Assembly (NCBI GenBank): GCA_001029295.1
Contig: LDXJ01000053.1
Location: forward strand, 1-64,000
Length of the DNA: 64,000 nucleotides
DNA from: Peptococcaceae bacterium CEB3
GTDB taxonomy: Bacteria > Bacillota > Desulfitobacteriia > Desulfitobacteriales > Desulfitobacteriaceae
Reading direction: 5' to 3'
This document shows positions 1 through 64,000 of this stretch, one piece after another. Each line of letters starts with the position of its first letter. Position 1 is the first letter of the stretch. The notes under the pieces are model-generated. The model saw only the letters and a list, made by a program, of their open reading frames with translations. It was not told the DNA's origin and made no database searches. Position numbers and translations under genes: made by a program.

Positions 1-401
1 ATCACACTTCCTTCCTTGGGGTGTTCCAAGGTGTATTGATACAGTCTGGCCCGAAAATCATAGAAGGTTCTGCGTGCAAAATAACGTTCGCCGATATTAC
101 GTAGGCCCAAGGCGTAGGAAATTTGAAAGTCGTAGGCAAACGCATCAAAAAGCACTTCATCCGTAAAGTTCTTCAAATGCTTGATGATTTCGAGCGCAAC
201 CAAGATGTTGATAGGAAAATTGGGACGTCCATTATCACTCGAATAAAGAGGAGAAAACAACCTCTCGTCAATCTGACAAAAAACATGCTTATAAAACAGT
301 CCAGCCCAACTTTCTTCCAGTCTCCTTTTATAGCGGGGGTCCATTCCACTCAAATTATTAAACAATTTCTCTTGTCTATGTAACGTATTCTCTCTAAACA
401 T
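1..401 (-). CDS. Transposase, IS1182/DUF772 type, N-terminal part only
   Basis: About 133 residues are visible before the window edge. The start ATG at 401 follows GAGGTG with an 8-nt spacer. The reading shows the DUF772 pattern of IS1182-type transposases: an FxxIDERLFSPLYS block, then GRPNFPINILVALEI, FTDEVLFDAFAYDF and ALGLRNI, ending in an RTFYDFRARL segment. This N-terminal region binds or positions DNA; the DDE catalytic domain would lie beyond the window. No stop or frameshift is seen in the visible part, so the copy could be intact. Confidence 0.75.
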   Translation of the reverse strand, partial: MFRENTLHRQEKLFNNLSGMDPRYKRRLEESWAGLFYKHVFCQIDERLFSPLYSSDNGRPNFPINILVALEIIKHLKNFTDEVLFDAFAYDFQISYALGLRNIGERYFARRTFYDFRARLYQYTLEHPKEGSV

Positions 402-540
402 GGCAACAATCACCTCAAATAACCATATATACAGAATATATCCAGATACCTCATAATATGTCCGTCATACTGTACAATTCGGCATACCAGGGGCGAATTC
501 CTGCCTTTGGACCAAAAAATCAGGGGGTTTCTGCACTGGA
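1..540 (-). mobile_element. IS1182-like insertion sequence, truncated by window edge
   Basis: The element contains the N-terminal part of a transposase on the bottom strand and runs off the left end of the window. Its outer end may lie near 540, where the bottom strand begins CCAGTGCAGAAACC, an end sequence that would suit an IS1182-type terminal repeat. The partner end is outside the window, so the boundary is an inference. The 140 bp upstream of the transposase start hold nothing else I recognise. Confidence 0.5.
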
Positions 541-734
541 ATCATAATATCTATACATCGTATCGCGCATTTCGCAGTGGATGAGCTCCCCTCATTTTGG
601 CAGTCCATCCACGCCTTCCCCGGGAAAAACGCTAGGCGCGCAAAAACGGTCTTCTCACATTACACAAAGAGTTTGACCACTCCTGTTGCCTCCACGGTTA
701 GCGCCCCAGGCCAAGGGAAGTATCCCTTGCTCCT

Positions 735-1967
735 TCATGATAGTGCCACCACTACCTTGGCTATGAAATATCCAACAACCCCTCCCACAATTAAGAGAGT
801 CACAGCACCTGACCAAGAATAACTCAGTATCCCAAAAGCAAAACTTATTGGCAAAAATCCGATAAGCATTACTAGCGGTATAGCCTTACTGGCAGCTTTG
901 CTGTAGTCTCCAGTTGTCCAAGGGAACAATTTTACAAATTCAGAGTTCTTCGTTTCTTGCCAGAACAATTCAACGAATTTGGTAAGCATTACTGCGAAGC
1001 CCAACCAGAGTGCCCACTTCCAGTCTAATGGGAAAGACCAAATAACTGCTATGCAAAGCACAATCAGCTGTCCGTAAGTAACTAGGTGCGTTTCACTGCG
1101 TATTACGGATTTTAGGCACGCTTCAGTAAGTAAGTTAGCCGCATTACGTTCCTTGAATAATGGCTTAGAGCGTTGAAAAATCCAAGGTCGTTTATTTATA
1201 GTTAGGGGTCTACTCTTCCTCTTATAAATAAAAGCGGCTCGCATGATGAGGGATACATACCTCAGTTTCATAGTTTGGGCCCGGGCTACATCTTTTAAAA
1301 AGCTCGTATTCTTGCTAATTTCTTGGTACAAGGGTATGGCTATAGGCAAGATTAATAATATAAGGATTGCGAAGATAGACGAAATAATACTATTTAGAAA
1401 GAAAAGGCTTACTCGATAATAACCGCCAATCAACAAGAATGTTAGCAGTCGGGCAAGTCCTTGCCTCCAGCCATAGAAATGAAGATATATTACCTGTTTA
1501 CTTAGACCAACAATGGTTTTCAGTACAAAACACGAGAAACACCAGATAATTAGTTTGATTAAGGGAAGTTTGTAATATAATAGGAAAATCGGGGCCAAGT
1601 AAGAAAACAGCAAACAATTAATAGCGAAGTTAAGGGAAATAGAATAGACAATGCTCAGTTTCCTTAAACGTTTAATCCAACCGTCTAGCTGGAATAAGAA
1701 GAGCTGATCGGCTTCTTCAACAAATACCCTGACGTCACCTCTTAAAATAACTATTAATGGGATGACCGCAAAGTAAGTAAATGGTATATGGGAAATCCAT
1801 GCCGGTTGGACCTTCCACCAATCAAAATACGTCTTTATGGCATAGCCCAGGGTTGGAATTACAAGGTACAGAGCAACCGTCCAATCTACGACAGTCCTCC
1901 AGACGCTAAGTTGATATTTCCATTCGTGATAAAGCCTATGAAAGAATAATTTAGTAACTGATGTCAT
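735..1967 (-). CDS. ecsB: EcsB-like ABC transporter permease
   Basis: This 410-residue integral membrane protein has about eight to ten hydrophobic segments. The early block RGDVRVFVEEADQLFLFQL matches the signature of EcsB-family permeases, which normally read R-x-R-x-F-x-x-E-A-D. It starts 4 bp after the stop of the neighbouring ATPase gene, so the two are co-translated. In Bacillus, EcsAB affects secretion, competence and peptide pheromone processing, but the transported substrate is not settled. The gene is AT-richer than the housekeeping part of the window. Family assignment is fairly firm, the exact role is not. Confidence 0.75.
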   Translation of the reverse strand: MTSVTKLFFHRLYHEWKYQLSVWRTVVDWTVALYLVIPTLGYAIKTYFDWWKVQPAWISHIPFTYFAVIPLIVILRGDVRVFVEEADQLFLFQLDGWIKRLRKLSIVYSISLNFAINCLLFSYLAPIFLLYYKLPLIKLIIWCFSCFVLKTIVGLSKQVIYLHFYGWRQGLARLLTFLLIGGYYRVSLFFLNSIISSIFAILILLILPIAIPLYQEISKNTSFLKDVARAQTMKLRYVSLIMRAAFIYKRKSRPLTINKRPWIFQRSKPLFKERNAANLLTEACLKSVIRSETHLVTYGQLIVLCIAVIWSFPLDWKWALWLGFAVMLTKFVELFWQETKNSEFVKLFPWTTGDYSKAASKAIPLVMLIGFLPISFAFGILSYSWSGAVTLLIVGGVVGYFIAKVVVALS

Positions 1968-1971
1968 GTCA

Positions 1972-2679
1972 TTAGTCGTCCCCCAGTAACAGACTAAAAC
2001 AGTCGAGAAGGGATGCGCCAGGAAGCTTACTTTGCTCCCTGATTTCTTCCAGATTCCCCTTGGTGACTAGTTTGCCATTAGCCATTAAGACGAAAGAGCT
2101 GCAGATCTTCTCAGCAGTATCTAATACGTGGGTAGACATCAACACCCCCGCGCCTTGCCGTCTCGCAGTCTCCAGCAGTTGCAAAAAGTCTTTTGTCGCC
2201 CTGGGATCTAGCCCGACGAAAGGTTCGTCCACAATAAAAACATCTGGGTCAATTAAGAAAGCAATGATAAGCATTACCTTTTGTTGCATTCCCTTTGAGA
2301 AGCCTACGGGTAGTTGATGCTTAACATCGTGTAAGCGAAAGCGTTTAAGCAGTTCTAATGCTCGTTCTTGAAACTCACGCCGAGATAATGCATAAGCAGA
2401 TGCTGCTAACTCTAGATGCTCCCATACTGTCAATTCGTCGTAAAAAATTGGCTGTTCGGGTATATAGCCATAATGTTTTTGCGGTCCGCCAAAAACAATT
2501 TCGCCCTGAAGATAGGGAAGTAATCCCATAATTGCTTTAATAGTCGTGCTTTTTCCTGACCCGTTAGGCCCAATTAAACCTACTAGTTCCCCCTCCCTTA
2601 AGGAAAAGTCAATGTCTCTAATGACCGCTTCTCCTTTGCTATAACCAGCGTTGTTTATATCGACTTTCAGCAGCTCCAT
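1972..2679 (-). CDS. ecsA: EcsA-like ABC transporter ATP-binding protein
   Basis: This 235-residue ATPase carries a Walker A motif GPNGSGKST at about residues 37-45, a Q-loop near YIPEQPIFYDEL, a variant signature FSKGMQQK in place of LSGGQ, a Walker B FIVDEP and an H-switch STHV. The EQPIFYDELTVWEHL block is typical of EcsA. It lies directly upstream of the permease gene ecsB with 4 bp between them. Together they would form an ABC-2 type transporter in the cytoplasmic membrane. An unrelated small membrane-protein gene lies upstream and may share the transcript. Confidence 0.85.
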   Translation of the reverse strand: MELLKVDINNAGYSKGEAVIRDIDFSLREGELVGLIGPNGSGKSTTIKAIMGLLPYLQGEIVFGGPQKHYGYIPEQPIFYDELTVWEHLELAASAYALSRREFQERALELLKRFRLHDVKHQLPVGFSKGMQQKVMLIIAFLIDPDVFIVDEPFVGLDPRATKDFLQLLETARRQGAGVLMSTHVLDTAEKICSSFVLMANGKLVTKGNLEEIREQSKLPGASLLDCFSLLLGDD

Positions 2680-2758
2680 CTATAACCCTCTCCCGCGACT
2701 GGTACATCTCTCCGGATACTTTGCCTTTAAGCCCAGAGACTCTGCTACATAAGTCATT

Positions 2759-3076
2759 CTACCTCGAATGAATATACCCAAATAAATTAAGAAGGGAAAT
2801 AACAAGCAAAACAGTTGTGGAGCCAGAATAGAGTAAGAACTGCAACCTATTCTTTTGCTTATAAAAAATCCACGATAGAACCAAAAAAACAATTGACATT
2901 AAAAAGCCTTCCGGATACATTTCCTTGACGCTACGCATTATGTAGCTCGAAAATAATACAATTGTCCAGCTAAGGGTGATAAATCCTTTCATTGAACTCA
3001 AACTCTTTTTTGTCAGATATTCAAGCGCAAGCGATACGATTAGTATTAAGACTACAAAAAAAAGCAGTATCTTCAA
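2759..3076 (-). CDS. Small four-helix membrane protein, unknown
   Basis: The 105-residue product is almost entirely hydrophobic, with about four membrane segments separated by short basic loops. I choose the TTG at 3076 because GGGAG lies 9 nt upstream. It sits 80 bp ahead of ecsA on the same strand and may belong to that operon. I do not recognise a family. An overlapping reading frame at 2680-2892 has a less plausible composition and is taken as a shadow. Confidence 0.5.
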   Translation of the reverse strand: MKILLFFVVLILIVSLALEYLTKKSLSSMKGFITLSWTIVLFSSYIMRSVKEMYPEGFLMSIVFLVLSWIFYKQKNRLQFLLYSGSTTVLLVISLLNLFGYIHSR

Positions 3077-3196
3077 AATATCGTTCTCCCTGTTCGGTTT
3101 TTACAAGCCACTTACTTCCTCAATGCAGTTGCATAGAGCCTTTTCTCTTTTTGTCATACCACGTAATGCGGCGGACGTCAAGCTTTTCCCTTTAAA

Positions 3197-3775
3197 TTAG
3201 GTCTTACAGTTTAACAGATAGCCTGATATGAAGGCTGCTTGCAACGCTCTTACTTCTTCCTTAAAATGAACATGGTCAATATAAATACCCTCCCCTAGAT
3301 TCTTCGTAAAAGAAAAGATATCAATGATTGGTATCTCTTGCTCCGTCATTACTCTTTCCGATATTTCATTGTAGTAAATTACGTCTTTACTGAAACGCAA
3401 ATACCCTTTTGTTCTTGCGTTATGTAAACTATCTATTACGGGAGTAATGTTCACCCATATCACTTTTTTCGCCATCTGTAACAATGTATCTACTATTTTC
3501 TTTAGGTTCTCTTCATATTCCTCTCCAGTAACTTGTATATCACCGGAATGCCTATCTATTCTTATGTCATGCAAGCCGCAATTCACTAGCGAAATGTCGT
3601 ATCTAACCCCCTTAGAATTCTCTTGCATCAGATAATTCAATACTGCTCGACTATCACACATTAACGCCCCGTCTTTTCGAGCATAAATAAATTGGTCGTT
3701 AATCATTTGTTTCAAATAAAAGCCGTAGTGTATCGAAACGCTATCGCCAACAGCGAATAAAGCCTTCTTTCCCAT
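3197..3775 (-). CDS. SGNH/GDSL-type hydrolase
   Basis: The 192-residue protein lacks a signal peptide and so should be cytoplasmic. The nucleophile block VGDSVS (Ser12) is at the N-terminus, a block-III-like NCGLHD is near residue 65, and the catalytic pair DHVHF is near residue 170, the order expected for an SGNH hydrolase. A clear GGAGG precedes the ATG by 5 nt. Substrate is unknown; relatives act as esterases, lipases or acyl-sugar deacetylases. The gene stands alone, separated from the stomatin operon by 270 bp. Confidence 0.7.
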   Translation of the reverse strand: MGKKALFAVGDSVSIHYGFYLKQMINDQFIYARKDGALMCDSRAVLNYLMQENSKGVRYDISLVNCGLHDIRIDRHSGDIQVTGEEYEENLKKIVDTLLQMAKKVIWVNITPVIDSLHNARTKGYLRFSKDVIYYNEISERVMTEQEIPIIDIFSFTKNLGEGIYIDHVHFKEEVRALQAAFISGYLLNCKT

Positions 3776-3967
3776 AGATGCCTCCTGCTACTGCCGTCCT
3801 CCACCTCGGCTGTCAACAACCTTTCGTCGGTATTTGACCGACCAAACGATGGGATAATTTACGTTGTAGACACAGGTGCGTCCGTCAATAAGGTTATCTT
3901 TACTCATGCATATAATATAGCATTGCTACCCTGTAAATGCCACTGTTTATCTGGATTATCGCAGCCA

Positions 3968-4001
3968 CAAAATAAAGGCTGGGATACTACAAGCATCCCA
4001 G
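3968..4001 (-). terminator. Rho-independent terminator after the SPFH gene
   Basis: Arms CTGGGAT and ATCCCAG (3979-4001) enclose a 9-nt loop, followed on the bottom strand by CCTTTATTTT. It lies 48 bp beyond the SPFH gene. A closely similar hairpin with the same flanks recurs at 13242-13276, so it may also be a dispersed element. Confidence 0.7.
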
Positions 4002-4048
4002 GGCAATCTGGTCACTACCTGTGACACCGCCAGAATGGGCAGAAGAAA

Positions 4049-4942
4049 CTAGGCCACAATCTCCTTAAGCGTCGCTGAGATAGCCGCGATGTTCTGCATT
4101 TCAGCCGGAATAATGACTTTCGTGGCTTGCCCATTAGCCGCTCGTTCCAGGGCTTCAAGTCCCCGAATAGCCAGAAACTCTTTGGAACCATTGCTCGCAG
4201 CTTGCTGAATTTTGGCTATGGCTTCAGCTTGTCCTTGCGCTTCAATGATTCTTGACTGCTTCACAGCCTCAGCTCTTAGTATTTGGGCATCCCGTTCCGC
4301 CTCCGCGTTCAGGATGACTGCCTGTTTGTTCCCCTCAGCCGTGAGGATCGCCGCCTGCTTAGTTGCCTCAGCGGTAAGAATGGTCGCCCGTTTCTGCCTC
4401 TCCGCCTGCATTTGTTTCTCTAAGGCATTGCGAATTTCGTCCGGGGCAATAACATTCCGGATCTCCGCTCTCACCAACTTAATGCCCCAATTGTTACTCG
4501 CCGTGTCTACGGTCTCTCGAAGTCTGGTATTGATTTGTTCTCTTAGCGTGAGAATATGATCAAATTCCATATCACCCACGATACTCCGCAAGGTTGTTTC
4601 CGTCATTTTTTCGATGGCCATGATTGGCTTTTCCACTCCATAAGCATAATCCCTAGTATCCGTAATCATATAGTACATCACAGTATCGATCTTGATGAGT
4701 ACGTTGTCTTTGGTAATAACCGCTTGGGGCTCAAACTCAATGACCTGTTCCTTAATGGAGACCTTGCGAACGATCCGCTCCAGGAAAGGCATTTTGATAT
4801 GCAAGCCAACATCCCATGTTTCTTTATAGGCCCCAAGGCGCTCAACAACATAGGCATACCCCTGAGGCACGATTTGGATGTTCTTGATGACAACCGCCAG
4901 TGCGGCCAAGATCAACACGACGAGAATGATTGTAAAATACAT
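4049..4942 (-). CDS. SPFH/stomatin-family membrane protein (QmcA-like)
   Basis: The 297-residue protein has one N-terminal membrane helix (about 2-20), then an SPFH/band 7 domain with the characteristic VPQGYAYVVERLGAY start and the TLRSIVGDMEFDHIL block, then an Ala/Glu-rich coiled-coil of repeated LTAEATKQAA-type heptads from about 180 to 255. Such proteins oligomerise at the membrane and organise microdomains. The partner NfeD-like gene lies 19 bp upstream, the usual arrangement for stomatin operons. A terminator follows. Confidence 0.88.
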   Translation of the reverse strand: MYFTIILVVLILAALAVVIKNIQIVPQGYAYVVERLGAYKETWDVGLHIKMPFLERIVRKVSIKEQVIEFEPQAVITKDNVLIKIDTVMYYMITDTRDYAYGVEKPIMAIEKMTETTLRSIVGDMEFDHILTLREQINTRLRETVDTASNNWGIKLVRAEIRNVIAPDEIRNALEKQMQAERQKRATILTAEATKQAAILTAEGNKQAVILNAEAERDAQILRAEAVKQSRIIEAQGQAEAIAKIQQAASNGSKEFLAIRGLEALERAANGQATKVIIPAEMQNIAAISATLKEIVA

Positions 4943-4961
4943 TTAAGTCAACCCCCTTTTG

Positions 4962-5372
4962 CTAAGCCTTCGTCTTAACTACCAGTTTTATCCCTCGGAT
5001 ACCCCTGACCAAGACCCGATCTCCAATGTTCAAAGCCTTGCCGTCCTCAGTTTCCGCGGTCCACTCGATCCCATTGAGCTTTGCCAAGCTTCCGTTAGTA
5101 TTCTCCCCGCATATAACCGTCTCCTTCCCGATCAATTCGTGGATATTTGTCTTGTGTTTGTACGATTTAACTGCGTATTGACGAAACACAGCCAGGAGGA
5201 TCAGAGAAATCGCCAAGAATACGACGATCTGAACAGGCACGGGTAATCCCAAAAATGAAAGCATAAACGCAATGATCGCTCCTATCCCGAACCACAAAGT
5301 GAAAAATGTGCGACTGAAAAATTCAAAGATGAGAGAAAACGCGACAATGCCCAACCAAATCGTATTTATCAT
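4962..5372 (-). CDS. NfeD-like membrane protein with C-terminal OB fold
   Basis: The 136-residue protein has about three membrane segments in its first 75 residues, then a soluble domain with the GxxVLVRGIRGIKLVV ending typical of NfeD OB folds. I place the start at the ATG at 5372, just after GGGAGG-type sequence, rather than at 5408, which would add a charged 12-residue extension. It is the short, protease-lacking type of NfeD. It precedes the SPFH gene and the two are expected to form a complex. Confidence 0.85.
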   Translation of the reverse strand: MINTIWLGIVAFSLIFEFFSRTFFTLWFGIGAIIAFMLSFLGLPVPVQIVVFLAISLILLAVFRQYAVKSYKHKTNIHELIGKETVICGENTNGSLAKLNGIEWTAETEDGKALNIGDRVLVRGIRGIKLVVKTKA

Positions 5373-5482
5373 CTTATCCCCCCTCCCTTGCCTTAATGAT
5401 TTGCCCAACCCGGTGATCTTTCCGTAGTTTCGCTTTTTCCCAATTGCTAAAACCGTGGGTCTTACGGCGAGTCACATCTCCG

Positions 5483-5842
5483 TCAAAAAAATGTCGCCAA
5501 GCCACATGTGATTACCCCTGCGATGAGGAGGACCGCCAAAAGGTTGAATCCACTGAAGGTACTTTGTAAGCCTTCTCGGGCCTCAGCGAAACTCTCCTTG
5601 CCTGGATGAAACATCCAACCCCTACCAATTAGAGCCCCATGGAAGGAAGCACCGTTACCTGCCATCATGACAATGGATAAAAAGACATAACCGAGTTCAG
5701 TGTAAAACAGACCATTGCTGTAGGCAATATGATTTCTGCTGTCCTTTAACCAGCAGACCCCAAGCACAATGAGAAGGTTCAGCACGCTTATCCCCACCGC
5801 AGTGGCTAGACCCACACCGATCTTTTTTGCAACCCTTAACAT
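5483..5842 (-). CDS. Hypothetical membrane protein, 119 aa
   Basis: The protein has three predicted membrane segments: a basic N-terminus leading into the first helix, a central YVFLSIVMMAG helix and a C-terminal LLAVLLIAGVITCGL helix. The ATG at 5842 is preferred because GAGGAG sits 9 nt upstream; an ATG at 5851 abuts the ribosome site directly. It lies 110 bp upstream of the nfeD-like gene on the same strand. I do not recognise the family. Confidence 0.45.
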   Translation of the reverse strand: MLRVAKKIGVGLATAVGISVLNLLIVLGVCWLKDSRNHIAYSNGLFYTELGYVFLSIVMMAGNGASFHGALIGRGWMFHPGKESFAEAREGLQSTFSGFNLLAVLLIAGVITCGLATFF

Positions 5843-6054
5843 ACCCTTCATCTCCTCACCCCTAGGCGGCCAAGGCCGCGACTATACTACTCCTGTACTC
5901 CGACTACCTTAGAATTGCGGCATCCATGTACCATGAATAGATCACGGCAACAATAACCTATAGATCGCCTCGTCCTGCTGGTACCAGTTGTTCCTGACTA
6001 TACCTTTCGTAAGACTGGACTTGGTCACATTGTTGTAACCACCTGCTCAAAGTT

Positions 6055-6435
6055 TCAAAGGAGTGTGTCGCGGTCGCTTGTCTCAGGCCGGGGATGGTTC
6101 GGATTAAGCCCGGCATGGACGAAGATGTAGCCCTCGGTTTCGTGGTACAGGGGCAGGGACTTGAAGAAGCCGATGTCGTCCTCAACGAAGGCATGATTTT
6201 GCGTGTAGCTCCGGATCGTGTATCTGCCGCCGTTGGCGAACCACTGCTCTATGCCGTCGTTTTCTATGGCCTGAATGGCAATGTCCTCATGGTTCCCCAA
6301 AAGGGCAACGGCTCCGTCTTGGACAAGGGACTTGACGAACCGGACTGTCTCGTAACCCAAGGCTGGCAAATAGGGCTTTTTGTCGCTGCCGCTTTGAACA
6401 ATTTTTCTGAACAGACTGCCCCGAGGACCGGACAT
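6055..6435 (-). pseudogene. Metallophosphoesterase (Ser/Thr phosphatase-like), decayed
   Basis: Residues in this frame include LLGNHE, an expanse ending in GGR, and GYIFVHAGLNPN, the central and C-terminal metal-binding motifs of a calcineurin-like phosphoesterase of the PrpE/ApaH type. The N-terminal GDxHG region is missing: just upstream only a degenerate GDP...GPR remnant of the GDxxDRGP motif can be read in shifted frames, and the C-terminal end is lost after a frameshift. A smaller fragment of the same gene recurs at 15661-15745. The gene is judged non-functional. Confidence 0.65.
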
Positions 6436-6646
6436 GTTCCCTGGGTCGCCCCGTCGGTCACTTCGCTCATCTTTGCGAAGTTGTCATGGCCACCTCACCT
6501 CTTTGGCAGCAGTGGTAGCAACTTAGAAGACTTAGGATTATCGACATTGACGGCAATCACAATGCCATTGTCAAACGCTACTGGCGATGATTCCTTACCC
6601 TCAAAGAGCGCGAACCACCAAATATGGTATTTTGAATTACCCATTA

Positions 6647-7114
6647 TCATTGACCACTGTCATCTATTAACCACGGTGCATTGTCACTTTCTCTAATTAA
6701 AGTAAAACAGTCAGTGTGTATTCCGCTTGACCATGGTGGAGTCGTTTTGCTATATAGAGACACATAAATGACTTTGTACGATACAACATTGTTCTTTTTA
6801 ACGCCGTTAAATCTTCCACGGCCAAATGCTAGATAATGCTCAGTCGCATTCATATCCTTATTTCCAATACTCACCAATTTTATAAATATTAGATTCTTCA
6901 AACCAAAAACCACATTAGGTTGGTCATTCCACCTAGTCAACGTGGACAACATACCCCCCCTATTTTTCTCATTATAGAATTTAAAGTAGTTTTCTATTAC
7001 TTGTTTTGCCGATAATGAATTATTAGTGTTGATGGGAACGCTTTCAATGCGATATTCCATGAAACCGAAAAATAGTAAACTTACAAATCCAAGGATTAAT
7101 AAAGTCCTTTTCAA
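6647..7114 (-). CDS. DUF4829-like secreted or membrane-anchored protein
   Basis: The 155-residue protein starts with a short basic stretch and one hydrophobic segment (about 3-20), followed by an extracellular domain with AKQVIENYFKFYNEKN and a later LTRWNDQPNVV block, a pattern I associate with DUF4829 proteins of Firmicutes. The start is a TTG preceded by GAGGG at 6 nt. The gene is AT-rich relative to the conserved core of the window. Function unknown. It stands alone on the bottom strand. Confidence 0.55.
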   Translation of the reverse strand: MKRTLLILGFVSLLFFGFMEYRIESVPINTNNSLSAKQVIENYFKFYNEKNRGGMLSTLTRWNDQPNVVFGLKNLIFIKLVSIGNKDMNATEHYLAFGRGRFNGVKKNNVVSYKVIYVSLYSKTTPPWSSGIHTDCFTLIRESDNAPWLIDDSGQ

Positions 7115-7499
7115 ATTAATCCCTCATTTCTAGCGAGCCATAAATTGGGGAGATAAGAGGCACATAAACCCCTCGCGAAACGGTACCTTACTGCTAATTT
7201 ATGAACTGCCCCGGATGCCGGACGCCATTGCACAGATCTTGGATCACCATCGAATACTATAATTATACCAGCGAGTTCGCATTTTTCAACGTGCTGGGCC
7301 CGATTTTATTTCAGAAGCTATGCAAAGTGGACCCCCATGCCGCAACAGTGGCACCGACAGAACACAAGCACAGTTAGACCAAGACCCTTCCGGCAGTAAG
7401 GGTACTGTAGAGTGGCAACGGAACCCGCTATTGCGGCGAACTTTTTAATCCCCGGAATAGTCGCGCCAAAAGAATTGACCGCGGATGTCCATCTATAGG

Positions 7500-7674
7500 A
7501 ATCCATCAGTGCCTCAAAGGTTTGCCGCCAGCTCAGAGACATGTCAATCCTGGTCGCAGAGAGTGTGGCATAAATCCGTAGTTGCTTCGTCCGGGATGGA
7601 ATCACCCTCGAACGAACCCGCTGGTGCAGCTTTACGTTCGTCTTCGTTTCTCTAAGATCTGCCCATTTCAACGG
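7500..7674 (-). pseudogene. IS4-type transposase fragment, inverted part
   Basis: Bottom-strand reading gives KWADLRETKTNVKLHQRV followed by RSRVIPSRTKQLRIYATLS, which resembles the stretch around the first strand of the RNase H fold in IS4-family transposases (WAxFRETKGxVKLH). The sequence that should follow it, beginning at the second catalytic block, is found on the opposite strand from 7675. The fragment has no plausible start of its own and is a relic. Confidence 0.45.
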
Positions 7675-7960
7675 TTTTGATCGTGGATATCTGCATCATG
7701 AGCAGTTTGACACAGAAGGGGTACTGCGAAGGACACATCCGTTTTGTTACCCGTTGAGAACCAACCCCTGCACGGATGTTCTCAGAGAACCTAAAGTAGA
7801 TGAAGATGGCATCATTGAAGAAGGCCTTGTCGCATGCCTCTGTCCAGGAAAGCGTCGAATAAACTCGACTTAAGGCTCGTGATCACGCAGGATTCCGAGG
7901 GAAACGCTACTACAATTCTGATCGACAAGTTCCACTTATTACCACATCTCGATAGCCCAC
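7675..7960 (+). pseudogene. IS4-type transposase fragment with two frameshifts
   Basis: Top-strand reading gives FDRGYLHHEQFDT, then in a second frame KGYCEGHIRFVTR, then in a third frame RTNPCTDVLREPKVDEDG, and further on RLVITQDSEGNATTIL. Together this follows the DRGYxxYExFD...GIxFVTRLRxN course of IS4-family transposases. Two frameshifts and the inversion of the preceding part show that the element is dead. Confidence 0.5.
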
Positions 7961-7997
7961 GTATTCCGTACGTGGGCTATGTTAGACTATAACAGGT

Positions 7998-9176
7998 TTA
8001 CCAAAAATATATGTCCCTGGCGCTATAGAAATCCGAATAATATATTGACATTGGATAATTTAATCTGTCATGACTATGAGCAGAAAGCAACCAACCGTAC
8101 GTATCGCTTTCATAAGTTGCAATTGTACTGTGGCTATACGTCCAGTACGAATGTCTCCATTGAATGACATCTCCAAGGGATATGTTATCTGTAACACCGT
8201 TTTGGTCATTTCTGTCTAAACTACTTTCTCTCGCGTATCCATTATTCACCATATATGAACAAAAATCCACTACATTTATCCAGTCCGGAGAACCTGGATA
8301 CCAATAACTCGTATTTATTGGTACTCCTCCAGCGTGGACTGCTTGTGAAGCAAAGTTTGTACAATCTGCGCCCTTAATATATTTATAATTTGGATTGTGA
8401 TTCATTGCATACGTAGTAGCATAATTGACTATAGCTTGCCTATTAGTTCCACTATATGAAGGAATAGCTGTTTCATGACCACTTAAAAGATTCTTTCTAC
8501 TTTGCTGCATTATCTTTTTGTAGCTTTTTGCCAAATTATCAATATTGGCCAATCTTTTCTTCAAATCATTTAATTTTACATCTAAAATCATATTACTATT
8601 AGCCAATATATTAGCATTATCATTATTTACCAACGTCGCATTCTTTGCTTGAGTTATATCTCGATAATCGGCTTTGTCTACTAACTTGTCAATAACCCAT
8701 TGACCAGATTTCTTTTCCACCTCACATACATAGTGGTTTAACATTTCTGGGTGAATTCTGAAATCTTTAGCCAATATCAATTTTGCCTTGAAAGTAACAT
8801 CTAACATATATTTATTGGTAGACAGTTTTGTTGCATTATTCATTTTGACATTTGAATTGTAGCTATAAATTTTAAAGTCAATATCTTTGTACCACTCTTC
8901 TTTAAACTTTCCAGTGTCTTGCATCAATTGTAGTAGCTTATCGTCGTTAATGACATTACTATAGTCTTTCGCTGTACCGGTCTTCAGAATATTTAACTCT
9001 GATGATAGAACATTGTTCAGTACCCCCCCGATTGTAGTAACTTCTACCGCAGAGAGGTCCGAATATCTGCTACTAGTGACATTGGCCAATGACACAGGAA
9101 CAAGGAATGTCATAATCAACATGACCGAAAGTACTAACATACTCCCCTTAACAATTCTCTTTTTCATTTTTTTCAT
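7998..9176 (-). CDS. Secreted amidase-domain protein (Amidase_6 type)
   Basis: The 392-residue product has a signal peptide (KKMKKR then a hydrophobic core, about 1-31), an N-terminal domain of unknown fold rich in Asn and Lys, and a C-terminal domain from about residue 250 with YATTYAMNHNPNYKYIKGAD, DCTNFASQAVHAGG and a later HSTIATY block. The CTNFASQ cysteine and the histidine are the expected catalytic residues of the putative amidase domain (PF12671). The start ATG follows GGGAGG at 8 nt. The gene is AT-rich, suggesting recent acquisition. Likely target is cell wall or a peptide, by inference. Confidence 0.8.
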   Translation of the reverse strand: MKKMKKRIVKGSMLVLSVMLIMTFLVPVSLANVTSSRYSDLSAVEVTTIGGVLNNVLSSELNILKTGTAKDYSNVINDDKLLQLMQDTGKFKEEWYKDIDFKIYSYNSNVKMNNATKLSTNKYMLDVTFKAKLILAKDFRIHPEMLNHYVCEVEKKSGQWVIDKLVDKADYRDITQAKNATLVNNDNANILANSNMILDVKLNDLKKRLANIDNLAKSYKKIMQQSRKNLLSGHETAIPSYSGTNRQAIVNYATTYAMNHNPNYKYIKGADCTNFASQAVHAGGVPINTSYWYPGSPDWINVVDFCSYMVNNGYARESSLDRNDQNGVTDNISLGDVIQWRHSYWTYSHSTIATYESDTYGWLLSAHSHDRLNYPMSIYYSDFYSARDIYFW

Positions 9177-9399
9177 TACCTATTCCTCCCTCAATAAATT
9201 AAGGCTTTTTTACTAGTACTTCGCTGTTTCGCTAGCATATCAGACCTCAATAACCCCGATAGTAATCGCCTCCTGCTCGTGAGCAGATGCAGTGGGGAAT
9301 CAGGTGCGCCAGCGCCACAACGAGCGCATCTGAGACAGGGTACATGGGAGTGCCGCTGCCCAGACTACTGTCCCTTCCTACCACTCCTTTCACTCCTTC

Positions 9400-10070
9400 G
9401 GCGTGAGCAACCAGTTGAAATTCGGGGATATATATGGCAAACAGGTTCCCCTCCTTTCCTCAAATCTCCCTTCACAAATTCCCCCAATAGGTGTATCATA
9501 AAGACACTTACATTTGTGTAGGGGCAGCGCCTTCAGATCATTTGCTACTTAGCGGGTGCCTATTGATCTGGGGGCGTCTTTATTTAAATGGCCGGCTACC
9601 ATTTAAATACTTCCGGAACACGCGTTTCCTACCAGTATTTTCTGTGCCGAAATTCCAAACCTACCGCAGGCGTTTACCCTGTCCCCAGGTTTCTACTAGA
9701 CGCGGCCACAAGATTCCCGCAGAAAGCCAGCCGTCTTATTCAAAAAAGATCGCAAGGACCATCATCATGGGCTATTTACTCGGCCTGTTGGCGAATCTCC
9801 TTACGTAGGCCTTTGGCTCGGGCTTCTCCACAGAGCCCATCGTTCCGCTAGACTTGCTCACATTATAACCACTGACACCGCCCCCCACAACGTACTTAAG
9901 TACAGGTGTTTTTAAAAAAATTCCTGTATTTAAGCACAGGTGCGCCGGCACGGCTGCCTGTCATTCATAGTCCCCGTTTCCCTCGTGACCCCACGCGGCA
10001 ATCGCCTTGGAGCGAGACTTCACACCGAGCTTTGAGCGAATGTTGCCCGTGTGGTGTTTTACCGTCCGGA
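9400..10070. repeat. Long direct repeat, copy 1
   Basis: This ~670-bp block recurs at 14984-15659, nearly colinear and by eye about 90 percent identical. It includes the last ~110 bp of the response regulator gene and ~560 bp of downstream non-coding DNA. The non-coding part holds a hairpin with arms AGATCA and TGATCT before GGGGGCGTC and a T-rich run (about 9525-9590). It also holds two direct copies of the half-palindromic CACCTGTACTTAAGTAC sequence next to the gene end. The preceding 9177-9399 shows nothing I recognise. Confidence 0.85.
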
Positions 10071-10650
10071 CTGTGATACCCAAAGCTGAAGAAATTTCCC
10101 GATCGCTCAAGCCTTTCGCCATGAGATTCATCACTTCCTCTTCCCTAGTGGACAATGGCATGGCCACCCCGTTCGATTGTGCAACCGAACTTCGCACAGG
10201 ACTATCGCAGCCTAAGCAAGCCGATTTGAGAAAAGGTGCCACCCCTTTGGAAAAGTAGTCTTTTCCTTGTTTCACCGTGAATATGGCCTCGATCAGTTCC
10301 TTTTTATTACATTCCTTCATCAGAAAGCCGTGAACTCCTTTCTGCAGGGAATCTTTCAGATAGCCTCTGGGGTTGAGACCCGTGAGCATAATGATCTTTG
10401 TGGACGGCTGCCTTGCTTTAATCAGGTCGATGAGACCGATTCCCAGGCAGTCCGGCAAGTGAATATCAAGCAAAATGACCTCCGGTCTCTCTGCTTCCAA
10501 GAGGGCTAGACATTCCCCACCATCGCGCGCGATGCCTACAACCTCCAGATCGGCTTCCGACGACAGCAAGGCCACTGTGCCTTGCGTGAAAAGGGTGTGG
10601 TCGTCGACAAGCAGTATTTTTGTCTTGCCCGCTTTTTCCTGATCAGACAA
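9961..10650 (-). CDS. NarL/ComA-type response regulator
   Basis: The 229-residue protein has a receiver domain (acidic pair VDDH at 15-18, phospho-acceptor Asp62 in LLDIHLP, Lys in LTGLNP...K context) and a C-terminal LuxR-type helix-turn-helix with LSTREEEVMNLMAKGLSDREIS and TVKHHTGNIRSKLGV. It overlaps the kinase gene by 8 bp and starts with TTG behind GGGAGAGGAAGAG. It is the natural partner of the upstream PDZ histidine kinase, an arrangement like ComP-ComA of Bacillus. Target genes are unknown. Its 3' end lies inside a duplicated block. Confidence 0.88.
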   Translation of the reverse strand: MSDQEKAGKTKILLVDDHTLFTQGTVALLSSEADLEVVGIARDGGECLALLEAERPEVILLDIHLPDCLGIGLIDLIKARQPSTKIIMLTGLNPRGYLKDSLQKGVHGFLMKECNKKELIEAIFTVKQGKDYFSKGVAPFLKSACLGCDSPVRSSVAQSNGVAMPLSTREEEVMNLMAKGLSDREISSALGITVRTVKHHTGNIRSKLGVKSRSKAIAAWGHEGNGDYE

Positions 10651-13033
10651 CTCTCTTCCTCTCCCTCCCGCTTGTCGGAATACAAGCTTTCAGCACCGTG
10701 CCCTGACAAGGTACTGAGCAAATGTGCAGCTTACCGCCCAAGCTTTCAATCCGTTCCCTCATGCCGACCAAACCCAAATGCTCATTTGTCAGCGGCAAGT
10801 CATCTATTCTGACGGGATCAAAGCCTTTACCCGAATCTCTGACCACCAATTCAAGTTCAGATTCCTTTAATTCAATTCCTAAGTTTATTTTCCCCGAACC
10901 GGTGTGCCTCATGGCATTCGCTATCCCTTCCTGCAAAAAACGATAAGCGACTAATTCCACCTCTTCCCTGAGACGTGTTTTCTCGCTTATCCCGACGCAG
11001 TCCAAGGAAAATTCAAATGGCTCACTTTCCATTTTCTCTTCGCACAGGATGCGGACAGAGTAAACCAGTCCCAAATCCGTCAATGACGGCGGCCGCAGGT
11101 CGGAACAAATCGTGCGCAGTTCAAAGTTCAAATTCTGACTGACCTCCCGCATGTGTGCTATGGCCTTGCCATGACAGCTCTCTTCGCCGTCCGCAAAGTG
11201 ATCAGCCAGTTCATCCAGCCACCGGGACAGGTCCAGTGCGAGCTGCAAAGGGCCATCGTGAAGGTCACGAGCTATGGTTTTCCTCTCTTGCTCGACGTTT
11301 TTGAACAGGGAACCGGTTATTCCTCGCAACCTCCTGATTTTACGTTCGTAAATCTCGGATCTTTGCACCATGTTCCGGATCTCTTGCGACAGTTCCTCAA
11401 TAGCCTGCGCGCTACTTAGTTGTCGTACCGTTTGGCCGCAGATCAGGGTGAGAGACGGCAGTTCTTGCCCTTGAAACTTGATCCGGGAGTAACGGTGGCC
11501 TAAGAAGGTGCCGCTGACGAAATCCTTGCCCGCAACCCGAATACAGATCTCGGCCGGCCAATCCTCGGGAAGCCTGGTTGTCCCTAGCTGACCCCTTTTA
11601 TCCGTTTGGAAATACCTCTCCAGCATCGTCTGTTCATCAGGCCTCGCCAAGAACCTTCCCACGGCCTTTTTGAGCCCACGCCCGTCCGCGTTTTCAACGA
11701 TCAATAAGGCCCCCTCAACCCCGAGACTCGTTGCAACCTCTTCCAGGATCCGGTCTTCTTCTTCCCGCAGCGAAACCAGTCGTTCGTTTAACTGACTAAC
11801 TCTTTGATCGACGCCCTCCTGCTCCACGGCCAAAAATCCCAATCTTTTGAAGAGCTCGGCGAACGTCAGACGAACTCCAGTGAAACTTAGGCTCACCACC
11901 GTGGTCAAGGAGAACACCGCGAGAAACCCTTCTAGGTCTAAACTTTTTAATACTCCGGCAAAGAAGAAAGCATAGGTGAGTACAAAACTTACAACTGCCA
12001 CCGCCAAGGAGAAGGAGCATACTCTCCTCATAAGCCGCCGGCTATCCGGCAAATAGCGCTTGACAATGACATAGGACCAGGTGATGGGGACCGCAGCCAC
12101 AAAAAGATAGCTCAGCTCTGTGTTTTCTATGGGTGGGAAATTACACATCAGAGGCAACGCCGTTAATAAGGTAAAGGGGAGAAACCCTATGACCGTACCT
12201 AAAAGCAGGATACCGGCTTGGTTTTTTTCCGGCGTGCGGCCTGGCAGTCGCCTTATCGCTGCCAAATTCCCAAGGGAGATAAGGATGCCCGTGAGCACAG
12301 TGGCGAGCGCGAATTTCCTCAGCCAAGCGGCGGCCTGCAGAACACCGGCCGACTGGAGGACGGTCAGAGTGACGATGGCTATGGAGACACAGATGAGGAC
12401 CCGGCCTGCATACCTGTTGATTCTGGTTTCCCGTTCGACCGGAAAAACAGAGAAAAACTTCGTCATAAGTACCGGGACAAAGGACAGAGTGATATACTCG
12501 AATTCCCTGGCGAATAGCAAATCACGACCGGAGGCGGGGGCCAGGACGAGGGCCAAGGCGATAGACCAGTTCAGCCAAAAAAGGAGACGAGCCGGGCCCC
12601 ACAGGGGGCGTCTCAGCCAAGCGAGCAATCCCAAATTTGCAAAAAGATATCCCAGAATAATCATGAAGATCTCGCTTAAAGACTCCAACCTCACAGCCCC
12701 TTGTTGTACTTTGACGACCCTTCCCCCGGACTGACCCGGTCCTCGGAACTTGAGTGTTGTGATCCCTTCCGCCTCGTTCCATGTCCGAACGTCGCCGTAC
12801 GCTCCCGGATCCTTCTGATTGATTTCTAAAATCCGGTCCCCCACTCGCACTCCGGCCTTGTAAGCCGCGCCATTCGGATCACTGCCAACCACGATCCATC
12901 TCCCGTTCACATCTGCGAGTTCCAACCCGACGTAAGCCCGATCAAGCATCACGCCCAGATATATCACGGAGATCAGCAGGAAGACAGCACTTGCCAGGTA
13001 ATAGGGCGGCCGCCCCGACAACACTTTCCTCAT
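10643..13033 (-). CDS. ComP-like PDZ sensor histidine kinase
   Basis: The 796-residue membrane kinase has a first helix (about 10-32), an extracytoplasmic PDZ-like domain to ~120 (GVRVGDRILEINQKDPG), then about seven further membrane helices, a GAF-like cytoplasmic region, and a HisKA_3 dimerisation box with the phospho-acceptor in ARDLHDGPLQ, followed by a HATPase_c domain (N-box NAMRHTG, G-box GKGFD and GLVGMRERI). This domain order equals that of ComP, the competence pheromone sensor. No comX or comQ gene is visible nearby, so the ligand is unknown. ATG at 13033 is preferred over the adjacent TTG. Confidence 0.88.
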   Translation of the reverse strand: MRKVLSGRPPYYLASAVFLLISVIYLGVMLDRAYVGLELADVNGRWIVVGSDPNGAAYKAGVRVGDRILEINQKDPGAYGDVRTWNEAEGITTLKFRGPGQSGGRVVKVQQGAVRLESLSEIFMIILGYLFANLGLLAWLRRPLWGPARLLFWLNWSIALALVLAPASGRDLLFAREFEYITLSFVPVLMTKFFSVFPVERETRINRYAGRVLICVSIAIVTLTVLQSAGVLQAAAWLRKFALATVLTGILISLGNLAAIRRLPGRTPEKNQAGILLLGTVIGFLPFTLLTALPLMCNFPPIENTELSYLFVAAVPITWSYVIVKRYLPDSRRLMRRVCSFSLAVAVVSFVLTYAFFFAGVLKSLDLEGFLAVFSLTTVVSLSFTGVRLTFAELFKRLGFLAVEQEGVDQRVSQLNERLVSLREEEDRILEEVATSLGVEGALLIVENADGRGLKKAVGRFLARPDEQTMLERYFQTDKRGQLGTTRLPEDWPAEICIRVAGKDFVSGTFLGHRYSRIKFQGQELPSLTLICGQTVRQLSSAQAIEELSQEIRNMVQRSEIYERKIRRLRGITGSLFKNVEQERKTIARDLHDGPLQLALDLSRWLDELADHFADGEESCHGKAIAHMREVSQNLNFELRTICSDLRPPSLTDLGLVYSVRILCEEKMESEPFEFSLDCVGISEKTRLREEVELVAYRFLQEGIANAMRHTGSGKINLGIELKESELELVVRDSGKGFDPVRIDDLPLTNEHLGLVGMRERIESLGGKLHICSVPCQGTVLKACIPTSGRERKRVV

Positions 13034-13241
13034 CAAGCTTGCTCATCCTCTCCGTCCACCTAGGGATAGGAATCGCCTAATCTGGCTGGCCTTCTTTGTC
13101 AGTGCACCTTCCTTAATAATATTTGACACAGCCCTCTCGTTTCCTTCAAGACTCGGAGTTTTTTTCCAAAGGTATTGGCCCACAGGAATGCGTACCTCAA
13201 TTCAGCCTAGTCTCGGTGTAATCAAAGCAGCCGAACTGCTA

Positions 13242-13276
13242 CAAAAATAAAGGCTAGGACGTACGAGTGTCCTAGC
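13242..13276 (-). terminator. Terminator-like hairpin, copy of the one near 4 kb
   Basis: Arms GCTAGGAC and GTCCTAGC (13253-13276) around an 8-nt loop are followed on the bottom strand by CTTTATTTTTGT. Flanks match those of the hairpin at 3968-4001, including a trailing GCAA-C-GG-CAC segment. It may end transcription from the decayed genes upstream or be a small dispersed repeat. Confidence 0.55.
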
Positions 13277-13433
13277 GCAACCGGGCCACAGATTATAGGC
13301 CATAGGGCGAGTGAAAAGTAGCTTCTTCCAGCGCAGAGCAGAACATTTGCTCCCTGCGAGCGTTTTTCCGATTCCTTTGAGAAAGGGGAATCATCAGTAC
13401 AGATTATGCGTCAAAAACGCCCATGGTACTGGC

Positions 13434-13501
13434 AGTGCCTTCAGATCAATTGCTACTTTGCCGGTGCCTTTGATCTGGGGGCGTCTTTATTTAAATGGCC
13501 G
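13434..13501. repeat. Third copy of the AGATCAA/TTGATCT hairpin element
   Basis: The block runs from CAGTGCCTTCAGATCAATTG to GGGGGCGTCTTTATTTAAAT and matches parts of the two long repeats at about 9530-9590 and 15108-15170, though the rest of the long repeat is absent here. The stem is preserved despite base changes in the loop, and a T-rich run follows on the top strand. Confidence 0.7.
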
Positions 13502-13512
13502 CGACCTCTACT

Positions 13513-13729
13513 TCAATCGTGCTTGCTACGCCATTTTTCATAAAGCCAGCAGCAAATCGTTAAGAACCAACCAATAGACATTACAATAACAGTCACATCA
13601 AGCCACATAGCGTCATTTCGACCATAAGCTCGCACCATCGCATTAGCTAATATTGAAGCCGTTGCAATCAAAAAGCCTAGCCATTCAAAACAATCTAGTA
13701 TTTTTTCAATTCTTAGTTTTTCCTTTCAT
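13513..13729 (-). pseudogene. Small two-helix membrane protein gene with a +1 frameshift
   Basis: From an ATG at 13729 the frame stops after 7 codons, but shifting one base within a run of five A near 13717 opens a 71-residue protein with a LDCFEWLGFLIATASIL helix, an Asn/Arg-containing loop and a WLDVTVIVMSIGWFLTIC helix, ending in a basic tail and TGA. The length of the interval is 72 codons plus one base, as expected for a single insertion. Either a pseudogene or slippage-dependent expression; no family recognised. Confidence 0.4.
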
Positions 13730-13800
13730 GCAACGGCTACCCTAGATGGATAACAGCTCCATTAGTGGTTATTTTAAGCAACTTAGCCCCCCCTAATTCG

Positions 13801-13926
13801 TTACTGCGAAAGTTGGGTACGCAAATTATTATACAAGTCTTCTGTTTTTTGTTTGGACTGATTATTAAGAATGACTTGTTCCGATCCAGTTGTCACTGGG
13901 GCCGCCTGCGCCGTTTCCGCCGTTAC
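13801..13926 (-). pseudogene. Remnant of a small secreted protein
   Basis: Bottom-strand reading from about 13924 gives a run of ~41 residues beginning VTAETAQAAPVTTGSE and ending in NNLRTQLSQ before TAA at 13801. It looks like a mature region just after a signal peptide, but no signal sequence or start codon can be read in frame upstream. I treat it as a relic with low certainty. Confidence 0.25.
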
Positions 13927-13953
13927 TTAATTGTCTAATGATTGCTCATAGTG

Positions 13954-14451
13954 TCAGAATCGCAGGTATGGTTGGGCCGAGTTAGTTTTCAATTCAATTG
14001 TTTGTATTTGGTTATCAATATTTATTGTTACTGTTATTATAGAATCTCCAGTCTCGACCGCCGGACCTGTAGTATGTGATTTTAAAACATAGGTTTTTCG
14101 TGCATGAGAGCCATTATCATAATGTTCTACTAACTTTTCACCTTTTGGTAGATAATCATCTTCTTTATATGATATTTGAAGATATTTAACTGAAGATAAT
14201 TGAGCTATGTCTTTTTTATAAGTTACTATTAATGTTTTATTTAAGTTACTGTCAAAATTAATCGTGCCAAATATATTTTTATTGACAATACCTATTCCTT
14301 TTACTTGTAATTCAGCAACCCAAAATTTATTTTCTCCTTTAAACGTATAATTTATGTTAAGTATTTCTTTTCTATTTGAGTAATGATAGACTAGATAACC
14401 AGTAATTGTTAAAATACTTATACATATTATGAGAATACATATTTTTTTCAC
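13954..14451 (-). CDS. Hypothetical membrane-anchored protein, 165 aa
   Basis: The protein has a short basic start and one membrane segment (about 3-25) followed by a soluble, beta-rich extracellular region with many Lys, Asn and Thr. I choose the GTG at 14451 because GGGGGGA lies 6 nt upstream; an ATG 18 bp earlier lacks a ribosome site. The gene is strongly AT-rich, like the other accessory genes here. No family recognised. Confidence 0.45.
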   Translation of the reverse strand: MKKICILIICISILTITGYLVYHYSNRKEILNINYTFKGENKFWVAELQVKGIGIVNKNIFGTINFDSNLNKTLIVTYKKDIAQLSSVKYLQISYKEDDYLPKGEKLVEHYDNGSHARKTYVLKSHTTGPAVETGDSIITVTINIDNQIQTIELKTNSAQPYLRF

Positions 14452-14517
14452 TTTAAATCCCCCCGACAAAATTTATATATTCGCTCAGAAACAGATAATT
14501 TATACTACTCAACCGGA

Positions 14518-14537
14518 CCACCGCCTTTAGGCGGTGG
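14518..14537. repeat. IS200/IS605-like end hairpin
   Basis: The sequence CCACCGCC-TTTA-GGCGGTGG forms a perfect 8-bp stem with a TTTA loop and is followed by GGCTTTCATTGCGGCTGAAA. Hairpins of this shape mark ends of IS200/IS605 elements. No TnpA or TnpB gene is present nearby. A degraded interval without genes continues to 14699. Confidence 0.4.
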
Positions 14538-14699
14538 CTTTCATTGCGGCTGAAAGTCGCTATCGGGATAAAGCCACCTGAAGATGTTGTTGACTGAAAC
14601 TCCAGTTATCCTGAAGCTTCCGCCGGACACTTGACGTCGTCAATCTATGAAGATTGAAAAATATCAATAAACAATGGGAATATGGTCGGATACACCTAA

Positions 14700-14864
14700 T
14701 TATCTCTTTAAATACTTTTTGATCAAGGTCGTTGGTATTATAAGCAAAGGAATCGTAATCACAAAATATAATATGATGTTTATTGGCAATAGCATTTTTG
14801 TTGTAAACATTAATACAAGAATATACCACAAAATTACCCCAGTGTAAGCAATTAAGCCCTTCAT
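14700..14864 (-). CDS. Small two-helix membrane protein, 54 aa
   Basis: From an ATG at 14864 with GGGGG 5 nt upstream, the frame encodes two hydrophobic segments (YTGVILWYILVLMFTT and IILYFVITIPLLIIP) and a basic C-terminus LIKKYLKR. The size and topology fit many small membrane proteins of Firmicutes of unknown role. The gene lies between two IS200/IS605-like hairpins. Confidence 0.4.
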   Translation of the reverse strand: MKGLIAYTGVILWYILVLMFTTKMLLPINIILYFVITIPLLIIPTTLIKKYLKR

Positions 14865-14910
14865 ACTAACCCCCATCTCGCCGCTATCGCGGCGACACAA
14901 ATAGCGCGGA

Positions 14911-14929
14911 CCACCCCTTCAAGGGGTGG
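14911..14929. repeat. IS200/IS605-like end hairpin
   Basis: The sequence CCACCCCTT-C-AAGGGGTGG is followed on the top strand by CTTGATTCTAG. On the bottom strand this gives GAATCAAGCCACCCC, a sequence typical of IS605-group right ends. No transposase is adjacent, so it is an imprint or a non-autonomous remnant. Confidence 0.4.
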
Positions 14930-14983
14930 CTTGATTCTAGCCCTATAAGGGCATGGTACTTGCTGCGCCTTAAGGCATGGTTT

Positions 14984-15659
14984 GGCGTGAGCAACCAGTT
15001 GAAATTCGGGGATATATATGGCAAACAGGTTCCCCTCCTTTCCTCAAATCTCCCTTCACAAATTCCCCCAGTAGGTGTATCATAATGACACCTACATTTG
15101 TGTAGGGGCAGCGCCTTCAGATCAATTGCTATTTAGCGGGTGCCTATTGATCTGGGGGCGTCTTTATTTATATGGCCGGCGACCATTTAATGACTTCCGG
15201 AACACGCGTTTCCTACCAGTATTTTCTGCGCCGAAATTCCAAACCTACCGCAGGCTTTTACCCTGTCCCCATGTTTCTACTAGACGCGGCAACAAGATTC
15301 CCCACAGAAAGTCAGCCGTCGTATTCTAAAAAGATCGTAAGGACGGACCATCGTCAGTGGCTATTTACTCAGCCTGTTGGCGAATCTCCCCGCGTAGGCC
15401 TTTGACTCGGTCTCTCCACACAGCCCATCGTTCCGCCAGACTTGTTCACATTATAACCACGGATATCCGCCCCCCACAACGTACTTAAGTACAGGTGCTT
15501 AAAAAAAATCCTGTACTTAAGTACAGGTGCGCCGGTATGGCTGCATGTCATTCATAGTCCTCGTTTCCCTCATGACCCCACGGGGCAATCGCCTTGGAGC
15601 GAAACTTCTTGCCGAGTTTTGAGCGAATGTTTTGCTCGTGTGGTCTTTTGCCGTCCAGA
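14984..15659. repeat. Long direct repeat, copy 2
   Basis: This is the second copy of the block at 9400-10070, in the same orientation and offset by ~5.58 kb. It carries the hairpin element, the paired CTTAAGTACAGG sequences and a truncated 3' end of the response regulator gene. At about 15660 the homology ends and a fragment of the phosphoesterase pseudogene begins. Confidence 0.85.
15548..15659 (-). pseudogene. 3' fragment of the response regulator gene
   Basis: This piece matches the last ~110 bp of the gene at 9961-10650, including the stop codon context, but carries an insertion that shifts the frame and lacks everything upstream. It exists only because the flanking block was duplicated. 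Confidence 0.7.
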
Positions 15660-15660
15660 G

Positions 15661-15745
15661 TAAGCCGACATAGACGAAGATGTACTCTTCAGCCGCCATT
15701 TGCGGGCCGCTGCTCTATGCCGCCGTTTTCTGTGGCCCTTCGCCC
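15661..15745 (-). pseudogene. Fragment of the phosphoesterase gene
   Basis: Bottom-strand reading gives ATENGGIEQRPANGG and, in a shifted frame, EEYIFVYVGL, matching AIENDGIEQWFANGG and EGYIFVHAGL of the pseudogene at 6055-6435 with the interval between deleted. It is fused directly to the response regulator fragment. Confidence 0.65.
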
Positions 15746-16030
15746 TTATTGGCTCAGCTTCATAATCGTTTCAATGGCTTTGTTGAGAATTTCCTGCTGG
15801 TTTTCCCCGTTCTCCAGCGCATCCACCAGACACGTATTGGCGTAGCGCTGGGCAACGACGGCAGACACTTTCTGAATAGATGACCGGATAGCTAAGAGCT
15901 GCACGAGAATTTCCTCACAGGTTTTGTCTTCTTCAATCATGCGCTCAACACCGGAAATATGGCCCCGGGTTGTCTTGAGCCGGGTCAGGATTTCCTTGCT
16001 TTCCGCAGGATCAACGCTGTGCACCTGCAT
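15746..16030 (-). CDS. CsoR/RcnR-family repressor, possibly CstR-like
   Basis: The 94-residue all-helical protein shows the family pattern RLKTTRGHISGVERMIEEDKTC and a C-terminal NKAIETIMKL. Cys38 and Cys67 occupy the positions of the two CsoR copper ligands, but the intervening His ligand (four residues before the second Cys) is Tyr63. A two-Cys, no-His pattern is characteristic of CstR persulfide sensors, so a sulfur or other thiol-reactive signal is as likely as copper. The ATG at 16030 follows GGGAGG. No transporter or sulfur gene adjoins it. The target operon is not visible. Confidence 0.8.
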   Translation of the reverse strand: MQVHSVDPAESKEILTRLKTTRGHISGVERMIEEDKTCEEILVQLLAIRSSIQKVSAVVAQRYANTCLVDALENGENQQEILNKAIETIMKLSQ

Positions 16031-16222
16031 TTCCCTCCCTTTTCCGAGCAATGCTGCCGCAAACGATCTTCAATGGCTCAGGCACATAATCCAAAACTAA
16101 ACCGGGAAAGCGGGAAGCGGGCTGCGCCTGAGCCTTTTGGCGGCAAGCGAAACACCGCCGAACCGACTCATTTCCCGGCTGAGCTTTTTGGTCGATAAAC
16201 CGGGCTTGTGCCAAAAAAAACA

Positions 16223-16810
16223 TTAAGGATTTTTATACAGCATAATATACTTTTGATAGCTTTTCAAGACGCGTTGCACGTATTCCCGGGTCTCCCGGAA
16301 TGGGATGTCCCCCACCTGGACGTGCTTGGGATCAATTTGCCCCGAGCGAATCCATTGCCGCACATGCCCTTTCCCCGCATTGTAAGCCGCCATCGTCAAT
16401 ACGACATTTCCCGAGAATTCTTTCTCCAGACTTGCTAAATACCAGGTCCCGTACTGAATATTCTTTTCCGGCTCCAGGAGATCCGGTTCACTGTATTCCT
16501 TGTCGCCCAGGCTGCGCGCAATCGAACTCGCCGTCGCCGGCATGAGCTGCATCAAGCCCCGCGCCCCTTTGCGTGACTCCGATTGCGGCAAGAACCGGCT
16601 TTCCTCCCGGATAACGGCGATGACTAACAATGGATCGACGCCATAATCGTGCGCATACTGATCCACAATGGCCCGGTTCGGGAAGGGGTAAAAAATACGT
16701 TCAACGGGCGGCGACTGCCAAAGCGCCCAGCCTGCTACCACAATGAGCACCAGGACCACAATCAGCCTGGCTAAGGTGTTTCCTCTCGAATTCGTCCTCT
16801 TTTTAGCCAT
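16223..16810 (-). CDS. Lytic transglycosylase, SLT domain
   Basis: The 195-residue protein has a signal anchor (about 14-34) and a Slt70-type catalytic domain: catalytic Glu in VIREESRF, then GARGLMQLMPATA, NIQYGTWYLASL and AAYNAGKGHVRQW. It cleaves peptidoglycan glycan strands with anhydro-muramic acid formation outside the membrane. ATG at 16810 has AAGGAG 5 nt upstream. It lies downstream of coaE in an order (polA-mutM-coaE-slt) that I associate with Peptococcaceae. Confidence 0.88.
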   Translation of the reverse strand: MAKKRTNSRGNTLARLIVVLVLIVVAGWALWQSPPVERIFYPFPNRAIVDQYAHDYGVDPLLVIAVIREESRFLPQSESRKGARGLMQLMPATASSIARSLGDKEYSEPDLLEPEKNIQYGTWYLASLEKEFSGNVVLTMAAYNAGKGHVRQWIRSGQIDPKHVQVGDIPFRETREYVQRVLKSYQKYIMLYKNP

Positions 16811-16900
16811 CACATCTCCTTACATACCCGTTCACCGCTCCGCACCTGCTCGCAAGATCCGATCCAATCGTGAGACTGACTTCTACAGGACTATGGTGAT

Positions 16901-16918
16901 GTTCAACTTTAGTTGAAC
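16901..16918. repeat. Short palindrome, IS200/IS605-like
   Basis: The sequence GTTCAAC-TTTA-GTTGAAC forms a perfect 7-bp stem with a TTTA loop in the gap between coaE and the transglycosylase gene. Shape and loop match the other hairpins of this kind in the window. Confidence 0.35.
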
Positions 16919-17001
16919 GAGTTCACTCCCTACACTCGTTTGATATTACCTTGATCCAAACGTAAAACTTCCGCGTCCACCCATAGGAGTGATGCCAGCG
17001 A

Positions 17002-17625
17002 CTAAGGCAACAGTTCTGTAGGCACGAGGCCTCGCTCTGTCAGGGTACGCCGATACCGCGCCAGCTGGTCTTCGGTCTCGCTCCAGTCCCCGGAATTGTC
17101 GATCACGACATCCGCCAGCTGCCGCTTGTCGTCAAGTGGTATCTGGGCCGCCAGTCTGGCCAAGATATCGGCCCGCGTCAAACCGTCGCGGCGCCGGACC
17201 CGTTCAATCTGGACCTCAACCGGAACCCAAGTGAGCAGAGTTTCCTGAACATACCCTCGCGAATTCTTTTCAAATAAGAGCGGAACATCCCAGATAGCCA
17301 CCCTCTGACCGCAGTCCTTCAGGGTTTGCATTTCTTCCTGCCGGACGCGTTCGATCCGCGGGTAGATGATTCCCTCCAAGACTTCGCGGGCCTTGCCATC
17401 CGCAAACACGATATCGGCGAGTTTCCGGCGCTCCACTTGCCCGTCCTCCGCCATGACCCCCGCTCCGAAAGCCTGGCGGATCAGGTGCAGAGTCTCGGCG
17501 TCTCCCTGCAAAAGCCTCCTAACCATGGCATCCGCATCCAGAACCGGAATCCCCCGTTCCCGAAACCAGCGCGCCACACTCGACTTGCCGCTGCCGATGC
17601 CCCCGGTTAAACCAATAAGCCACAT
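17002..17625 (-). CDS. coaE: Dephospho-CoA kinase
   Basis: The 207-residue enzyme carries the P-loop GLTGGIGSGKSS at residues 5-16 and the family blocks DADAMVRRLL, PRIERVRQEE and WDVPLLFEK. It phosphorylates the 3'-OH of dephospho-CoA, the last step of CoA synthesis. The ATG has GTGAGG upstream. coaD, the preceding step, is present separately at 43162. Length is normal for the family. Confidence 0.93.
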   Translation of the reverse strand: MWLIGLTGGIGSGKSSVARWFRERGIPVLDADAMVRRLLQGDAETLHLIRQAFGAGVMAEDGQVERRKLADIVFADGKAREVLEGIIYPRIERVRQEEMQTLKDCGQRVAIWDVPLLFEKNSRGYVQETLLTWVPVEVQIERVRRRDGLTRADILARLAAQIPLDDKRQLADVVIDNSGDWSETEDQLARYRRTLTERGLVPTELLP

Positions 17626-17772
17626 CTTACCTCACCCCAAGCTTCCGGCCACAATCTCCCCGCACTCCCCCCGAGGCTGCGGCCGGGGGACTTCTCGCAA
17701 GTTATGTTAAAGAAGTGGAACCTGCACAGTTGACAGGGCTTACTCTTACTTGTCCCGGCCGACCGCCGGGGC

Positions 17773-19641
17773 TCAGCTTTCCCCCAGTTCAGCCCACGTC
17801 TGAAGCATTTCCTCCATTTCGGCCCGGATTTCTTCACAAGCTTGATGGAGTGCCATGGCCTTCTCATAATCAGCCGAGCAGCCGGCCAATTCTTCTTCCA
17901 GAGAGTGCAGCTTACTTTCCAGATCCGCGATCCCATCCTCCAGCTCGCGCACTTTTTTCTCTCTTTTCTGCTCTTCCCGCGAAGTTCTGCGCTGCTCTCC
18001 CCGTACCTGCCGGGCTTCCGGCATCTCCCGCCGGACCTCGCTCTCGGCCTCCAGACGTTCCGCCTGCTTGGCTTCCAGATAACGCGTATAATTTCCCTCA
18101 TAAACTTTCAACCCGCCGGGAAATAATTCCGCGACTTTGCCAGCCAGTTTGTCCAAGAAATAGCGATCATGGGAGACGGCCAGAATCGTTCCCTCATAAT
18201 CGATCAGGGCCTCCTCCAAAACTTCCCGCGTCTGAGCGTCCAGATGATTGGTCGGTTCGTCGAGAAGGAGAAAGTTCCCCTGCCCCAAAAACAGTTTGCA
18301 CAAAGCCAGGCGGCTTTTCTCACCGCCGCTGAGGACCGAAACCGGTTTAAAAACTTCTTCTTGCCGGAAACCATAGCGGGCCAAAAGGGAGCGAATTTCG
18401 GGGTCATAGAGGGAGGAAGCCTGGCGAATTTCGTCGATGACCGTGTTTGCCGGATTCAACCCCTCATGCTCCTGCGAATAATAACCCAGTAGGACATTGG
18501 CTCCTATCCGGATCATACCACGATAGGGCAACTTGTGCAAAATCGCTTTTAACAGGGAAGTTTTGCCAACCCCGTTTCTGCCCAGCAGGGCCACTCGTTC
18601 TCCCCGTCGCAGGCTGAGATCCACTCCGGAAAACAGTGTCTTTTCGCCAAAGCTCAAGGCCAATCCTTGCACATCCAGCACCCGTTCGCCGCTCCGTCCC
18701 GCCGCGCTCAAAGCGACCCCGGGCCCGCGAGCGGTCTTTTTTCTGTGTACTGGAACTATCTTTTGCAACTGCGTTTCCCGCCCTCGGGCCTGCCTGGCAT
18801 TCACCCCGGCTTTGTTGCGGCGGATATACTCCTCGAGATGGGCGATTTTTTTCGCCACCCGTTCGGCCTCCCGAGCCATCGTCTTCTCGGCCAGAGCCCG
18901 TTGGAGTTCGTATTCCGTATAGTTTCCTTTGTATTCGTGCAACTCTCCCTGTTCCAGATGCAAGATCCTGTGCACGACCCGGTTCAGGAAATAGCGGTCA
19001 TGCGAGACCACGAGGACTGTTCCCGCATACTCACGCAGGTAATTTTCCAACCACTCCAGAGCCGAAATGTCCAGGTGATTGGTCGGTTCATCCAGCACCA
19101 GGATCTCCGGCGAGCGCAAGAGGAGTTTTGCCAGAGCCAGGCGTGTTTTCTGTCCGCCGCTCAAGTGCCGAATGGGGATATCCCTCTCTTCACTCAAGTC
19201 CAAACCTGCCAGGATCCTGCGCACCTGCGCCTCCAGGGCATACCCTCCCTGCCTCTCAAAAGTCTCCGTCAAAGCCGCGTAGCGTTGCATCAGTTTTTGG
19301 TCAGGTTGGGACATCTGAGTTTCCAGAGTGCGCAGCTCTTCTCCCACCCTGATGAGATCTGCCCGCTCAGTCAGCATACCCTCCCAAACAGTCTCCTCTC
19401 CCTCGAGGACGGGATTCTGGGGCAAAAACCCAACCGAACCTGTGAGATAAACCTGCCCGCTCTCCAGCGGCCACTCCCCCAGGCAAGCCTTGAGCAAGGT
19501 CGTTTTGCCGGCGCCGTTCGGTCCAACCAGCCCGACTTTGTCTCCGGCTTCAAGGGCAAATGTCACCTGCCGGAAAAGTGCCTCACCCGAAACATCCACT
19601 CCACAACCCCGGCCATATAAAATGCTCATCCTCTTATGCAA
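17773..19641 (-). CDS. ABC-F family ATPase (YdiF/Uup-like)
   Basis: The 622-residue cytosolic protein has two ABC domains, each with Walker A (GPNGAGKTT near 42; GRNGVGKTS near 360), signature LSGGQKTR and LSGGEKSR, and Walker B with DEPTNHLD. The linker between them contains the RRNKAGVNARQARGR pattern of the P-site interaction motif, and a C-terminal coiled coil of Glu/Lys-rich sequence follows residue ~530. ABC-F proteins act on ribosomes and lack membrane domains. ATG at 19641 has GAGG 5 nt upstream. Confidence 0.88.
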   Translation of the reverse strand: MHKRMSILYGRGCGVDVSGEALFRQVTFALEAGDKVGLVGPNGAGKTTLLKACLGEWPLESGQVYLTGSVGFLPQNPVLEGEETVWEGMLTERADLIRVGEELRTLETQMSQPDQKLMQRYAALTETFERQGGYALEAQVRRILAGLDLSEERDIPIRHLSGGQKTRLALAKLLLRSPEILVLDEPTNHLDISALEWLENYLREYAGTVLVVSHDRYFLNRVVHRILHLEQGELHEYKGNYTEYELQRALAEKTMAREAERVAKKIAHLEEYIRRNKAGVNARQARGRETQLQKIVPVHRKKTARGPGVALSAAGRSGERVLDVQGLALSFGEKTLFSGVDLSLRRGERVALLGRNGVGKTSLLKAILHKLPYRGMIRIGANVLLGYYSQEHEGLNPANTVIDEIRQASSLYDPEIRSLLARYGFRQEEVFKPVSVLSGGEKSRLALCKLFLGQGNFLLLDEPTNHLDAQTREVLEEALIDYEGTILAVSHDRYFLDKLAGKVAELFPGGLKVYEGNYTRYLEAKQAERLEAESEVRREMPEARQVRGEQRRTSREEQKREKKVRELEDGIADLESKLHSLEEELAGCSADYEKAMALHQACEEIRAEMEEMLQTWAELGES

Positions 19642-19731
19642 ACCTCACTTAAGACCACGCACAAACGTTTTCGCTGCGATTGCCAAACTCATTCCCGGAC
19701 TTAAAGCCCGCTGAGGTTCACCTTCTCGACC

Positions 19732-20553
19732 TCAGGCCTGACAAGCCGGACAGAACACAGTCGTTCGTCCCCCCAGGCGCTTCCGAACCAAAGTCTCGCC
19801 GCAGACGGCGCAGGGTTGTCCTTGCCTGCCGTAGACCTGCAGAGAACGCTGAAATTCCCCTTTTCTCCCGTCCGCATCGCGGTAATCCCGAAAAGAAGTC
19901 CCTTGGGCTTCGATTCCGGCGCTCAGGACTTCTTTAATTGCCGCGGTCAAGACCTTGGCCTCCTCTTCCCCGAGGCTGCCCGCCGGGCGCTCCGGGTGCA
20001 GATTGGCCCTGAACAGAGCTTCGTCCGTGTAAATGTTCCCGAGCCCGGCCAAGACCCTTTGGTCGAGCAGGGCCGATTTCAGACAGGCCTTTTTTCCCCT
20101 GAGTCTGTCCCGGAGAACATCCGGCGTAAACTCCCGCTCCAAAGGTTCCGGCCCAAGAGCCGCTATTCCGGGCAGCTCATTCAGCTCCTCCGTCGGCAAG
20201 GCCTGAATCCGGCCAAACTTGCGCACATCCTGAAAATGAAGCTCTCCCCGCTCAAGTTCAAAAACCCCGCGTGTGTGGGGCCCAACCTCTTGACATGCGG
20301 GATAATAGAGCAGCCTGCCGGTCATGCGCATATGAGCGACCAAGCTCCAGCCCTCATCGAGATGGAGCAAGAGGTATTTTCCCCGCCTCTCTACCCTTTC
20401 AATCCGCCTTCCGGTCAGAATCTCAGCAAAATCTTGTTCTCCCCAACCTTTGAAAGCCCCGGGCCAGATCAGGCGCACTGCCCTCACCCGGACATCCGTC
20501 ACATGCCCCGCCAAGGTGCGCCTGATGGTTTCCACTTCAGGTAATTCCGGCAT
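19732..20553 (-). CDS. mutM: Formamidopyrimidine-DNA glycosylase
   Basis: The 273-residue enzyme starts PELPEVETI, giving the catalytic Pro2 and Glu3 after Met removal. It has the helix-two-turn-helix NIYTDEALF region and a C-terminal zinc finger with CxxC (CAVC) and CxxC (CPAC). It removes oxidised purines such as 8-oxoguanine and nicks the strand. It lies 90 bp downstream of polA, a sensible repair pairing. Confidence 0.94.
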   Translation of the reverse strand: MPELPEVETIRRTLAGHVTDVRVRAVRLIWPGAFKGWGEQDFAEILTGRRIERVERRGKYLLLHLDEGWSLVAHMRMTGRLLYYPACQEVGPHTRGVFELERGELHFQDVRKFGRIQALPTEELNELPGIAALGPEPLEREFTPDVLRDRLRGKKACLKSALLDQRVLAGLGNIYTDEALFRANLHPERPAGSLGEEEAKVLTAAIKEVLSAGIEAQGTSFRDYRDADGRKGEFQRSLQVYGRQGQPCAVCGETLVRKRLGGRTTVFCPACQA

Positions 20554-20643
20554 TGTCCCACCCCGCTGTCATTCCTTTTCTTTCCGGGCCGTTTTTCTTT
20601 GCCGGCTTGTGCTTGGGCAATTAACTTTACCGCTTCGGGCAAT

Positions 20644-23469
20644 CTACTCCAAAGGTTTCATCTCATACCAGTTGGGGCCGGATTTACATTCCACGGTAAG
20701 GGGAACAGAAAGAGGCAAGGCGTTTTCCATTTCTTCTTTAAGGATCCCGCTCACTTCCATCAACTCTTCCGGAGCCACCTGGACCAGGAGTTCATCGTGA
20801 ACCTGGAGCAGCAGGTCGGCCCGGTACTCGCGCAGCCGTTCGGCCACCCCAATCATAGCCAGCTTCATAATATCCGCCGCCGTCCCCTGCACCGGCGTAT
20901 TCATGGCAATGCGCTCCCCGAAGCGCCGCTGAGTGCGGCTGGGATGATAGAGTTCGGGAATGCGCCGCAGGCGCTTGAGCAGCGTCCGCACCTGGCCTTC
21001 CTCTTTGGCTCGGGCCACAACCCCCTCTAAATACTCTTTCACCCCATGATAACGGGCAAAATACTGTTCGATATAGTATTTGGCTTCAGAGCGGGGAATA
21101 CCCAAGTCCCGGGCCAGACCGAAATCCGTCAAGCCGTACACCAAGCCAAAATTGACCGCTTTCGCCCTGCGCCGCAACTCGGGTGTCACCTCTGCCAAAG
21201 GCAAACCAAACACTTCGGCCGCGGTCCGGGTGTGAACATCCTGCCCCAGAGCGAACGACTCGCACAAAAGCGGGTCCTGAGAATAGTGAGCCAAAATACG
21301 CAGTTCGATTTGCGAGTAATCCGCGGACAGGAGGACCCACCCCCTCTCCCTGGGCTCAAAGATGCGCCTCAACCGGCGCCCGTACTCCAAGCGCACCGGG
21401 ATGTTCTGCAGATTGGGCTCCGTGCTGGAAAGCCGACCCGTGGCCGTCACCGTCTGCTGAAAAGTCGTATGGATTAAACCGTCTTGAACCTGGGCCGAAA
21501 GCCCGTTGACATATGTGGACATGAGCTTGTTGAGCTGGCGGTAATCCAGGATTTTTTCGATTAAGGGATGGGCCGCCCGCAGTTCTTCCAAAGTCTCCGC
21601 GTCTGTCGAATAGCCTGTTTTGGTCTTCTTAATAGGCGGCAGCCCCATTTTTTCAAACAAGATCTTCCCCAGCTGCTGGGTGGAATTGATATTGAAATGC
21701 TCACCCGCGAGTTCGTAGATGTCCTCTTCCAAGCCTTTTAAAGCGGCCTGCAGTTCCCGGCCGAATGATTCCAGCTGCGGCAGATCCACACGGATGCCGG
21801 TCCGCTCCATTTGGGCCAGGACGGGACTCAGCGGTTCCTCCACTTCTTTGAGCAAGGCCCAGAGGTCCCAGTGTTTTAACTCCTCCTCCATCTTACCCCA
21901 AATCTGAGCCAGGGCTGCCGCCTCCTCCAGAGGACCCGCAAACGGCTCCGCTTGAGGAAAGTAATCCCGTACCAAATCCAAAGGTGCAAACTTTGTCCGC
22001 GCGGAATTGAGAAGATAAGCCCCCAAGCTGAGGTCTATTTTTAAGCCCCGGAGACTATACCCTTCTTGCTGCAAAAAAGCCGAAAGCGTCTTGCTGTCGA
22101 CGACGACTTTTCCCACCGCCGAATCCTGCAAAAGGTCAAACCAAGCCTTCTCCACTCGGGAGGAGATTTCCCCTTTGGCCAAACGGTAGGTCCGGCCTGT
22201 CACCGCCACGGCCCATTCCGACCATTCCTCCCACTGCGGGCTCCGCCCCGCTAAACGGTAAGCAAGGCTGAGGACTGTTCCCGTCTCTGCCCAGTTCTGA
22301 AATAGGTCCAGCCATTCCTTTTCACCGAGGAGAGTCTCCGGCCATTCCTGAGGGTATGCTTCGCGGTATTCTTCGCGATGTTGCTCCCGGTCTCCTTCGC
22401 GGTCTTGCTCCTGACTCCCTTCGCGGTGCTCTTCAAGATGTTTATCGCGGTCTTCGTCCCGGTCTTCCGCGCGGTATTTCTCGCGAGCTTCTTCGGGCTG
22501 TTCTTCCCATCTCTCTCCCGGCGCCGTCCGCCGTCCCGCGGTCGGCGTTCCTTCTTCTCCCGGTTTTACTCCCGGCTTTGCCCCCGCCCGTTCTAATGAT
22601 GTCGCATAGCGGCCGGTGAAAAGGCGGGCCACACTGCGCAGATCATAGTCATAGAGAACTTTAAGGGCCCGCTCATACGGAGGTTGTCGGTAGATCAACT
22701 CATCCAGGGAGAATTCCAACGGTACATCTTTTAGCATAGTTGCCAACTTCTTACTGAGAAGGGCCTGCTCGGCGTATTCCTCCAGACTCTGCCGGAGTTT
22801 CTTGCCGGAAACCTGGGCGCACCCGTTCAGAGTTTCCTCCAAACTGCCAAACTGCCACAATAATTTCAGTGCGGTCTTCTCCCCTATGCCGGGAACACCC
22901 GGGATATTGTCAGAGGCATCACCCATCAGACCTTTAAGGTCGATGATCTGGGAGGGGCGCAACTGATATCGTTCCCACAGGGCGACCTCATCATAAGCCT
23001 CCACCTCACTGATCCCCTTTTTGGTCAGGAAGACCGTGGTCCTCGGAGAAACGAGCTGCAAAGCATCCCGATCCCCCGTGTAAATCAGGGTTTCCCAGCC
23101 CCTCTCCTCAGCCCGGACCGTCACCGTCGCGATCAGGTCATCCGCCTCATACCCGGCACATTCCAGAATGGGTACGCCAAAGACCCCCAAAATTTCTTTG
23201 AGAAATCCGAACTGCGGCCTCAAGGCTTCCGGAGTCGCTTTTCTCTGCGCCTTGTAACCGGCATATTGCTCTATCCTCACGGTTGCTTTGGTCTTGTCAA
23301 ACGCAACCACCCAGTAATCAGGTTCCTGCTCCTGCTGCAGCCGAAACAACATCGTCAAGAAACCATGCAAGACGTTCGTTGGCCGTCCGTCTGCCGCCGT
23401 CAACAATGGCAGCGCATAAAAAGCCCGATTGGCCAAACTGTTCCCATCCAGAATAACGATCCGGGGCAT
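20644..23469 (-). CDS. polA: DNA polymerase I with an unusual charged linker
   Basis: The 941-residue protein has a 5'-3' exonuclease domain (1-~290, GDRDALQL, GLMGDASDNIPGVPGIGEKT), a 3'-5' exonuclease-like domain lacking the DxE metal residues and so probably without proofreading, and a polymerase domain with DYSQIELRILAHYS, KAVNFGLVYG and VHDELLV. Between the first two domains, about residues 292-378, is an extra hydrophilic segment of repeating Glu/Arg/Asp/His encoded by imperfect DNA repeats. This explains the length above the usual ~880. Role: repair and Okazaki fragment processing. Confidence 0.94.
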   Translation of the reverse strand: MPRIVILDGNSLANRAFYALPLLTAADGRPTNVLHGFLTMLFRLQQEQEPDYWVVAFDKTKATVRIEQYAGYKAQRKATPEALRPQFGFLKEILGVFGVPILECAGYEADDLIATVTVRAEERGWETLIYTGDRDALQLVSPRTTVFLTKKGISEVEAYDEVALWERYQLRPSQIIDLKGLMGDASDNIPGVPGIGEKTALKLLWQFGSLEETLNGCAQVSGKKLRQSLEEYAEQALLSKKLATMLKDVPLEFSLDELIYRQPPYERALKVLYDYDLRSVARLFTGRYATSLERAGAKPGVKPGEEGTPTAGRRTAPGERWEEQPEEAREKYRAEDRDEDRDKHLEEHREGSQEQDREGDREQHREEYREAYPQEWPETLLGEKEWLDLFQNWAETGTVLSLAYRLAGRSPQWEEWSEWAVAVTGRTYRLAKGEISSRVEKAWFDLLQDSAVGKVVVDSKTLSAFLQQEGYSLRGLKIDLSLGAYLLNSARTKFAPLDLVRDYFPQAEPFAGPLEEAAALAQIWGKMEEELKHWDLWALLKEVEEPLSPVLAQMERTGIRVDLPQLESFGRELQAALKGLEEDIYELAGEHFNINSTQQLGKILFEKMGLPPIKKTKTGYSTDAETLEELRAAHPLIEKILDYRQLNKLMSTYVNGLSAQVQDGLIHTTFQQTVTATGRLSSTEPNLQNIPVRLEYGRRLRRIFEPRERGWVLLSADYSQIELRILAHYSQDPLLCESFALGQDVHTRTAAEVFGLPLAEVTPELRRRAKAVNFGLVYGLTDFGLARDLGIPRSEAKYYIEQYFARYHGVKEYLEGVVARAKEEGQVRTLLKRLRRIPELYHPSRTQRRFGERIAMNTPVQGTAADIMKLAMIGVAERLREYRADLLLQVHDELLVQVAPEELMEVSGILKEEMENALPLSVPLTVECKSGPNWYEMKPLE
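22356..22500. repeat. Imperfect tandem repeat inside polA
   Basis: Blocks of the form TTCGCGGT-CTT-GCTCC recur about six to eight times with 12- or 24-bp periodicity, encoding repeated EHRE, DRE and EYRE units in the interdomain linker. All units keep the polA frame. Confidence 0.65.
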
Positions 23470-23847
23470 CCGCGCCCCCCCCTTTCTTCTTCAACACCCA
23501 AGCAGTACAGTGCTTTTCTCAATCATCCAATCATGAGACTCCCACTTCTACAAGTGGGAGTGGTTCCCTTAATCAGGGAATCAGTAAGTTTCCTGTTCAC
23601 CTGGCCGAGCATAGAAAAAACTCATCCGATTGTAAGATGAGTATGTTCCGTTTCCTCTCTCCTATTCCATTTTACCGCAAGGCATTTGGAAGTGCAATCT
23701 TTCCCGACTTATCGGCGCTGCCGCGACGCCAGACATCGGCACAATAACGAAAACGCCGGCGGAGATTAGACTGTTGGTCCTTAGTGCTGTAAAATGAGTA
23801 AACAGAAACAGGCTCGGTACGAGGGTTCTGATTTATCGGAGGTGCGC
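23470..23847. other. Intergenic region upstream of polA
   Basis: The region between the divergent polA and DUF4491 genes contains an IS200/IS605-like hairpin at 23539-23560 (arms CTCCCACTT and AAGTGGGAG). Smaller inverted repeats flank it (GGTTCCC...GGGAA; ACTCATC...GATGAGT). No reading frame of note. A weak TGTAAAAT-type -10 lies near 23785 for the rightward gene. Confidence 0.45.
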
Positions 23848-24135
23848 GTGAATTCTAAGGGTATCTTCATTGGACTCATTGCTTTCATTATTATTGGAGC
23901 GTTCCACCCCATTGTAATCAAAAGCGAGTACTATTTTTCGAAACGCATATGGCCACTCTTCCTTCTGAGCGGATTGCTGCTCCTCGGCGTTTCCTTGTTG
24001 ATTCACACCGAGATAGGCTCCGCAATTTTCGGCATCACGGGGTTTACCTGTCTCTGGAGCATCAAAGAGTTAAGGGAGCAGGAAGAACGCGTTAAAAAGG
24101 GCTGGTTTCCGGGCAATCCGAACAAGAGGAAGTAA
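23848..24135 (+). CDS. DUF4491-family membrane protein
   Basis: From a GTG at 23848 with GGAGG 5 nt upstream, the frame encodes 95 residues that start NSKGIFIGLIAFIIIGAFHP and end in LWSIKELREQEERVKKGWFP, the pattern of DUF4491 proteins. Three membrane helices are seen. The earlier ATG at 23794 would add 18 unrelated residues. It is one of few top-strand genes here. Function unknown. Confidence 0.75.
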   Translation: MNSKGIFIGLIAFIIIGAFHPIVIKSEYYFSKRIWPLFLLSGLLLLGVSLLIHTEIGSAIFGITGFTCLWSIKELREQEERVKKGWFPGNPNKRK

Positions 24136-24158
24136 CCCTTCCCACTCACTCCTGCAGC

Positions 24159-25928
24159 TCAACCCTCCAACTCTGCCTGCACCAGGACAGCATTTTGACG
24201 GCTCACCGCTCCCGTACCTCCGAAGATTGTGTAAGGCAGGCCGTGAAACGTATGTAAGAAATCCTTCGTATCCCCATCCAGTCTCTCCGGCAGGAGCACG
24301 ATGGGCTCACCCCAGAATCCGGCATAAGCGGAACCGACCAGAGCATCCGGGTAATTCCGGCCGGTGACCAGACACACCCCGCCGGGGGGATCCGCGTAGA
24401 GGGCAGTCAGCAAAGCCCGGCTCGTGGCGTAACGATCGACGCCCTCATAACGTACCACCGTTCCGGCCAAAGTCCGCAGCTCTTGAGCCACACCAGCACT
24501 GACAGCGTCTCTCCCTCCGGCAATAATTATTCTGGCGGGCTGGAGCGCCGCCAGATAGTCCCGAACGGACCCGGGGATGGCATCCCTAGGCACCGGCACA
24601 ATCGGACAGTCCCGGGCGGCGGCATAAGCCGAAACCGTTAACGCGTCGGAATAGCCGGCATCTGTGACCACAAAGGCTGTACCTCCCTTGGGCGGATTGA
24701 GATTCTCATCGATCTTCAAAGCCGTAGCCGTTCGATTCGACCCACCCAATCTGATGATCTCGGCAGGCGGTATGCCGGAACGCGTCAGCTCTCTTTCCAC
24801 CTCCGGCCCCACAGCGGACGTCCCCCCTAGGATATAGACCGACCCGGATTTCGCCAAATGTGCCCCTATGTAGTCCAGGGCCGGTCCGGTCTCGGCAGCG
24901 CTGTCACCCACCAACAAGATGGGAGCGTGGTATTTATAACTCAGGACAGATCCGGTGACGGCATCGGGCCAATTATCGCCGGTGGCCAAAATCACAGCCG
25001 GAACCCGGCCCGGATAGGTAGCCTGAGCAATCAGACTCGCCGTAGCAAAACGGTCCTGACCCCCGATTCTGGCCCCATTACTGCCCAGAGCCTGAGCCAC
25101 CTGACGACCCGGCCAAACCTTCCCCGGAAGCTTGGCTTCCGCTGCCCGCCAAACCAGTTCCCCCAGCAGGCGATAACCTGCGGCATTGGGGTGAATGTCA
25201 AAGGGATCGGGCAAATATCTTTGCGGATCCGCCGCAATAGCCCCCTCCGTGGGGACGAACGTCACCCCCTCTGAGGAGGCCGCCGCGCTTAAAACACTGT
25301 TGAGCTTGGTCAGCGCCACCCCAAGGGGCGCTTGCTCTCCCTGCGGCAAACCCCAAAACGGATTGTAATATCCCAGCAAGTAAACCTGGGCTTGCGGAGC
25401 CAATGTCTTAATCTGTCTCAGAATCTCCTTCACATTGTTTTCCGCCTGAGCCGTCACCCGCTTCACCGTGTCCGGATTCACGGATACCGTTCCCTGCTGC
25501 CAATCAAAGCGGAGGGTGTCCAAAAGATCGTTGGCCCCGATATCCAGGGTCACCAAATCCGCCTGGGACAGGCGTTTCTGGATGCCAAGCGAATCCCGGC
25601 TTTTTGCCAGATCCACATGCTTGTTCTCTTGCAGCTCTTGCAACAGATCCTGAGTCGTAAAGCCCGACACGGCATAGCGCTTATCAAACTGAGCCAAAAG
25701 CCCCGCCGCGCGAAGATCATCCGCCACATAGTCGGCATAGCCTTTACCAAGAGTGCCGTTGGGCGCGTACCCGGCCGCCAAGGAATCACCCAGAGCCACA
25801 TAGTTCAGTTTAGCCGGTGCCGCCCCCAACCGGATCGAACCTATCAAAGCGGCAACACTCACCAGAAGCACCGCCAAGAGGACCAGCTTCACCGGCTTGG
25901 AAAGCCTTCCTCTTCTAAACATCCCCAT
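24159..25928 (-). CDS. Secreted SGNH hydrolase with cell-wall-binding repeats
   Basis: The 589-residue protein has a signal peptide (to about 33), an SGNH domain to ~270 (ALGDSLAAGY with the Ser nucleophile, DIGANDLL block III, and DIHPNAAGY with the Asp-His pair), then three CWB2 (PF04122) repeats from ~283, each with R-x-GGxDRFATA-type starts and an YILGG or IFGG ending. CWB2 repeats bind secondary wall polymers, so the enzyme is likely displayed on the cell surface. It probably deacylates lipids or wall sugars (inference). Confidence 0.88.
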   Translation of the reverse strand: MGMFRRGRLSKPVKLVLLAVLLVSVAALIGSIRLGAAPAKLNYVALGDSLAAGYAPNGTLGKGYADYVADDLRAAGLLAQFDKRYAVSGFTTQDLLQELQENKHVDLAKSRDSLGIQKRLSQADLVTLDIGANDLLDTLRFDWQQGTVSVNPDTVKRVTAQAENNVKEILRQIKTLAPQAQVYLLGYYNPFWGLPQGEQAPLGVALTKLNSVLSAAASSEGVTFVPTEGAIAADPQRYLPDPFDIHPNAAGYRLLGELVWRAAEAKLPGKVWPGRQVAQALGSNGARIGGQDRFATASLIAQATYPGRVPAVILATGDNWPDAVTGSVLSYKYHAPILLVGDSAAETGPALDYIGAHLAKSGSVYILGGTSAVGPEVERELTRSGIPPAEIIRLGGSNRTATALKIDENLNPPKGGTAFVVTDAGYSDALTVSAYAAARDCPIVPVPRDAIPGSVRDYLAALQPARIIIAGGRDAVSAGVAQELRTLAGTVVRYEGVDRYATSRALLTALYADPPGGVCLVTGRNYPDALVGSAYAGFWGEPIVLLPERLDGDTKDFLHTFHGLPYTIFGGTGAVSRQNAVLVQAELEG

Positions 25929-26088
25929 TCACTCTAACCTCCACCCTGTTCTGTAACCACGTCGCGCCACTCCAACACCACTGCCCGAAAGATTGATGTC
26001 TAGCCTAAATATTAACGCCTGCTGCTCAAATATTCGACACGATTTCCAAATAATCCTCTTGGTTTTTACAGACCGTACTGCATCACCA

Positions 26089-26409
26089 TTAGGCCTTCAA
26101 ATGACGTTCAATGGCAAGCCACGAGTACATTCGAATACAAGGTAAAATGAAAGCGATAGGAACCCCGATCCACCGACGGGAAATAATCGCAAAAAAAATA
26201 CAGAGAAAGAAATACATCCCTACTATAACATTTGCGGTTAAACTATTCAGCGAAGTGTTTGAAGTAACCATTCCGTTTAATCCTTTCATTTCATCTGCAT
26301 AGCATTTATCGTGATAGGCGCAGATCTTAAGGAAACGGAAAACGACGACCAGTTCAGAGCAGTACTCTATCTCATCATAACATTTTTCACAATAAATAGG
26401 CCTTTTCAT
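26089..26409 (-). CDS. Hypothetical Cys-rich protein with membrane helices
   Basis: From ATG 26409 (AGGAGA upstream) the 106-residue protein begins MKRPIYCEKCYDEIEYCS and continues to CAYHDKCYADE, a possible zinc site of four to five Cys and a His. Two hydrophobic segments follow in the second half. A longer frame would begin within the adjacent tandem repeat and is rejected. No family recognised. Confidence 0.45.
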   Translation of the reverse strand: MKRPIYCEKCYDEIEYCSELVVVFRFLKICAYHDKCYADEMKGLNGMVTSNTSLNSLTANVIVGMYFFLCIFFAIISRRWIGVPIAFILPCIRMYSWLAIERHLKA

Positions 26410-26410
26410 C

Positions 26411-26489
26411 CCATCTCTCCTCTTTCCCATCCCTCCTCTTTCCCATCCCTCCTCTTTCCCGTCCCTCCTCTTTCCCGTCCCTCCTCCTT
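26411..26489. repeat. 16-bp tandem repeat overlapping a translation start region
   Basis: About 4.5 copies of a unit reading CCCTCCTCTTTCCCAT on the top strand. On the bottom strand each unit carries both a ribosome-site-like GGAGGG and an ATG (GGAGGGATGGG), directly ahead of the true start of the small Cys-rich gene. Confidence 0.85.
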
Positions 26490-26567
26490 CTTCTGACACA
26501 ACAAGCCGAGAACCCTCTGCAGCTTTGGAACAGCTTACGGTTATGGGGGGGAAGTCAAGATATCGTG

Positions 26568-26983
26568 TTACGAAAGCCCGTCTGATACAGGCCCAGGCTC
26601 AAACACGATTCCGTCAATACAGTGGTCATAAACAAAATTTTTTAGTGGCTCCATGTCATTTGACTCGTAGAATTGTACCAACATGGTTGTAAATTCTCTC
26701 TGCTGCTCGATCGGCACCGAGAGAATGCCGCAACCGGACGAGATCATGACTTGATTGCCCGAAAGCATAGCCGTCCGTTTGTTGCCGTCGAGAAACATCT
26801 GCCTTCGCATGAGATACAGCATCAAAGTGATTGCCTTGTCCGTCGGATCTTCAATCTCATGAATACTTAACAGTTCTTCCTTAATAGCCCCTCTAGTTTT
26901 GCACTTTTCCAAACATAATCAATAATATTTCGTTTTGCCACGAAGATATTTTGCTCAACCGTCATGTGATATTTGGCTCGCAC
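26568..26983 (-). pseudogene. Fic/DOC-family gene with internal deletion
   Basis: From a GTG at 26983 (GAGGAG at 8 nt) the reading gives RAKYHMTVEQNIFVAKRNI and DYVWKSAKLEGL, the expected N-terminus of a Fic protein, and then stops. In another frame the C-terminal half continues: LMRRQMFLDGNKRTAMLSGN, with the Fic core DGNKR but without HPF in the usual place. About 50-60 residues and the inhibitory or clamp region between them are missing. The joined gene cannot make a complete AMP-transferase. Confidence 0.6.
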
Positions 26984-27486
26984 AATCAACACTCCTCGCG
27001 GGTTTCTCAAAGATCGTTCCATTTTCCAATATTATACTGTGCCAGGTGGTTTGTTTCAATAGGGACTGGGGGGAGCCGCTAATCCCTTGAAAGGAGCAAG
27101 AGCAGCCCACCTTGCAAGGTGGCTACTCTCGCTTCGTACCCCTATTTGCCGCTCATGGACGGTCTAAGTTGGTGCAAACAGGATGCCGCGTCCCAGTATT
27201 TATCAGCCCTTCGACAGGTTCATTATACTACATATCCGCAAACAAGGCCATGATGATGTCTGTGAGGAGCGCCCGCACACGCAGACGGCGCAGCGTTATC
27301 CGCCATGGGTGGACTATAGGTGTCACCCAGAGGTTTGGCGTGGCGGCGAAACCGACGAGTACGCAGCTCGGACTCGCAGTAAGCGTGCTGTGCAGTGGCA
27401 ACGCAACCCGTCATTTCGCTAACCGCTGAACACTCGCGTACACTGAATCTATGTGTCGGTTGCCCCAAGGCCGGTTTTTCCACGCC
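26984..27486. other. Non-coding interval with relics
   Basis: It contains a perfect palindrome CCACCTTGCAAGGTGG at 27107-27122. A short top-strand frame ends at 27422 in SKRAVQWQRNPSFR, similar to the ending read at 7318-7447 (SKGTVEWQRNP). Both look like the C-terminal relic of one unidentified gene. No gene is supported. Confidence 0.35.
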
Positions 27487-28551
27487 TCAATGCATTAATT
27501 TTTTACGATCCACGGTTTCAGGTACCTTTTCTAACCATCCGTATTTAATCAGCAAATCGGCTCCGTCTTTTGACATGGCAAGGATGTCAACCATTAGCTT
27601 AGTATAGGTTGCTATAAGATCTTTTCTCGTGATCCGCGAAAGCCCTGTGCCATAAGCACTCAGAATATGGGCAAGGACTGTTGTGGTATGAAACAACATT
27701 AACCTGTCACTGAACGGGGATTCTGTGGAGTCTGTAACCCGATAGTCGACTATTTCCGGCCCTGGGACACCCTCCTTCTCTAGGATTCCACGGAGTACAT
27801 TGATGTGTTTTTCGGCCAGCTTCACGCCCTTAGTGAAGTATTCCCTAATTTCATCCGACTTGGCGACTTGAGCAAAAGCTATTTTTAAGGCTCGAATTGC
27901 CACTTTAAATTCTGAAATAGCAAAGATATTGCTAATCTCAAAGGCATTTAACGGTCTTCCGTCACCCAGAAGTGACCCGAAGTAGTCCTTATCATGAACG
28001 GACTCCACGCGATTGGGAACGACAATATAGGGTGCCTTTGGTAAAGCGCCTTTGGCTAAAAGGACATCGTCCGCTTTCTGGATAATATCTCTGGAGCCGT
28101 CGATGAACCCGGAGAACAATTGGCGAATATCGGGCCGGGTTGATTCAGCAAAGGCTAAATAGTAATTCTGGAAAATGTATTTGCTCGTAATTTTCGTATA
28201 TAGAACACCGAAAGTTTCATCATGCAACTTCGGAGCCGTTAGGTCGACGTCCTTTTCCCCAAACGCCTGCGGAAGAGGATGTTGAATTGACTGAAATATG
28301 GTTTCAATCAATTCAATGTGTTTGCTTGACAGCTCTAAGGCTGATTGCATAACGCCCAGATAAGCAGGGTCTTTTGTCGTAGCGACAATATGTTTTTGGA
28401 AGCAACATGCCATGCTTTCAGCCAGATAAGTCGCCCACAAATAGTTTATTTCAACGACAGTAGGCGGAATGTTACCGAAATCACGCGGGTTAACACCTCC
28501 CGCAGGCACTTGCTCAGAAAAGTTTTCTCGCGTTTGCTCCAGACCTGTCAC
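27487..28551 (-). CDS. DUF3231-family ferritin-like protein
   Basis: The 354-residue protein is made of two homologous halves of helical sequence, each with the WATYLAES / FKVAIRALK-type helix starts and LAEKHI or LSSKHIEL motifs with His-Glu pairs, as in DUF3231 proteins of Bacilli and Clostridia that resemble coat protein F and ferritin-like bundles. The start is a GTG with GGGGGG 8 nt upstream. Function is unproven; spore-related roles are often suspected. It is monocistronic. Confidence 0.75.
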   Translation of the reverse strand: MTGLEQTRENFSEQVPAGGVNPRDFGNIPPTVVEINYLWATYLAESMACCFQKHIVATTKDPAYLGVMQSALELSSKHIELIETIFQSIQHPLPQAFGEKDVDLTAPKLHDETFGVLYTKITSKYIFQNYYLAFAESTRPDIRQLFSGFIDGSRDIIQKADDVLLAKGALPKAPYIVVPNRVESVHDKDYFGSLLGDGRPLNAFEISNIFAISEFKVAIRALKIAFAQVAKSDEIREYFTKGVKLAEKHINVLRGILEKEGVPGPEIVDYRVTDSTESPFSDRLMLFHTTTVLAHILSAYGTGLSRITRKDLIATYTKLMVDILAMSKDGADLLIKYGWLEKVPETVDRKKLMH

Positions 28552-28648
28552 GTGATCTACCCCCCGGATATGGCTATTGCCTAATTGCTTTGATTATCTT
28601 GTGACAACATAGGGGCAATTATGCATGATAGGGACAATTACGCGCCGG

Positions 28649-28918
28649 TCAACGGGCTTCCTCTTGGGCCAACTGCTCCGCAAACTGAGCAAACTGATCC
28701 AGAACCTGCTCGGCCTCTTCGCCCTCAACCGCAACTTTAACCTTGTCACCCTGACTGATCCCGAGCCCCAGAATTGCCAAGAGACTTGTCGCGGGAGCAG
28801 ATTTTTCCCCTTTGCTCAGCGTAATCTTCTCTGCGAAACCCTTGGCGAAAGCTACCAGTTTGGCAGCCGGACGGGCATGCAACCCTGATCTGTTTTTTAT
28901 AATAATTTCTCTTTCCAT
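28649..28918 (-). CDS. HPr-like phosphocarrier protein
   Basis: The 89-residue protein has the active-site His15 in SGLHARPAAKLV and a Ser at the regulatory position (ATSLLAIL in place of KSIMGVM). It would carry phosphate from enzyme I to EIIA proteins. It is the last gene of the EIIA-nagA-nagB operon, 15 bp after nagB, and no ptsI is in the window. Its Ser46-like residue keeps HPr-kinase control possible, though the flanking residues differ from the canonical sequence. Confidence 0.85.
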   Translation of the reverse strand: MEREIIIKNRSGLHARPAAKLVAFAKGFAEKITLSKGEKSAPATSLLAILGLGISQGDKVKVAVEGEEAEQVLDQFAQFAEQLAQEEAR

Positions 28919-28933
28919 GAGCAGCCTGCCCCC

Positions 28934-29647
28934 TTATAGTTTAATGTCCGTCAACACGGTCAAGTCGCCGTGCAGCTGCAAGATGCTGGCCGGCACCTCC
29001 GTACCTACCGGCCCATAGAGCACCTTACGCAAGATATCGGCCTTAGCTTCGCCGCTGACCAATAAAAGAATGCGTCTGGCCTGCATGATTGTTCCGATAC
29101 CCATCGTGATGGCTTGACGCGGGACCTCGGCCTCTCTATTGAAAAAACGTGCGTTCGCCTGTATCGTGGCCGGGGTAAGATCCACCACATGTGTCCGCAC
29201 CTCCAGGTTATGGGAAGGTTCGTTGAAGCCTATATGCCCATTGAGCCCCAGACCGAGTATCTGCACGTCAATACCTCCGGCACGCTCGATCGCCTGGTCG
29301 TAGCGCCGGCACTCCGCTGCCAGATCGGTTCGGTCTCCCTTGGGAATGTCCGCCGCCTCAGGCCCCAGGTCGACTTTGCCCCAAAAGTGCTCCCACATAA
29401 AAGCCGCGTAACTCTGAGGGTGGCTGGGCGGCAAACCGACGTACTCGTCCAGATTAAACGCCCGTACCGCGCCGAAACTCACTAAGCCTTCCTGAAACAG
29501 CCGGACCAGATAGTGATACATCCCGATCGGGGTGCCGCCTGTGGGGAGTCCCAGCACAGATGCGGGAGAAGCTAGAATTTCCCTCGCGACCCAACGCGCC
29601 GCCGTCTGTCCCAAGGCCTCATTATCTCTAACTGTAATAGTCTCCAT
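28934..29647 (-). CDS. nagB: Glucosamine-6-phosphate deaminase
   Basis: The 237-residue enzyme shows LGLPTGGTPIGMY (phosphate loop), FNLDEYVGLPPSHPQSY (catalytic Asp), GLGLNGHIGFNEP (catalytic His) and an AITMGIGTIM block. It converts glucosamine-6-P to fructose-6-P and ammonia. It follows nagA by 72 bp within the GlcNAc operon and has GGAGG 9 nt before its ATG. It is the short type lacking the C-terminal allosteric extension of the E. coli enzyme. Confidence 0.94.
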   Translation of the reverse strand: METITVRDNEALGQTAARWVAREILASPASVLGLPTGGTPIGMYHYLVRLFQEGLVSFGAVRAFNLDEYVGLPPSHPQSYAAFMWEHFWGKVDLGPEAADIPKGDRTDLAAECRRYDQAIERAGGIDVQILGLGLNGHIGFNEPSHNLEVRTHVVDLTPATIQANARFFNREAEVPRQAITMGIGTIMQARRILLLVSGEAKADILRKVLYGPVGTEVPASILQLHGDLTVLTDIKL

Positions 29648-29719
29648 GTTCTGCCGCCTCCTTCGTCTTTAGCCTCTCGGCCCGGGACAAACCTTCCCGC
29701 GCCTCCGTCATCTCGCAGC

Positions 29720-31045
29720 TCATCTCTGCAAAGTCTCCTCAAGCACGGGCTCTCCGCGCAGCCAGACTTGCCGTAGGTCAAATTCCGGCGAGAGGCGCAG
29801 GAAAGTTGCTTCTTTGCCCACAGACAGGCTGCCCAACCTGGCATCTATCCCCAGCATCCTGGCCGGATTGAGAGTGGCTGCCCGAAGTGCCAAATGCAGG
29901 GGATAATGCGCCGCCCACAAAACTCGCAGACCCTGGAGCAAGGGAAAGGCACTGCCGGCGATAGTGCCGTCAGCCAAGCGAGCTACCCCGCGACGGACGA
30001 AAGTGTGCTGCCCACCCAGTTCATACTCCCCGTCCGGCATGCCAACCGCACGGGTTCCGTCCGACACCAGGACCACACCTGTTTCGGCCTTGAGCCGCAG
30101 CACCAGCTGGAGAACACTGGGGTGAATATGAACGCCATCCGCTATGAGCTCAAGCGTGATTCTGTCATCCATCAGGGAAGCCGTCAAAAGACCGGGCTCC
30201 CGGTGATGAATTCCGGGCATAGCGTTAAAGGCGTGCGTCACCCGGCAAAGGCCCCAACCCGCGGCCTCCAGCATCTTGTCGTAAGAAGCCGACGTGTGGC
30301 CGGCGGAGGGAAGGATACCACCCTCCCCGCAGGCCTCTGTCAATTCACGAGCATCGGCCCGTTCCGGCGCCAAGGTTAGGATGCGCACCAATCCCGGATA
30401 ATCATGCACAATCCGTCGCACAAAATCCGCCGCTCCGGCGGAATCTTCCGGCCAAATTCCGGCGGCAGCCTGGGCTCCCTTATACTTCGGGGACAGGAAC
30501 GGTCCTTCCATGTGAACCCCCAGGAACTCTGCCCCCACCGACCCCTCACTGTGCCGATCTTCCCCGGCCCGACCCGCCCCGGCCTTCGTCGCGAGATGCG
30601 GCTCCAATTGTGACAAGACTCCCAGAATCTCTTCCGGAGCCGCCGACATCGTCGTCGCCAAAAAAGCAGTCGTACCCTCTCTGAGCAGAGCGCCGCGAAC
30701 AGCGTCCAGCGCGGCGCCCGTCCCGTCCATCGTATCAAAGCCGCCGGCTCCGTGCACATGGGTATCGATCAGACCGGGAACCAGGAAGTCGCCGTCCAGC
30801 TCCCACTCCACCTCCGCACTCGAACCAGGCACCTCCGCACTTGGGCCAATCGCCCCTGTACTCGAACCGGGCACCTCCGCACTCGGGCCAGTCGCCCCCG
30901 TACTCGATCCGGGCACCCCCACACTCGAGCCAGTAATCCCCGACCGCAGAACCCTGTCGATCTTCCCCTCGGAGAACCAAACCTCCCCGTCCGGGTAAAC
31001 CCCATCGGGCAGAACCAGGCGCGCCCCTTTGATTCTTTCCTTCAT
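29720..31045 (-). CDS. nagA: N-acetylglucosamine-6-phosphate deacetylase with repeat insert
   Basis: The 441-residue amidohydrolase has the metal motif DTHVHGAGG, a HMEGPFLSPKYKGA block, GHTSASY, HAFNAMPGIHHREPG and the catalytic DGTRAVG. It removes acetate from GlcNAc-6-P. Before the first metal motif there is an inserted run of Gly/Ser/Pro-rich 14-residue repeats (about residues 38-80). I take the ATG at 31045 with GGAGG 9 nt upstream; the ATG at 31069 lacks a site. The gene sits between EIIA and nagB. Confidence 0.92.
   Translation of the reverse strand: MKERIKGARLVLPDGVYPDGEVWFSEGKIDRVLRSGITGSSVGVPGSSTGATGPSAEVPGSSTGAIGPSAEVPGSSAEVEWELDGDFLVPGLIDTHVHGAGGFDTMDGTGAALDAVRGALLREGTTAFLATTMSAAPEEILGVLSQLEPHLATKAGAGRAGEDRHSEGSVGAEFLGVHMEGPFLSPKYKGAQAAAGIWPEDSAGAADFVRRIVHDYPGLVRILTLAPERADARELTEACGEGGILPSAGHTSASYDKMLEAAGWGLCRVTHAFNAMPGIHHREPGLLTASLMDDRITLELIADGVHIHPSVLQLVLRLKAETGVVLVSDGTRAVGMPDGEYELGGQHTFVRRGVARLADGTIAGSAFPLLQGLRVLWAAHYPLHLALRAATLNPARMLGIDARLGSLSVGKEATFLRLSPEFDLRQVWLRGEPVLEETLQR
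30819..30941. repeat. 42-bp tandem repeat inside nagA
   Basis: Three units of ~42 bp beginning CTCGAACC on the top strand encode GSSTGATGPSAEVP-type 14-residue repeats in frame with nagA. Units one and two differ at about five positions; the third is more diverged and slightly shorter. Confidence 0.8.
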
Positions 31046-31102
31046 CCTTTCTCGCCTCCGGTTCAACATTAACTCGCTGCGGCAAAGAACACCCCGTAAC
31101 CC

Positions 31103-31582
31103 CTACTTGAGCCGGTATCTGAGAACCACATCTCTACCGGCTTGAACCACGGGACGGTCACCCGGTCGCATCTGGGCTACTTTGTCGGCATTGGATATAA
31201 CCACCGGCGTGACGAAAGACATTCCTTTCTCAGCCAAAGTCTTGCGACGGATTTTGAGAACCCGGTCTCCCGCTCGCAGCATGGCCCCCTCCTCAGCCAA
31301 TCTTTCAAAGCCTTCGCCATTTAGATTAACAGTGTCTATCCCCACGTGAACAAGTATTTCCACACCGTTCCCCAAGACCATGCCAAAGGCATGGTTCGTG
31401 CGGAAAATGAAGCTCAATTTACCGTCCGCCGGAGCCAGGACGAGGTCTCCCTCAGCTTCAATCGCGATCCCGTCCCCCGCCATTTTCTGGGCGAAAACTT
31501 GATCCGGAACCTGCGCGAGTTCCAAAACCTTGCCACTGACCGGCGCCAAAAGTTCGTAGGGTTTCTTGAACATATTCAGCAT
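31103..31582 (-). CDS. PTS EIIA component, glucose (Crr) family
   Basis: The 159-residue protein is a stand-alone EIIA of the Glc family with SGKVLELAQVPDQVFAQKMAGDG, the first conserved His in NHAFGM and the phospho-acceptor His in ILVHVGIDTVNL. It would pass phosphate from HPr to the EIICB encoded divergently at 33168, which lacks its own EIIA. The ATG at 31582 is preferred since GGAGG lies 8 nt ahead. A promoter, RAT site and terminator lie upstream. Confidence 0.93.
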   Translation of the reverse strand: MLNMFKKPYELLAPVSGKVLELAQVPDQVFAQKMAGDGIAIEAEGDLVLAPADGKLSFIFRTNHAFGMVLGNGVEILVHVGIDTVNLNGEGFERLAEEGAMLRAGDRVLKIRRKTLAEKGMSFVTPVVISNADKVAQMRPGDRPVVQAGRDVVLRYRLK

Positions 31583-31631
31583 TTTCATTCCTCCATTGTG
31601 AACCGCAGTATATCATGGAAAGTGTATTATG

Positions 31632-31663
31632 AAAACTAAAAGACACGAGTTTTGCAACTCGTG
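31632..31663 (-). terminator. Leader terminator of the EIIA-nagAB-HPr operon
   Basis: Arms CACGAGTT and AACTCGTG (31644-31663) are followed on the bottom strand by TCTTTTAGTTTTC. It lies between the promoter and the EIIA start and overlaps the RAT element, so RNA folding is exclusive: either the antiterminator or the terminator forms. Confidence 0.85.
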
Positions 31664-31684
31664 CCTGTCTTGACAGTAACACGT
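31656..31684 (-). promoter_or_regulatory. RAT antiterminator site (GlcT-type)
   Basis: Bottom-strand sequence GTGTTACTGTCAAGACAGG followed by CACGAG contains the paired CTGT and ACAG arms and the conserved GTTAC and GGCA elements of BglG/GlcT-family RNA antiterminators. Its 3' side is the 5' arm of the leader terminator. Binding of the antiterminator protein encoded at 31902 should allow read-through. Confidence 0.8.
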
Positions 31685-31694
31685 CGATGCTTTT

Positions 31695-31723
31695 AGTATA
31701 ATGACCCCGGCACGATCTGTCAA
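31695..31723 (-). promoter_or_regulatory. SigA-type promoter of the EIIA-nagAB-HPr operon
   Basis: On the bottom strand TTGACA (31718-31723) and TATACT (31695-31700) are separated by exactly 17 bp. Transcription would start just upstream of the RAT element. Confidence 0.85.
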
Positions 31724-31742
31724 CACAGGCACTCTTGAACAC

Positions 31743-31841
31743 CAGGGAAACGTTAAAGTCCTGCGGCCATCTTTGCGCTTTCAGCACTTTTGTCAACAAG
31801 CGACTCTGCAACGCTCGCTCGTTAACTTTGACGAGACCCTG
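31743..31841. repeat. ~100-bp imperfect inverted-repeat element, copy A
   Basis: The block begins CAGGGAAACGTTAAAGT and ends ACTTTGACGAGACCCTG, which are imperfect inverse complements, with further internal complementarity. A second copy, split by an insertion, lies at 55128-55445. It sits between the EIIA promoter and the antiterminator gene and could act as a terminator for the latter. Confidence 0.75.
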
Positions 31842-31901
31842 ACAGAACGCTTGCACGCAAGCGTTCTTCAAGGTCATCCCCTCTTTGCTCCCGCCAATTT
31901 C

Positions 31902-32759
31902 TCACTTTCCGCCCACCTTTTTCTCAGTGTCCCTCAGCTTTTCGATATGCACAGCAATGTACCCGACTTCATCGGGAACTACTTTTTTCCCCATCGTTTC
32001 TTCGAGCAGAACCGCAACTTTTTTGGCAATGGCATAGGACTCTTTGTATTCCCGTTTTATGCTCCTAAGCAGCCTGTTCTTTATGATCGATCCCTTAAGC
32101 AACCTCTCCACCGTGAAGCGGATATGTGTTACAAAGCGGGCATAATCCAAAGAAGTCTTATCAATTTCCAGAGCCAGCTCATCCTCCACGAGCTCGCAGA
32201 TTGAATTCGTGAGGAACGCGTATTTGATCGTGTTGGACAGCTTACCCTGATTGCGCGCGGAGTGAATGTGCAAGGCAATGAATCCGATCTCTCCGTCCGG
32301 AATCCGGACCTCGGTCCCCTTTTCCAAAATGCCCGCCGCTTTGAACGCGAGAGCGTATTCCCGGGGATAAAGTGTCTCGGTTTCGATGAGAAAGGGATTG
32401 ACGATTTGGTCATTCTGCCTGAGTCTGTAGAGGGCAAAAGCGATATGATCCGTCAAAGACACGTGGATCTTTTGATCAAGTTCTTCGTTAAGTTCGCGGC
32501 TCAGCATGAAGATAACCTCTTCACATAAGCCCACCGTCTTAGCGTCCACTTGAGTGATGAGCTCGGAGAACTTTTGCCTGTTCTCTTCCTCCAGGGTAAA
32601 GACTTTCTCGATTAAGGCGCTGTCTTGGAAAGAATCGCCTGCGCGCAGGCCGAAGCCTATCCCCTTGCCCAAGAGGACTTTCTCTTGCTGACCGTCCTTA
32701 ACCCAGAGGACATTATTGTTAAACGCTTTCTGTACTGTATACTTGGCTGGCATTCCCAT
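31902..32759 (-). CDS. BglG/GlcT-family transcription antiterminator
   Basis: The 285-residue protein has an N-terminal RNA-binding CAT domain (VQKAFNNNVLWVKD, VLLGKGIGFG) and two PTS regulation domains, PRD1 (SLTDHIAFALYRLRQ, EIGFIALHIHSA) and PRD2 (VTHIRFTVERLL, EVGYIAVHIEKL), each with paired His phospho-acceptors. It should bind the two RAT sites flanking it and be controlled by phosphorylation by the GlcNAc PTS. ATG at 32759 is chosen. The sequence is closest to GlcT by motif, but its sugar here is likely GlcNAc. Confidence 0.92.
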   Translation of the reverse strand: MGMPAKYTVQKAFNNNVLWVKDGQQEKVLLGKGIGFGLRAGDSFQDSALIEKVFTLEEENRQKFSELITQVDAKTVGLCEEVIFMLSRELNEELDQKIHVSLTDHIAFALYRLRQNDQIVNPFLIETETLYPREYALAFKAAGILEKGTEVRIPDGEIGFIALHIHSARNQGKLSNTIKYAFLTNSICELVEDELALEIDKTSLDYARFVTHIRFTVERLLKGSIIKNRLLRSIKREYKESYAIAKKVAVLLEETMGKKVVPDEVGYIAVHIEKLRDTEKKVGGK

Positions 32760-32897
32760 ATTCTTCCCACCGCTCTGATTCATATTCTCGCCACCGTCCT
32801 GATCTTGCAGGCTCGGCCCCGGGTTTGATGCGTAAAGCAGGTTTACCGCTTGACGGAATGTGCTCTGACAAAGCTGACCAAAAACCTCAGCCGCATA

Positions 32898-32927
32898 CCC
32901 CTGGCTTTAGCCGGCTAAAGCCAGGGG
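32898..32927. repeat. Perfect 30-bp palindrome between divergent PTS genes
   Basis: Fifteen bases CCCCTGGCTTTAGCC are followed by their exact inverse complement. Position between the antiterminator gene and the nagE promoter would allow a bidirectional transcription barrier or a regulator site. The CTTTAG core also resembles the IS200/IS605-like hairpins in this window. Confidence 0.7.
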
Positions 32928-32952
32928 AAGATTCAGGAGATCCAGCGGACCG

Positions 32953-32981
32953 TTGACAGCCGCAAGGAATAAAGTTATAAT
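32953..32981 (+). promoter_or_regulatory. SigA-type promoter of the GlcNAc EIICB gene
   Basis: TTGACA at 32953-32958 and TATAAT at 32976-32981 with a 17-bp spacer, a consensus promoter. A leader of ~180 nt follows before the coding region. Confidence 0.9.
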
Positions 32982-33015
32982 GCAGACATAAGTCAATATT
33001 CTTTATAACACACTA

Positions 33016-33043
33016 CAGCGTGTTACCGCAATGGGCATGAGCT
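33016..33043 (+). promoter_or_regulatory. RAT antiterminator site (GlcT-type)
   Basis: CAGCGTGTTACCGCAATG followed by GGCATGAGC shares GTGTTAC, the short paired arms and GGCAYGAG with the site at 31656-31684. Its 3' end forms the 5' arm of the following terminator. The match between the two leaders supports shared control by the antiterminator encoded between them. Confidence 0.8.
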
Positions 33044-33080
33044 GGGAAAGTTTATCTTTTCCTGCTCATTTTGTTTTTTC
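33037..33080 (+). terminator. Leader terminator of the EIICB gene
   Basis: Arms ATGAGC-T-GGGAAAG and CTTTTCC-T-GCTCAT enclose a short loop and are followed by TTTGTTTTTT. It lies about 90 bp before the coding start and overlaps the RAT. Confidence 0.88.
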
Positions 33081-33167
33081 CGCCGTTATTAATTTGGTTG
33101 GCGTACGAAACCAAATTGATATAAGTCATGACCATACTAAAAGAAACAAACAATGGGAGGGAGATTT

Positions 33168-34562
33168 ATGGCTAACAAGGCTTTGGCGAACGCACAGAAA
33201 CTCGGCAAAGCATTAATGACCCCTGTTGCCGTATTGCCTGCCGCCGCTCTGCTGCTGCGGCTCGGACAACCCGATGTATTCAATCTTCCCTGGATGAGTG
33301 AAGCTGGCAATGCTATTTTCGGAAACTTGGCCCTAATCTTTGCCATTGGCATCGCGATTGGTCTGGCCGAGGATAACAATGGCGTCGCAGGTCTTGCCGC
33401 TACCGTCGGTTACTTTGTCCTCACCAAAGTGGCGGTAACTTTTAACAAGAGCATCGACATGGGGGTCTTAGCCGGTATCCTGGTAGGCATTCTGTCAGGT
33501 TACCTGTACAACCGCTTTAAAGCTACCAAGCTGCCGGACTTCCTCGGATTCTTCGGAGGAAAACGTTTTGTCCCGATCCTGACTTCTCTGACCACCTTGA
33601 TACTGGGCGTCATCATGGGCTATGTTTGGCCCCTGGTACAGAACGGAATCAACGCCGTAGGCAATACCATCGCTTCCTCCGGCACCATCGGGGCCTTCTT
33701 CTTCGGACTCTTGAACCGTCTGCTCCTGCCTTTCGGCCTTCATCACGTCATCAATTCCCTCGTTTGGTTCCAATTCGGCACCTTTACGACCCCGGCCGGC
33801 AAGATCGTGACGGGGGACCTCACCCGCTTTTTTGCCCATGATCCCACAGCCGGAACCTTCATGACCGGATTTTTCCCCATCATGATGTTTGGCCTCCCGG
33901 CCGCCGCTCTGGCCATGATTACAACCGCCAAAAAGGAAAACCGCAAGGCGGTCACTGGAATGCTGCTCGGCATTGCTTTTACTTCCTTCCTCACCGGCAT
34001 TACCGAACCTATCGAGTTTTCCTTCATGTTCCTGGCGCCCGGACTCTACCTCATTCACGCTTTCCTCACCGGCACCTCCCTCGCTTTGTGCACAGCCTTG
34101 GGGATCCACGCCGGGTTCGGCTTCTCAGCGGGTCTGATCGACTATGTTCTGAATTGGGGCATCTCGACCAAGCCTTATTTGCTGATTCCCATCGGTCTAG
34201 TCTACGGCGCGATTTACTATTTCCTCTTTGTCTTCTTCATTAAGAAATTCAACTTGCCGACTCCCGGACGCGTCGAAGATGAGGAATCCGTAACACTTTC
34301 GGGATTAGGCAACAACGAACTCGCCACCAGAGCCGGAGACATCCTGGCCGCCATCGGCAGCAAAGAAAACATTAACGTTATCGATGCCTGTGTCACCCGC
34401 ATCAGGTTGACCGTCAAGGATCCGAACAAAATTGACGAGAACCGTCTCAAGCAAATCGGAGCTACTGGTGTCATGAAAATGGGCGGCAACAACTTCCAGA
34501 TTGTCGTCGGCACGGTGGCCGATCCCCTGGTAACGCACATAAAATCCATCATGAAAAAATAA
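33168..34562 (+). CDS. nagE: PTS EIICB, N-acetylglucosamine type
   Basis: The 464-residue permease has an EIIC domain (KLGKALMTPVAVLPAAALLLRLG, LTGITEPIEFSFMFLAPGLY, LGIHAGFGFSAGLIDY) and a C-terminal EIIB domain with the phospho-Cys in NVIDACVTRIRLTV. The IHAGFGFSAG block is typical of GlcNAc rather than glucose permeases. It lacks an EIIA domain, supplied by the divergent gene at 31103. ATG at 33168 follows GGGAGGGA. Regulated by leader antitermination (see RAT). Confidence 0.92.
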   Translation: MANKALANAQKLGKALMTPVAVLPAAALLLRLGQPDVFNLPWMSEAGNAIFGNLALIFAIGIAIGLAEDNNGVAGLAATVGYFVLTKVAVTFNKSIDMGVLAGILVGILSGYLYNRFKATKLPDFLGFFGGKRFVPILTSLTTLILGVIMGYVWPLVQNGINAVGNTIASSGTIGAFFFGLLNRLLLPFGLHHVINSLVWFQFGTFTTPAGKIVTGDLTRFFAHDPTAGTFMTGFFPIMMFGLPAAALAMITTAKKENRKAVTGMLLGIAFTSFLTGITEPIEFSFMFLAPGLYLIHAFLTGTSLALCTALGIHAGFGFSAGLIDYVLNWGISTKPYLLIPIGLVYGAIYYFLFVFFIKKFNLPTPGRVEDEESVTLSGLGNNELATRAGDILAAIGSKENINVIDACVTRIRLTVKDPNKIDENRLKQIGATGVMKMGGNNFQIVVGTVADPLVTHIKSIMKK

Positions 34563-34949
34563 CATCATGGCTTACTCCATTGCCATAAGGGGAAAGAGGC
34601 ATACCTACGCCCGCATGGCCCGCTCCGTCAATCGCTGACGGCCTGCTTCTCCTACCCGGCGCAGGGACCCATTCAGGTCTTTCAGAAACCCACCCCTTTG
34701 CCGCTGACGGCCTGCCCCGCACCCTCCCGGCGTGCGGGGCTTTCCTATGCCAAACTGGTTTTCCTTAGGAACCGGAATACACATCTGCCGGAAACCACCG
34801 CGCATGAAACCGTTCCTTTTAGGTACCCTATAGTTGACGGAACATCCCCGGTCCCAATCCGCGAATCCTCAATTGCCTTACAGGCACGAAAGGGTATTGA
34901 ATCGGACTCCGGAGGCAGGTCTGAATCCCGAGCAGAGAGGTGTTGCACA
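34563..34949. other. Intergenic region after nagE
   Basis: It holds a terminator-like hairpin at 34714-34746 and a paired CTGACGGCCTGC sequence that occurs twice (about 34636 and 34704). No gene is supported; the possible longer frame into the downstream small gene has no ribosome site. Confidence 0.45.
34714..34746 (+). terminator. Terminator downstream of nagE
   Basis: Arms GCCCCGCA and TGCGGGGC enclose an 11-nt loop and are followed by TTTCCT. It is ~150 bp after the nagE stop, so it probably ends that transcript, although the T-run is weak. Confidence 0.6.
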
Positions 34950-35129
34950 ATGATCAGCGGTCTCAGTAATATCCTGGCCGTCGCCACCGGCCTGGCCGTC
35001 ATCATAACCGGCTCCCTGGTTTTCTATATTTTTGAAACCAAACTGTTCTCCAAATATGAGAACCGAGTGAGAAACGCCATGGACAAAACCCGCTCCGAGC
35101 CCCCGGTCCTGCCCAACAAAAAAGTATAG
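34950..35129 (+). CDS. Small single-helix membrane protein, 59 aa
   Basis: From ATG 34950 with GAGAGGTG upstream, the frame encodes an N-terminal helix (LAVATGLAVIITGSLVFYI) and a charged tail KYENRVRNAMDKTRSEPP. It converges on the end of the gerB-like gene with 8 bp between stops. No family recognised; its proximity to the ger operon may be accidental. Confidence 0.45.
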   Translation: MISGLSNILAVATGLAVIITGSLVFYIFETKLFSKYENRVRNAMDKTRSEPPVLPNKKV

Positions 35130-35137
35130 CGGAAATC

Positions 35138-36232
35138 TCACGCGCTCCCTCGCTTGCCAAAAACGAGGGCCGCCAGGAGCAAGAACATTTCCAGCCCCAC
35201 CTCAACCCCTAATGCCAATAAGGGAAAAGTGTAATGTGTAAACTTTGACTGCTCCCCGCTGCCCGGAAAAGAAACGAGGCCGAACATCAAGGCCAGCAAA
35301 GCCGCGGGGTAAACCAGAGGCTGATAACTTTGAAGTCCCACCAGTTGGGCAATCCCCAGGCTGAAGGCCCAGAGCATAATGGCGCCGGCTACGATGCTCG
35401 CTCCCACCAGGATCACCATCCATAAGATCTCGATCCTTTCCAAATACGTACCGAAATGGACCATGCGAGCCAGCATAAGTCCCGGTGAATACATATTCTT
35501 TACTTGCTCAACCCCGAACACGCCGGTCCCGAACGCCGTCAGCATGCCAACAAAAAGCGTTCCTATACTGATAGCGGCAAATTTCGCTTGGAAGGCTTTC
35601 TCCGGCCTGTTGCAAACTGGAATAAACATGGCCATTATGACACAGAGGCCAAAAAAGGCTTGGACGAGAGGCGTGCCCTTAAGGAACGGAAGCACCCCGT
35701 CAGCAAACTGAGGTTTGAGCCGACTCATGTCCATAGAAGGAATGACCATCAGGAACAAAGCAATCCCGCTGACAAAGAACAAGGGCCCCAGAACCTCGGT
35801 CATCCGGGCGCTGACTTCGATCCCTTTGCGAGCGATGTAGGCACTGACCAGGAAATTGCTGACCAAAATGACCTCATACGGGGTATCGGGCAGAAAAGCG
35901 ATATTGACCAGCCTGCTCAGGCCGCGGAGGAATGTCGCGCAGGCGAGGAGAAAAAAGAGCGGGAAGATGACACCGACAATTCTTCCCAGATACTTTCCTA
36001 GGATGGTCATACTGTACTGGACAAAATTTTCCCCCGGAAAGCGCAGTCCCATGTAGGCGTAAAGAGCAGCGACCAGGATGTTGATGAACCAGCCGCCCAG
36101 AACAGAAAGCCAAGCGTCCCTTCCCGCCGCGGCGACTAGCATAGCCGGTATCTGGCTTGTGGAGACTGAAGTAATGATAATAAAAAGCAGCCAGGCGAAT
36201 TGTTTCGAGTTGATGATCCCTTTTTCCGGCAT
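35138..36232 (-). CDS. Spore germination receptor subunit B (GerAB family permease)
   Basis: The 364-residue protein has ten predicted membrane helices and belongs to the APC-type germination permeases: INSKQFAWLLFIIITSVSTSQIP at the start and a later PLVYPAALLALMFGL segment are typical. It binds germinants or moves ions in the spore inner membrane. ATG at 36232 with GGGG 6 nt upstream is preferred over the 36322 start, which would add a charged 30-residue extension. It is the last gene of an A-C-small-B operon. Confidence 0.88.
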   Translation of the reverse strand: MPEKGIINSKQFAWLLFIIITSVSTSQIPAMLVAAAGRDAWLSVLGGWFINILVAALYAYMGLRFPGENFVQYSMTILGKYLGRIVGVIFPLFFLLACATFLRGLSRLVNIAFLPDTPYEVILVSNFLVSAYIARKGIEVSARMTEVLGPLFFVSGIALFLMVIPSMDMSRLKPQFADGVLPFLKGTPLVQAFFGLCVIMAMFIPVCNRPEKAFQAKFAAISIGTLFVGMLTAFGTGVFGVEQVKNMYSPGLMLARMVHFGTYLERIEILWMVILVGASIVAGAIMLWAFSLGIAQLVGLQSYQPLVYPAALLALMFGLVSFPGSGEQSKFTHYTFPLLALGVEVGLEMFLLLAALVFGKRGSA

Positions 36233-36338
36233 CTGTTCCCCTTCTTTCGCGATCTGCTCCGAAAACTCCCCCGAAATCCTCCTGCAATCCTCCTGCAATC
36301 TCCCCGTAATCTCCCGGCGCATTGACGCGGCCTGAGGT

Positions 36339-36539
36339 CTACTTGAAAATTGCCTGTCCCAGAGGGGCGAAGACGTACTCCAAAAGCGCCGCCGGCCCGG
36401 GCAGGCCCAGCCACCGGCTCACCCCCAGAAGCAGGGAAATTCCGAGCAGGCCTGACATGACGACAAGCTCTCTCCGTTTTCCCTGCTTATACAGAGGTAT
36501 TCCTTCCACACCAAGTATGACGAGGACCGCAAGCACCAA
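36339..36539 (-). CDS. Small two-helix subunit of the ger operon (GerD-like 'D' subunit)
   Basis: The 66-residue protein has two hydrophobic segments (VLAVLVILGVEGIPLY and VVMSGLLGISLLLGV) and a C-terminal amphipathic part. Small two-helix proteins encoded inside ger operons have been described as extra receptor subunits that modulate germination. The frame starts with TTG or the next GTG; AAGGAG lies in the end of the gerC-like gene 16 nt upstream, so the start is uncertain. Confidence 0.55.
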   Translation of the reverse strand: MVLAVLVILGVEGIPLYKQGKRRELVVMSGLLGISLLLGVSRWLGLPGPAALLEYVFAPLGQAIFK

Positions 36540-36552
36540 AGCCGTGGCGGAC

Positions 36553-37755
36553 TCACTCCTTCCCGGCGCCGGGCCGGCTGGGATTGTTCATCACCCCAGT
36601 ATTCACGATTTCGATATGGCAGACAACCTCGAAGCGGACAGAAGGGAAAATATCTTTCCAGCTCGTTTCCACCTGCTTCCACTCAGCCGGGTACTCCGCG
36701 CGCAGCTGTCTGCCAAACCCGACAAAATCAGCATCCAGACCGGTCTCGGCATCCGTAATCGTCGTTTCAACCTGCTTTGTGATGACCTGCTCAGCCTCGT
36801 GTTCCAGCTTTTTCAAAGAAGCCGGGTCATTGAGGTCAAGTCCGACGGTCTCGGTTTCCCTCACGTTTGCCCTAGCGCTGCAGGTAATTTCCATTGAGAT
36901 CCCATTTTCCGACACCTGAGGCACAATGTTTGTTTGACCGGCGAGAATGCGCAGGGCACTTACCCCCGCCCCGCCAGCTCCGTCCAAGGTCACATTTTGC
37001 CCTTGCGGCCGGTTGATGAGCCACATCAACCCTTTGGACTCATCCCGAGTAAGGATTCCCACCAGATGCTGCTTGGCAAAAATCGCCGTTCTGCTAATCG
37101 TCAGGTTCTCTCCGGCCCCCGAACCCGACGGGCTTCCCGGGTCCTTGACCAGCTGAACTAAGGGAAGGAAAGCGACCCCCGGGACCCCGTCGAAGCGGCA
37201 GTTTAAGGCATTGAGGTTCACCTCCGGCACGAAGGCGTTCCTTTTTGCTTTCTCCGCAATCATCTCCAAACCCTTGGCTGGCAGGCGCTCCAGGGGCGTG
37301 CTCTTCGCCAGGATCTGATTCGCGCTCCCATCCGTGGCGAACATCAGAGTAGTGCGGCGTATTTCGGGATTGCGGTTCAGTGCGTCCATGACATCCCCCA
37401 AGCCGGCCTCAGCCAAAGTTCTTCCGAAAATGATAATCTTCGTATGGGCAAAATAAAGCCGCCGCGGCAGCTTTCGACCCAAGCGGGAAATGGCGTCAAA
37501 GACTGATTTGCCGGTACCGCTGATGGTCGTGAAGGCCTTGCTCTCTGCGCCGGCGCCGGCACTTGCGCCCATGCTTGTCCCTGCGGCGGGTGTTACCACC
37601 TGCACGGTTAAAAGGATCGGATCGCTGCCGGGGATTCGGTCCAGGCCGAGTGCATAGACGATGGCCAGTTGGTCCGTTTCCCGGTAATCCCAACAGCCGC
37701 TCGTCAAGAGCAGCGTCATCAGCAAAACCAGGCCGAAGGCTATCGCTCTGCGCAT
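36553..37755 (-). CDS. Spore germination lipoprotein C (GerC family)
   Basis: The 400-residue protein has a lipoprotein signal ending in LLTSGC (Cys21), immediately followed by the hallmark WDYRETDQLAIVYALGLD, and the family blocks GKSVFDAI and RRLYFAHTKIIIFG. It would be anchored to the outer face of the spore inner membrane as the C subunit of a germinant receptor. It follows the A gene by 45 bp. Confidence 0.92.
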   Translation of the reverse strand: MRRAIAFGLVLLMTLLLTSGCWDYRETDQLAIVYALGLDRIPGSDPILLTVQVVTPAAGTSMGASAGAGAESKAFTTISGTGKSVFDAISRLGRKLPRRLYFAHTKIIIFGRTLAEAGLGDVMDALNRNPEIRRTTLMFATDGSANQILAKSTPLERLPAKGLEMIAEKAKRNAFVPEVNLNALNCRFDGVPGVAFLPLVQLVKDPGSPSGSGAGENLTISRTAIFAKQHLVGILTRDESKGLMWLINRPQGQNVTLDGAGGAGVSALRILAGQTNIVPQVSENGISMEITCSARANVRETETVGLDLNDPASLKKLEHEAEQVITKQVETTITDAETGLDADFVGFGRQLRAEYPAEWKQVETSWKDIFPSVRFEVVCHIEIVNTGVMNNPSRPGAGKE

Positions 37756-37800
37756 GTCGGTCCCACCTCGAAGTTTGTTTTCGCCTCCGCTGGGGCTTGC

Positions 37801-39411
37801 TTACGGCTTGCTTTCATCCGGCGGACCCGGTCGCAGGAAAAACTTCTGTCTCTTCCTGTTTTGGGCCCCCAAGAGCCTCGGTCTCTCGCCCATGGCCCAC
37901 CACGGGACTCTGATGAGCAGGTCCTTGGCATCTTGGCGGTTAAATGGGGCGAAGGGGGCAAAGTAGGGTACACCAAAAGAACGCAAAGAAACTAAGTGAG
38001 CCTGAAAGACCAACATGCCGAGCAGAATCCCGAACATCCCCAGGACAGAAGCCAGAATCATCATGATGAAACGCAGGAGCCGGATGGCAGAGGCGAAATT
38101 GTAAGAGGGAATCGCGAAAGATGAAATTCCCGTTAGAGCCACGACAATCACGGTTGCCGGCGATACAATATTGGCCTCCACGGCCGCCTGCCCTATGACG
38201 AGCGCTCCCACAATACTGACGGCCTGGCCCACCGGCTTGGGCAGCCTGACTCCCGCTTCCCGCAGGGCTTCAAAGGTTATTTCCATCGCGAACACTTCAA
38301 CCACGGTCGGGAACGGAACCCCCTCGTGCGCCGCCGTGATGCTGATGAGAAGGGGTGTGGGTATCATCTCCTGGTGGTAAGTGGTTACCGCTATGTACAC
38401 GGCGGGCAGGAGGAGGGCAAAGTTCAAAAAGAGGAAGCGGACCAGCCGGATCATGATGGCATAGGGATAGCGGTCATAATAATCCTCACTGGACTGCATG
38501 AACTGGAACATCATGGTGGGTACCAGCAAGACAAACGGTGTCCCATCGGTAAAGATGGCCACCCTGCCCGACAAGATCTCGGCCGCCACCTTATCTGGAC
38601 GTTCACTGTGCTCAATCAAGGGAAGAAATGTCCAAGGGGTGTCTTCGATCAGTTCTTCAATATAAGCACTTTCCAGAATGGCGTCCACCTTGATGCGCGC
38701 TAATCTTTCTCTCACTTCCACGACGAGTTTGGGATTCACTATCTTTTCCAGATAGGCGATATTCACTTCCGTCTTAGTAACGCTGCCCAAAACACATTTC
38801 TCCAATTTCAGGTCCGGTGTCTTGATTTTGCGCCGCAGCAGAGCGGTGTTTAAACGCAGGGTTTCCGTGAAACCCTCTCTCGGGCCCCGAACCACTCCTT
38901 CTGTGACCGGTTCCTCTACGTTCCGGGCCTCGGACCCTTTGGCACCGATCTTCAAAGCCTGGGCGCTCCCTTCCAGCAAAAGAACCGCGCTGCCGGTGAG
39001 CACCGCCTCGCTCACCTCGCCCAGGCTTCCTATCTCCACCACATTGGCCACCGCCAGGAATCTTTTCTTGAGCTGAGTCATGCTCCCGGCACCCTCAACC
39101 CCCACCTGGAAATAGGTCATGTCTTCCAAGGATCTCAGGATACTGTCGCCAACGATACTCTCATCCGTCAAGCCATTGACGAACAGGAGCTGAGCCGGAA
39201 TTGCGGATCTGCCGATGCTCAACTCCCGGTTGGTGAAATCACTGCAAAGCGCAAAAATCTTCTGCAAAGCCGTCAGGTTTTGCGCTAAGGATGCGCCAAG
39301 GGGCTGTTCCGGCACTTCCGCCCGGGCCGGAGGCTGCGGCGGTCCGGGCGCTTGGCCGGACCCAGATCTTGACTTGGGGGAACTTACCCTGCGGGTACGA
39401 AACGGCCACAT
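37801..39411 (-). CDS. Spore germination receptor subunit A (GerA family)
   Basis: The 536-residue protein has a soluble N-terminal half with LFVNGLTDESIVGDSIL and VLLLEGSAQALKIG, then FTETLRLNTALLRRKIK and a C-terminal membrane half with about five helices, including FPTVVEVFAMEITFEALREAGVRLP and GQAAVEANIVSPATVIVVALTGISS. It is the first gene of the operon; recent work indicates GerA proteins assemble as ligand-gated ion channels. Germinant identity cannot be read. Confidence 0.93.
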   Translation of the reverse strand: MWPFRTRRVSSPKSRSGSGQAPGPPQPPARAEVPEQPLGASLAQNLTALQKIFALCSDFTNRELSIGRSAIPAQLLFVNGLTDESIVGDSILRSLEDMTYFQVGVEGAGSMTQLKKRFLAVANVVEIGSLGEVSEAVLTGSAVLLLEGSAQALKIGAKGSEARNVEEPVTEGVVRGPREGFTETLRLNTALLRRKIKTPDLKLEKCVLGSVTKTEVNIAYLEKIVNPKLVVEVRERLARIKVDAILESAYIEELIEDTPWTFLPLIEHSERPDKVAAEILSGRVAIFTDGTPFVLLVPTMMFQFMQSSEDYYDRYPYAIMIRLVRFLFLNFALLLPAVYIAVTTYHQEMIPTPLLISITAAHEGVPFPTVVEVFAMEITFEALREAGVRLPKPVGQAVSIVGALVIGQAAVEANIVSPATVIVVALTGISSFAIPSYNFASAIRLLRFIMMILASVLGMFGILLGMLVFQAHLVSLRSFGVPYFAPFAPFNRQDAKDLLIRVPWWAMGERPRLLGAQNRKRQKFFLRPGPPDESKP

Positions 39412-39498
39412 TCTCCTCGCTCCTCCTCCAGCCCCGCGCTGACGGTAACGCTGCTACCGTCCCCGAGGCACCGCCTAAGATGGCGACGGGTTATCCGT

Positions 39499-39528
39499 TA
39501 GTATGCGGGGAGCGCTGCCAAAATAACC
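39499..39528 (-). promoter_or_regulatory. Candidate SigG promoter of the ger operon
   Basis: On the bottom strand CATACTA (39499-39505) fits the CATnnTA -10 of SigG, and GGTTA (39524-39528) is one mismatch from the GnATR -35, at an 18-bp spacer. It lies ~90 bp upstream of the gerA-like start, where forespore expression is expected. Confidence 0.45.
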
Positions 39529-39566
39529 GTTCGGTTACCGAATATATGGTATCAGTCATCAACATA

Positions 39567-39595
39567 TTGAGCTTCATAGTCAGATTGGCTATACT
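39567..39595 (+). promoter_or_regulatory. SigA-type promoter of hicBA
   Basis: TTGAGC (39567-39572) and TATACT (39590-39595) are separated by 17 bp. Shortly after, AAAGGAGG precedes a GTG that opens a five-codon reading frame, a possible leader peptide before hicB. Confidence 0.7.
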
Positions 39596-39703
39596 GATAT
39601 AAAAAGGAGGAAATACGAGTGGCTAATGTAATTTGAGCAGGATATGCTCTCAACTGCCAACCTGGTGATCTACTGGAGTTTATACCGGACAAGGAGGATT
39701 CCA

Positions 39704-39934
39704 ATGGAACGGAAATTTAGTGTTGTCCTAAGCTGGGATGAGGAAACTCAAGTTTATGTTGTAACAGTTCCCGCTCTGCCTGGTTGTGTTACTCAGGGTA
39801 AGAACAGGCAGGAAGCATTGGAGCGGGCAGCAGAGGCTATCCAGGTTACCTTAGAGGGATTAACCGCCACAGGGCAACCCATTCCCCATGGAACGGGTGA
39901 AACGTTTATCAGTGAGGTTGTGGTTTCCGCATGA
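39704..39934 (+). CDS. hicB: HicB-type antitoxin
   Basis: The 76-residue protein has the HicB fold pattern: VVLSWDEETQVYVVTVPALPG at the start and RQEALERAAEAIQVTLEGL. It is the short form without an obvious C-terminal DNA-binding domain. It would bind HicA and block its RNase activity. ATG 39704 follows AAGGAGG. Its stop overlaps the start of hicA (ATGA), so the pair is translationally coupled. Confidence 0.85.
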   Translation: MERKFSVVLSWDEETQVYVVTVPALPGCVTQGKNRQEALERAAEAIQVTLEGLTATGQPIPHGTGETFISEVVVSA

Positions 39935-40161
39935 CACGTATGCCAAGAATATCAGGCAAGGATGTTATGGCAGCTCTAAAACGAGCCGGATTTATTGAAG
40001 TTCGGACAGTTGGCAGTCATCGATATTTAAGCCACAAGGATGACCCCACACGGTGGGCGACCGTAGCTTATCATGGTAAAGAAACATTATCTTTACAGGT
40101 TCTTTCAACGATTCTGCAAACATCTAAGCTCTCCATAGACGAGTTCATCGAACTGCTCTGA
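39931..40161 (+). CDS. hicA: HicA-type mRNA interferase toxin
   Basis: The 76-residue protein has a dsRNA-binding-like fold with ISGKDVMAALKRAGF, the catalytic His in VGSHRYLSH, and the C-terminal helix LSIDEFIELL. The usual GKEL-type strand appears as YHGKETLSLQVLSTILQ. It cleaves mRNA when free of HicB. Gene order antitoxin-toxin is the less common hicBA arrangement. It ends 60 bp before the tRNA-Leu terminator. Confidence 0.85.
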   Translation: MTRMPRISGKDVMAALKRAGFIEVRTVGSHRYLSHKDDPTRWATVAYHGKETLSLQVLSTILQTSKLSIDEFIELL

Positions 40162-40218
40162 AGTTTCCAACAAACCTGTCCATAATCGTCCAGCCGTGTT
40201 TTCTACCGCCCAAAGGAC

Positions 40219-40244
40219 AAAAATAAAAAAGCCTCGAAAGGCTT
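40219..40244 (-). terminator. Terminator after tRNA-Leu
   Basis: Arms AAGCCT and AGGCTT with a TTCG loop (40229-40244) are followed on the bottom strand by TTTTATTTTTG. It lies 10 nt beyond the tRNA 3' end. Confidence 0.88.
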
Positions 40245-40253
40245 ATTATTTCT

Positions 40254-40340
40254 TGGTGCCGAAGGCCGGGGTCGAACCGGCACGGTCGTGAAACCATCGG
40301 TTTTTGAGACCGACGCGTCTGCCAATTCCGCCACTTCGGC
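40254..40340 (-). tRNA. tRNA-Leu (CAA anticodon)
   Basis: The 87-nt gene begins GCCGAAGTGGCGGAATTGGC, has a 7-bp acceptor stem GCCGAAG/CTTCGGC, an anticodon loop CTCAAAA giving CAA, a long variable arm (GATGGTTTCACGACCGTG), the T-loop GGTTCGACCCC and an encoded CCA end. It stands alone between hicBA and accA. Confidence 0.95.
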
Positions 40341-40365
40341 AACACGTGACTCTGATATATTATCA

Positions 40366-41430
40366 TTACTCCAAAGCTTCGTCAAGGCTTATTTCCGCTT
40401 TTTCATCCGCCTCACCCGGGTTAGCCGCGTCAGCCGGCCCGGCCCCTGCCTCACTTTCCCGGCTCGCGCCCTCAGCCCCCATCCGGAAAACACCGATCGC
40501 CCTCAGTTTTTCATAGCGTTGTTGCCGCAAAGCTTCGGGGCTCGCAGCCCTAAGGCGAAAGAGATGCTTGGCCAGAATTTTCACCAGCTCTTCCGCGGTA
40601 CGCCTCGGATCCCTGTGCGCTCCGCCCAAAGGCTCCCGCACAATTTCGTCAGCCACACCGTATTTCAAACAATCGGCAGCCGTAAACTTCAACGCCCCCG
40701 CGGCTTCCCGCGCTTTGGCCGCATCCTTCCAGAGGATGGAAGCACAGCTTTCGGGTGAGATCACGGAATAAAAAGCGTACTCCAGCATCAAAACGACATT
40801 GCCGACCCCCAGAGCCAAGGCCCCGCCGCTCCCCCCTTCACCCAGGACCGTGGTCACGATGGGCACTGTTGCCTCCGACATCATGAACAGACAACGGGCA
40901 ATCGCCTCGCCCTGCCCCCGTTCTTCGGCCGCCAAATCGCAGGCGGCCCCCGGCGTATCAATAAAGGTCAAAATAGGCCGGCCGAATTTCTCCGCTTGTT
41001 CCATGAGGCGCAAAGCTTTGCGGTATCCCTCGGGATGAGGCATGCCAAAATTCCGCTGCAGATTTTCTTTGGTGTCTTTCCCCTTACAGTGGGCGATGAC
41101 AGTGACCGGGACCCCCTTGAAGCGCGCCAGCCCCCCCACAATGGCCCGGTCATCGGCATAGAGGCGGTCTCCGTGAAGTTCGATGAAGTCCTCGAAAAGC
41201 CAGGGAATATATTCATAGAAATTCGGCCGTTCCGGGTGACGGGCGATCTGTACTTTCTGCCAAGCGTCCAACTGGCCGTATATTCTGCGTTTCAGGACGT
41301 TGGACTTATGCTCCAGAGTCTGAATCTCAGTGGACAGATCAATCCCTTTTTCAGCCGAAAACTTCCGCAGCTCAGTGATTTTTTGTTCCAATTCCAACAG
41401 GGGTTTTTCAAACTCCAACAGTTGAGTCAT
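40366..41430 (-). CDS. accA: Acetyl-CoA carboxylase carboxyltransferase subunit alpha
   Basis: The 354-residue subunit shows [61 protein letters not shown] and [24 protein letters not shown]. With AccD it moves the carboxyl group from biotin to acetyl-CoA. The C-terminus has an extra ~35 residues rich in Ala, Glu and Gly beyond the usual end. It overlaps accD by 23 bp, so the two are coupled. Confidence 0.95.
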
Positions 41431-42325
41431 AAATGGCCCCTTCCTGATGATAACGCAATAAATTGGCCAGGACGGCGCGCATCCGGCTGCGCTCGACCAC
41501 TAAATCAATCTGACCGTGCTCCTGATTGAATTCCGCCGTTTGCGCCCCCCGGGGTAACTCCTGCCGAATGGTCTGTTTGATCACTCGCGGACCCGTAAAT
41601 CCGATCAAAGCCCCGGGTTCGGCTATCATGATATCGCCCACGGAAGCGTAACTTGCGGTCACTCCCCCAAAAGTCGGGTCGGTAAGCACAGAGACGTAAA
41701 GAAGCCGCGCTTCTGCCAATCTCGCCAGAGCCGCGCAGGTTTTGGCCATTTGGTACAGGGAAAGAATGCCCTCCTGCATACGCGCGCCGCCTGAAGTGGA
41801 AAAAATAATCACGGGGAGGCGCAAAGCGCTCGCTCGCTCAACGGCACGGCTAATACGCTCGCCCACCACGGAACCCATGCTGCCCATCATAAAGAAGCCT
41901 TCATTAAAAGCCAACACGACCGGCAACCCCTCGATCAAAGCCCTGCCGGTAAGAACGCCCTCGGGCAGACGCGTCTTGGCCTGAGCCTCGTCGATCTTCT
42001 CGGAATAACCGGGAAATTCCAAAGGGTCCACCGTCTGCAGCTCCGCATCCCATTCCTCGAAACTGCCCTCGTCCGCAATTAACGTCAGCCGCTCCCGGGC
42101 CGATATGCGGAAATGATAGCGGCAAGCGGTGCAAACCCGTCCGTTTTTCTCCAAGTCTTTGTTAAAGAGAACTTCCCCGCACTTCGGGCACTTCACCCAA
42201 AGCCCGTCGGGAAGTTCTTTGCGGACTTGCGCACCGTCTTGCCCATTTTCCGCCGGCAGTCGGTGCGGGGCAGGCACGGAACTAAGTGTGACATATTTTG
42301 GTTTGCGAAATATGTCTTTGAACAT
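41408..42325 (-). CDS. accD: Acetyl-CoA carboxylase carboxyltransferase subunit beta
   Basis: The 305-residue subunit has the N-terminal zinc ribbon (CPKCGEVL ... CTAC), the [19 protein letters not shown] block, [15 protein letters not shown] and [13 protein letters not shown]. It pairs with AccA in fatty acid synthesis. GGGGA precedes the ATG. A small DUF2007-like gene lies 3 bp upstream and is probably in the same transcript. Confidence 0.95.
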
Positions 42326-42327
42326 GC

Positions 42328-42528
42328 TTAATTCCCCATGGCACCGGTAATGATTTCGTGGGCTTCTTCCGCTTCCGACTCGGGTACCAGTATCTCGACG
42401 GAAGCGTGGTCACCGAGATGGGAGGAACCCACCTGCCGCAGTTGCACCAACATGCCCTCGTCCGCAAGAACTTTCTTGTACTTCTCGGCGATCGCTTTGT
42501 TGGGAGCAATATAAATTACCGTCCACAT
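42328..42528 (-). CDS. Small DUF2007-like protein
   Basis: The 66-residue protein [24 protein letters not shown]...[17 protein letters not shown] has the ferredoxin-like beta-alpha-beta pattern of DUF2007-type proteins, which are often found next to accD or dnaE in Clostridia. It has GGAGG before its ATG and abuts accD. Function is unknown; some database entries call such proteins glutamate decarboxylase without basis. Confidence 0.65.
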
Positions 42529-42582
42529 CTGATTGAAAACCTCCTTCTAAAAGAGAAACATACCCTTGCGCCGAGGATATGT

Positions 42583-42810
42583 TTAGCCCGTGCTGATTTC
42601 TCCATGTTTCGTGTAGACAATGGCATGACCGCGAATCTTCATCGCCGAAGTATGTTCGGTGAACTGGGCAATCCAGAGCTCCCCTTTATCAAGCTTCTCG
42701 GAATGATGAAATTTTGTATCTTTGCCGCGAGTCAGTCCGACAATCGTGACCCCATTTTCCATGGCCTTGACCACAATGTAGTCACCGCTCGACTCATCGG
42801 GTTCAGACAT
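42583..42810 (-). CDS. mtrB: trp RNA-binding attenuation protein (TRAP)
   Basis: The 75-residue protein matches TRAP over its whole length: [33 protein letters not shown] and [15 protein letters not shown]. The RNA-contact residues of Bacillus TRAP (Lys37, Lys56, Arg58) are all kept, as are Thr25, Gly27, Asp29 and Thr30 of the Trp pocket. It forms an 11-mer ring that wraps GAG/UAG repeats in trp leaders when Trp is bound. ATG 42810 has GAGGTG 6 nt upstream. No mtrA/folE or trp genes lie nearby. Confidence 0.93.
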
Positions 42811-42872
42811 ATTGAACACCTCGCCCTTGCTATATTCCACCGTGGGACCCCGCTCTCATCATATTTCGCAAT

Positions 42873-42967
42873 CAAATCCTTCTTTAATCAATCCTTCTTT
42901 ATCAAATCTTTCTTTATCAGATCCTTCTTTATCAGATCCTTCTTTAGACAGACAGATCTTTCTTTGA
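42873..42967. repeat. 15-bp tandem repeat upstream of mtrB
   Basis: About six copies of a unit reading CAGATCCTTCTTTAT on the top strand. On the bottom strand each carries AAAGAAGGAT, resembling a ribosome site. The array begins 63 bp upstream of the mtrB start. It lacks the regularly spaced GAG/UAG triplets of a TRAP target. Confidence 0.85.
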
Positions 42968-43161
42968 CATCCCTCTTTAAGCCGCCCCGCCCACAAGCCG
43001 CGGCCGGCCGAATCGGGCAGGCATAAATTACCTGCCCTCACACCCTGCAGGGTCAAGTTGTCTTTATAGCTCATAATACCATACCCTGGAATAATGTGCA
43101 AGAAAGCGATGACCTGCCTAACCCCTGAATTAATCCATAGGAATGCGCGCGCAAATGATCT

Positions 43162-43662
43162 TCAACCCGGTCCCGGCCCTTCCCGCGCATATTTTTCGAC
43201 GAGGGCTTGTTCCACAACCGGCGGCACCAGGTCGGACACAGCGCCGTTCAGACTGGCCGCCCATTTGATGGCACTGGAACTGATAAAAGAAAAATCACTC
43301 TTGGTCATGAGGAACACGGTTTCTATATCCGGCGCCAGTTTCTTGTTCATTAACGCCAACTGAAACTCATATTCAAAATCGGACATCGCTCTCAGGCCGC
43401 GAATAATGGCCACCGCTCCGCAGCGATGCGCAAATTCCACGGTCAAGCCATCGAAAGAGGCCACCGTGACTGTGGGCATACCTGTCGTCACCCGATACAG
43501 CAACTCCACTCGCTCTTTGAGCGTGAACAGCGGAGACTTGTTGCTGTCAGACGCCACCGCGATAATGACGCGGTCGAAGACGCTGATCGCCCTTTGCAGG
43601 ATATCTAAATGTCCGTTCGTCACCGGGTCGAATGTTCCCGGATAAATCGCCACTCGTACCAA
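43162..43662 (-). CDS. coaD: Pantetheine-phosphate adenylyltransferase
   Basis: The 166-residue enzyme has AIYPGTFDPVTNGHLDI (nucleotide-binding TxGH), the RGLRAMSDFEYEFQLALMNK block and the C-terminal ISSSAIKWAASL motif. It makes dephospho-CoA from 4'-phosphopantetheine and ATP. The start is TTG behind GGAG. The gene is separate from the other CoA gene, coaE, at 17002. Confidence 0.93.
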   Translation of the reverse strand: MVRVAIYPGTFDPVTNGHLDILQRAISVFDRVIIAVASDSNKSPLFTLKERVELLYRVTTGMPTVTVASFDGLTVEFAHRCGAVAIIRGLRAMSDFEYEFQLALMNKKLAPDIETVFLMTKSDFSFISSSAIKWAASLNGAVSDLVPPVVEQALVEKYAREGPGPG

Positions 43663-43739
43663 ATTAATCTCCTTTGCCCCTCTGCCTTTCTGACCATCCA
43701 GCTAACTAACTCCTCGCTTACTAAACTCCACTCCCGCAC

Positions 43740-46700
43740 CTAGTGCCCTTTCCAAGCGACGTTTTCCTGTCCCAGGAGCTCGATCAGGCAACGCGTCAGA
43801 TCGTTTTCGTGGTCTACCCAGTACACCCTTTCCCCTTCCACTAATTTGCGCCGGTCGGCGAAGAAAAAATACACGGGATGAGGGCCCTTAAACCTCCTCA
43901 GAATCGGCAAAACTGTTTGCAAAAGCGGACTTGTTTCCTCAGGCAGCTGGATATAGAGTTTCTGGCGGGGAACGCGGGGAACGCGGGGAACGTGCTTTTC
44001 CAGGGTCGTGATCTGCTCGGCGAACACTCGCTTATCCTCATCCTGTATTACGTACCGTCCTTCCACCACGATCGCCTGATCGTTGCCCAACCCCTGCAAT
44101 TGGGGATACACTCTGGGAAAGACTAAAACAGGAATAGAAGCACTTAAGTCTTCCAAGACGAAACTAGCCATCAGCTCCCCTTTTTTGGTCACATTTTGTT
44201 TCAGTTCAGTCAGAAGTCCGCACAGAGTTACCCTGCCCTCTTCTGTGCTTTCCATGCAGGTCAGAATATCCGACGTTCTAAGGGAGGCCATACGCTCACT
44301 TACATCCGAAAGGGGATGTCCGCTGAGGTAAAGGCCGAGATATTCTTTCTCCATAGCCAGGATCTCCCGCTGGGCAAAATCCGGTATGTCCGGCAGGGGC
44401 GCCTCGTCCGCCGCGCTTTCCCCTAAATCGAAAAAAGAGATTTGCCCGGATTCCCGGTCCTTTTGCCGCCGGTGCGCCAGTTCCAAGACGCTTTCCAAGG
44501 CGACCAGCCCCTGAGCGCGAGCGCAGAGAGATTGAAAAGCCCCGGCTCGGATCAAGCTTTCTAAGACCCGTTTGTTCAGAACTCTGCCGTCGACCCGCAG
44601 ACAGAAATCCGCCAAAGAACGGAAAGGGCCCGCCTCTCGCGCTTCCAAGATCTTGTCCACCACATTGAGGCCGACGTTGCGCACAGCCCCCAAACCGAAA
44701 CGGATCGCCCGCTCTTCCAGGGAGAACCCGGCCCGGCTGAACTGTACGTCGGGAGGCAGCACTTGAATCCCGTTGGCGCGCGCATCCTGTATATAGAAAG
44801 ATACTTTTTCCGGAGACCCCATAACCGAGCTCAAGAGGGCCGCCATAAACTCCAGGGGATAGTGAGCTTTGAGATAGGCCATCTGATAAGAAATGACGGC
44901 ATAAGCCGTGGCGTGTCCCTTTGGAAAACCGTACTCCGCAAATTTCGCCATCAAGTCAAAGATCTCTTCAGCTTCCCGGCGATTGAGCCCCAGCCGCAAA
45001 GCTCCCGGAATCACCCAGCCGCCGGCCATATCCTGAAGACCGTCAATAAAGTGGTGCCGCTCCTCCTCCATGATTTCTTTTTTCTTTTTCCCCATCGCCC
45101 TGCGCAGCAGATCCGCACTTCCCAGCGAATATCCGGCCAGATCGCGGGCTATCTGCATCACCTGTTCCTGATAGACGATAATGCCATAGGTCGATTTGAG
45201 AATCGGTTCCAGCTTGGGGTGAAGGTAACTGATCTTTCCCCCGTGCTTGCGCCTGATAAACTCCGGTATTTGTTCCATGGGTCCGGGGCGGTAAAGAGCC
45301 TGACCGGCTATGACGTCTTCAAAACAAGACGGCTTCAGTTCTTTCAAAAGGGCCCTCATACCGCCGCTTTCAAATGAAAAAATCCCCGTGGTGTTCCCGG
45401 AAGAGAGGAGACGGTAGGTTTCCTCGTCCGTCAAGGCTAAGTGTGCCAAATCCAGTTCAATTCCCCGCGACTCTTTAATGCGTCGGACGCTCTCCTGCAG
45501 GATTGTCAGGTTGCGCAAGCCCAAAAAATCCATTTTCAAAAGACCGATTTCCTCGACCGTCTTCATGGGAAACTGAGTCATGAGAAGGCCGTCCGGCATT
45601 TTTTGCAAGGGCAGGTAGTTGGTCAAGGGCTCCTTGGCAATCACGACCCCGGCGGCGTGAGTGGAAGCGTGCCTTGGCATGCCTTCCAAGGATTGAGCCA
45701 ATTCCATCAGCCGCCCCACGTCCTCATCTTCCGCCGCCATCCGGCTCAAGTCGGGCGAAAGGGTCAGGGCCCTCTCCAGGGTCATGCCCGGGTCGGACGG
45801 GATAGCCTTGGCCACTTTGTCCACTTTCCCCAAAGACAGCCCCAAGACGCGCCCCACGTCGCGTACGGCCGCTTTCGCCCCCAGCGTGCCGAAAGTGATG
45901 ATCTGACAGACTTTGTCAGCTCCGTACTTTTCGGTCACGTAGCGGATCACGCGCTCCCGCCCATCCGGGTCAAAATCAATATCGATATCCGGCATGCTCA
46001 CGCGTTCGGGATTGAGAAACCGTTCGAAGAGCAATTCGTGCTGCAGGGGTTCTACCGCCGTGATCCCCAGCAGGTAGGCGACCATGCTGGCGGCCGCCGA
46101 ACCCCGGCCCGGTCCCACTGCCACCCCATGGCTGCGGGCGTAACGGCAAAAGTCCGCCACGATGAGAAAATAGCCGGAAAAACCCATCTGTTCGATGACA
46201 CTCAACTCATACTCCAAGCGTTCCTGTTCTTTCCGAGACCCCCGGGGGTAAAGACGGGGAAAGGCCTGATGGCACTCTTCCTTCAAATAGCTGTTCAGAT
46301 CATAGCCCTCAGGCACCTGAAAGTCCGGCAAAAAGTGCTCTCCAAAACGGAAATCCACCTGACAACGCTCGGCAATTTTCAACGTATTCTCCAATAGTTC
46401 CGGGTGTTCGCCGAACAGGAGACTCATTTCCCGGCCCGACTTCAAAAACATTTCCTGGCTGGAAAAGCTCAACCGTGCCGTATCAGCCAGAGTTTTCCCC
46501 GTTTGGATACAGACCAAAGCATCCTGAACAAAGGCATCCTCGCGTTCCACATAATGCACATCATTCGTAGCCACCACTGGGATGCCCGTCTTTTCATGGA
46601 TCTCCCAAAGTCCCCTGTTGACCTTGCGCTGATCGCTCAGGCCGTGGTCCTGAAACTCCAGGAAGAAGTTACCGCGGCCAAAGATCCCGTCATATTCCAG

Positions 46701-47195
46701 GGCCGCCCGATACGCGGCCTCCGGCCGGTCCAGCAGGATCTCCTCGGCGACCTCTCCCGCCAGGCAGGCACTCAAAGCGATCAGGCCCTGAGCGTGCTCC
46801 CGCAGAAGGTCTTTGTCCACCCGAGGCTTGTAGTAGAAGCCTTCGACAAAAGCCAGAGATACTAAACGCACCAAATTGTGGTACCCCTGCTCGTTCTCCG
46901 CTAAGAGCACGAGATGGTTATTGCGCTCATCCCTTCCGGCGGTCCGGTCTGTCCGCCGGAAGGGGGCGACATACACCTCACAGCCGATGATCGGTTTGAT
47001 ACCCGCTTTACGACAAGCTTTGTAAAAATCGATGACTCCGTACATAACACCGTGATCGGTAACGGCCAGGGACGGCATACCCGCCTCCTTGGCTCGGGCC
47101 ACCACTTTGTCAATGCGGGCCGCTCCGTCCAAAAGACTGTATTCCGTATGGACATGGAGGTGAACAAAATTAGCTGTTAAGGTCAGGGGACACAC
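43740..47195 (-). CDS. dnaE: DNA polymerase III subunit alpha (DnaE type)
   Basis: The ~1151-residue replicative polymerase has an N-terminal PHP domain (VHLHVHTEYSLLDG, with its metal-binding His), a polymerase core with the PDIDIDF catalytic aspartates, helix-hairpin-helix region and OB fold. Near the C-terminus a 9-bp unit repeated three times (43966-43992) encodes VPRVPRVPR. The start is uncertain: GTG at 47195 directly follows the ribosome site, and a CTG 9 bp later is better spaced; homologues start close to FVHLH. Confidence 0.94.
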   Translation of the reverse strand: MCPLTLTANFVHLHVHTEYSLLDGAARIDKVVARAKEAGMPSLAVTDHGVMYGVIDFYKACRKAGIKPIIGCEVYVAPFRRTDRTAGRDERNNHLVLLAENEQGYHNLVRLVSLAFVEGFYYKPRVDKDLLREHAQGLIALSACLAGEVAEEILLDRPEAAYRAALEYDGIFGRGNFFLEFQDHGLSDQRKVNRGLWEIHEKTGIPVVATNDVHYVEREDAFVQDALVCIQTGKTLADTARLSFSSQEMFLKSGREMSLLFGEHPELLENTLKIAERCQVDFRFGEHFLPDFQVPEGYDLNSYLKEECHQAFPRLYPRGSRKEQERLEYELSVIEQMGFSGYFLIVADFCRYARSHGVAVGPGRGSAAASMVAYLLGITAVEPLQHELLFERFLNPERVSMPDIDIDFDPDGRERVIRYVTEKYGADKVCQIITFGTLGAKAAVRDVGRVLGLSLGKVDKVAKAIPSDPGMTLERALTLSPDLSRMAAEDEDVGRLMELAQSLEGMPRHASTHAAGVVIAKEPLTNYLPLQKMPDGLLMTQFPMKTVEEIGLLKMDFLGLRNLTILQESVRRIKESRGIELDLAHLALTDEETYRLLSSGNTTGIFSFESGGMRALLKELKPSCFEDVIAGQALYRPGPMEQIPEFIRRKHGGKISYLHPKLEPILKSTYGIIVYQEQVMQIARDLAGYSLGSADLLRRAMGKKKKEIMEEERHHFIDGLQDMAGGWVIPGALRLGLNRREAEEIFDLMAKFAEYGFPKGHATAYAVISYQMAYLKAHYPLEFMAALLSSVMGSPEKVSFYIQDARANGIQVLPPDVQFSRAGFSLEERAIRFGLGAVRNVGLNVVDKILEAREAGPFRSLADFCLRVDGRVLNKRVLESLIRAGAFQSLCARAQGLVALESVLELAHRRQKDRESGQISFFDLGESAADEAPLPDIPDFAQREILAMEKEYLGLYLSGHPLSDVSERMASLRTSDILTCMESTEEGRVTLCGLLTELKQNVTKKGELMASFVLEDLSASIPVLVFPRVYPQLQGLGNDQAIVVEGRYVIQDEDKRVFAEQITTLEKHVPRVPRVPRQKLYIQLPEETSPLLQTVLPILRRFKGPHPVYFFFADRRKLVEGERVYWVDHENDLTRCLIELLGQENVAWKGH
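43966..43992. repeat. 9-bp tandem repeat inside dnaE
   Basis: Three exact copies of CGGGGAACG on the top strand encode a Val-Pro-Arg triplet repeated three times, between the OB domain and the C-terminal domain. Frame is preserved. Confidence 0.8.
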
Positions 47196-47264
47196 CTCCT
47201 TAATAGGTCAGGGGACACACCTCCTAATGAACGGTTGACTAACTGGGGTCGGAGGTATGTCCCC
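47181..47264. repeat. Direct and inverted GGGGACACACCTCC repeats at the dnaE start
   Basis: A 20-bp unit GGTCAGGGGACACACCTCCT occurs twice (47181-47200 and 47206-47225), and an inverted version GGAGGTATGTCCCC follows at 47251-47264. The repeats overlap the dnaE ribosome-binding region, so one unit supplies the GGAGG. A similar GGGGGACATACCC occurs near 63860. They resemble REP-like palindromes. Confidence 0.7.
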
Positions 47265-47334
47265 ATTAACTAAGGCCAAAGGTTTCCCTTTGGCAGACCG
47301 GCGCAATATCTACTTTGTCCTTACAAAGATCACC

Positions 47335-48651
47335 TCAGGCCAGCTTTTTGTCCCCAATCCGGGCCGTCATCAGCCCCTTGGCCAGCAGGGTGCCTTCCTT
47401 GTCCATAACTTCGATTTCGATGTTGCAATGCTTCTTGGCGACGAGCAGAAGTTTTCCCATGACCCGGATCTCTGTTCCGACTTCAAGTGGCTGCAGTTGA
47501 TAGAGAGTAAAATTCTCCGTAATAGCGTCCAAGCGGTATTGCTTGCGCAAAGCGATGTAGCCGACCATATTCATCACGGTCACGAGCACCCCGCAGCTCA
47601 TGGAACCGAATTCATTCACCATGAAACGGGTGATCTCCCCTTCGATCGTCAGGTGATTCGGATCTTCTACATAGCGAAAGCCGCTTAAAATCAAGTTATC
47701 AACCGTCTCTCCGAACTGCGGCTGCTTCTGCACCTGCTGATAGGCCTCTATCACATCCTGCAAGCTGAGGATCCCGACCAGTTGTCCCCGTTCGACCACA
47801 ATAGCTATTTCCCAACCTTCCCAGACCATGATCCGGGAAATGTGCGTGACCGAGTCATCCCTCCCCACGCAAAAAGGTTTGGCATTCATCACTTCTCCCA
47901 CCGGGGTAGCCCACTCCGCCCCGGCCACTTCCACCGCCGTGATCAAGCCGATGACTTCCATCTCCCCGTTCACCACCGGAAAACGGGTGTGCCCGGTTTT
48001 TGACGAAAGTTGATGCCAGTCCCCCACTGTCATTTCATCCGTGACATAAACGACATCCCCGACCATGACATCTTCCACGAGAATAAGTTCTTTCTCAATT
48101 AGGCGGTCATAGAGGGCACGGTTGATCATGGTTGTCACCGCGAAGGTGTCATAGGGAGACTGGATCACCACCAGGCCTTTGGCACGGGCCAGCTCCAAAA
48201 TGTCTTCTTCCGGTTCCAAACCCCCCGTGATCAGGAGAGATGCCCCATATTCCAAAGTCAATTTCTGCGCATCATGGCGGTTGCCCACAATACACAAGGA
48301 ATCTTCCTCCAAATAGCGCTTCATGGCCTCCAGTTCCATCGCCGCGATCAGAAACTTATGGGGCGACTGGTCCAAGCGTTCGGCTCCGCAAGAAACGATC
48401 CCTTCTACAATCTGAGAGACCTCGTGCAGGGTCAGATCCTCGATCTGGCGCTCTTTCACCCCTTCGATGCGAATCGTACCGACTTTGGGAATCGAGCGCA
48501 CAAACCCTTTGGTCTCCGCCTCTTTGATCGCCCGGTAAGCCGTTCCCTCGCTCACATCCAGTTCTTTTGCGATAAAACGCACAGAAACCTTGCTGCCGAT
48601 ACCCAAGTTTTCAATAAAGCTCAAAATCTGCTGATGCTTTGTTTGGCTCAA
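47335..48651 (-). CDS. DRTGG/CBS/thioesterase-fold regulator (YtoI-like)
   Basis: The 438-residue protein has an N-terminal winged helix (VRFIAKELDVSEGTAYRAIKEAE), a DRTGG domain (ASLLITGGLEPEEDILELA), two CBS domains (VMVGDVVYV, VGEVMNAKPFCVG) and a C-terminal hotdog-fold thioesterase-like domain. The order matches YtoI of Bacillus. CBS pairs bind adenylates, so a nucleotide-sensing regulator is likely. I choose the TTG at 48651 with GGGGAG 8 nt upstream; a longer frame to 48738 runs into a hairpin. Confidence 0.85.
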   Translation of the reverse strand: MSQTKHQQILSFIENLGIGSKVSVRFIAKELDVSEGTAYRAIKEAETKGFVRSIPKVGTIRIEGVKERQIEDLTLHEVSQIVEGIVSCGAERLDQSPHKFLIAAMELEAMKRYLEEDSLCIVGNRHDAQKLTLEYGASLLITGGLEPEEDILELARAKGLVVIQSPYDTFAVTTMINRALYDRLIEKELILVEDVMVGDVVYVTDEMTVGDWHQLSSKTGHTRFPVVNGEMEVIGLITAVEVAGAEWATPVGEVMNAKPFCVGRDDSVTHISRIMVWEGWEIAIVVERGQLVGILSLQDVIEAYQQVQKQPQFGETVDNLILSGFRYVEDPNHLTIEGEITRFMVNEFGSMSCGVLVTVMNMVGYIALRKQYRLDAITENFTLYQLQPLEVGTEIRVMGKLLLVAKKHCNIEIEVMDKEGTLLAKGLMTARIGDKKLA

Positions 48652-48824
48652 AAGTAACGCTCCCCACCATATTTTATCACTACTCCGCAGAAGACCCGGA
48701 CTTCTAAAGTCGGGGATGAATGCAGGTTGCTGCCCCAAAATGGGGAGCAGGACGTGTGGAAGATCCTTGGGCGTACCTGCTTCTGCCCGGCCCGCTCCCC
48801 AGCCGCCTGCCTGACCGTATTATA

Positions 48825-48877
48825 CCACACTCGACAGGATTTCCACACTCGGCAGGATTTTCACACTCGGCAGGATT
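48825..48877. repeat. 18-bp tandem repeat
   Basis: Three copies of CCACACTCGGCAGGATTT with few changes, ending just before the next array. Not in any gene. Confidence 0.85.
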
Positions 48878-48888
48878 CCACTTCACCC

Positions 48889-48988
48889 GCCCAGCTGTCG
48901 TACTGTGCTATCCGCCCACCTGTCGTACTGCCTTATTTGCCCAGCTGTCACACTGCCTTATTTGCCCAGCTGTCACACTGTGTTTTTC
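48889..48988. repeat. 25-bp tandem repeat
   Basis: Four contiguous units of GCCCAGCTGTCACACTGCCT plus TATTT, of which the last two are nearly identical and the first two more diverged. There are no spacers, so it is not a CRISPR array. Confidence 0.85.
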
Positions 48989-49042
48989 CCGACTTTCCCG
49001 GCCACTTTATCCGAAACTGCACCCCCTAAAGCCCAACCTAAC

Positions 49043-49222
49043 TTAGGGCTCACGGCGGCGCCGCTGGGCCATAAGTCCGCCGATTCTTCCCGCTTCCTTG
49101 GCGCTCAGGGAATCCCAGCCCTTCGACTGGGCTTGATCCAACAGCCCCAGTTCGGCGGCGATCTCCATCTTTAGGGGTTCCAAGGGATCAATTTTTTTCA
49201 AACGCGGCTTTCTCTCTTTCAT
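49043..49222 (-). CDS. Small acid-soluble spore protein, alpha/beta type
   Basis: The 59-residue protein has LKMEIAAELGLLDQ, matching the first helix of alpha/beta SASPs (KxEIAxExG), and SLSAKEAGRIGGLMAQR, matching the second conserved block (LTxxExGxxGGxM). The Glu-Ile cleavage site for the germination protease is represented by MEIA. Such proteins saturate spore DNA and protect it. It is translationally coupled to the upstream Cys-rich gene by an ATGA overlap. GGAGG lies upstream. Confidence 0.7.
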   Translation of the reverse strand: MKERKPRLKKIDPLEPLKMEIAAELGLLDQAQSKGWDSLSAKEAGRIGGLMAQRRRREP

Positions 49223-49362
49223 CGATTGGCACCTCCGTGATAGCTCTGAATATCTCTTTCAAAGAACGGGCAAACGGGTTCATGTTCACCCAAGCGGTAT
49301 TCCAAACGGCAACGGCCGTCTATGGCATAAAGGCAACCGGCATGGCATAATTTTCCAGTCAT
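49219..49362 (-). CDS. Small Cys-rich protein, 47 aa, coupled to the SASP gene
   Basis: The frame encodes CHAGCLYAIDGRC followed by a fourth Cys in VCPFFERD, the C-x3-C-x7-C ... C pattern of a widespread small Firmicutes protein that databases sometimes misname as a dehydratase. GAGGAG lies 8 nt before the ATG. The TGA overlaps the ATG of the SASP gene. It may bind zinc. Function unknown. Confidence 0.65.
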   Translation of the reverse strand: MTGKLCHAGCLYAIDGRCRLEYRLGEHEPVCPFFERDIQSYHGGANR

Positions 49363-49398
49363 GTCTTCATCTCCTCAGCTAAAGTCTTGCCTATTTGC

Positions 49399-49436
49399 GA
49401 AAAAATTATCCCGCCGGACACATCCGACGGGATAAT
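49399..49436 (-). terminator. Strong terminator after the GH18 gene
   Basis: Arms ATTATCCCGTCGGA and TCCGGCGGGATAAT (with a single mismatch, GT pair) enclose TGTG and are followed by TTTTTTCG on the bottom strand. It lies between the GH18 gene and the SASP operon. Confidence 0.92.
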
Positions 49437-49474
49437 TAGACGATTTTCGAAAATAACCTGAAACCGGGGTGACC

Positions 49475-50425
49475 TCAAACGTACCTGCGCAAGACCTCCC
49501 AGAACTCAGGGTAGCTCAGGCCCAGGTTCCAAATGGCCACTCCCGCCAACCCTTTCTCCCGCGCGAGGTCCAACTTTTCCCCGGTACTCCTGGGATCCTC
49601 GAAATACACAGTGTGCCGGACCCCCATCGCCTCGTACGTAAAGTAAGTGCTATGCTGCCGGGCGTCCCAGTGCAAAGGCGCTCCATAGCGTTGGGCGATC
49701 TCGAGCGCCCGCCGGTAGCTCAGTGCCTGCGCCCCGCCCCTTTCCGACCAGTCGTAGCCGTAGAGTCCCAACCCGAGGAATATTTTGTCTGCCGGCATAT
49801 TGGCCAAAGCGTAATCCACGACTGCCGTCACCCAGGGCAGAGAAGCCACCGATCCCGGCGGGCTTCCCGGCCAGTGCTCCTCATATGCCATGACAATCAC
49901 CGCGTTCATGTTCTGACTGACCGAACTATAGTCAAAAACGCCTGACCACGCCTTTTGCGGCTCATCAGAGGTCTTAGCCGGCACATTGAGGGTTGCCGCC
50001 AACTTCTCCCGCTGGAATCTCTGACCCCAATCGTCGAGGAAACGGGTAAAAAGCACCCTGTCCTCGGAACGAGCCCTTTCCAAGTCCAGATTGACCCCGT
50101 AGCAGTGCATGCTCAGGACACTGTTCCGAATATTCCGCCACACTAGATCCGAAAATGCGGACTCTCGCATGAGCCGGCTGAGCACAGGAACGGAAAACTG
50201 CCCTTGTCTGTCAATATTGCTGAAAACAGGCAGTACTTTCACACCCATATGGTGTGCTTTCTCGATCAAGACCCGGCTTACTCTCCCGTTTAACTGCCCG
50301 TTACTCTCTATTCCGATCTGAAACACCGCTAAGTAAGTTAAAAGACTGCCATAACGTTCTAAATAACGGAATCCCCCCACCCGCTCATCAAGGCCGTTGT
50401 AAAAGGCCAAAGCTTTCAATGCCAT
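49475..50425 (-). CDS. GH18-family spore-type peptidoglycan hydrolase
   Basis: The 316-residue protein is a GH18 barrel with the catalytic Glu in GVNLDLERA (DxxDxDxE-type motif), VIVMAYEEHWPGSPPGSVASLPWV and AIWNLGLSYPEFW. The MAYEEHWxGSxPGxVASLPWV block is typical of SleL/YaaH-like N-acetylglucosaminidases that digest cortex fragments. No LysM domain and no signal peptide are seen, as in some SleL relatives. Upstream 50426-50676 holds nothing I recognise. Confidence 0.85.
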   Translation of the reverse strand: MALKALAFYNGLDERVGGFRYLERYGSLLTYLAVFQIGIESNGQLNGRVSRVLIEKAHHMGVKVLPVFSNIDRQGQFSVPVLSRLMRESAFSDLVWRNIRNSVLSMHCYGVNLDLERARSEDRVLFTRFLDDWGQRFQREKLAATLNVPAKTSDEPQKAWSGVFDYSSVSQNMNAVIVMAYEEHWPGSPPGSVASLPWVTAVVDYALANMPADKIFLGLGLYGYDWSERGGAQALSYRRALEIAQRYGAPLHWDARQHSTYFTYEAMGVRHTVYFEDPRSTGEKLDLAREKGLAGVAIWNLGLSYPEFWEVLRRYV

Positions 50426-50676
50426 GGCTCTCCCCCCTCCGCCTTATGATATGCGAAAGTGGAAGAAACGGGCACAATCCAAGACACTGACAAAGAGAGA
50501 GCCCAATTGAGCCCCTGCCGAGGTCGCGCCGACCCCAAACCCCCGACTCCTTCCCGGCGTTTACAAGCCAAAAGGAAAGCCAAACGCGAAAGGGCAACGG
50601 GAAGCTGCCACATCCCCAGTAAATGTCAAAGGTAGAACAGTGGAAAGGAAAAGTGAAAGTGACTGGCCGAACGAGA

Positions 50677-51705
50677 CTATTTCGAATGCCTGCGGCTAAA
50701 CGCCAGGAGCACGGCAGTTCGCCTGAACAAAATGACCAAGAGGAGAGCAAAATCCGCCAAGAGCAAGGCGGCAGCCCAAATCCAGTATCCGGTCGCTCCC
50801 AAGATAGCGGTCAGGCCAAAACAGGCACTGATGCCATACATCAGCAGCACCGCTTGCCGCTGCGTGAGTCCCGCGTCCAAGAGGCGGTGATGCAGATGGC
50901 CGCGATCGGCGGAGGCAATGGGAGAGCCTCGCAATTTGCGCCGGACGATGGCAAAGGTGAGGTCAGCCAACGGCATACCCAGAACCAGGAGGGGAAAGAC
51001 CAAACCCAGAATGGTTGGGGTTTTCAAAAGTCCGGCAATCGAGATCCCGCCAATCATGTAGCCCATGAACATGCTGCCCGAATCTCCCATGAAAACCCGG
51101 GCCGGATGGAAGTTAAAGAAGAGAAAGCCCAAAGCGGCACCCGCTAAAGCCAGAGTCCAGTGGGCGGCGGGAACCTGATGTATGCGACTGGCTGACCAAA
51201 AGAGCAAGAGCGCCGCTTCGAAACAGATGCCCGCGGCCAATCCGTCTAAGCCGTCCGAGATATTTACAGTGTTTACCAGGCCCACGACCCAAAACACCGC
51301 CAACACCAAGCCAAAGCCGCCCAAACTCAGGCTCTGGACAAAGGGCAGGGAAATCTGGTCCATGGAGAAACCGAAGAAAAGGAGAACGGCCGCCGCCGCA
51401 ATCTGCCAAACAAGTTTCACTAAGGGCCTCATGCCCCGCACATCATCCCAAATACCGACCGTCAGAATGAGACTGCTGCCCAGAAAGAGTCCCAACAACG
51501 TCTGGTCCCATTTTTGGGTCAGGGCCGCCGTCAGCCAAAAAGCCGCATAAATCGCCACACCCCCTAGGCGGGGAATGGGGTGTTTGTGCACTCGCCGCGC
51601 TCCCGGGTAGTCAATGGCTCCCCACCTTTTCGCCAGGAGGATGGATAAAGGTGTCGCCACAACCGCCAATAACAAGGCCAGGGCAAAAGTTAACCAATAA
51701 GACAT
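50677..51705 (-). CDS. Undecaprenyl-phosphate GlcNAc-1-phosphate transferase (TagO/WecA family)
   Basis: The 342-residue polytopic enzyme has about ten membrane helices and the family motifs RRVHKHPIPRLGG, WDDVRGMRP (Asp pair), NTVNISDGLDGLAAG, HPARVFMGDSGSMFMGY and a HLHHRLLDAG histidine motif. It starts wall teichoic acid or other surface glycan synthesis by loading a sugar-phosphate on the lipid carrier. The C-terminal tail is basic. No glycosyltransferase cluster is next to it, so the glycan is unknown. Confidence 0.9.
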   Translation of the reverse strand: MSYWLTFALALLLAVVATPLSILLAKRWGAIDYPGARRVHKHPIPRLGGVAIYAAFWLTAALTQKWDQTLLGLFLGSSLILTVGIWDDVRGMRPLVKLVWQIAAAAVLLFFGFSMDQISLPFVQSLSLGGFGLVLAVFWVVGLVNTVNISDGLDGLAAGICFEAALLLFWSASRIHQVPAAHWTLALAGAALGFLFFNFHPARVFMGDSGSMFMGYMIGGISIAGLLKTPTILGLVFPLLVLGMPLADLTFAIVRRKLRGSPIASADRGHLHHRLLDAGLTQRQAVLLMYGISACFGLTAILGATGYWIWAAALLLADFALLLVILFRRTAVLLAFSRRHSK

Positions 51706-51762
51706 ACCGCTCTCCTTAAAGCATTATTCCTTGTGGTACGACCTGCCGCTCTCCTGAAGACA

Positions 51763-52587
51763 TCATTCCTTGTGGTCCCGCAGCATGGTCTGCTGCCGCA
51801 AATCCAGGCAGGCACAGGAGAATTCCGCCGGGATCCCAGTCACGGCCCGAAGCAAAGTCCTGCCGGCCCATTCCGCTTCATTATAAAAGATGTCCGCCAG
51901 TTCGTCATGTTTCCAGTCTTCCACGATTCCCTCGGCGAAATTGACCACGAGTTGAATGGAGGCATAATGGGCACCGATCTCCCTGGCCAAATACACCTCC
52001 GGACACAAAGACTGTCCGACGACATCGGCCCCCAGCTGCTTCAGCATCCGGACTTCGGCCGGACTCTCAAAGTGTCTGCCATCCGTACAGGCGTACACTC
52101 CGCGTCGAAACACATAACCCCGGGGGGTGTTTTCCCTAATGCTCGTATAAAGTGTTTGGGCTAGGTCCGGGCAAATGGGCTGACGCATGGTCAAAAGGTA
52201 AGGCAGCCCCAAAGAGACGTCTTTACGCTGAGAGAAGTCCAGATAATCATCCGGAAGCACAATATCCCTGGGGTTGAGCAAATGATTGACCGCTCCGACT
52301 CCCCCCTCTGTTAAAACGTAACGCACACCTGTTTTATAAAAAACCCAAAAAATCTGCCGTGAAGCGTCGGCACGGCTCACCCCTTCTCTCCACCCATGCA
52401 TACGGCAGGCGAGAATCTCTTTTCCCGCATAGCTGAAATGAACAAACTCCGGCGAATCTCCGAAAGGCGTCGGGATGACCAGCTTCTCGGCCTTCACCTG
52501 AACTCCCGGTTCCTTTAAATCTTCGGGAAAGGAAATGGCATTCGTACTTGAACCCGCAATAATCCCCAAATCAATTCTTGGCAGCAC
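51763..52587 (-). CDS. MTAP-family purine nucleoside phosphorylase
   Basis: The 274-residue enzyme has LGIIAGSSTN (phosphate-binding), TPFGDSPEFVHF, HGWREGVSRAD, TEGGVGAVNHLL and the YACTDGRHFESPAEVRML and GQSLCPEVYLARE motifs of PNP/MTA phosphorylases. It cleaves a purine nucleoside, possibly methylthioadenosine or methylthioinosine. The GTG at 52587 has GGGAGG upstream. The ATG at 52626 would add an unlike 13-residue extension. Confidence 0.85.
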   Translation of the reverse strand: MLPRIDLGIIAGSSTNAISFPEDLKEPGVQVKAEKLVIPTPFGDSPEFVHFSYAGKEILACRMHGWREGVSRADASRQIFWVFYKTGVRYVLTEGGVGAVNHLLNPRDIVLPDDYLDFSQRKDVSLGLPYLLTMRQPICPDLAQTLYTSIRENTPRGYVFRRGVYACTDGRHFESPAEVRMLKQLGADVVGQSLCPEVYLAREIGAHYASIQLVVNFAEGIVEDWKHDELADIFYNEAEWAGRTLLRAVTGIPAEFSCACLDLRQQTMLRDHKE

Positions 52588-52686
52588 CGTTGAAACCTCC
52601 CTGTTCGAAAAAAGCACCCGCCACAACTTTCTTGCGGAAACCGCTCAATATCTGGCCCCGCGCCGGTGCCTGAGTATTCAGCCCGC

Positions 52687-53157
52687 CTACTCCAGTCCCG
52701 GAAAACCCCACTGCCGCAAGGCCTCGTAGACGACCACGGCAACCGAATTGGCGAGGTTAAGCGAGCGTGCTCCTTGAATCATCGGCAGTCTCATCACCGT
52801 TTCCGGATAGCTGGCCAAAATTTCCGGAGCTAATCCCTTCGTTTCTTTGCCGAACAAAAAATAGCTTCCCGGTTCAAAACATATCTCGGAATAGGCCCTC
52901 TTCGCTTTGGTTGTGGCCAGATAACGCCGGCCGGACGGGTTCTCTTCTTCAAATTCGGCAAAGTTTTCATATACATGAACATCAAGCAAGTGCCAATAAT
53001 CAAGCCCGGCTCTTTTTAATTGCCGGTCACTGATGCTGAAACCCAGCGGTTTGACAAGATGAAGCGACGCGCCCGTCGCGGCACAGAGCCTGGCGACATT
53101 TCCCGTGTTGGGTGGAATTTCCGGTTCCACCATCACCACATGCAGTGCCTTCGTCAA
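52687..53157 (-). CDS. trmL: tRNA (cytidine34-2'-O)-methyltransferase
   Basis: The 156-residue SPOUT methyltransferase has VEPEIPPNTGNVARLCAATG, LVKPLGFSISDRQLKRAGLDYW, FLFGKETKGL and the knot ending PMIQGARSLNLANSVAVVVYE. It methylates the wobble base of tRNA-Leu isoacceptors, including the CAA type encoded in this window. The TTG start follows GAGGGG. Confidence 0.93.
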   Translation of the reverse strand: MTKALHVVMVEPEIPPNTGNVARLCAATGASLHLVKPLGFSISDRQLKRAGLDYWHLLDVHVYENFAEFEEENPSGRRYLATTKAKRAYSEICFEPGSYFLFGKETKGLAPEILASYPETVMRLPMIQGARSLNLANSVAVVVYEALRQWGFPGLE

Positions 53158-53385
53158 AATATCCCCTCACCATCAAATTCTATGTCCCTATTATAACCTG
53201 AAAATGAGGGGAAACCCAAATTATTGTGCCGGCACAAGGCGATATTTTGCGGGGATCTGGATATTTGCCTCGCTTTTTGCTAGAGTAAAAGGGTCACCGG
53301 TTGTACCCCCACCCCGAATAAGAGCCCGAATTCGTTCTTTCCGCTGGCCGGAAGCGCCAGACACAGAAGATCAGAGAGGACACTC

Positions 53386-53415
53386 TTGTTCTATCACAGG
53401 GACCTGTGCTATTAT
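53386..53415 (+). promoter_or_regulatory. Promoter with palindromic operator upstream of the Lrp-like gene
   Basis: TTGTTC (53386-53391) and TATTAT (53410-53415) are 18 bp apart, and a perfect CACAGG-GA-CCTGTG palindrome (53395-53408) fills the spacer. The position suits repression, perhaps by the Lrp-like protein itself. The rest of 53158-53385 shows nothing I recognise. Confidence 0.5.
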
Positions 53416-53466
53416 GTTGTTATGCAAGACACATATCCGGCTTAAATTTTAAAAGGAGGGCTGACC

Positions 53467-53964
53467 ATGCTTTCAGAACAGGACCGGCGCCTGCTCAAAC
53501 TGCTGGAACAGGATTGCCGTTTGACGCCACAAGAGCTCTCCATTCAGACGGGCCTAAGTGTGGAACATATTGCGACCCGCATTCACGAATGGGAAAAAGA
53601 GAAGGTCATTGTCCAATACCGTCCTTTGATCAATTGGGACCGCACCGGGGATGAAAAAGTCTCCGCCCTCATCGATGTCAAAGTCCTGCCCCAACGCGGA
53701 TTCGGCTTTGACAAGATCGCCCGGCGCTTGCAAAAATTCGCCGAGATTAAAGCGGTTTATCTCATATCCGGCGGATATGACCTTTCTCTCCTCATTGAGG
53801 GCCGTACCATGCAGGAAGTAGCGCTCTTTGTCGCGGAAAAACTTGCCCCACTCGAACATGTACAGAGCACGGCTACCCATTTTGTCCTGCGCCGTTATAA
53901 GCAGGATGGGGTTGAACTCACCGGGGGAGACGAGACGCCTCAACGTCTCATGGTTTCACCGTGA
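53467..53964 (+). CDS. Lrp/AsnC-family transcriptional regulator
   Basis: The 165-residue protein has an N-terminal winged helix (LLKLLEQDCRLTPQELSIQTGLS) and a C-terminal RAM-type domain with GYDLSLLIEG. It overlaps the aminotransferase gene by 4 bp and probably controls it in response to an amino acid. GGAGG lies 7 nt before the ATG. Ligand is unknown. Confidence 0.88.
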   Translation: MLSEQDRRLLKLLEQDCRLTPQELSIQTGLSVEHIATRIHEWEKEKVIVQYRPLINWDRTGDEKVSALIDVKVLPQRGFGFDKIARRLQKFAEIKAVYLISGGYDLSLLIEGRTMQEVALFVAEKLAPLEHVQSTATHFVLRRYKQDGVELTGGDETPQRLMVSP

Positions 53965-55121
53965 GACACTATCTTAATCCAACCGTGGCCAACCTGCCGC
54001 CTTCGGGCATCCGCAAGTTTTTCGACCTCGTCGCCACCATGGAGGGTATTATCTCCCTTGGCGTGGGAGAACCGGATTTTGTCACTCCCTGGACGGTGCG
54101 GGAAAGCGGCATCTTCTCTTTGGAGCAAGGGCAGACCATGTATACCAGTAATTCCGGGCTGCTTGAACTCAGGCAGGAGTTGACCCGGTATTTAGCCAAA
54201 ACCCAAGGGCTTATGTACAATCCCGAAACGGAAATTCTCGTGACGGTGGGCGCCAGCGAAGCGGTGGACCTGGCCATGCGCGCCCTGCTCTCACCCGGGG
54301 ACATCGTGCTCGTTCCCGACCCTTCCTATGTCTCCTACGGTCCCTGTGCCACTTTGGCCGGAGCCGGTGTTCGCTATGTCCCTACCCGGGCCGATCAGGA
54401 CTTCCGTTTGCGGGTCGAGGATTTGGAGCGGGTCTATTCACCCGAGGCCAAACTTCTCGTCCTATCCTACCCCAACAATCCCACCGGGGCGATCATGACC
54501 CGGGAGGATCTCTTGCCCATCGCCCGATTCGCGGCCGAACATGACCTCTTGATCCTCTCTGATGAGATCTACTCGGATCTTACTTACCAAGGAACCCATA
54601 CCGCCTTCGCCGCTCTCCCCGGCATGCGGGACCGGACCCTGCATCTGAGCGGCTTCTCCAAATCCTACGCCATGACGGGTTGGCGCATTGGCTATGCGGC
54701 TGGTCATGCCGACCTAATTCAAGCCATGACGCGCATTCACCAATATACCATTCTTTGCGCTCCAATCACGGCCCAGGTGGCAGCCATAGAAGCGTTACGC
54801 GCCGCCGAACAGGCCAAACGGGAAATGGTGGAAACCTATGACCACCGGCGGCGGCTCATGGTGCACGGTCTGCGGGAGATGGGCTTATCCTGCTTTGAAC
54901 CTCTCGGCGCCTTCTATGTTTTCCCGGACATCACTGCCACCGGTCTCTCGGAGGAAGATTTCGCCGAGCAGCTGTTGCACGAGGAAAAAGTCGCCGTCGT
55001 ACCCGGAACGGCTTTCGGACCATCCGGGAAGGGACACGTCCGTTGCTCCTACGCTTATTCGACCGAACAATTGGAAGAAGCCCTGGAGCGCATTTCCCGT
55101 TTTGTCAAGGGCAGGCTCTAG
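53961..55121 (+). CDS. Class I aminotransferase (PatA-like)
   Basis: The 386-residue PLP enzyme has SLGVGEPDFVTP, GASEAVDLAMRALL, SYPNNPTGAIM, ILSDEIYSDL and the Schiff-base Lys in SGFSKSYAMTGWRIGY. The family includes aromatic and N-acetyl-diaminopimelate aminotransferases; the exact substrate cannot be read. It starts with GTG inside the end of the Lrp gene, so the two form one operon. Confidence 0.9.
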   Translation: MRHYLNPTVANLPPSGIRKFFDLVATMEGIISLGVGEPDFVTPWTVRESGIFSLEQGQTMYTSNSGLLELRQELTRYLAKTQGLMYNPETEILVTVGASEAVDLAMRALLSPGDIVLVPDPSYVSYGPCATLAGAGVRYVPTRADQDFRLRVEDLERVYSPEAKLLVLSYPNNPTGAIMTREDLLPIARFAAEHDLLILSDEIYSDLTYQGTHTAFAALPGMRDRTLHLSGFSKSYAMTGWRIGYAAGHADLIQAMTRIHQYTILCAPITAQVAAIEALRAAEQAKREMVETYDHRRRLMVHGLREMGLSCFEPLGAFYVFPDITATGLSEEDFAEQLLHEEKVAVVPGTAFGPSGKGHVRCSYAYSTEQLEEALERISRFVKGRL

Positions 55122-55127
55122 CGGGTG

Positions 55128-55445
55128 CAGGGAAACGTCAAAGTCCTGTGGCTATCTTTGCACTTTACAGCACTCTTGGGTCAACGAGCGGCTCTGCAGT
55201 GCACGCTCACCTCGGCGCCGGAGCTGCGTACTCGAAGGCTCCGCTAACGCGCCTAACCTCTGGGTATTAAGCAGTGGGATCCAAATGCTGTTGCCCTGTC
55301 GGGCGCATTTGGCGTCAGTCCGCACCGTGGACTGACGTCTTAGGCGCGTTCTAACGCTGCGCCTTCTGCGTGCGCGGACGCTCCTTTGCCTGAAAGGTTC
55401 GCTAAGCACTTGCAACGCTCGCTCGTTAACTTTGAAGAGACCCTG
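55128..55445. repeat. ~100-bp inverted-repeat element, copy B, split by an insertion
   Basis: The left part (55128-~55205) and right part (~55410-55445) match the element at 31743-31841, including the terminal CAGGG and CCCTG. About 200 bp of GC-rich DNA with its own inverted repeats (TAACGCGCCTAA, TTAGGCGCGTT) separates them. It lies just after the aminotransferase gene. Confidence 0.7.
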
Positions 55446-55499
55446 CTAGCAGGTGCCGCGCCTGACGGTACTGCGATCCTTTGGTCAGGGCCTTCTCCA

Positions 55500-56879
55500 T
55501 CAGTCGTTACCCCGGGTTGGAGAATTATCGGCTTCATAGGCTTCGATGGCTTCGATTAGGGGCGGGACGGTCGTTTTTGTCTTCCCCTCCTTTTTCCGCT
55601 CCGCTAACCAATGCTCAAGACGTTTGTCTTGGGCATTTTTTAAAGCCAGGAAAGCATTCCTCTGCAATATCCCTTTGCCACGCCAGCCCGCGGCCGTCAG
55701 GCCAAACTTCTCCCGGAAAGCGGACTTTGTCAAGACAAGGGTTTGGAAAAGATCGACACCCCGGAACAAGAGATCAGCCTCAGCCGAGTACGGCAGAACG
55801 CCGGCATTCTGCAACACATTCCCGTCAGCACTGAGATCCCTGCCGGAATTCCGCGGAACACCGGCGTCCTCTAACCCGTCCCCTTCGGCATCGACAGCTC
55901 GCGCCGGTTCTAGGTGACCGCCAAGGTCCCGGACCGATTCTGCTCGCGTGCCAAGACCCCCTGCTGCATACCCCCCGGCCTCGACAGCCGGCACGGCACT
56001 CCCGGCCGTGCCGGCTTCCTCCGCGGCATCCCCCCGAGGGGCCTCCCGTGTCTGGTCCTGCTCCCCCGCAGCCCGCGTGCGTCCCGTTTGGGCTCTTTCG
56101 TACAAGCGTTCCTCCTGCCGCAGACGCAACCTGTTGTGCGGGCAGACCTCCTGGCAAGTGTCGCAGCCAAAAATCCTGCTTCCCAGCAAGGAAGCCTCTC
56201 GGGCTGAAAGAACCTCCTTGCTCTGGGTCAAGTAAGACAGGCAGCGGTCTGCGCGGAAATCCGCCTGCCCCAGAATTTGGGCAGGGCAAGCTTCCAGGCA
56301 CAAACCGCACTCCCCGCATCCACCCGGCACGGGCGTATTCGGCGGCAAGTCACGATCCAGAAGGAGGAGTGCCAAAGCCACGAAAGAACCAACCCCCGGG
56401 ACTATTAACTGCTGATTCCGTCCCACCCAGCCGACTCCCGCCTGCACAGCCCAAAATCTTTCCACCAAAGGCCCTGTGTCTACGTGCTGCCGGATTTCCC
56501 GGCCCGGCCAACCGGCAGCCCGGAGCGATTCTTCCAAAACAGCCAGCTTCCTTCTCAGGACAGTGTGGTAGTCCTCACCGACAGCCGAACGGGCCATGAC
56601 TCCTTCCCCCTGCCGAGGCGGCAGGGACAACGGAAAAGGATAAGCCAGCACCATGACCGTCCGGCACTCCGGCCAAACCTCCCGCGGATCCGTGCGCTGC
56701 CGCGGGGCAGCGTTGACGAAAGGCGTGACGAGTCCCAGCCGTTCCCTGCGCAACAGGGCCTCCTCCAGGTCCGCCCCCCACTCTGCCTTGGCAAAGCCTA
56801 CCCGGACAAATCCCAGCTCCAGCGCCCGCTCGGCCATATACTTTTTCCAGTCCGGTCCGTCGTCCCCGCGGACACCCAT
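55500..56879 (-). CDS. queG: Epoxyqueuosine reductase with a long insert
   Basis: The ~459-residue enzyme has the DUF1730 region, HVDTGPLVERFWAVQAGVGW, and two 4Fe-4S motifs (CGECGLCLEACP ... CLSYLTQSKE; GCDTCQEVCPHN). It finishes queuosine synthesis using cobalamin. After the second motif an extra ~100 residues, Ala/Gly/Glu-rich and without clear homology, precede the usual C-terminal part LFQTLVLTKSAFREKFG. The length exceeds the ~380 typical. ATG at 56879 (GGGAGA upstream) is chosen; the start lies at the edge of a tandem repeat and is uncertain. Confidence 0.88.
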   Translation of the reverse strand: MGVRGDDGPDWKKYMAERALELGFVRVGFAKAEWGADLEEALLRRERLGLVTPFVNAAPRQRTDPREVWPECRTVMVLAYPFPLSLPPRQGEGVMARSAVGEDYHTVLRRKLAVLEESLRAAGWPGREIRQHVDTGPLVERFWAVQAGVGWVGRNQQLIVPGVGSFVALALLLLDRDLPPNTPVPGGCGECGLCLEACPAQILGQADFRADRCLSYLTQSKEVLSAREASLLGSRIFGCDTCQEVCPHNRLRLRQEERLYERAQTGRTRAAGEQDQTREAPRGDAAEEAGTAGSAVPAVEAGGYAAGGLGTRAESVRDLGGHLEPARAVDAEGDGLEDAGVPRNSGRDLSADGNVLQNAGVLPYSAEADLLFRGVDLFQTLVLTKSAFREKFGLTAAGWRGKGILQRNAFLALKNAQDKRLEHWLAERKKEGKTKTTVPPLIEAIEAYEADNSPTRGND

Positions 56880-57045
56880 CAGACTGTCTCCCGCGCAAGC
56901 ACCCATCAGGTTCGCCCCCCTCGCGAGCGTCCATCAAACCGTCTTCCCCGCAAGCACCCAGCCGATTCGCCTTCCTCGCGGGTGTCCATCAGACCCTCCC
57001 CCGCGCAAGCGCCCATTAGGTTTGCCTTCCTCGCGGATAAACACT
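56880..57045. repeat. Tandem repeat ahead of queG
   Basis: Units of about 30-65 bp with GCAAGCACCCATCAGGTT and CCTTCCTCGCGGGTGTCCAT blocks occur about three times. On the bottom strand each carries GATGGGTG, which resembles the queG start region, so repeat gain and loss may move or duplicate the start. Confidence 0.7.
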
Positions 57046-57063
57046 TAAAGCATTGCATCGCTG

Positions 57064-57200
57064 TGACCCGCCAGCAGTGTGACCCGCCAGCAGAGAGACG
57101 CTCCTCGTTTTGACCCGGCCCCCTTGCGACCCGGCCCCCTATTTCGACCCAGCTCCCTATTGCGACCCGGCTCCTCATCGCGACCTCGCTCCTCGTTTGC
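57064..57200. repeat. 16-18-bp tandem repeats between queG and cca
   Basis: Two copies of TGACCCGCCAGCAG at 57064-57093 are followed by about five degenerate units of GACCCGGCCCCCTATTTC. No gene lies within. Together with the array at 56880 this fills most of the queG-cca gap. Confidence 0.75.
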
Positions 57201-57298
57201 ACCCGCGGTCATGCTTTCGCTTGAGACCCTGTCGGCCCGGGAAGGGAGGAATACCGAATCGTCGCACCCGTTTACCTGACACATCCTCCTGCCCCCGT

Positions 57299-58903
57299 TC
57301 ACTTGTGGCGACCTCTGAATTTTCTCCACTCTTTGACCAGCCAAGCCTCATCTTCAAGTGGGAACCCTTCAGCCAGTACGACTTCGGGACGGATGAATTC
57401 CTGGAAACGGCCTATTTCTTCCGGGGCTAAACCATGATGGTGAGCAAACGCCAGGAAAGGCTCCCAATCCAGTTGGGCCAGGCGGTCTGAGACATTCTCG
57501 CTCGCTCTCCGGATCTCCTGACAAACCCGTTCGAACCTCACGCTGTCTTCCGGGACCCTTGCCTTACCGCCAAAAAAATCCGCCCGCCAGAGGGCAAGCA
57601 GGTTTCCCAAGCGCTCCGCATCAAAGCGGCGCCCGTTCCAGCCATAACGCCAGGCAAACCGTTTTGCTTTATCCTTCACGCTCCCCGAGCTTTTTTCCCC
57701 GCGTAATTCCGCCATAAAGGCCAGAGTTCCTGCCATGTGATTTTCGACAAGAAAGAGAAGCTCCCGCTCTCCGCCCCGGCGGGGCTCATTCAGAAACATA
57801 GACCAAACATAACGGGGCAAAAGGGTCTTCGCAATCTTGGCGCTTTCCCGTTCATGTCCGAGAAAATGCCTCTTTCCGTCCGGCACCCAGGCAAAGCCGG
57901 AAAATCCTTTTTGCGGTTCCATCCGTTTGACCTGAATACACTCGGGGTGATGGTCCAAGCGCGCCCCGCGCACTTCCGCGGTTTTTCCCTGCCAACGCTC
58001 CAGTCCCGAGCCCAGGAGTTTGAATCCTTCTATCCTCCACTCGCCGTCCACCCGTTCCACCTTGCCCCCAACCCGGCATTCCCGGCTGGCTGTATCCCAT
58101 TTTCCCAAATCGTGCCACAGGGCGGCCAAGCGCAACAAGAGCCGGGGAGGGGTATTTTTAACCACCTCCAGCGTGTGCTCCCAGGCATCCTTAGTGTGGT
58201 AACGATTCTGCACCAGCCCCTTCAAACGAGCCAGCTCCGGAAGATAAGCCTGCCAATAACCGAGATCGGCGAGCATTTCCAAGCCCTCCGTCACTTTGTC
58301 CAGGACGAGGATGCGGGCCAGTTCCCCCGTAACCCGCTCGGGTGCCGTTTCGCCCAATTGGGGCAAAGCCTCTGCAGCAGCAGACCAAGTCTTGGACTCG
58401 ACCCGGAAACCGTACTGTACCGCCATTCGAACCAGGCGCAGAACTCGGATGGGATCTTCCCGAAAGCGGTCTTCGGCTCGTCCGCACGCTCGGAGCAACC
58501 CGGAACGCAAGTCGGACAAACCCTGCAACGGATCGATCAGTTTCCCTGTTCCCACCCTGACATAGAGAGCATTCAGGGTAAAGTCACGCTGCAAGGCGTC
58601 CTCTTCCAAATCCCCGGCCGCCTCTCCGATGTCCAGCCGCTCCTGCCCATCAAATAGGGTCACCGTCGGTTTTCTCTGCCCCAAGCGGTGGGGGAAATAA
58701 CCCCACTCCCGCAGCCGTTCTTCTACGGCTTCGACCGGAAGGGCTATAACCGCGTCGAGGTCTTTGCTCGGGTGGCCTAGAAAATCATCACGCACGGCCC
58801 CACCCACAATATGTACCGGGGTCAGTTCATCCAAGCGCTGTAAGACTGTCTGCTGAAACGAGGTGCCAAACACGGCCATTCCTCCACGCTCGAAGATTTG
58901 CAC
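57299..58903 (-). CDS. CCA-adding tRNA nucleotidyltransferase / poly(A) polymerase family, HD type
   Basis: The 534-residue protein has VHIVGGAVRDDFLGHPSKDLD (GGxVRD and the DxD metal motif), RDFTLNAL, the RFxEDPIRVLRLVRMAVQYGF block and an HD phosphohydrolase domain (YHTKDAWEHTLEVV, LWHDLGK). It repairs or builds tRNA 3' ends. It starts with GTG; the ATG eight codons later is an alternative. Confidence 0.88.
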   Translation of the reverse strand: MQIFERGGMAVFGTSFQQTVLQRLDELTPVHIVGGAVRDDFLGHPSKDLDAVIALPVEAVEERLREWGYFPHRLGQRKPTVTLFDGQERLDIGEAAGDLEEDALQRDFTLNALYVRVGTGKLIDPLQGLSDLRSGLLRACGRAEDRFREDPIRVLRLVRMAVQYGFRVESKTWSAAAEALPQLGETAPERVTGELARILVLDKVTEGLEMLADLGYWQAYLPELARLKGLVQNRYHTKDAWEHTLEVVKNTPPRLLLRLAALWHDLGKWDTASRECRVGGKVERVDGEWRIEGFKLLGSGLERWQGKTAEVRGARLDHHPECIQVKRMEPQKGFSGFAWVPDGKRHFLGHERESAKIAKTLLPRYVWSMFLNEPRRGGERELLFLVENHMAGTLAFMAELRGEKSSGSVKDKAKRFAWRYGWNGRRFDAERLGNLLALWRADFFGGKARVPEDSVRFERVCQEIRRASENVSDRLAQLDWEPFLAFAHHHGLAPEEIGRFQEFIRPEVVLAEGFPLEDEAWLVKEWRKFRGRHK

Positions 58904-58929
58904 TCCTCCTGCCCGCCAACTCCCTCACC

Positions 58930-59841
58930 TCAGTGGAGAACAGCAATTTTCGGCCCGCTCCGAATCACCCAGGGACTCTTCGGACCCCATTCTCCGTCAA
59001 GATCGGAACAGACAGGCCGATCTGTCGCCAACCGCACCTCCGCTGTTTGCAACAGGATCAAACGCTCGCTGGCTGTCTTATCCCCCGTGAGCAAACCCAG
59101 GAAAAGCCGCAGGGTTTCCGGCCAACCGCTCTGGCGAATGATGACCAGATCCAAGAGGCCATCTGTCAAAGACGCCCCGGGCACAAGTTTGCGCAGGCCG
59201 CCTACAGACATGCCGTTCAAAGCCAGCATCAAAAGAACTTCTTCCTCATATTCTTGTCCTCGGTGCGTAAATTTAATGCGAAACGGCCGAAAAGAAGGCA
59301 AGGTTTCCAACCCTCTCAAATAGTAGGCGAGCTGCCCCAGGGCATTTTTGACCCGAACGTCGACGGTCGGAGAAACATCGGTCAGCAAGCCGGCACTCGC
59401 CACATTGACAAAATACCGGTCATTGATCATACCGACATCCATTTCTAAAATCCGTCGTTTGGCAATCACATGGCAGGCCTCGGGGATTTTCTTGGGCAAA
59501 TTCAGGGAATAAGCCAAATCATTCGCCGTGCCAACCGGCAGGATCCCGAGGCACGGTCGTTTTAGGGGTGGCAGTTTCATCAAGCCATTGACCGCTTGGT
59601 GAATAGAGCCGTCCCCGCCGGCAATCACCAGCGTGTCCACCTCAGAACATTGGGCAGCGACGGCCTCTATGTCCTGAGGTGAGCCGGTCCGGTGAATCAA
59701 AACCTCGTAGCCGCTATCCTGAAAAATCCGGATGACCGTATCAAATTGGTAATTGAGTTTCCGACGGCCCGCATAGGGATTATAGACCAGGCAGAGCCGC
59801 TTCCTGTTCAGGCCCTTCACTTCGAGACTTTCACCTTCCAT
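58930..59841 (-). CDS. Diacylglycerol kinase family lipid kinase (YegS/DagK-like)
   Basis: The 303-residue enzyme shows LVYNPYAGRRK, the GGDGSIHQAVNG motif, LPVGTANDLAYSL and LLTDVSPTVD. It phosphorylates diacylglycerol or a related lipid. No membrane helices, as in DgkB-type soluble kinases. It lies 5 bp after the downstream-facing membrane protein gene at 59846, suggesting an operon. Confidence 0.85.
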   Translation of the reverse strand: MEGESLEVKGLNRKRLCLVYNPYAGRRKLNYQFDTVIRIFQDSGYEVLIHRTGSPQDIEAVAAQCSEVDTLVIAGGDGSIHQAVNGLMKLPPLKRPCLGILPVGTANDLAYSLNLPKKIPEACHVIAKRRILEMDVGMINDRYFVNVASAGLLTDVSPTVDVRVKNALGQLAYYLRGLETLPSFRPFRIKFTHRGQEYEEEVLLMLALNGMSVGGLRKLVPGASLTDGLLDLVIIRQSGWPETLRLFLGLLTGDKTASERLILLQTAEVRLATDRPVCSDLDGEWGPKSPWVIRSGPKIAVLH

Positions 59842-59845
59842 GAGT

Positions 59846-60283
59846 TCACTTTTTCCTGTCTTTGCGGGAACGCTTAGGCGTCGTCCGGCCCTGCCGCTTG
59901 TCCACCCGCGCCTTCAGGAAACGAACTATTAGGGAGAACACCAGGAGCAAAAAGAGAGCGACAAGGGCTGACCCCAAATAAACCAGCAGATGGGGAAAGC
60001 CCAACCCCGGCCCCGGCAGTTCCGGCGAGGTCAAACCAAAGATCAACCCGGCTATGACAAAGAGAAGCGCTTCCACCATCAACCCGTGCAGGATGCCAAT
60101 CCAAAGCTGCGGGGAACTCAACTTTCTCCGGAAAGCCTTGTACCAAAACAGGCTGACCGTAACGAGAGCCGTCAGCAGGAATACGGCCGTTCCCCCTAAG
60201 CCAAAAGCCAGCGTGAAATCAATGTCCGCGCCCACGCCCCATAAAAATCCTGCCAAGAGTATGGCCATCCACTTTGAAACCAC
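59846..60283 (-). CDS. Hypothetical four-helix membrane protein, 145 aa
   Basis: Four hydrophobic segments (about 5-22, 28-48, 62-84, 100-122) are followed by a strongly basic C-terminal tail KARVDKRQGRTTPKRSRKDRKK. The GTG start has GGAGGG upstream. It abuts the lipid kinase gene. No family recognised. Confidence 0.6.
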   Translation of the reverse strand: MVSKWMAILLAGFLWGVGADIDFTLAFGLGGTAVFLLTALVTVSLFWYKAFRRKLSSPQLWIGILHGLMVEALLFVIAGLIFGLTSPELPGPGLGFPHLLVYLGSALVALFLLLVFSLIVRFLKARVDKRQGRTTPKRSRKDRKK

Positions 60284-60344
60284 GCCATCCCTCCATCCGG
60301 AAGTCAGAAATCAGAAGCCACAACGGTTTCCTGTAGGAAGCGGT

Positions 60345-61283
60345 TTAGTAGCCTTTGCTCAAATCAATCCGATTTACCATGCGCCCAAACTCGGGATAGA
60401 CGCTTAGGTTTTTGAGAAAAATCGCAAAGGTTCTCTGGTTGTAATGGGGTGAGCGGCCGCCAATGTGGGGCGTCACTACCACGTTGGGCAGAGTCCAGAA
60501 AGGGCTCTCCGCCGGCAAAGGCTCCTGCCTGAACACATCGAGAGCGGCGGCCCCTACGCGGCCCTCCCGCAGGGCGGCTAGAAGCGCCGGTTCGTCCACG
60601 ACCGGTCCCCGAGCCACATTAATAAAATACGAACCCTTTTTCATGGCCCGAAACCGCTGAGCATTGAAAAAGCCAACCGTGACCGGAGTGAGAGGCAGGA
60701 GGACAACCACCACGTCAGTCATAGCCAAAAAATCCTCCAGAGCCGCCAAATTTCCCACTCGGTCATAGGCCGGATGACTGGCACCACTGTGGGAAATGCC
60801 CAAAACCGTCATGCCAAAAGCCCGGCACTTCTCCGCGACCGCTTCGCCGATGCGCCCCGCCCCGACAATACAGACGGTCTTGGCATAGAGCTCCTCCAGC
60901 ATAACAGCGGAGTCCCAAACCTTTTTTTCCTGCTGCCGCATGAAAACCTGAGCCTGGCGAAAAAGCGTGAGTATGCTCCACATGATGTGCTCCGTCATTT
61001 GAATCTGGTGCGCCCCCCGGGCGTTAGTCAGGGTAATGCCCCGTTCCGCCAACGCCGGCAGCGGATAATTATCCACTCCCGCCGACATGGCCTGAATCCA
61101 ACGCAAGCGGGGAAAGCGGGCAAGATTTTCCGCCGTAACCTCCGGTCCGAAGGTCACGAGAATCTCCGCCTTTTCGTCCGGTACATTCAGTTCTCGGACA
61201 TAAACGTATTCGGCATCTTTGACAATGTTTTGAACCGCTGCTCTCCGCTCCTCTTTGATCGGCAGAGTACTCAAAATCCTCAA
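60345..61283 (-). CDS. D-isomer-specific 2-hydroxyacid dehydrogenase
   Basis: The 312-residue NAD-dependent enzyme has a nucleotide-binding GAGRIGEAVAEKC motif and the catalytic triad as Arg in NVARGPVVDE, Glu in DVFRQEPLP and His in TPHIGG. The TTG at 61283 is preferred, with GGGGTGGAG 6 nt upstream; the longer frame to 61361 has a non-homologous start. Substrate is not evident. A structured RNA candidate lies 140 bp upstream on the same strand. Confidence 0.85.
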   Translation of the reverse strand: MRILSTLPIKEERRAAVQNIVKDAEYVYVRELNVPDEKAEILVTFGPEVTAENLARFPRLRWIQAMSAGVDNYPLPALAERGITLTNARGAHQIQMTEHIMWSILTLFRQAQVFMRQQEKKVWDSAVMLEELYAKTVCIVGAGRIGEAVAEKCRAFGMTVLGISHSGASHPAYDRVGNLAALEDFLAMTDVVVVLLPLTPVTVGFFNAQRFRAMKKGSYFINVARGPVVDEPALLAALREGRVGAAALDVFRQEPLPAESPFWTLPNVVVTPHIGGRSPHYNQRTFAIFLKNLSVYPEFGRMVNRIDLSKGY

Positions 61284-61421
61284 CTTATTCTCCACCCCTC
61301 TCGGCGCATCAAACTTTCCCGGCGATTTTAAACCTCCGTGACTTAACCTCCGGCGAATCAAACCCCTGCAAATTAAATCCCCTTATGATTATGACCAAAA
61401 CTCAAGGTCTTGACCCTTCCC

Positions 61422-61632
61422 CCCTGACTGAAGTCGACTGCAGTGGTAAGATTCCAGGCGGCTTCCGAGGGCCCGACTTTTGTCTGGGGTACGCGAGAAC
61501 TGAAGTAATTGAGCCATAGGCTCCACTGCCGATTCCGTATATTACCCAGTCCAAAAGACAAGACCGGCGGGATCGTGCCTCATCCGCTTAACCCCATAGG
61601 CTAAGCAGACGCCTCGCCGTCACCAGCCAGGG
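61422..61632 (-). ncRNA. Candidate structured RNA, class unknown
   Basis: On the bottom strand a 9-bp closing helix pairs CCCUGGCUG (61624-61632) with CAGUCAGGG (61422-61430). Inside, GACGGCG (61615-61621) pairs with CGCCGGUC (61562-61569), enclosing an 8-bp hairpin UCUGCUUA/UAAGCGGA (61602-61609, 61583-61590). CUUUUGGACUGGGUA (61543-61557) pairs with UACCCCAGACAAAAG (61477-61491), enclosing a GAGCC-UAU-GGCUC hairpin (61511-61523). An overlapping 62-codon frame is probably an artefact. Lineage and size fit raiA-type RNAs, unproven. Confidence 0.6.
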
Positions 61633-61648
61633 CTTAGATGGGTTCAGT

Positions 61649-62767
61649 TTATGATTTAAGATTCTCTGGGTTTAGGCCCTCCAGCTCTTTCAAGACAAAG
61701 CGCCCGTCCTTACGCACCAGAACATCGTCGAAATAAATCTCGCCCCCGCCGTATTCGGGCCGCTGGATGCAGACGAGATCCCAGTGAATGGCGGATTTAT
61801 TGCCGTTATCACAATCGTCATAACAAGATCCCGGTGTGAAATGAAAGCTCCCGTCTATTTTTTCGTCAAATAAGGTATCTTTCATAGGCGTCTGGATATA
61901 AGGATTGACTCCCAACGCGAATTCTCCCACATAGCGGGCGCCTTCATCCGTATTAAACACCGCTTCCACCCGCTCCGTGTCATTGGCTGTCGCGCGCACG
62001 ATCTTGCCCTTTTCAAAGTGGAGAACGATGTTTTCATAGGTGAACCCTTGGAAAACGGCCGGCGTGTTGTACGAAATGACGCCATTGACCGACTCTTTCA
62101 CAGGTGCAGAGAAAATCTCGCCATCCGGAATATTCAGATGCCCGTCACATTTTATCGCCGGCAGGCCCTTGATGGAAAAGGAAAGATCCGTCCCGGGCCC
62201 GACGAGGTGCACCCGGTCCGTACGTTCCATTAACTCCTTCAACGGGTCCATGGCCCTGGACATCAAACTGTAGTCCAGATTGCAAACGTCAAAGTAAAAA
62301 TCCTCGAACCCCTCGATACTCATATTTGAGAGCTGAGCCATGGAGGCATTGGGGTAACGTAAAATACACCAGTGAGTCCGCGGCACTCTTTGATCCAAGT
62401 GCACCGGTTTGGAATAATGGGATTGGTAAATTCTCAGCTTTTCGCTGGGAACATCCGCCCATTCGTTGACATTTTCTCCCGAACGCACCCCGATATAAGC
62501 CTGCATCTCTTTCATCCGGGCCAAATCCCAACGGGTCATCGCCTCAGCCTGCTCCACGGTCAAGCCCTTCAGTATTTCGCGCGTTAGGGTATGATCACTG
62601 ATGGAGAGAAAAGGAACCCCTCCCGCCTGGTAGGCTGAGCGTATCAAGGCTTGAGCCAAGGGAAGTTCCAAACCGATGACTTCGATCAAAATCTTGTCCC
62701 CCGGCTGAAGCCTGACCGCATAGTTGATCAGGGTATCCGCCAGTTTTTCCACACGTGGGTCTTTCAT
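61649..62767 (-). CDS. M29-family aminopeptidase
   Basis: The 372-residue metallopeptidase has PGDKILIEVIG at the start, the metal-site Glu in EGARYVGEFALG, HWDLVCIQ with the ligand His and Asp, and GGGEIYFDDVLVRKDGRF at the end, as in AmpS/AmpT/PepS. It removes N-terminal residues from cytosolic peptides. GGAAG precedes its ATG. It is single, upstream of the structured RNA candidate. Confidence 0.88.
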   Translation of the reverse strand: MKDPRVEKLADTLINYAVRLQPGDKILIEVIGLELPLAQALIRSAYQAGGVPFLSISDHTLTREILKGLTVEQAEAMTRWDLARMKEMQAYIGVRSGENVNEWADVPSEKLRIYQSHYSKPVHLDQRVPRTHWCILRYPNASMAQLSNMSIEGFEDFYFDVCNLDYSLMSRAMDPLKELMERTDRVHLVGPGTDLSFSIKGLPAIKCDGHLNIPDGEIFSAPVKESVNGVISYNTPAVFQGFTYENIVLHFEKGKIVRATANDTERVEAVFNTDEGARYVGEFALGVNPYIQTPMKDTLFDEKIDGSFHFTPGSCYDDCDNGNKSAIHWDLVCIQRPEYGGGEIYFDDVLVRKDGRFVLKELEGLNPENLKS

Positions 62768-62867
62768 GTAAGGGCACTTCCTTTCTTAAATTGGACGACC
62801 GAACCCCTCACAAGGGCACTTTTAAGATATTCTTCATAAAACGTAATTTTCCTCTTTCCCCCTGACT

Positions 62868-63764
62868 TTATGTACGATAATAATAGCATTTACCACTGAT
62901 CACGCTCTTCTCCAAAGCTTTCCCGTTAGCCAAGTAAGACAAGAAAGCCCCCGCCGTCGCGAATGTCGTCTGGTATTGGGCAAGATCCGGATCCAGCGCA
63001 GCCGAGACTATGATCTGTTCCGTGACATCCTCCCGGGTCAAGGGCTGATCGCACCACTCCAGAATCTTGGTCAGATACTCCTCAATTCGGGCTTTATTCT
63101 GCGCGCACAGGGTTTGGATTGACGCGTAAACCTGGGATGCGTGGGACAAAACCACCGCACTCACCTCTTGCCCGCTCAAACGCTCAATCGTCTGCAACTG
63201 TTGTTCGACATCCAGGAGAAAAGGAAAGCCATATTTCTCCATGATCTCTTCGCTGAACAGGCTGTCTCCGGCAAAGAGCACCCCATCCCCGGTCAGCACT
63301 CCGATCTGGTCATACGTATGCCCGGGCAGCGAAATAATCCGGTAGCGTTTGTCCCCAAACTCCGCCTCTCCTTCGCGCAGAGTTCCCTCCAGTGCCAAAG
63401 GCGGTCCTTTGTGGAAACGCCCTTCCAACTCCCGCAGAGGACTGGCGCCGAAGAGAGCCCGGCTTTCCAGAAGGTTATTGGTCAAGTAGAGGGCCTCCCC
63501 CTCACTGGCATAGCGTTCAAGTCCTGTGTATTGTTCCTTGAGGAACTTCACCGCCCCGAAATGATCGGGGTGAGCATGGGTGAGGAGCACATATTTGGGT
63601 TTCAAGCGTTCCGCTTCCAAAGCCTGGGCCACGGCCCGGCCAGCCGTGCTGTCGATGCCGGCATCAACGAGCAAGGCCATCGCGTTTTTGTAGCGGACCA
63701 CACCCACATTGGTCGCTCCCGGACAATAATAGGTGTGCCCGTTGATTTTTTCTAAAGTGCCCAT
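62868..63764 (-). CDS. MBL-fold metallo-hydrolase
   Basis: The 298-residue protein has the metal motif LLTHAHPDHFGAVKFL, a second His in SLPGHTYDQIGVL and Asp in LFAGDSLFSEE, the standard two-metal site. No extra domain pins down the substrate; relatives include glyoxalase II-like and RNase-like hydrolases. GGGGAAAT precedes the ATG. Beyond it, 63765-64000 holds no gene, with a GTATGGTATAATA -10-like end that may serve a gene outside the window. Confidence 0.85.
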   Translation of the reverse strand: MGTLEKINGHTYYCPGATNVGVVRYKNAMALLVDAGIDSTAGRAVAQALEAERLKPKYVLLTHAHPDHFGAVKFLKEQYTGLERYASEGEALYLTNNLLESRALFGASPLRELEGRFHKGPPLALEGTLREGEAEFGDKRYRIISLPGHTYDQIGVLTGDGVLFAGDSLFSEEIMEKYGFPFLLDVEQQLQTIERLSGQEVSAVVLSHASQVYASIQTLCAQNKARIEEYLTKILEWCDQPLTREDVTEQIIVSAALDPDLAQYQTTFATAGAFLSYLANGKALEKSVISGKCYYYRT

Positions 63765-64000
63765 ATTTCCCCTATTACCTCGCGCCTCGTCTAAGGCTCC
63801 GCTCTCACAAATATTATGACACTGGACTTATTATAGCACCGAACAAAGCCCTGTCCAGCGGGGGACATACCCTAACAGAACCGTGCCCGCACACATGCAG
63901 CATCGGGATACCAAATTTAGCGGTTGGATCGGGGGCTTTTTCGACAAACGACTGCCTTTTTATGATGAAACATACAATCCCCTCAGGGTATGGTATAATA

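Follow-up and report, generated by a model that had tools for sequence, protein, structure and literature searches.

ISDra2, an IS200/IS605 element of Deinococcus radiodurans, is the best point of comparison for the RNA described here. The guide of the ISDra2 reRNA is drawn from the DNA that flanks the right end (RE) of the element (PMC8612924), and in the ISDra2 ωRNA bases -5 to -3 pair with bases -103 to -105 (UUC with GAA) as a pseudoknot (PMC10097598). A second precedent is the RAGATH-18-derived reRNA of IS607 TnpB, a structured RNA first detected computationally and later recognized as a TnpB guide scaffold, located downstream of, and outside, the coding sequence (PMC11061315). We analyzed a 64,000-nucleotide stretch of Peptococcaceae bacterium CEB3 (contig LDXJ01000053.1; hereafter the window), in which one intergenic feature is very probably an orphan ωRNA relic: the right end of an IS200/IS605 element whose TnpB subfamily occurs in Bacillota, left behind with neither tnpA nor tnpB in the gap between an aminopeptidase gene and a gene for a 2-hydroxyacid dehydrogenase (Table 1). 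As in ISDra2 (PMC8612924, PMC10097598), the family has an RE-derived RNA behind tnpB, a putative guide in the flanking DNA, pre-guide bases predicted to pair into a pseudoknot, and complete elements with a Y1 tnpA. It differs from ISDra2 in sequence and TnpB subfamily and has a larger 5' domain (H1 and H2); the ISDra2 RNA overlaps the tnpB 3' end, whereas the modelled part of the RNA begins here at or after the stop codon, and the window copy lacks both tnpA and tnpB. The RAGATH-18 reRNA belongs to IS607-type elements, while tnpA is here of the Y1/IS200 type and such an Rfam match is absent.

The original prediction, made from the sequence alone, was that of a structured RNA, and the minus strand of 61422-61632 indeed folded at -86.7 kcal/mol (z -2.74; equalled by 2 of 200 shuffles). 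The fold of the plus strand at 61400-61650 was unremarkable (z -0.23). From the homology described below, the real extent of the structured RNA is ~61410-61636 on the minus strand. A 62-codon frame (61373-61561) overlaps the element and shows no gene-like signs, in keeping with its earlier dismissal as an artefact. The failure to fit listed riboswitches or Rfam families was likewise reproduced: scanning against Rfam 15 gave no gathering-level match, and at a lax E-value only chance-level matches appeared (best E 1.9), the raiA motif not being among them. Orthologues of the upstream gene were present in 20 of 21 searched family genomes. For the downstream ORF all NCBIfam scores were below the cut-offs, the best match being NF041369 (E 1.4e-64).

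Table 1. Features of the ωRNA locus in the window (all on the minus strand).
Feature	Position	Strand	Basis or remark
Aminopeptidase-like gene, upstream of the ωRNA element	61649..62767	-	ORF; name taken from the original prediction, no NCBIfam match
D-2-hydroxyacid dehydrogenase-like gene, downstream of the ωRNA element	60345..61361	-	ORF; NCBIfam matches below their cut-offs
Solo right end (RE, ωRNA scaffold) of an IS200/IS605-TnpB element, without tnpA/tnpB	61410..61636	-	Homology to tnpB-linked copies
5' domain hairpin H1, GUGA loop	61613..61630	-	3 of 7 pairs changed on both sides; 98% of cells paired
Long hairpin H2 (the first apical hairpin of the original prediction)	61581..61611	-	Conserved, compensatory changes
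Central arm, including the second apical hairpin (61511-61524)	61479..61555	-	Helices 5-8; 88-100% of cells paired, several two-sided changes
RE terminal hairpin region, doubled GACTtCAGTC unit, ends in GGGTCAA	61410..61449	-	Aligned to the RE ends of relatives (GGTTCAA)
Flanking DNA, putative guide (20 nt shown)	61390..61409	-	Deduced from the RE boundary and the ISDra2 reRNA (PMC8612924); length by analogy
GATCC, 5' strand of guide-proximal pairing (GAACC in relatives)	61570..61574	-	Pairs with 61412-61416
GGGTC, 3' strand of guide-proximal pairing	61412..61416	-	Pairs with 61570-61574

Besides the window copy, a DNA search for further copies detected four fragments in the same genome, which vary in size and lack tnpB, and three copies in Acididesulfobacillus acetoxydans, a species of the same genus, with 77-78% identity to the window copy. 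All three A. acetoxydans copies were located behind tnpB or tnpB remnants, the RNA following an ORF that ends in CPTCGVKDVNADYIGSLGIGRNFRKKWLA, which is the TnpB zinc ribbon. At L006 and L009 the RNA directly followed tnpB, and at L068 an almost full tnpB carried a late frame break. The scaffold ended at an identical point in L006, L008 and L009, after which the flanks varied. The reverse of the window case was seen at another A. acetoxydans locus (L074, 329-683), where a 3' part of tnpB (114 aa) is followed by no more of the RNA than its first ~30 bases.

The placement of the window feature between two co-directed genes, and the lack of an Rfam match, could also suggest a cis-regulatory or free-standing ncRNA that belongs to the aminopeptidase locus and is unrelated to the transposon family. 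We regard this as extremely improbable, since all other full-length copies found are situated behind tnpB or a tnpB remnant and the sister species lacks the element in its orthologous gap. Specifically, this A. acetoxydans gap, whose flanks are 90-92% identical, measures 82 bases against 313 in the window; the remaining gap has diverged such that a clean empty site is unreadable. The insertion is therefore not common to the sister species. The free-standing RNA of ~210 nt that had been implied gives way to the right end of an IS605/TnpB transposon that bears an ωRNA.

Next to these close copies, a wider family of tnpB-linked relatives was found with a covariance model (R1) that was built from four sequences, namely the window copy and the three A. 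acetoxydans copies. Over 46 family genomes, R1 matched only in the window genome and in A. acetoxydans. The model was also run against tnpB loci gathered by searching the phylum, a search that yielded the closer TnpBs, and here it matched behind an open tnpB of ~440 aa in four more genomes (L104, L105, L106/L111 and L107; E 4e-11 to 7e-15). The RNA lies directly behind tnpB at L104, L106/L111 and L107, and other sequence intervenes at L105. This intervening sequence (L105, 2740-3000) resembles an RE from another IS605-type element (CCCTACACCTTTAGGTGTAGGGAGGAAGTCAC). The TnpB proteins of L104 and L106 are 59-64% identical to the A. acetoxydans proteins. One genome contains both L106 and L111, 2,147-bp elements that share 99.95% identity and each consist of tnpA (Y1), tnpB and the RNA. 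Both RNAs terminate in GGTTCAA; the bases thereafter, which would form the guide, differ between the copies. The L106 transposase matched Y1_Tnp (E 2.9e-43) and transpos_IS200 (157.5 bits), and palindromes are present at both the left end (LE) and the RE of L106; no such transposase is present at the window copy.

The partner proteins have the features of guided TnpB nucleases. The PF07282 zinc ribbon scored above its cut-off, and the RuvC D and E positions are kept in L017, L067 and L068. NCBIfam guided_TnpB (cut-off 100) gave 102.4 bits for L106 and 102.8 bits for L017, and the broken L068 fell below with 93.7 bits. In the window's own genome, L017 (469-1758) is an open 429-aa TnpB that is followed by a strongly diverged member of the RNA family (weak R1 match, 28 bits); modelling of the RNA from L017 alone was dropped because its sequence is too divergent. 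An ORF read by eye as resembling a tyrosine recombinase (L017, 1953-3185) follows this divergent RNA. The left ends of complete relatives have a common TTGAAGAAAAT and the same GACTTCAGTC palindrome, and this left-end sequence suggests a TTGA-type TAM for the element family. An IS608-like TTAC target was rejected, as the left ends of complete relatives have TTGAAG in common instead. No relatives were obtained from plasmid and phage collections by DNA search, from viral contigs by protein and pattern search, or from plasmids by protein search at E 1e-40, and searching the classes of two relatives yielded no further copies.

Conservation of the structure was assessed on a model-free MAFFT alignment of 8 sequences, the available set being small (8-9 sequences in two main groups plus L017). 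RNAalifold predicted 71 pairs on this alignment, 21 of them with two-sided changes. A 65-pair structure, which consists of the R1 structure carried over plus two 3' hairpins, had 92.1% of cells in standard pairs, as compared to 27.5-45.7% when the partners were slid. None of 500 shuffles reached the observed values for cells paired, two-sided cells or the covariation score, although the number of two-sided pairs was reached by 33 and the number of pair types by 316 of the 500, such that two of the five measures did not clearly exceed the shuffles. On the model-fitted alignment all five measures were above every shuffle. Both apical hairpins that had been proposed, the first (GCUUAGCCUAUGGGGUUAAGC, 61586-61606) and the second (GGAGCCUAUGGCUC, 61511-61524) with the helices beneath it, are kept in homologues with compensatory changes. 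The closing helix, by contrast, did not hold: in the single-sequence fold it joins 61623-61632 with 61422-61431, and its 3' strand is entirely contained in the RE-hairpin stretch that is missing from all 7 aligned homologues. In the conserved fold the 5' domain is closed locally (GCC/GGC, 61631-61633 with 61577-61579). The earlier reading would have been refuted by a lack of covariation or of homologues, but both were found. It thus stands as far as a structured RNA with covariation is concerned, while its closing helix and its free-standing RNA do not, and it missed the identity of the RNA.

Folding could in principle matter only as single-stranded DNA recognized by a Y1 transposase, which would make the feature a non-autonomous DNA element rather than an RNA. 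The RE palindrome, the TCAA end, the differently sized fragments without tnpB and the presence of Y1 transposases in the same genome are in line with this. However, the covariation spans ~200 nt, far past the terminal palindrome, and many of the conserved pairs are G-U, an abundance that suits RNA. Moreover, a left end was not found on the window copy, and the best Y1 transposase of the genome is just 46% identical to that of L106. We therefore consider a DNA-only role highly improbable.

Further agreement with an ωRNA comes from the bases that immediately precede the putative guide. A guide-proximal pairing is predicted as GAACC/GGUUC in 7 sequences and as GAUCC/GGGUC in the window copy, which thus retains the pairing through a two-sided change from A-U to U-G. 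In the model, this pairing matches the pseudoknot of the ISDra2 ωRNA (PMC10097598) as its counterpart. Homology, the tnpB-adjacent position, complete elements, an RNA end beyond which the flanks vary, the strong covariation of the fold and a pairing of the ISDra2 type all support the ωRNA identity. By analogy with ISDra2, the RNA behind tnpB in complete elements would be expected to bind TnpB, and the bases past GGTTCAA would guide TnpB to cleave the empty donor site, an activity that helps the transposon to persist. A functional RNA would extend from the right end into the flanking DNA.

As for the state of the window copy, 59 of 65 pairs are kept and 6 are broken, and the RE hairpin is enlarged. 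Compared with L006, 15% of its stem positions are changed, against 29% of the positions outside the stems. It retains more pairs than expected for random placement of changes (P ~0.005), although this selection signal mixes the periods before and after tnpB loss and cannot be assigned to the latter. There is no tnpB beside it. The genome contains many TnpB-type genes, which belong to several subfamilies (26 PF07282 matches, 25 above the cut-off), and these data, together with an ωRNA homology that begins only 12 nt past the end of the aminopeptidase ORF, would allow for a retained, working ωRNA: the aminopeptidase mRNA would carry it as its 3' tail, and another TnpB encoded in the same genome would use it in trans. 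We found no promoter-like site across 61280-61760, so any transcript of the window ωRNA is probably read-through from the upstream gene. Nevertheless, such use in trans seems very unlikely to us: the nearest TnpB of the genome, L017, is only 41-44% identical to the A. acetoxydans protein and has its own, very different ωRNA, and the window copy is absent from the sister species. Because the search of the own draft genome (98.5% complete, such that a cognate tnpB could be missing) turned up neither a close TnpB nor a close TnpA, we infer that the window copy is a relic, inactive or at best trans-acting.

The window RNA is thus of a known kind, a transposon guide RNA, and not a new RNA class. 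What had been an unexplained fold is now an identified ωRNA outside Rfam; its model is backed by covariation, its ends are defined, and several Bacillota have the matching TnpB subfamily. In genome scans, tnpB-free ωRNAs of this type can be mistaken for novel intergenic ncRNAs. If use in trans were real after all, a foreign TnpB would receive a fixed guide whenever a housekeeping gene was transcribed.

Two minor observations concern the window and its RE hairpin. The sole tRNA gene in the window is tRNA-Leu(CAA) (40254-40340, minus strand). In three copies that come from two species (window 61410-61449, L005 ~1500-1530 and L010 ~1500-1540) the RE hairpin unit GACTtCAGTC occurs twice, and this doubling may be the mark of a sub-branch of the element.
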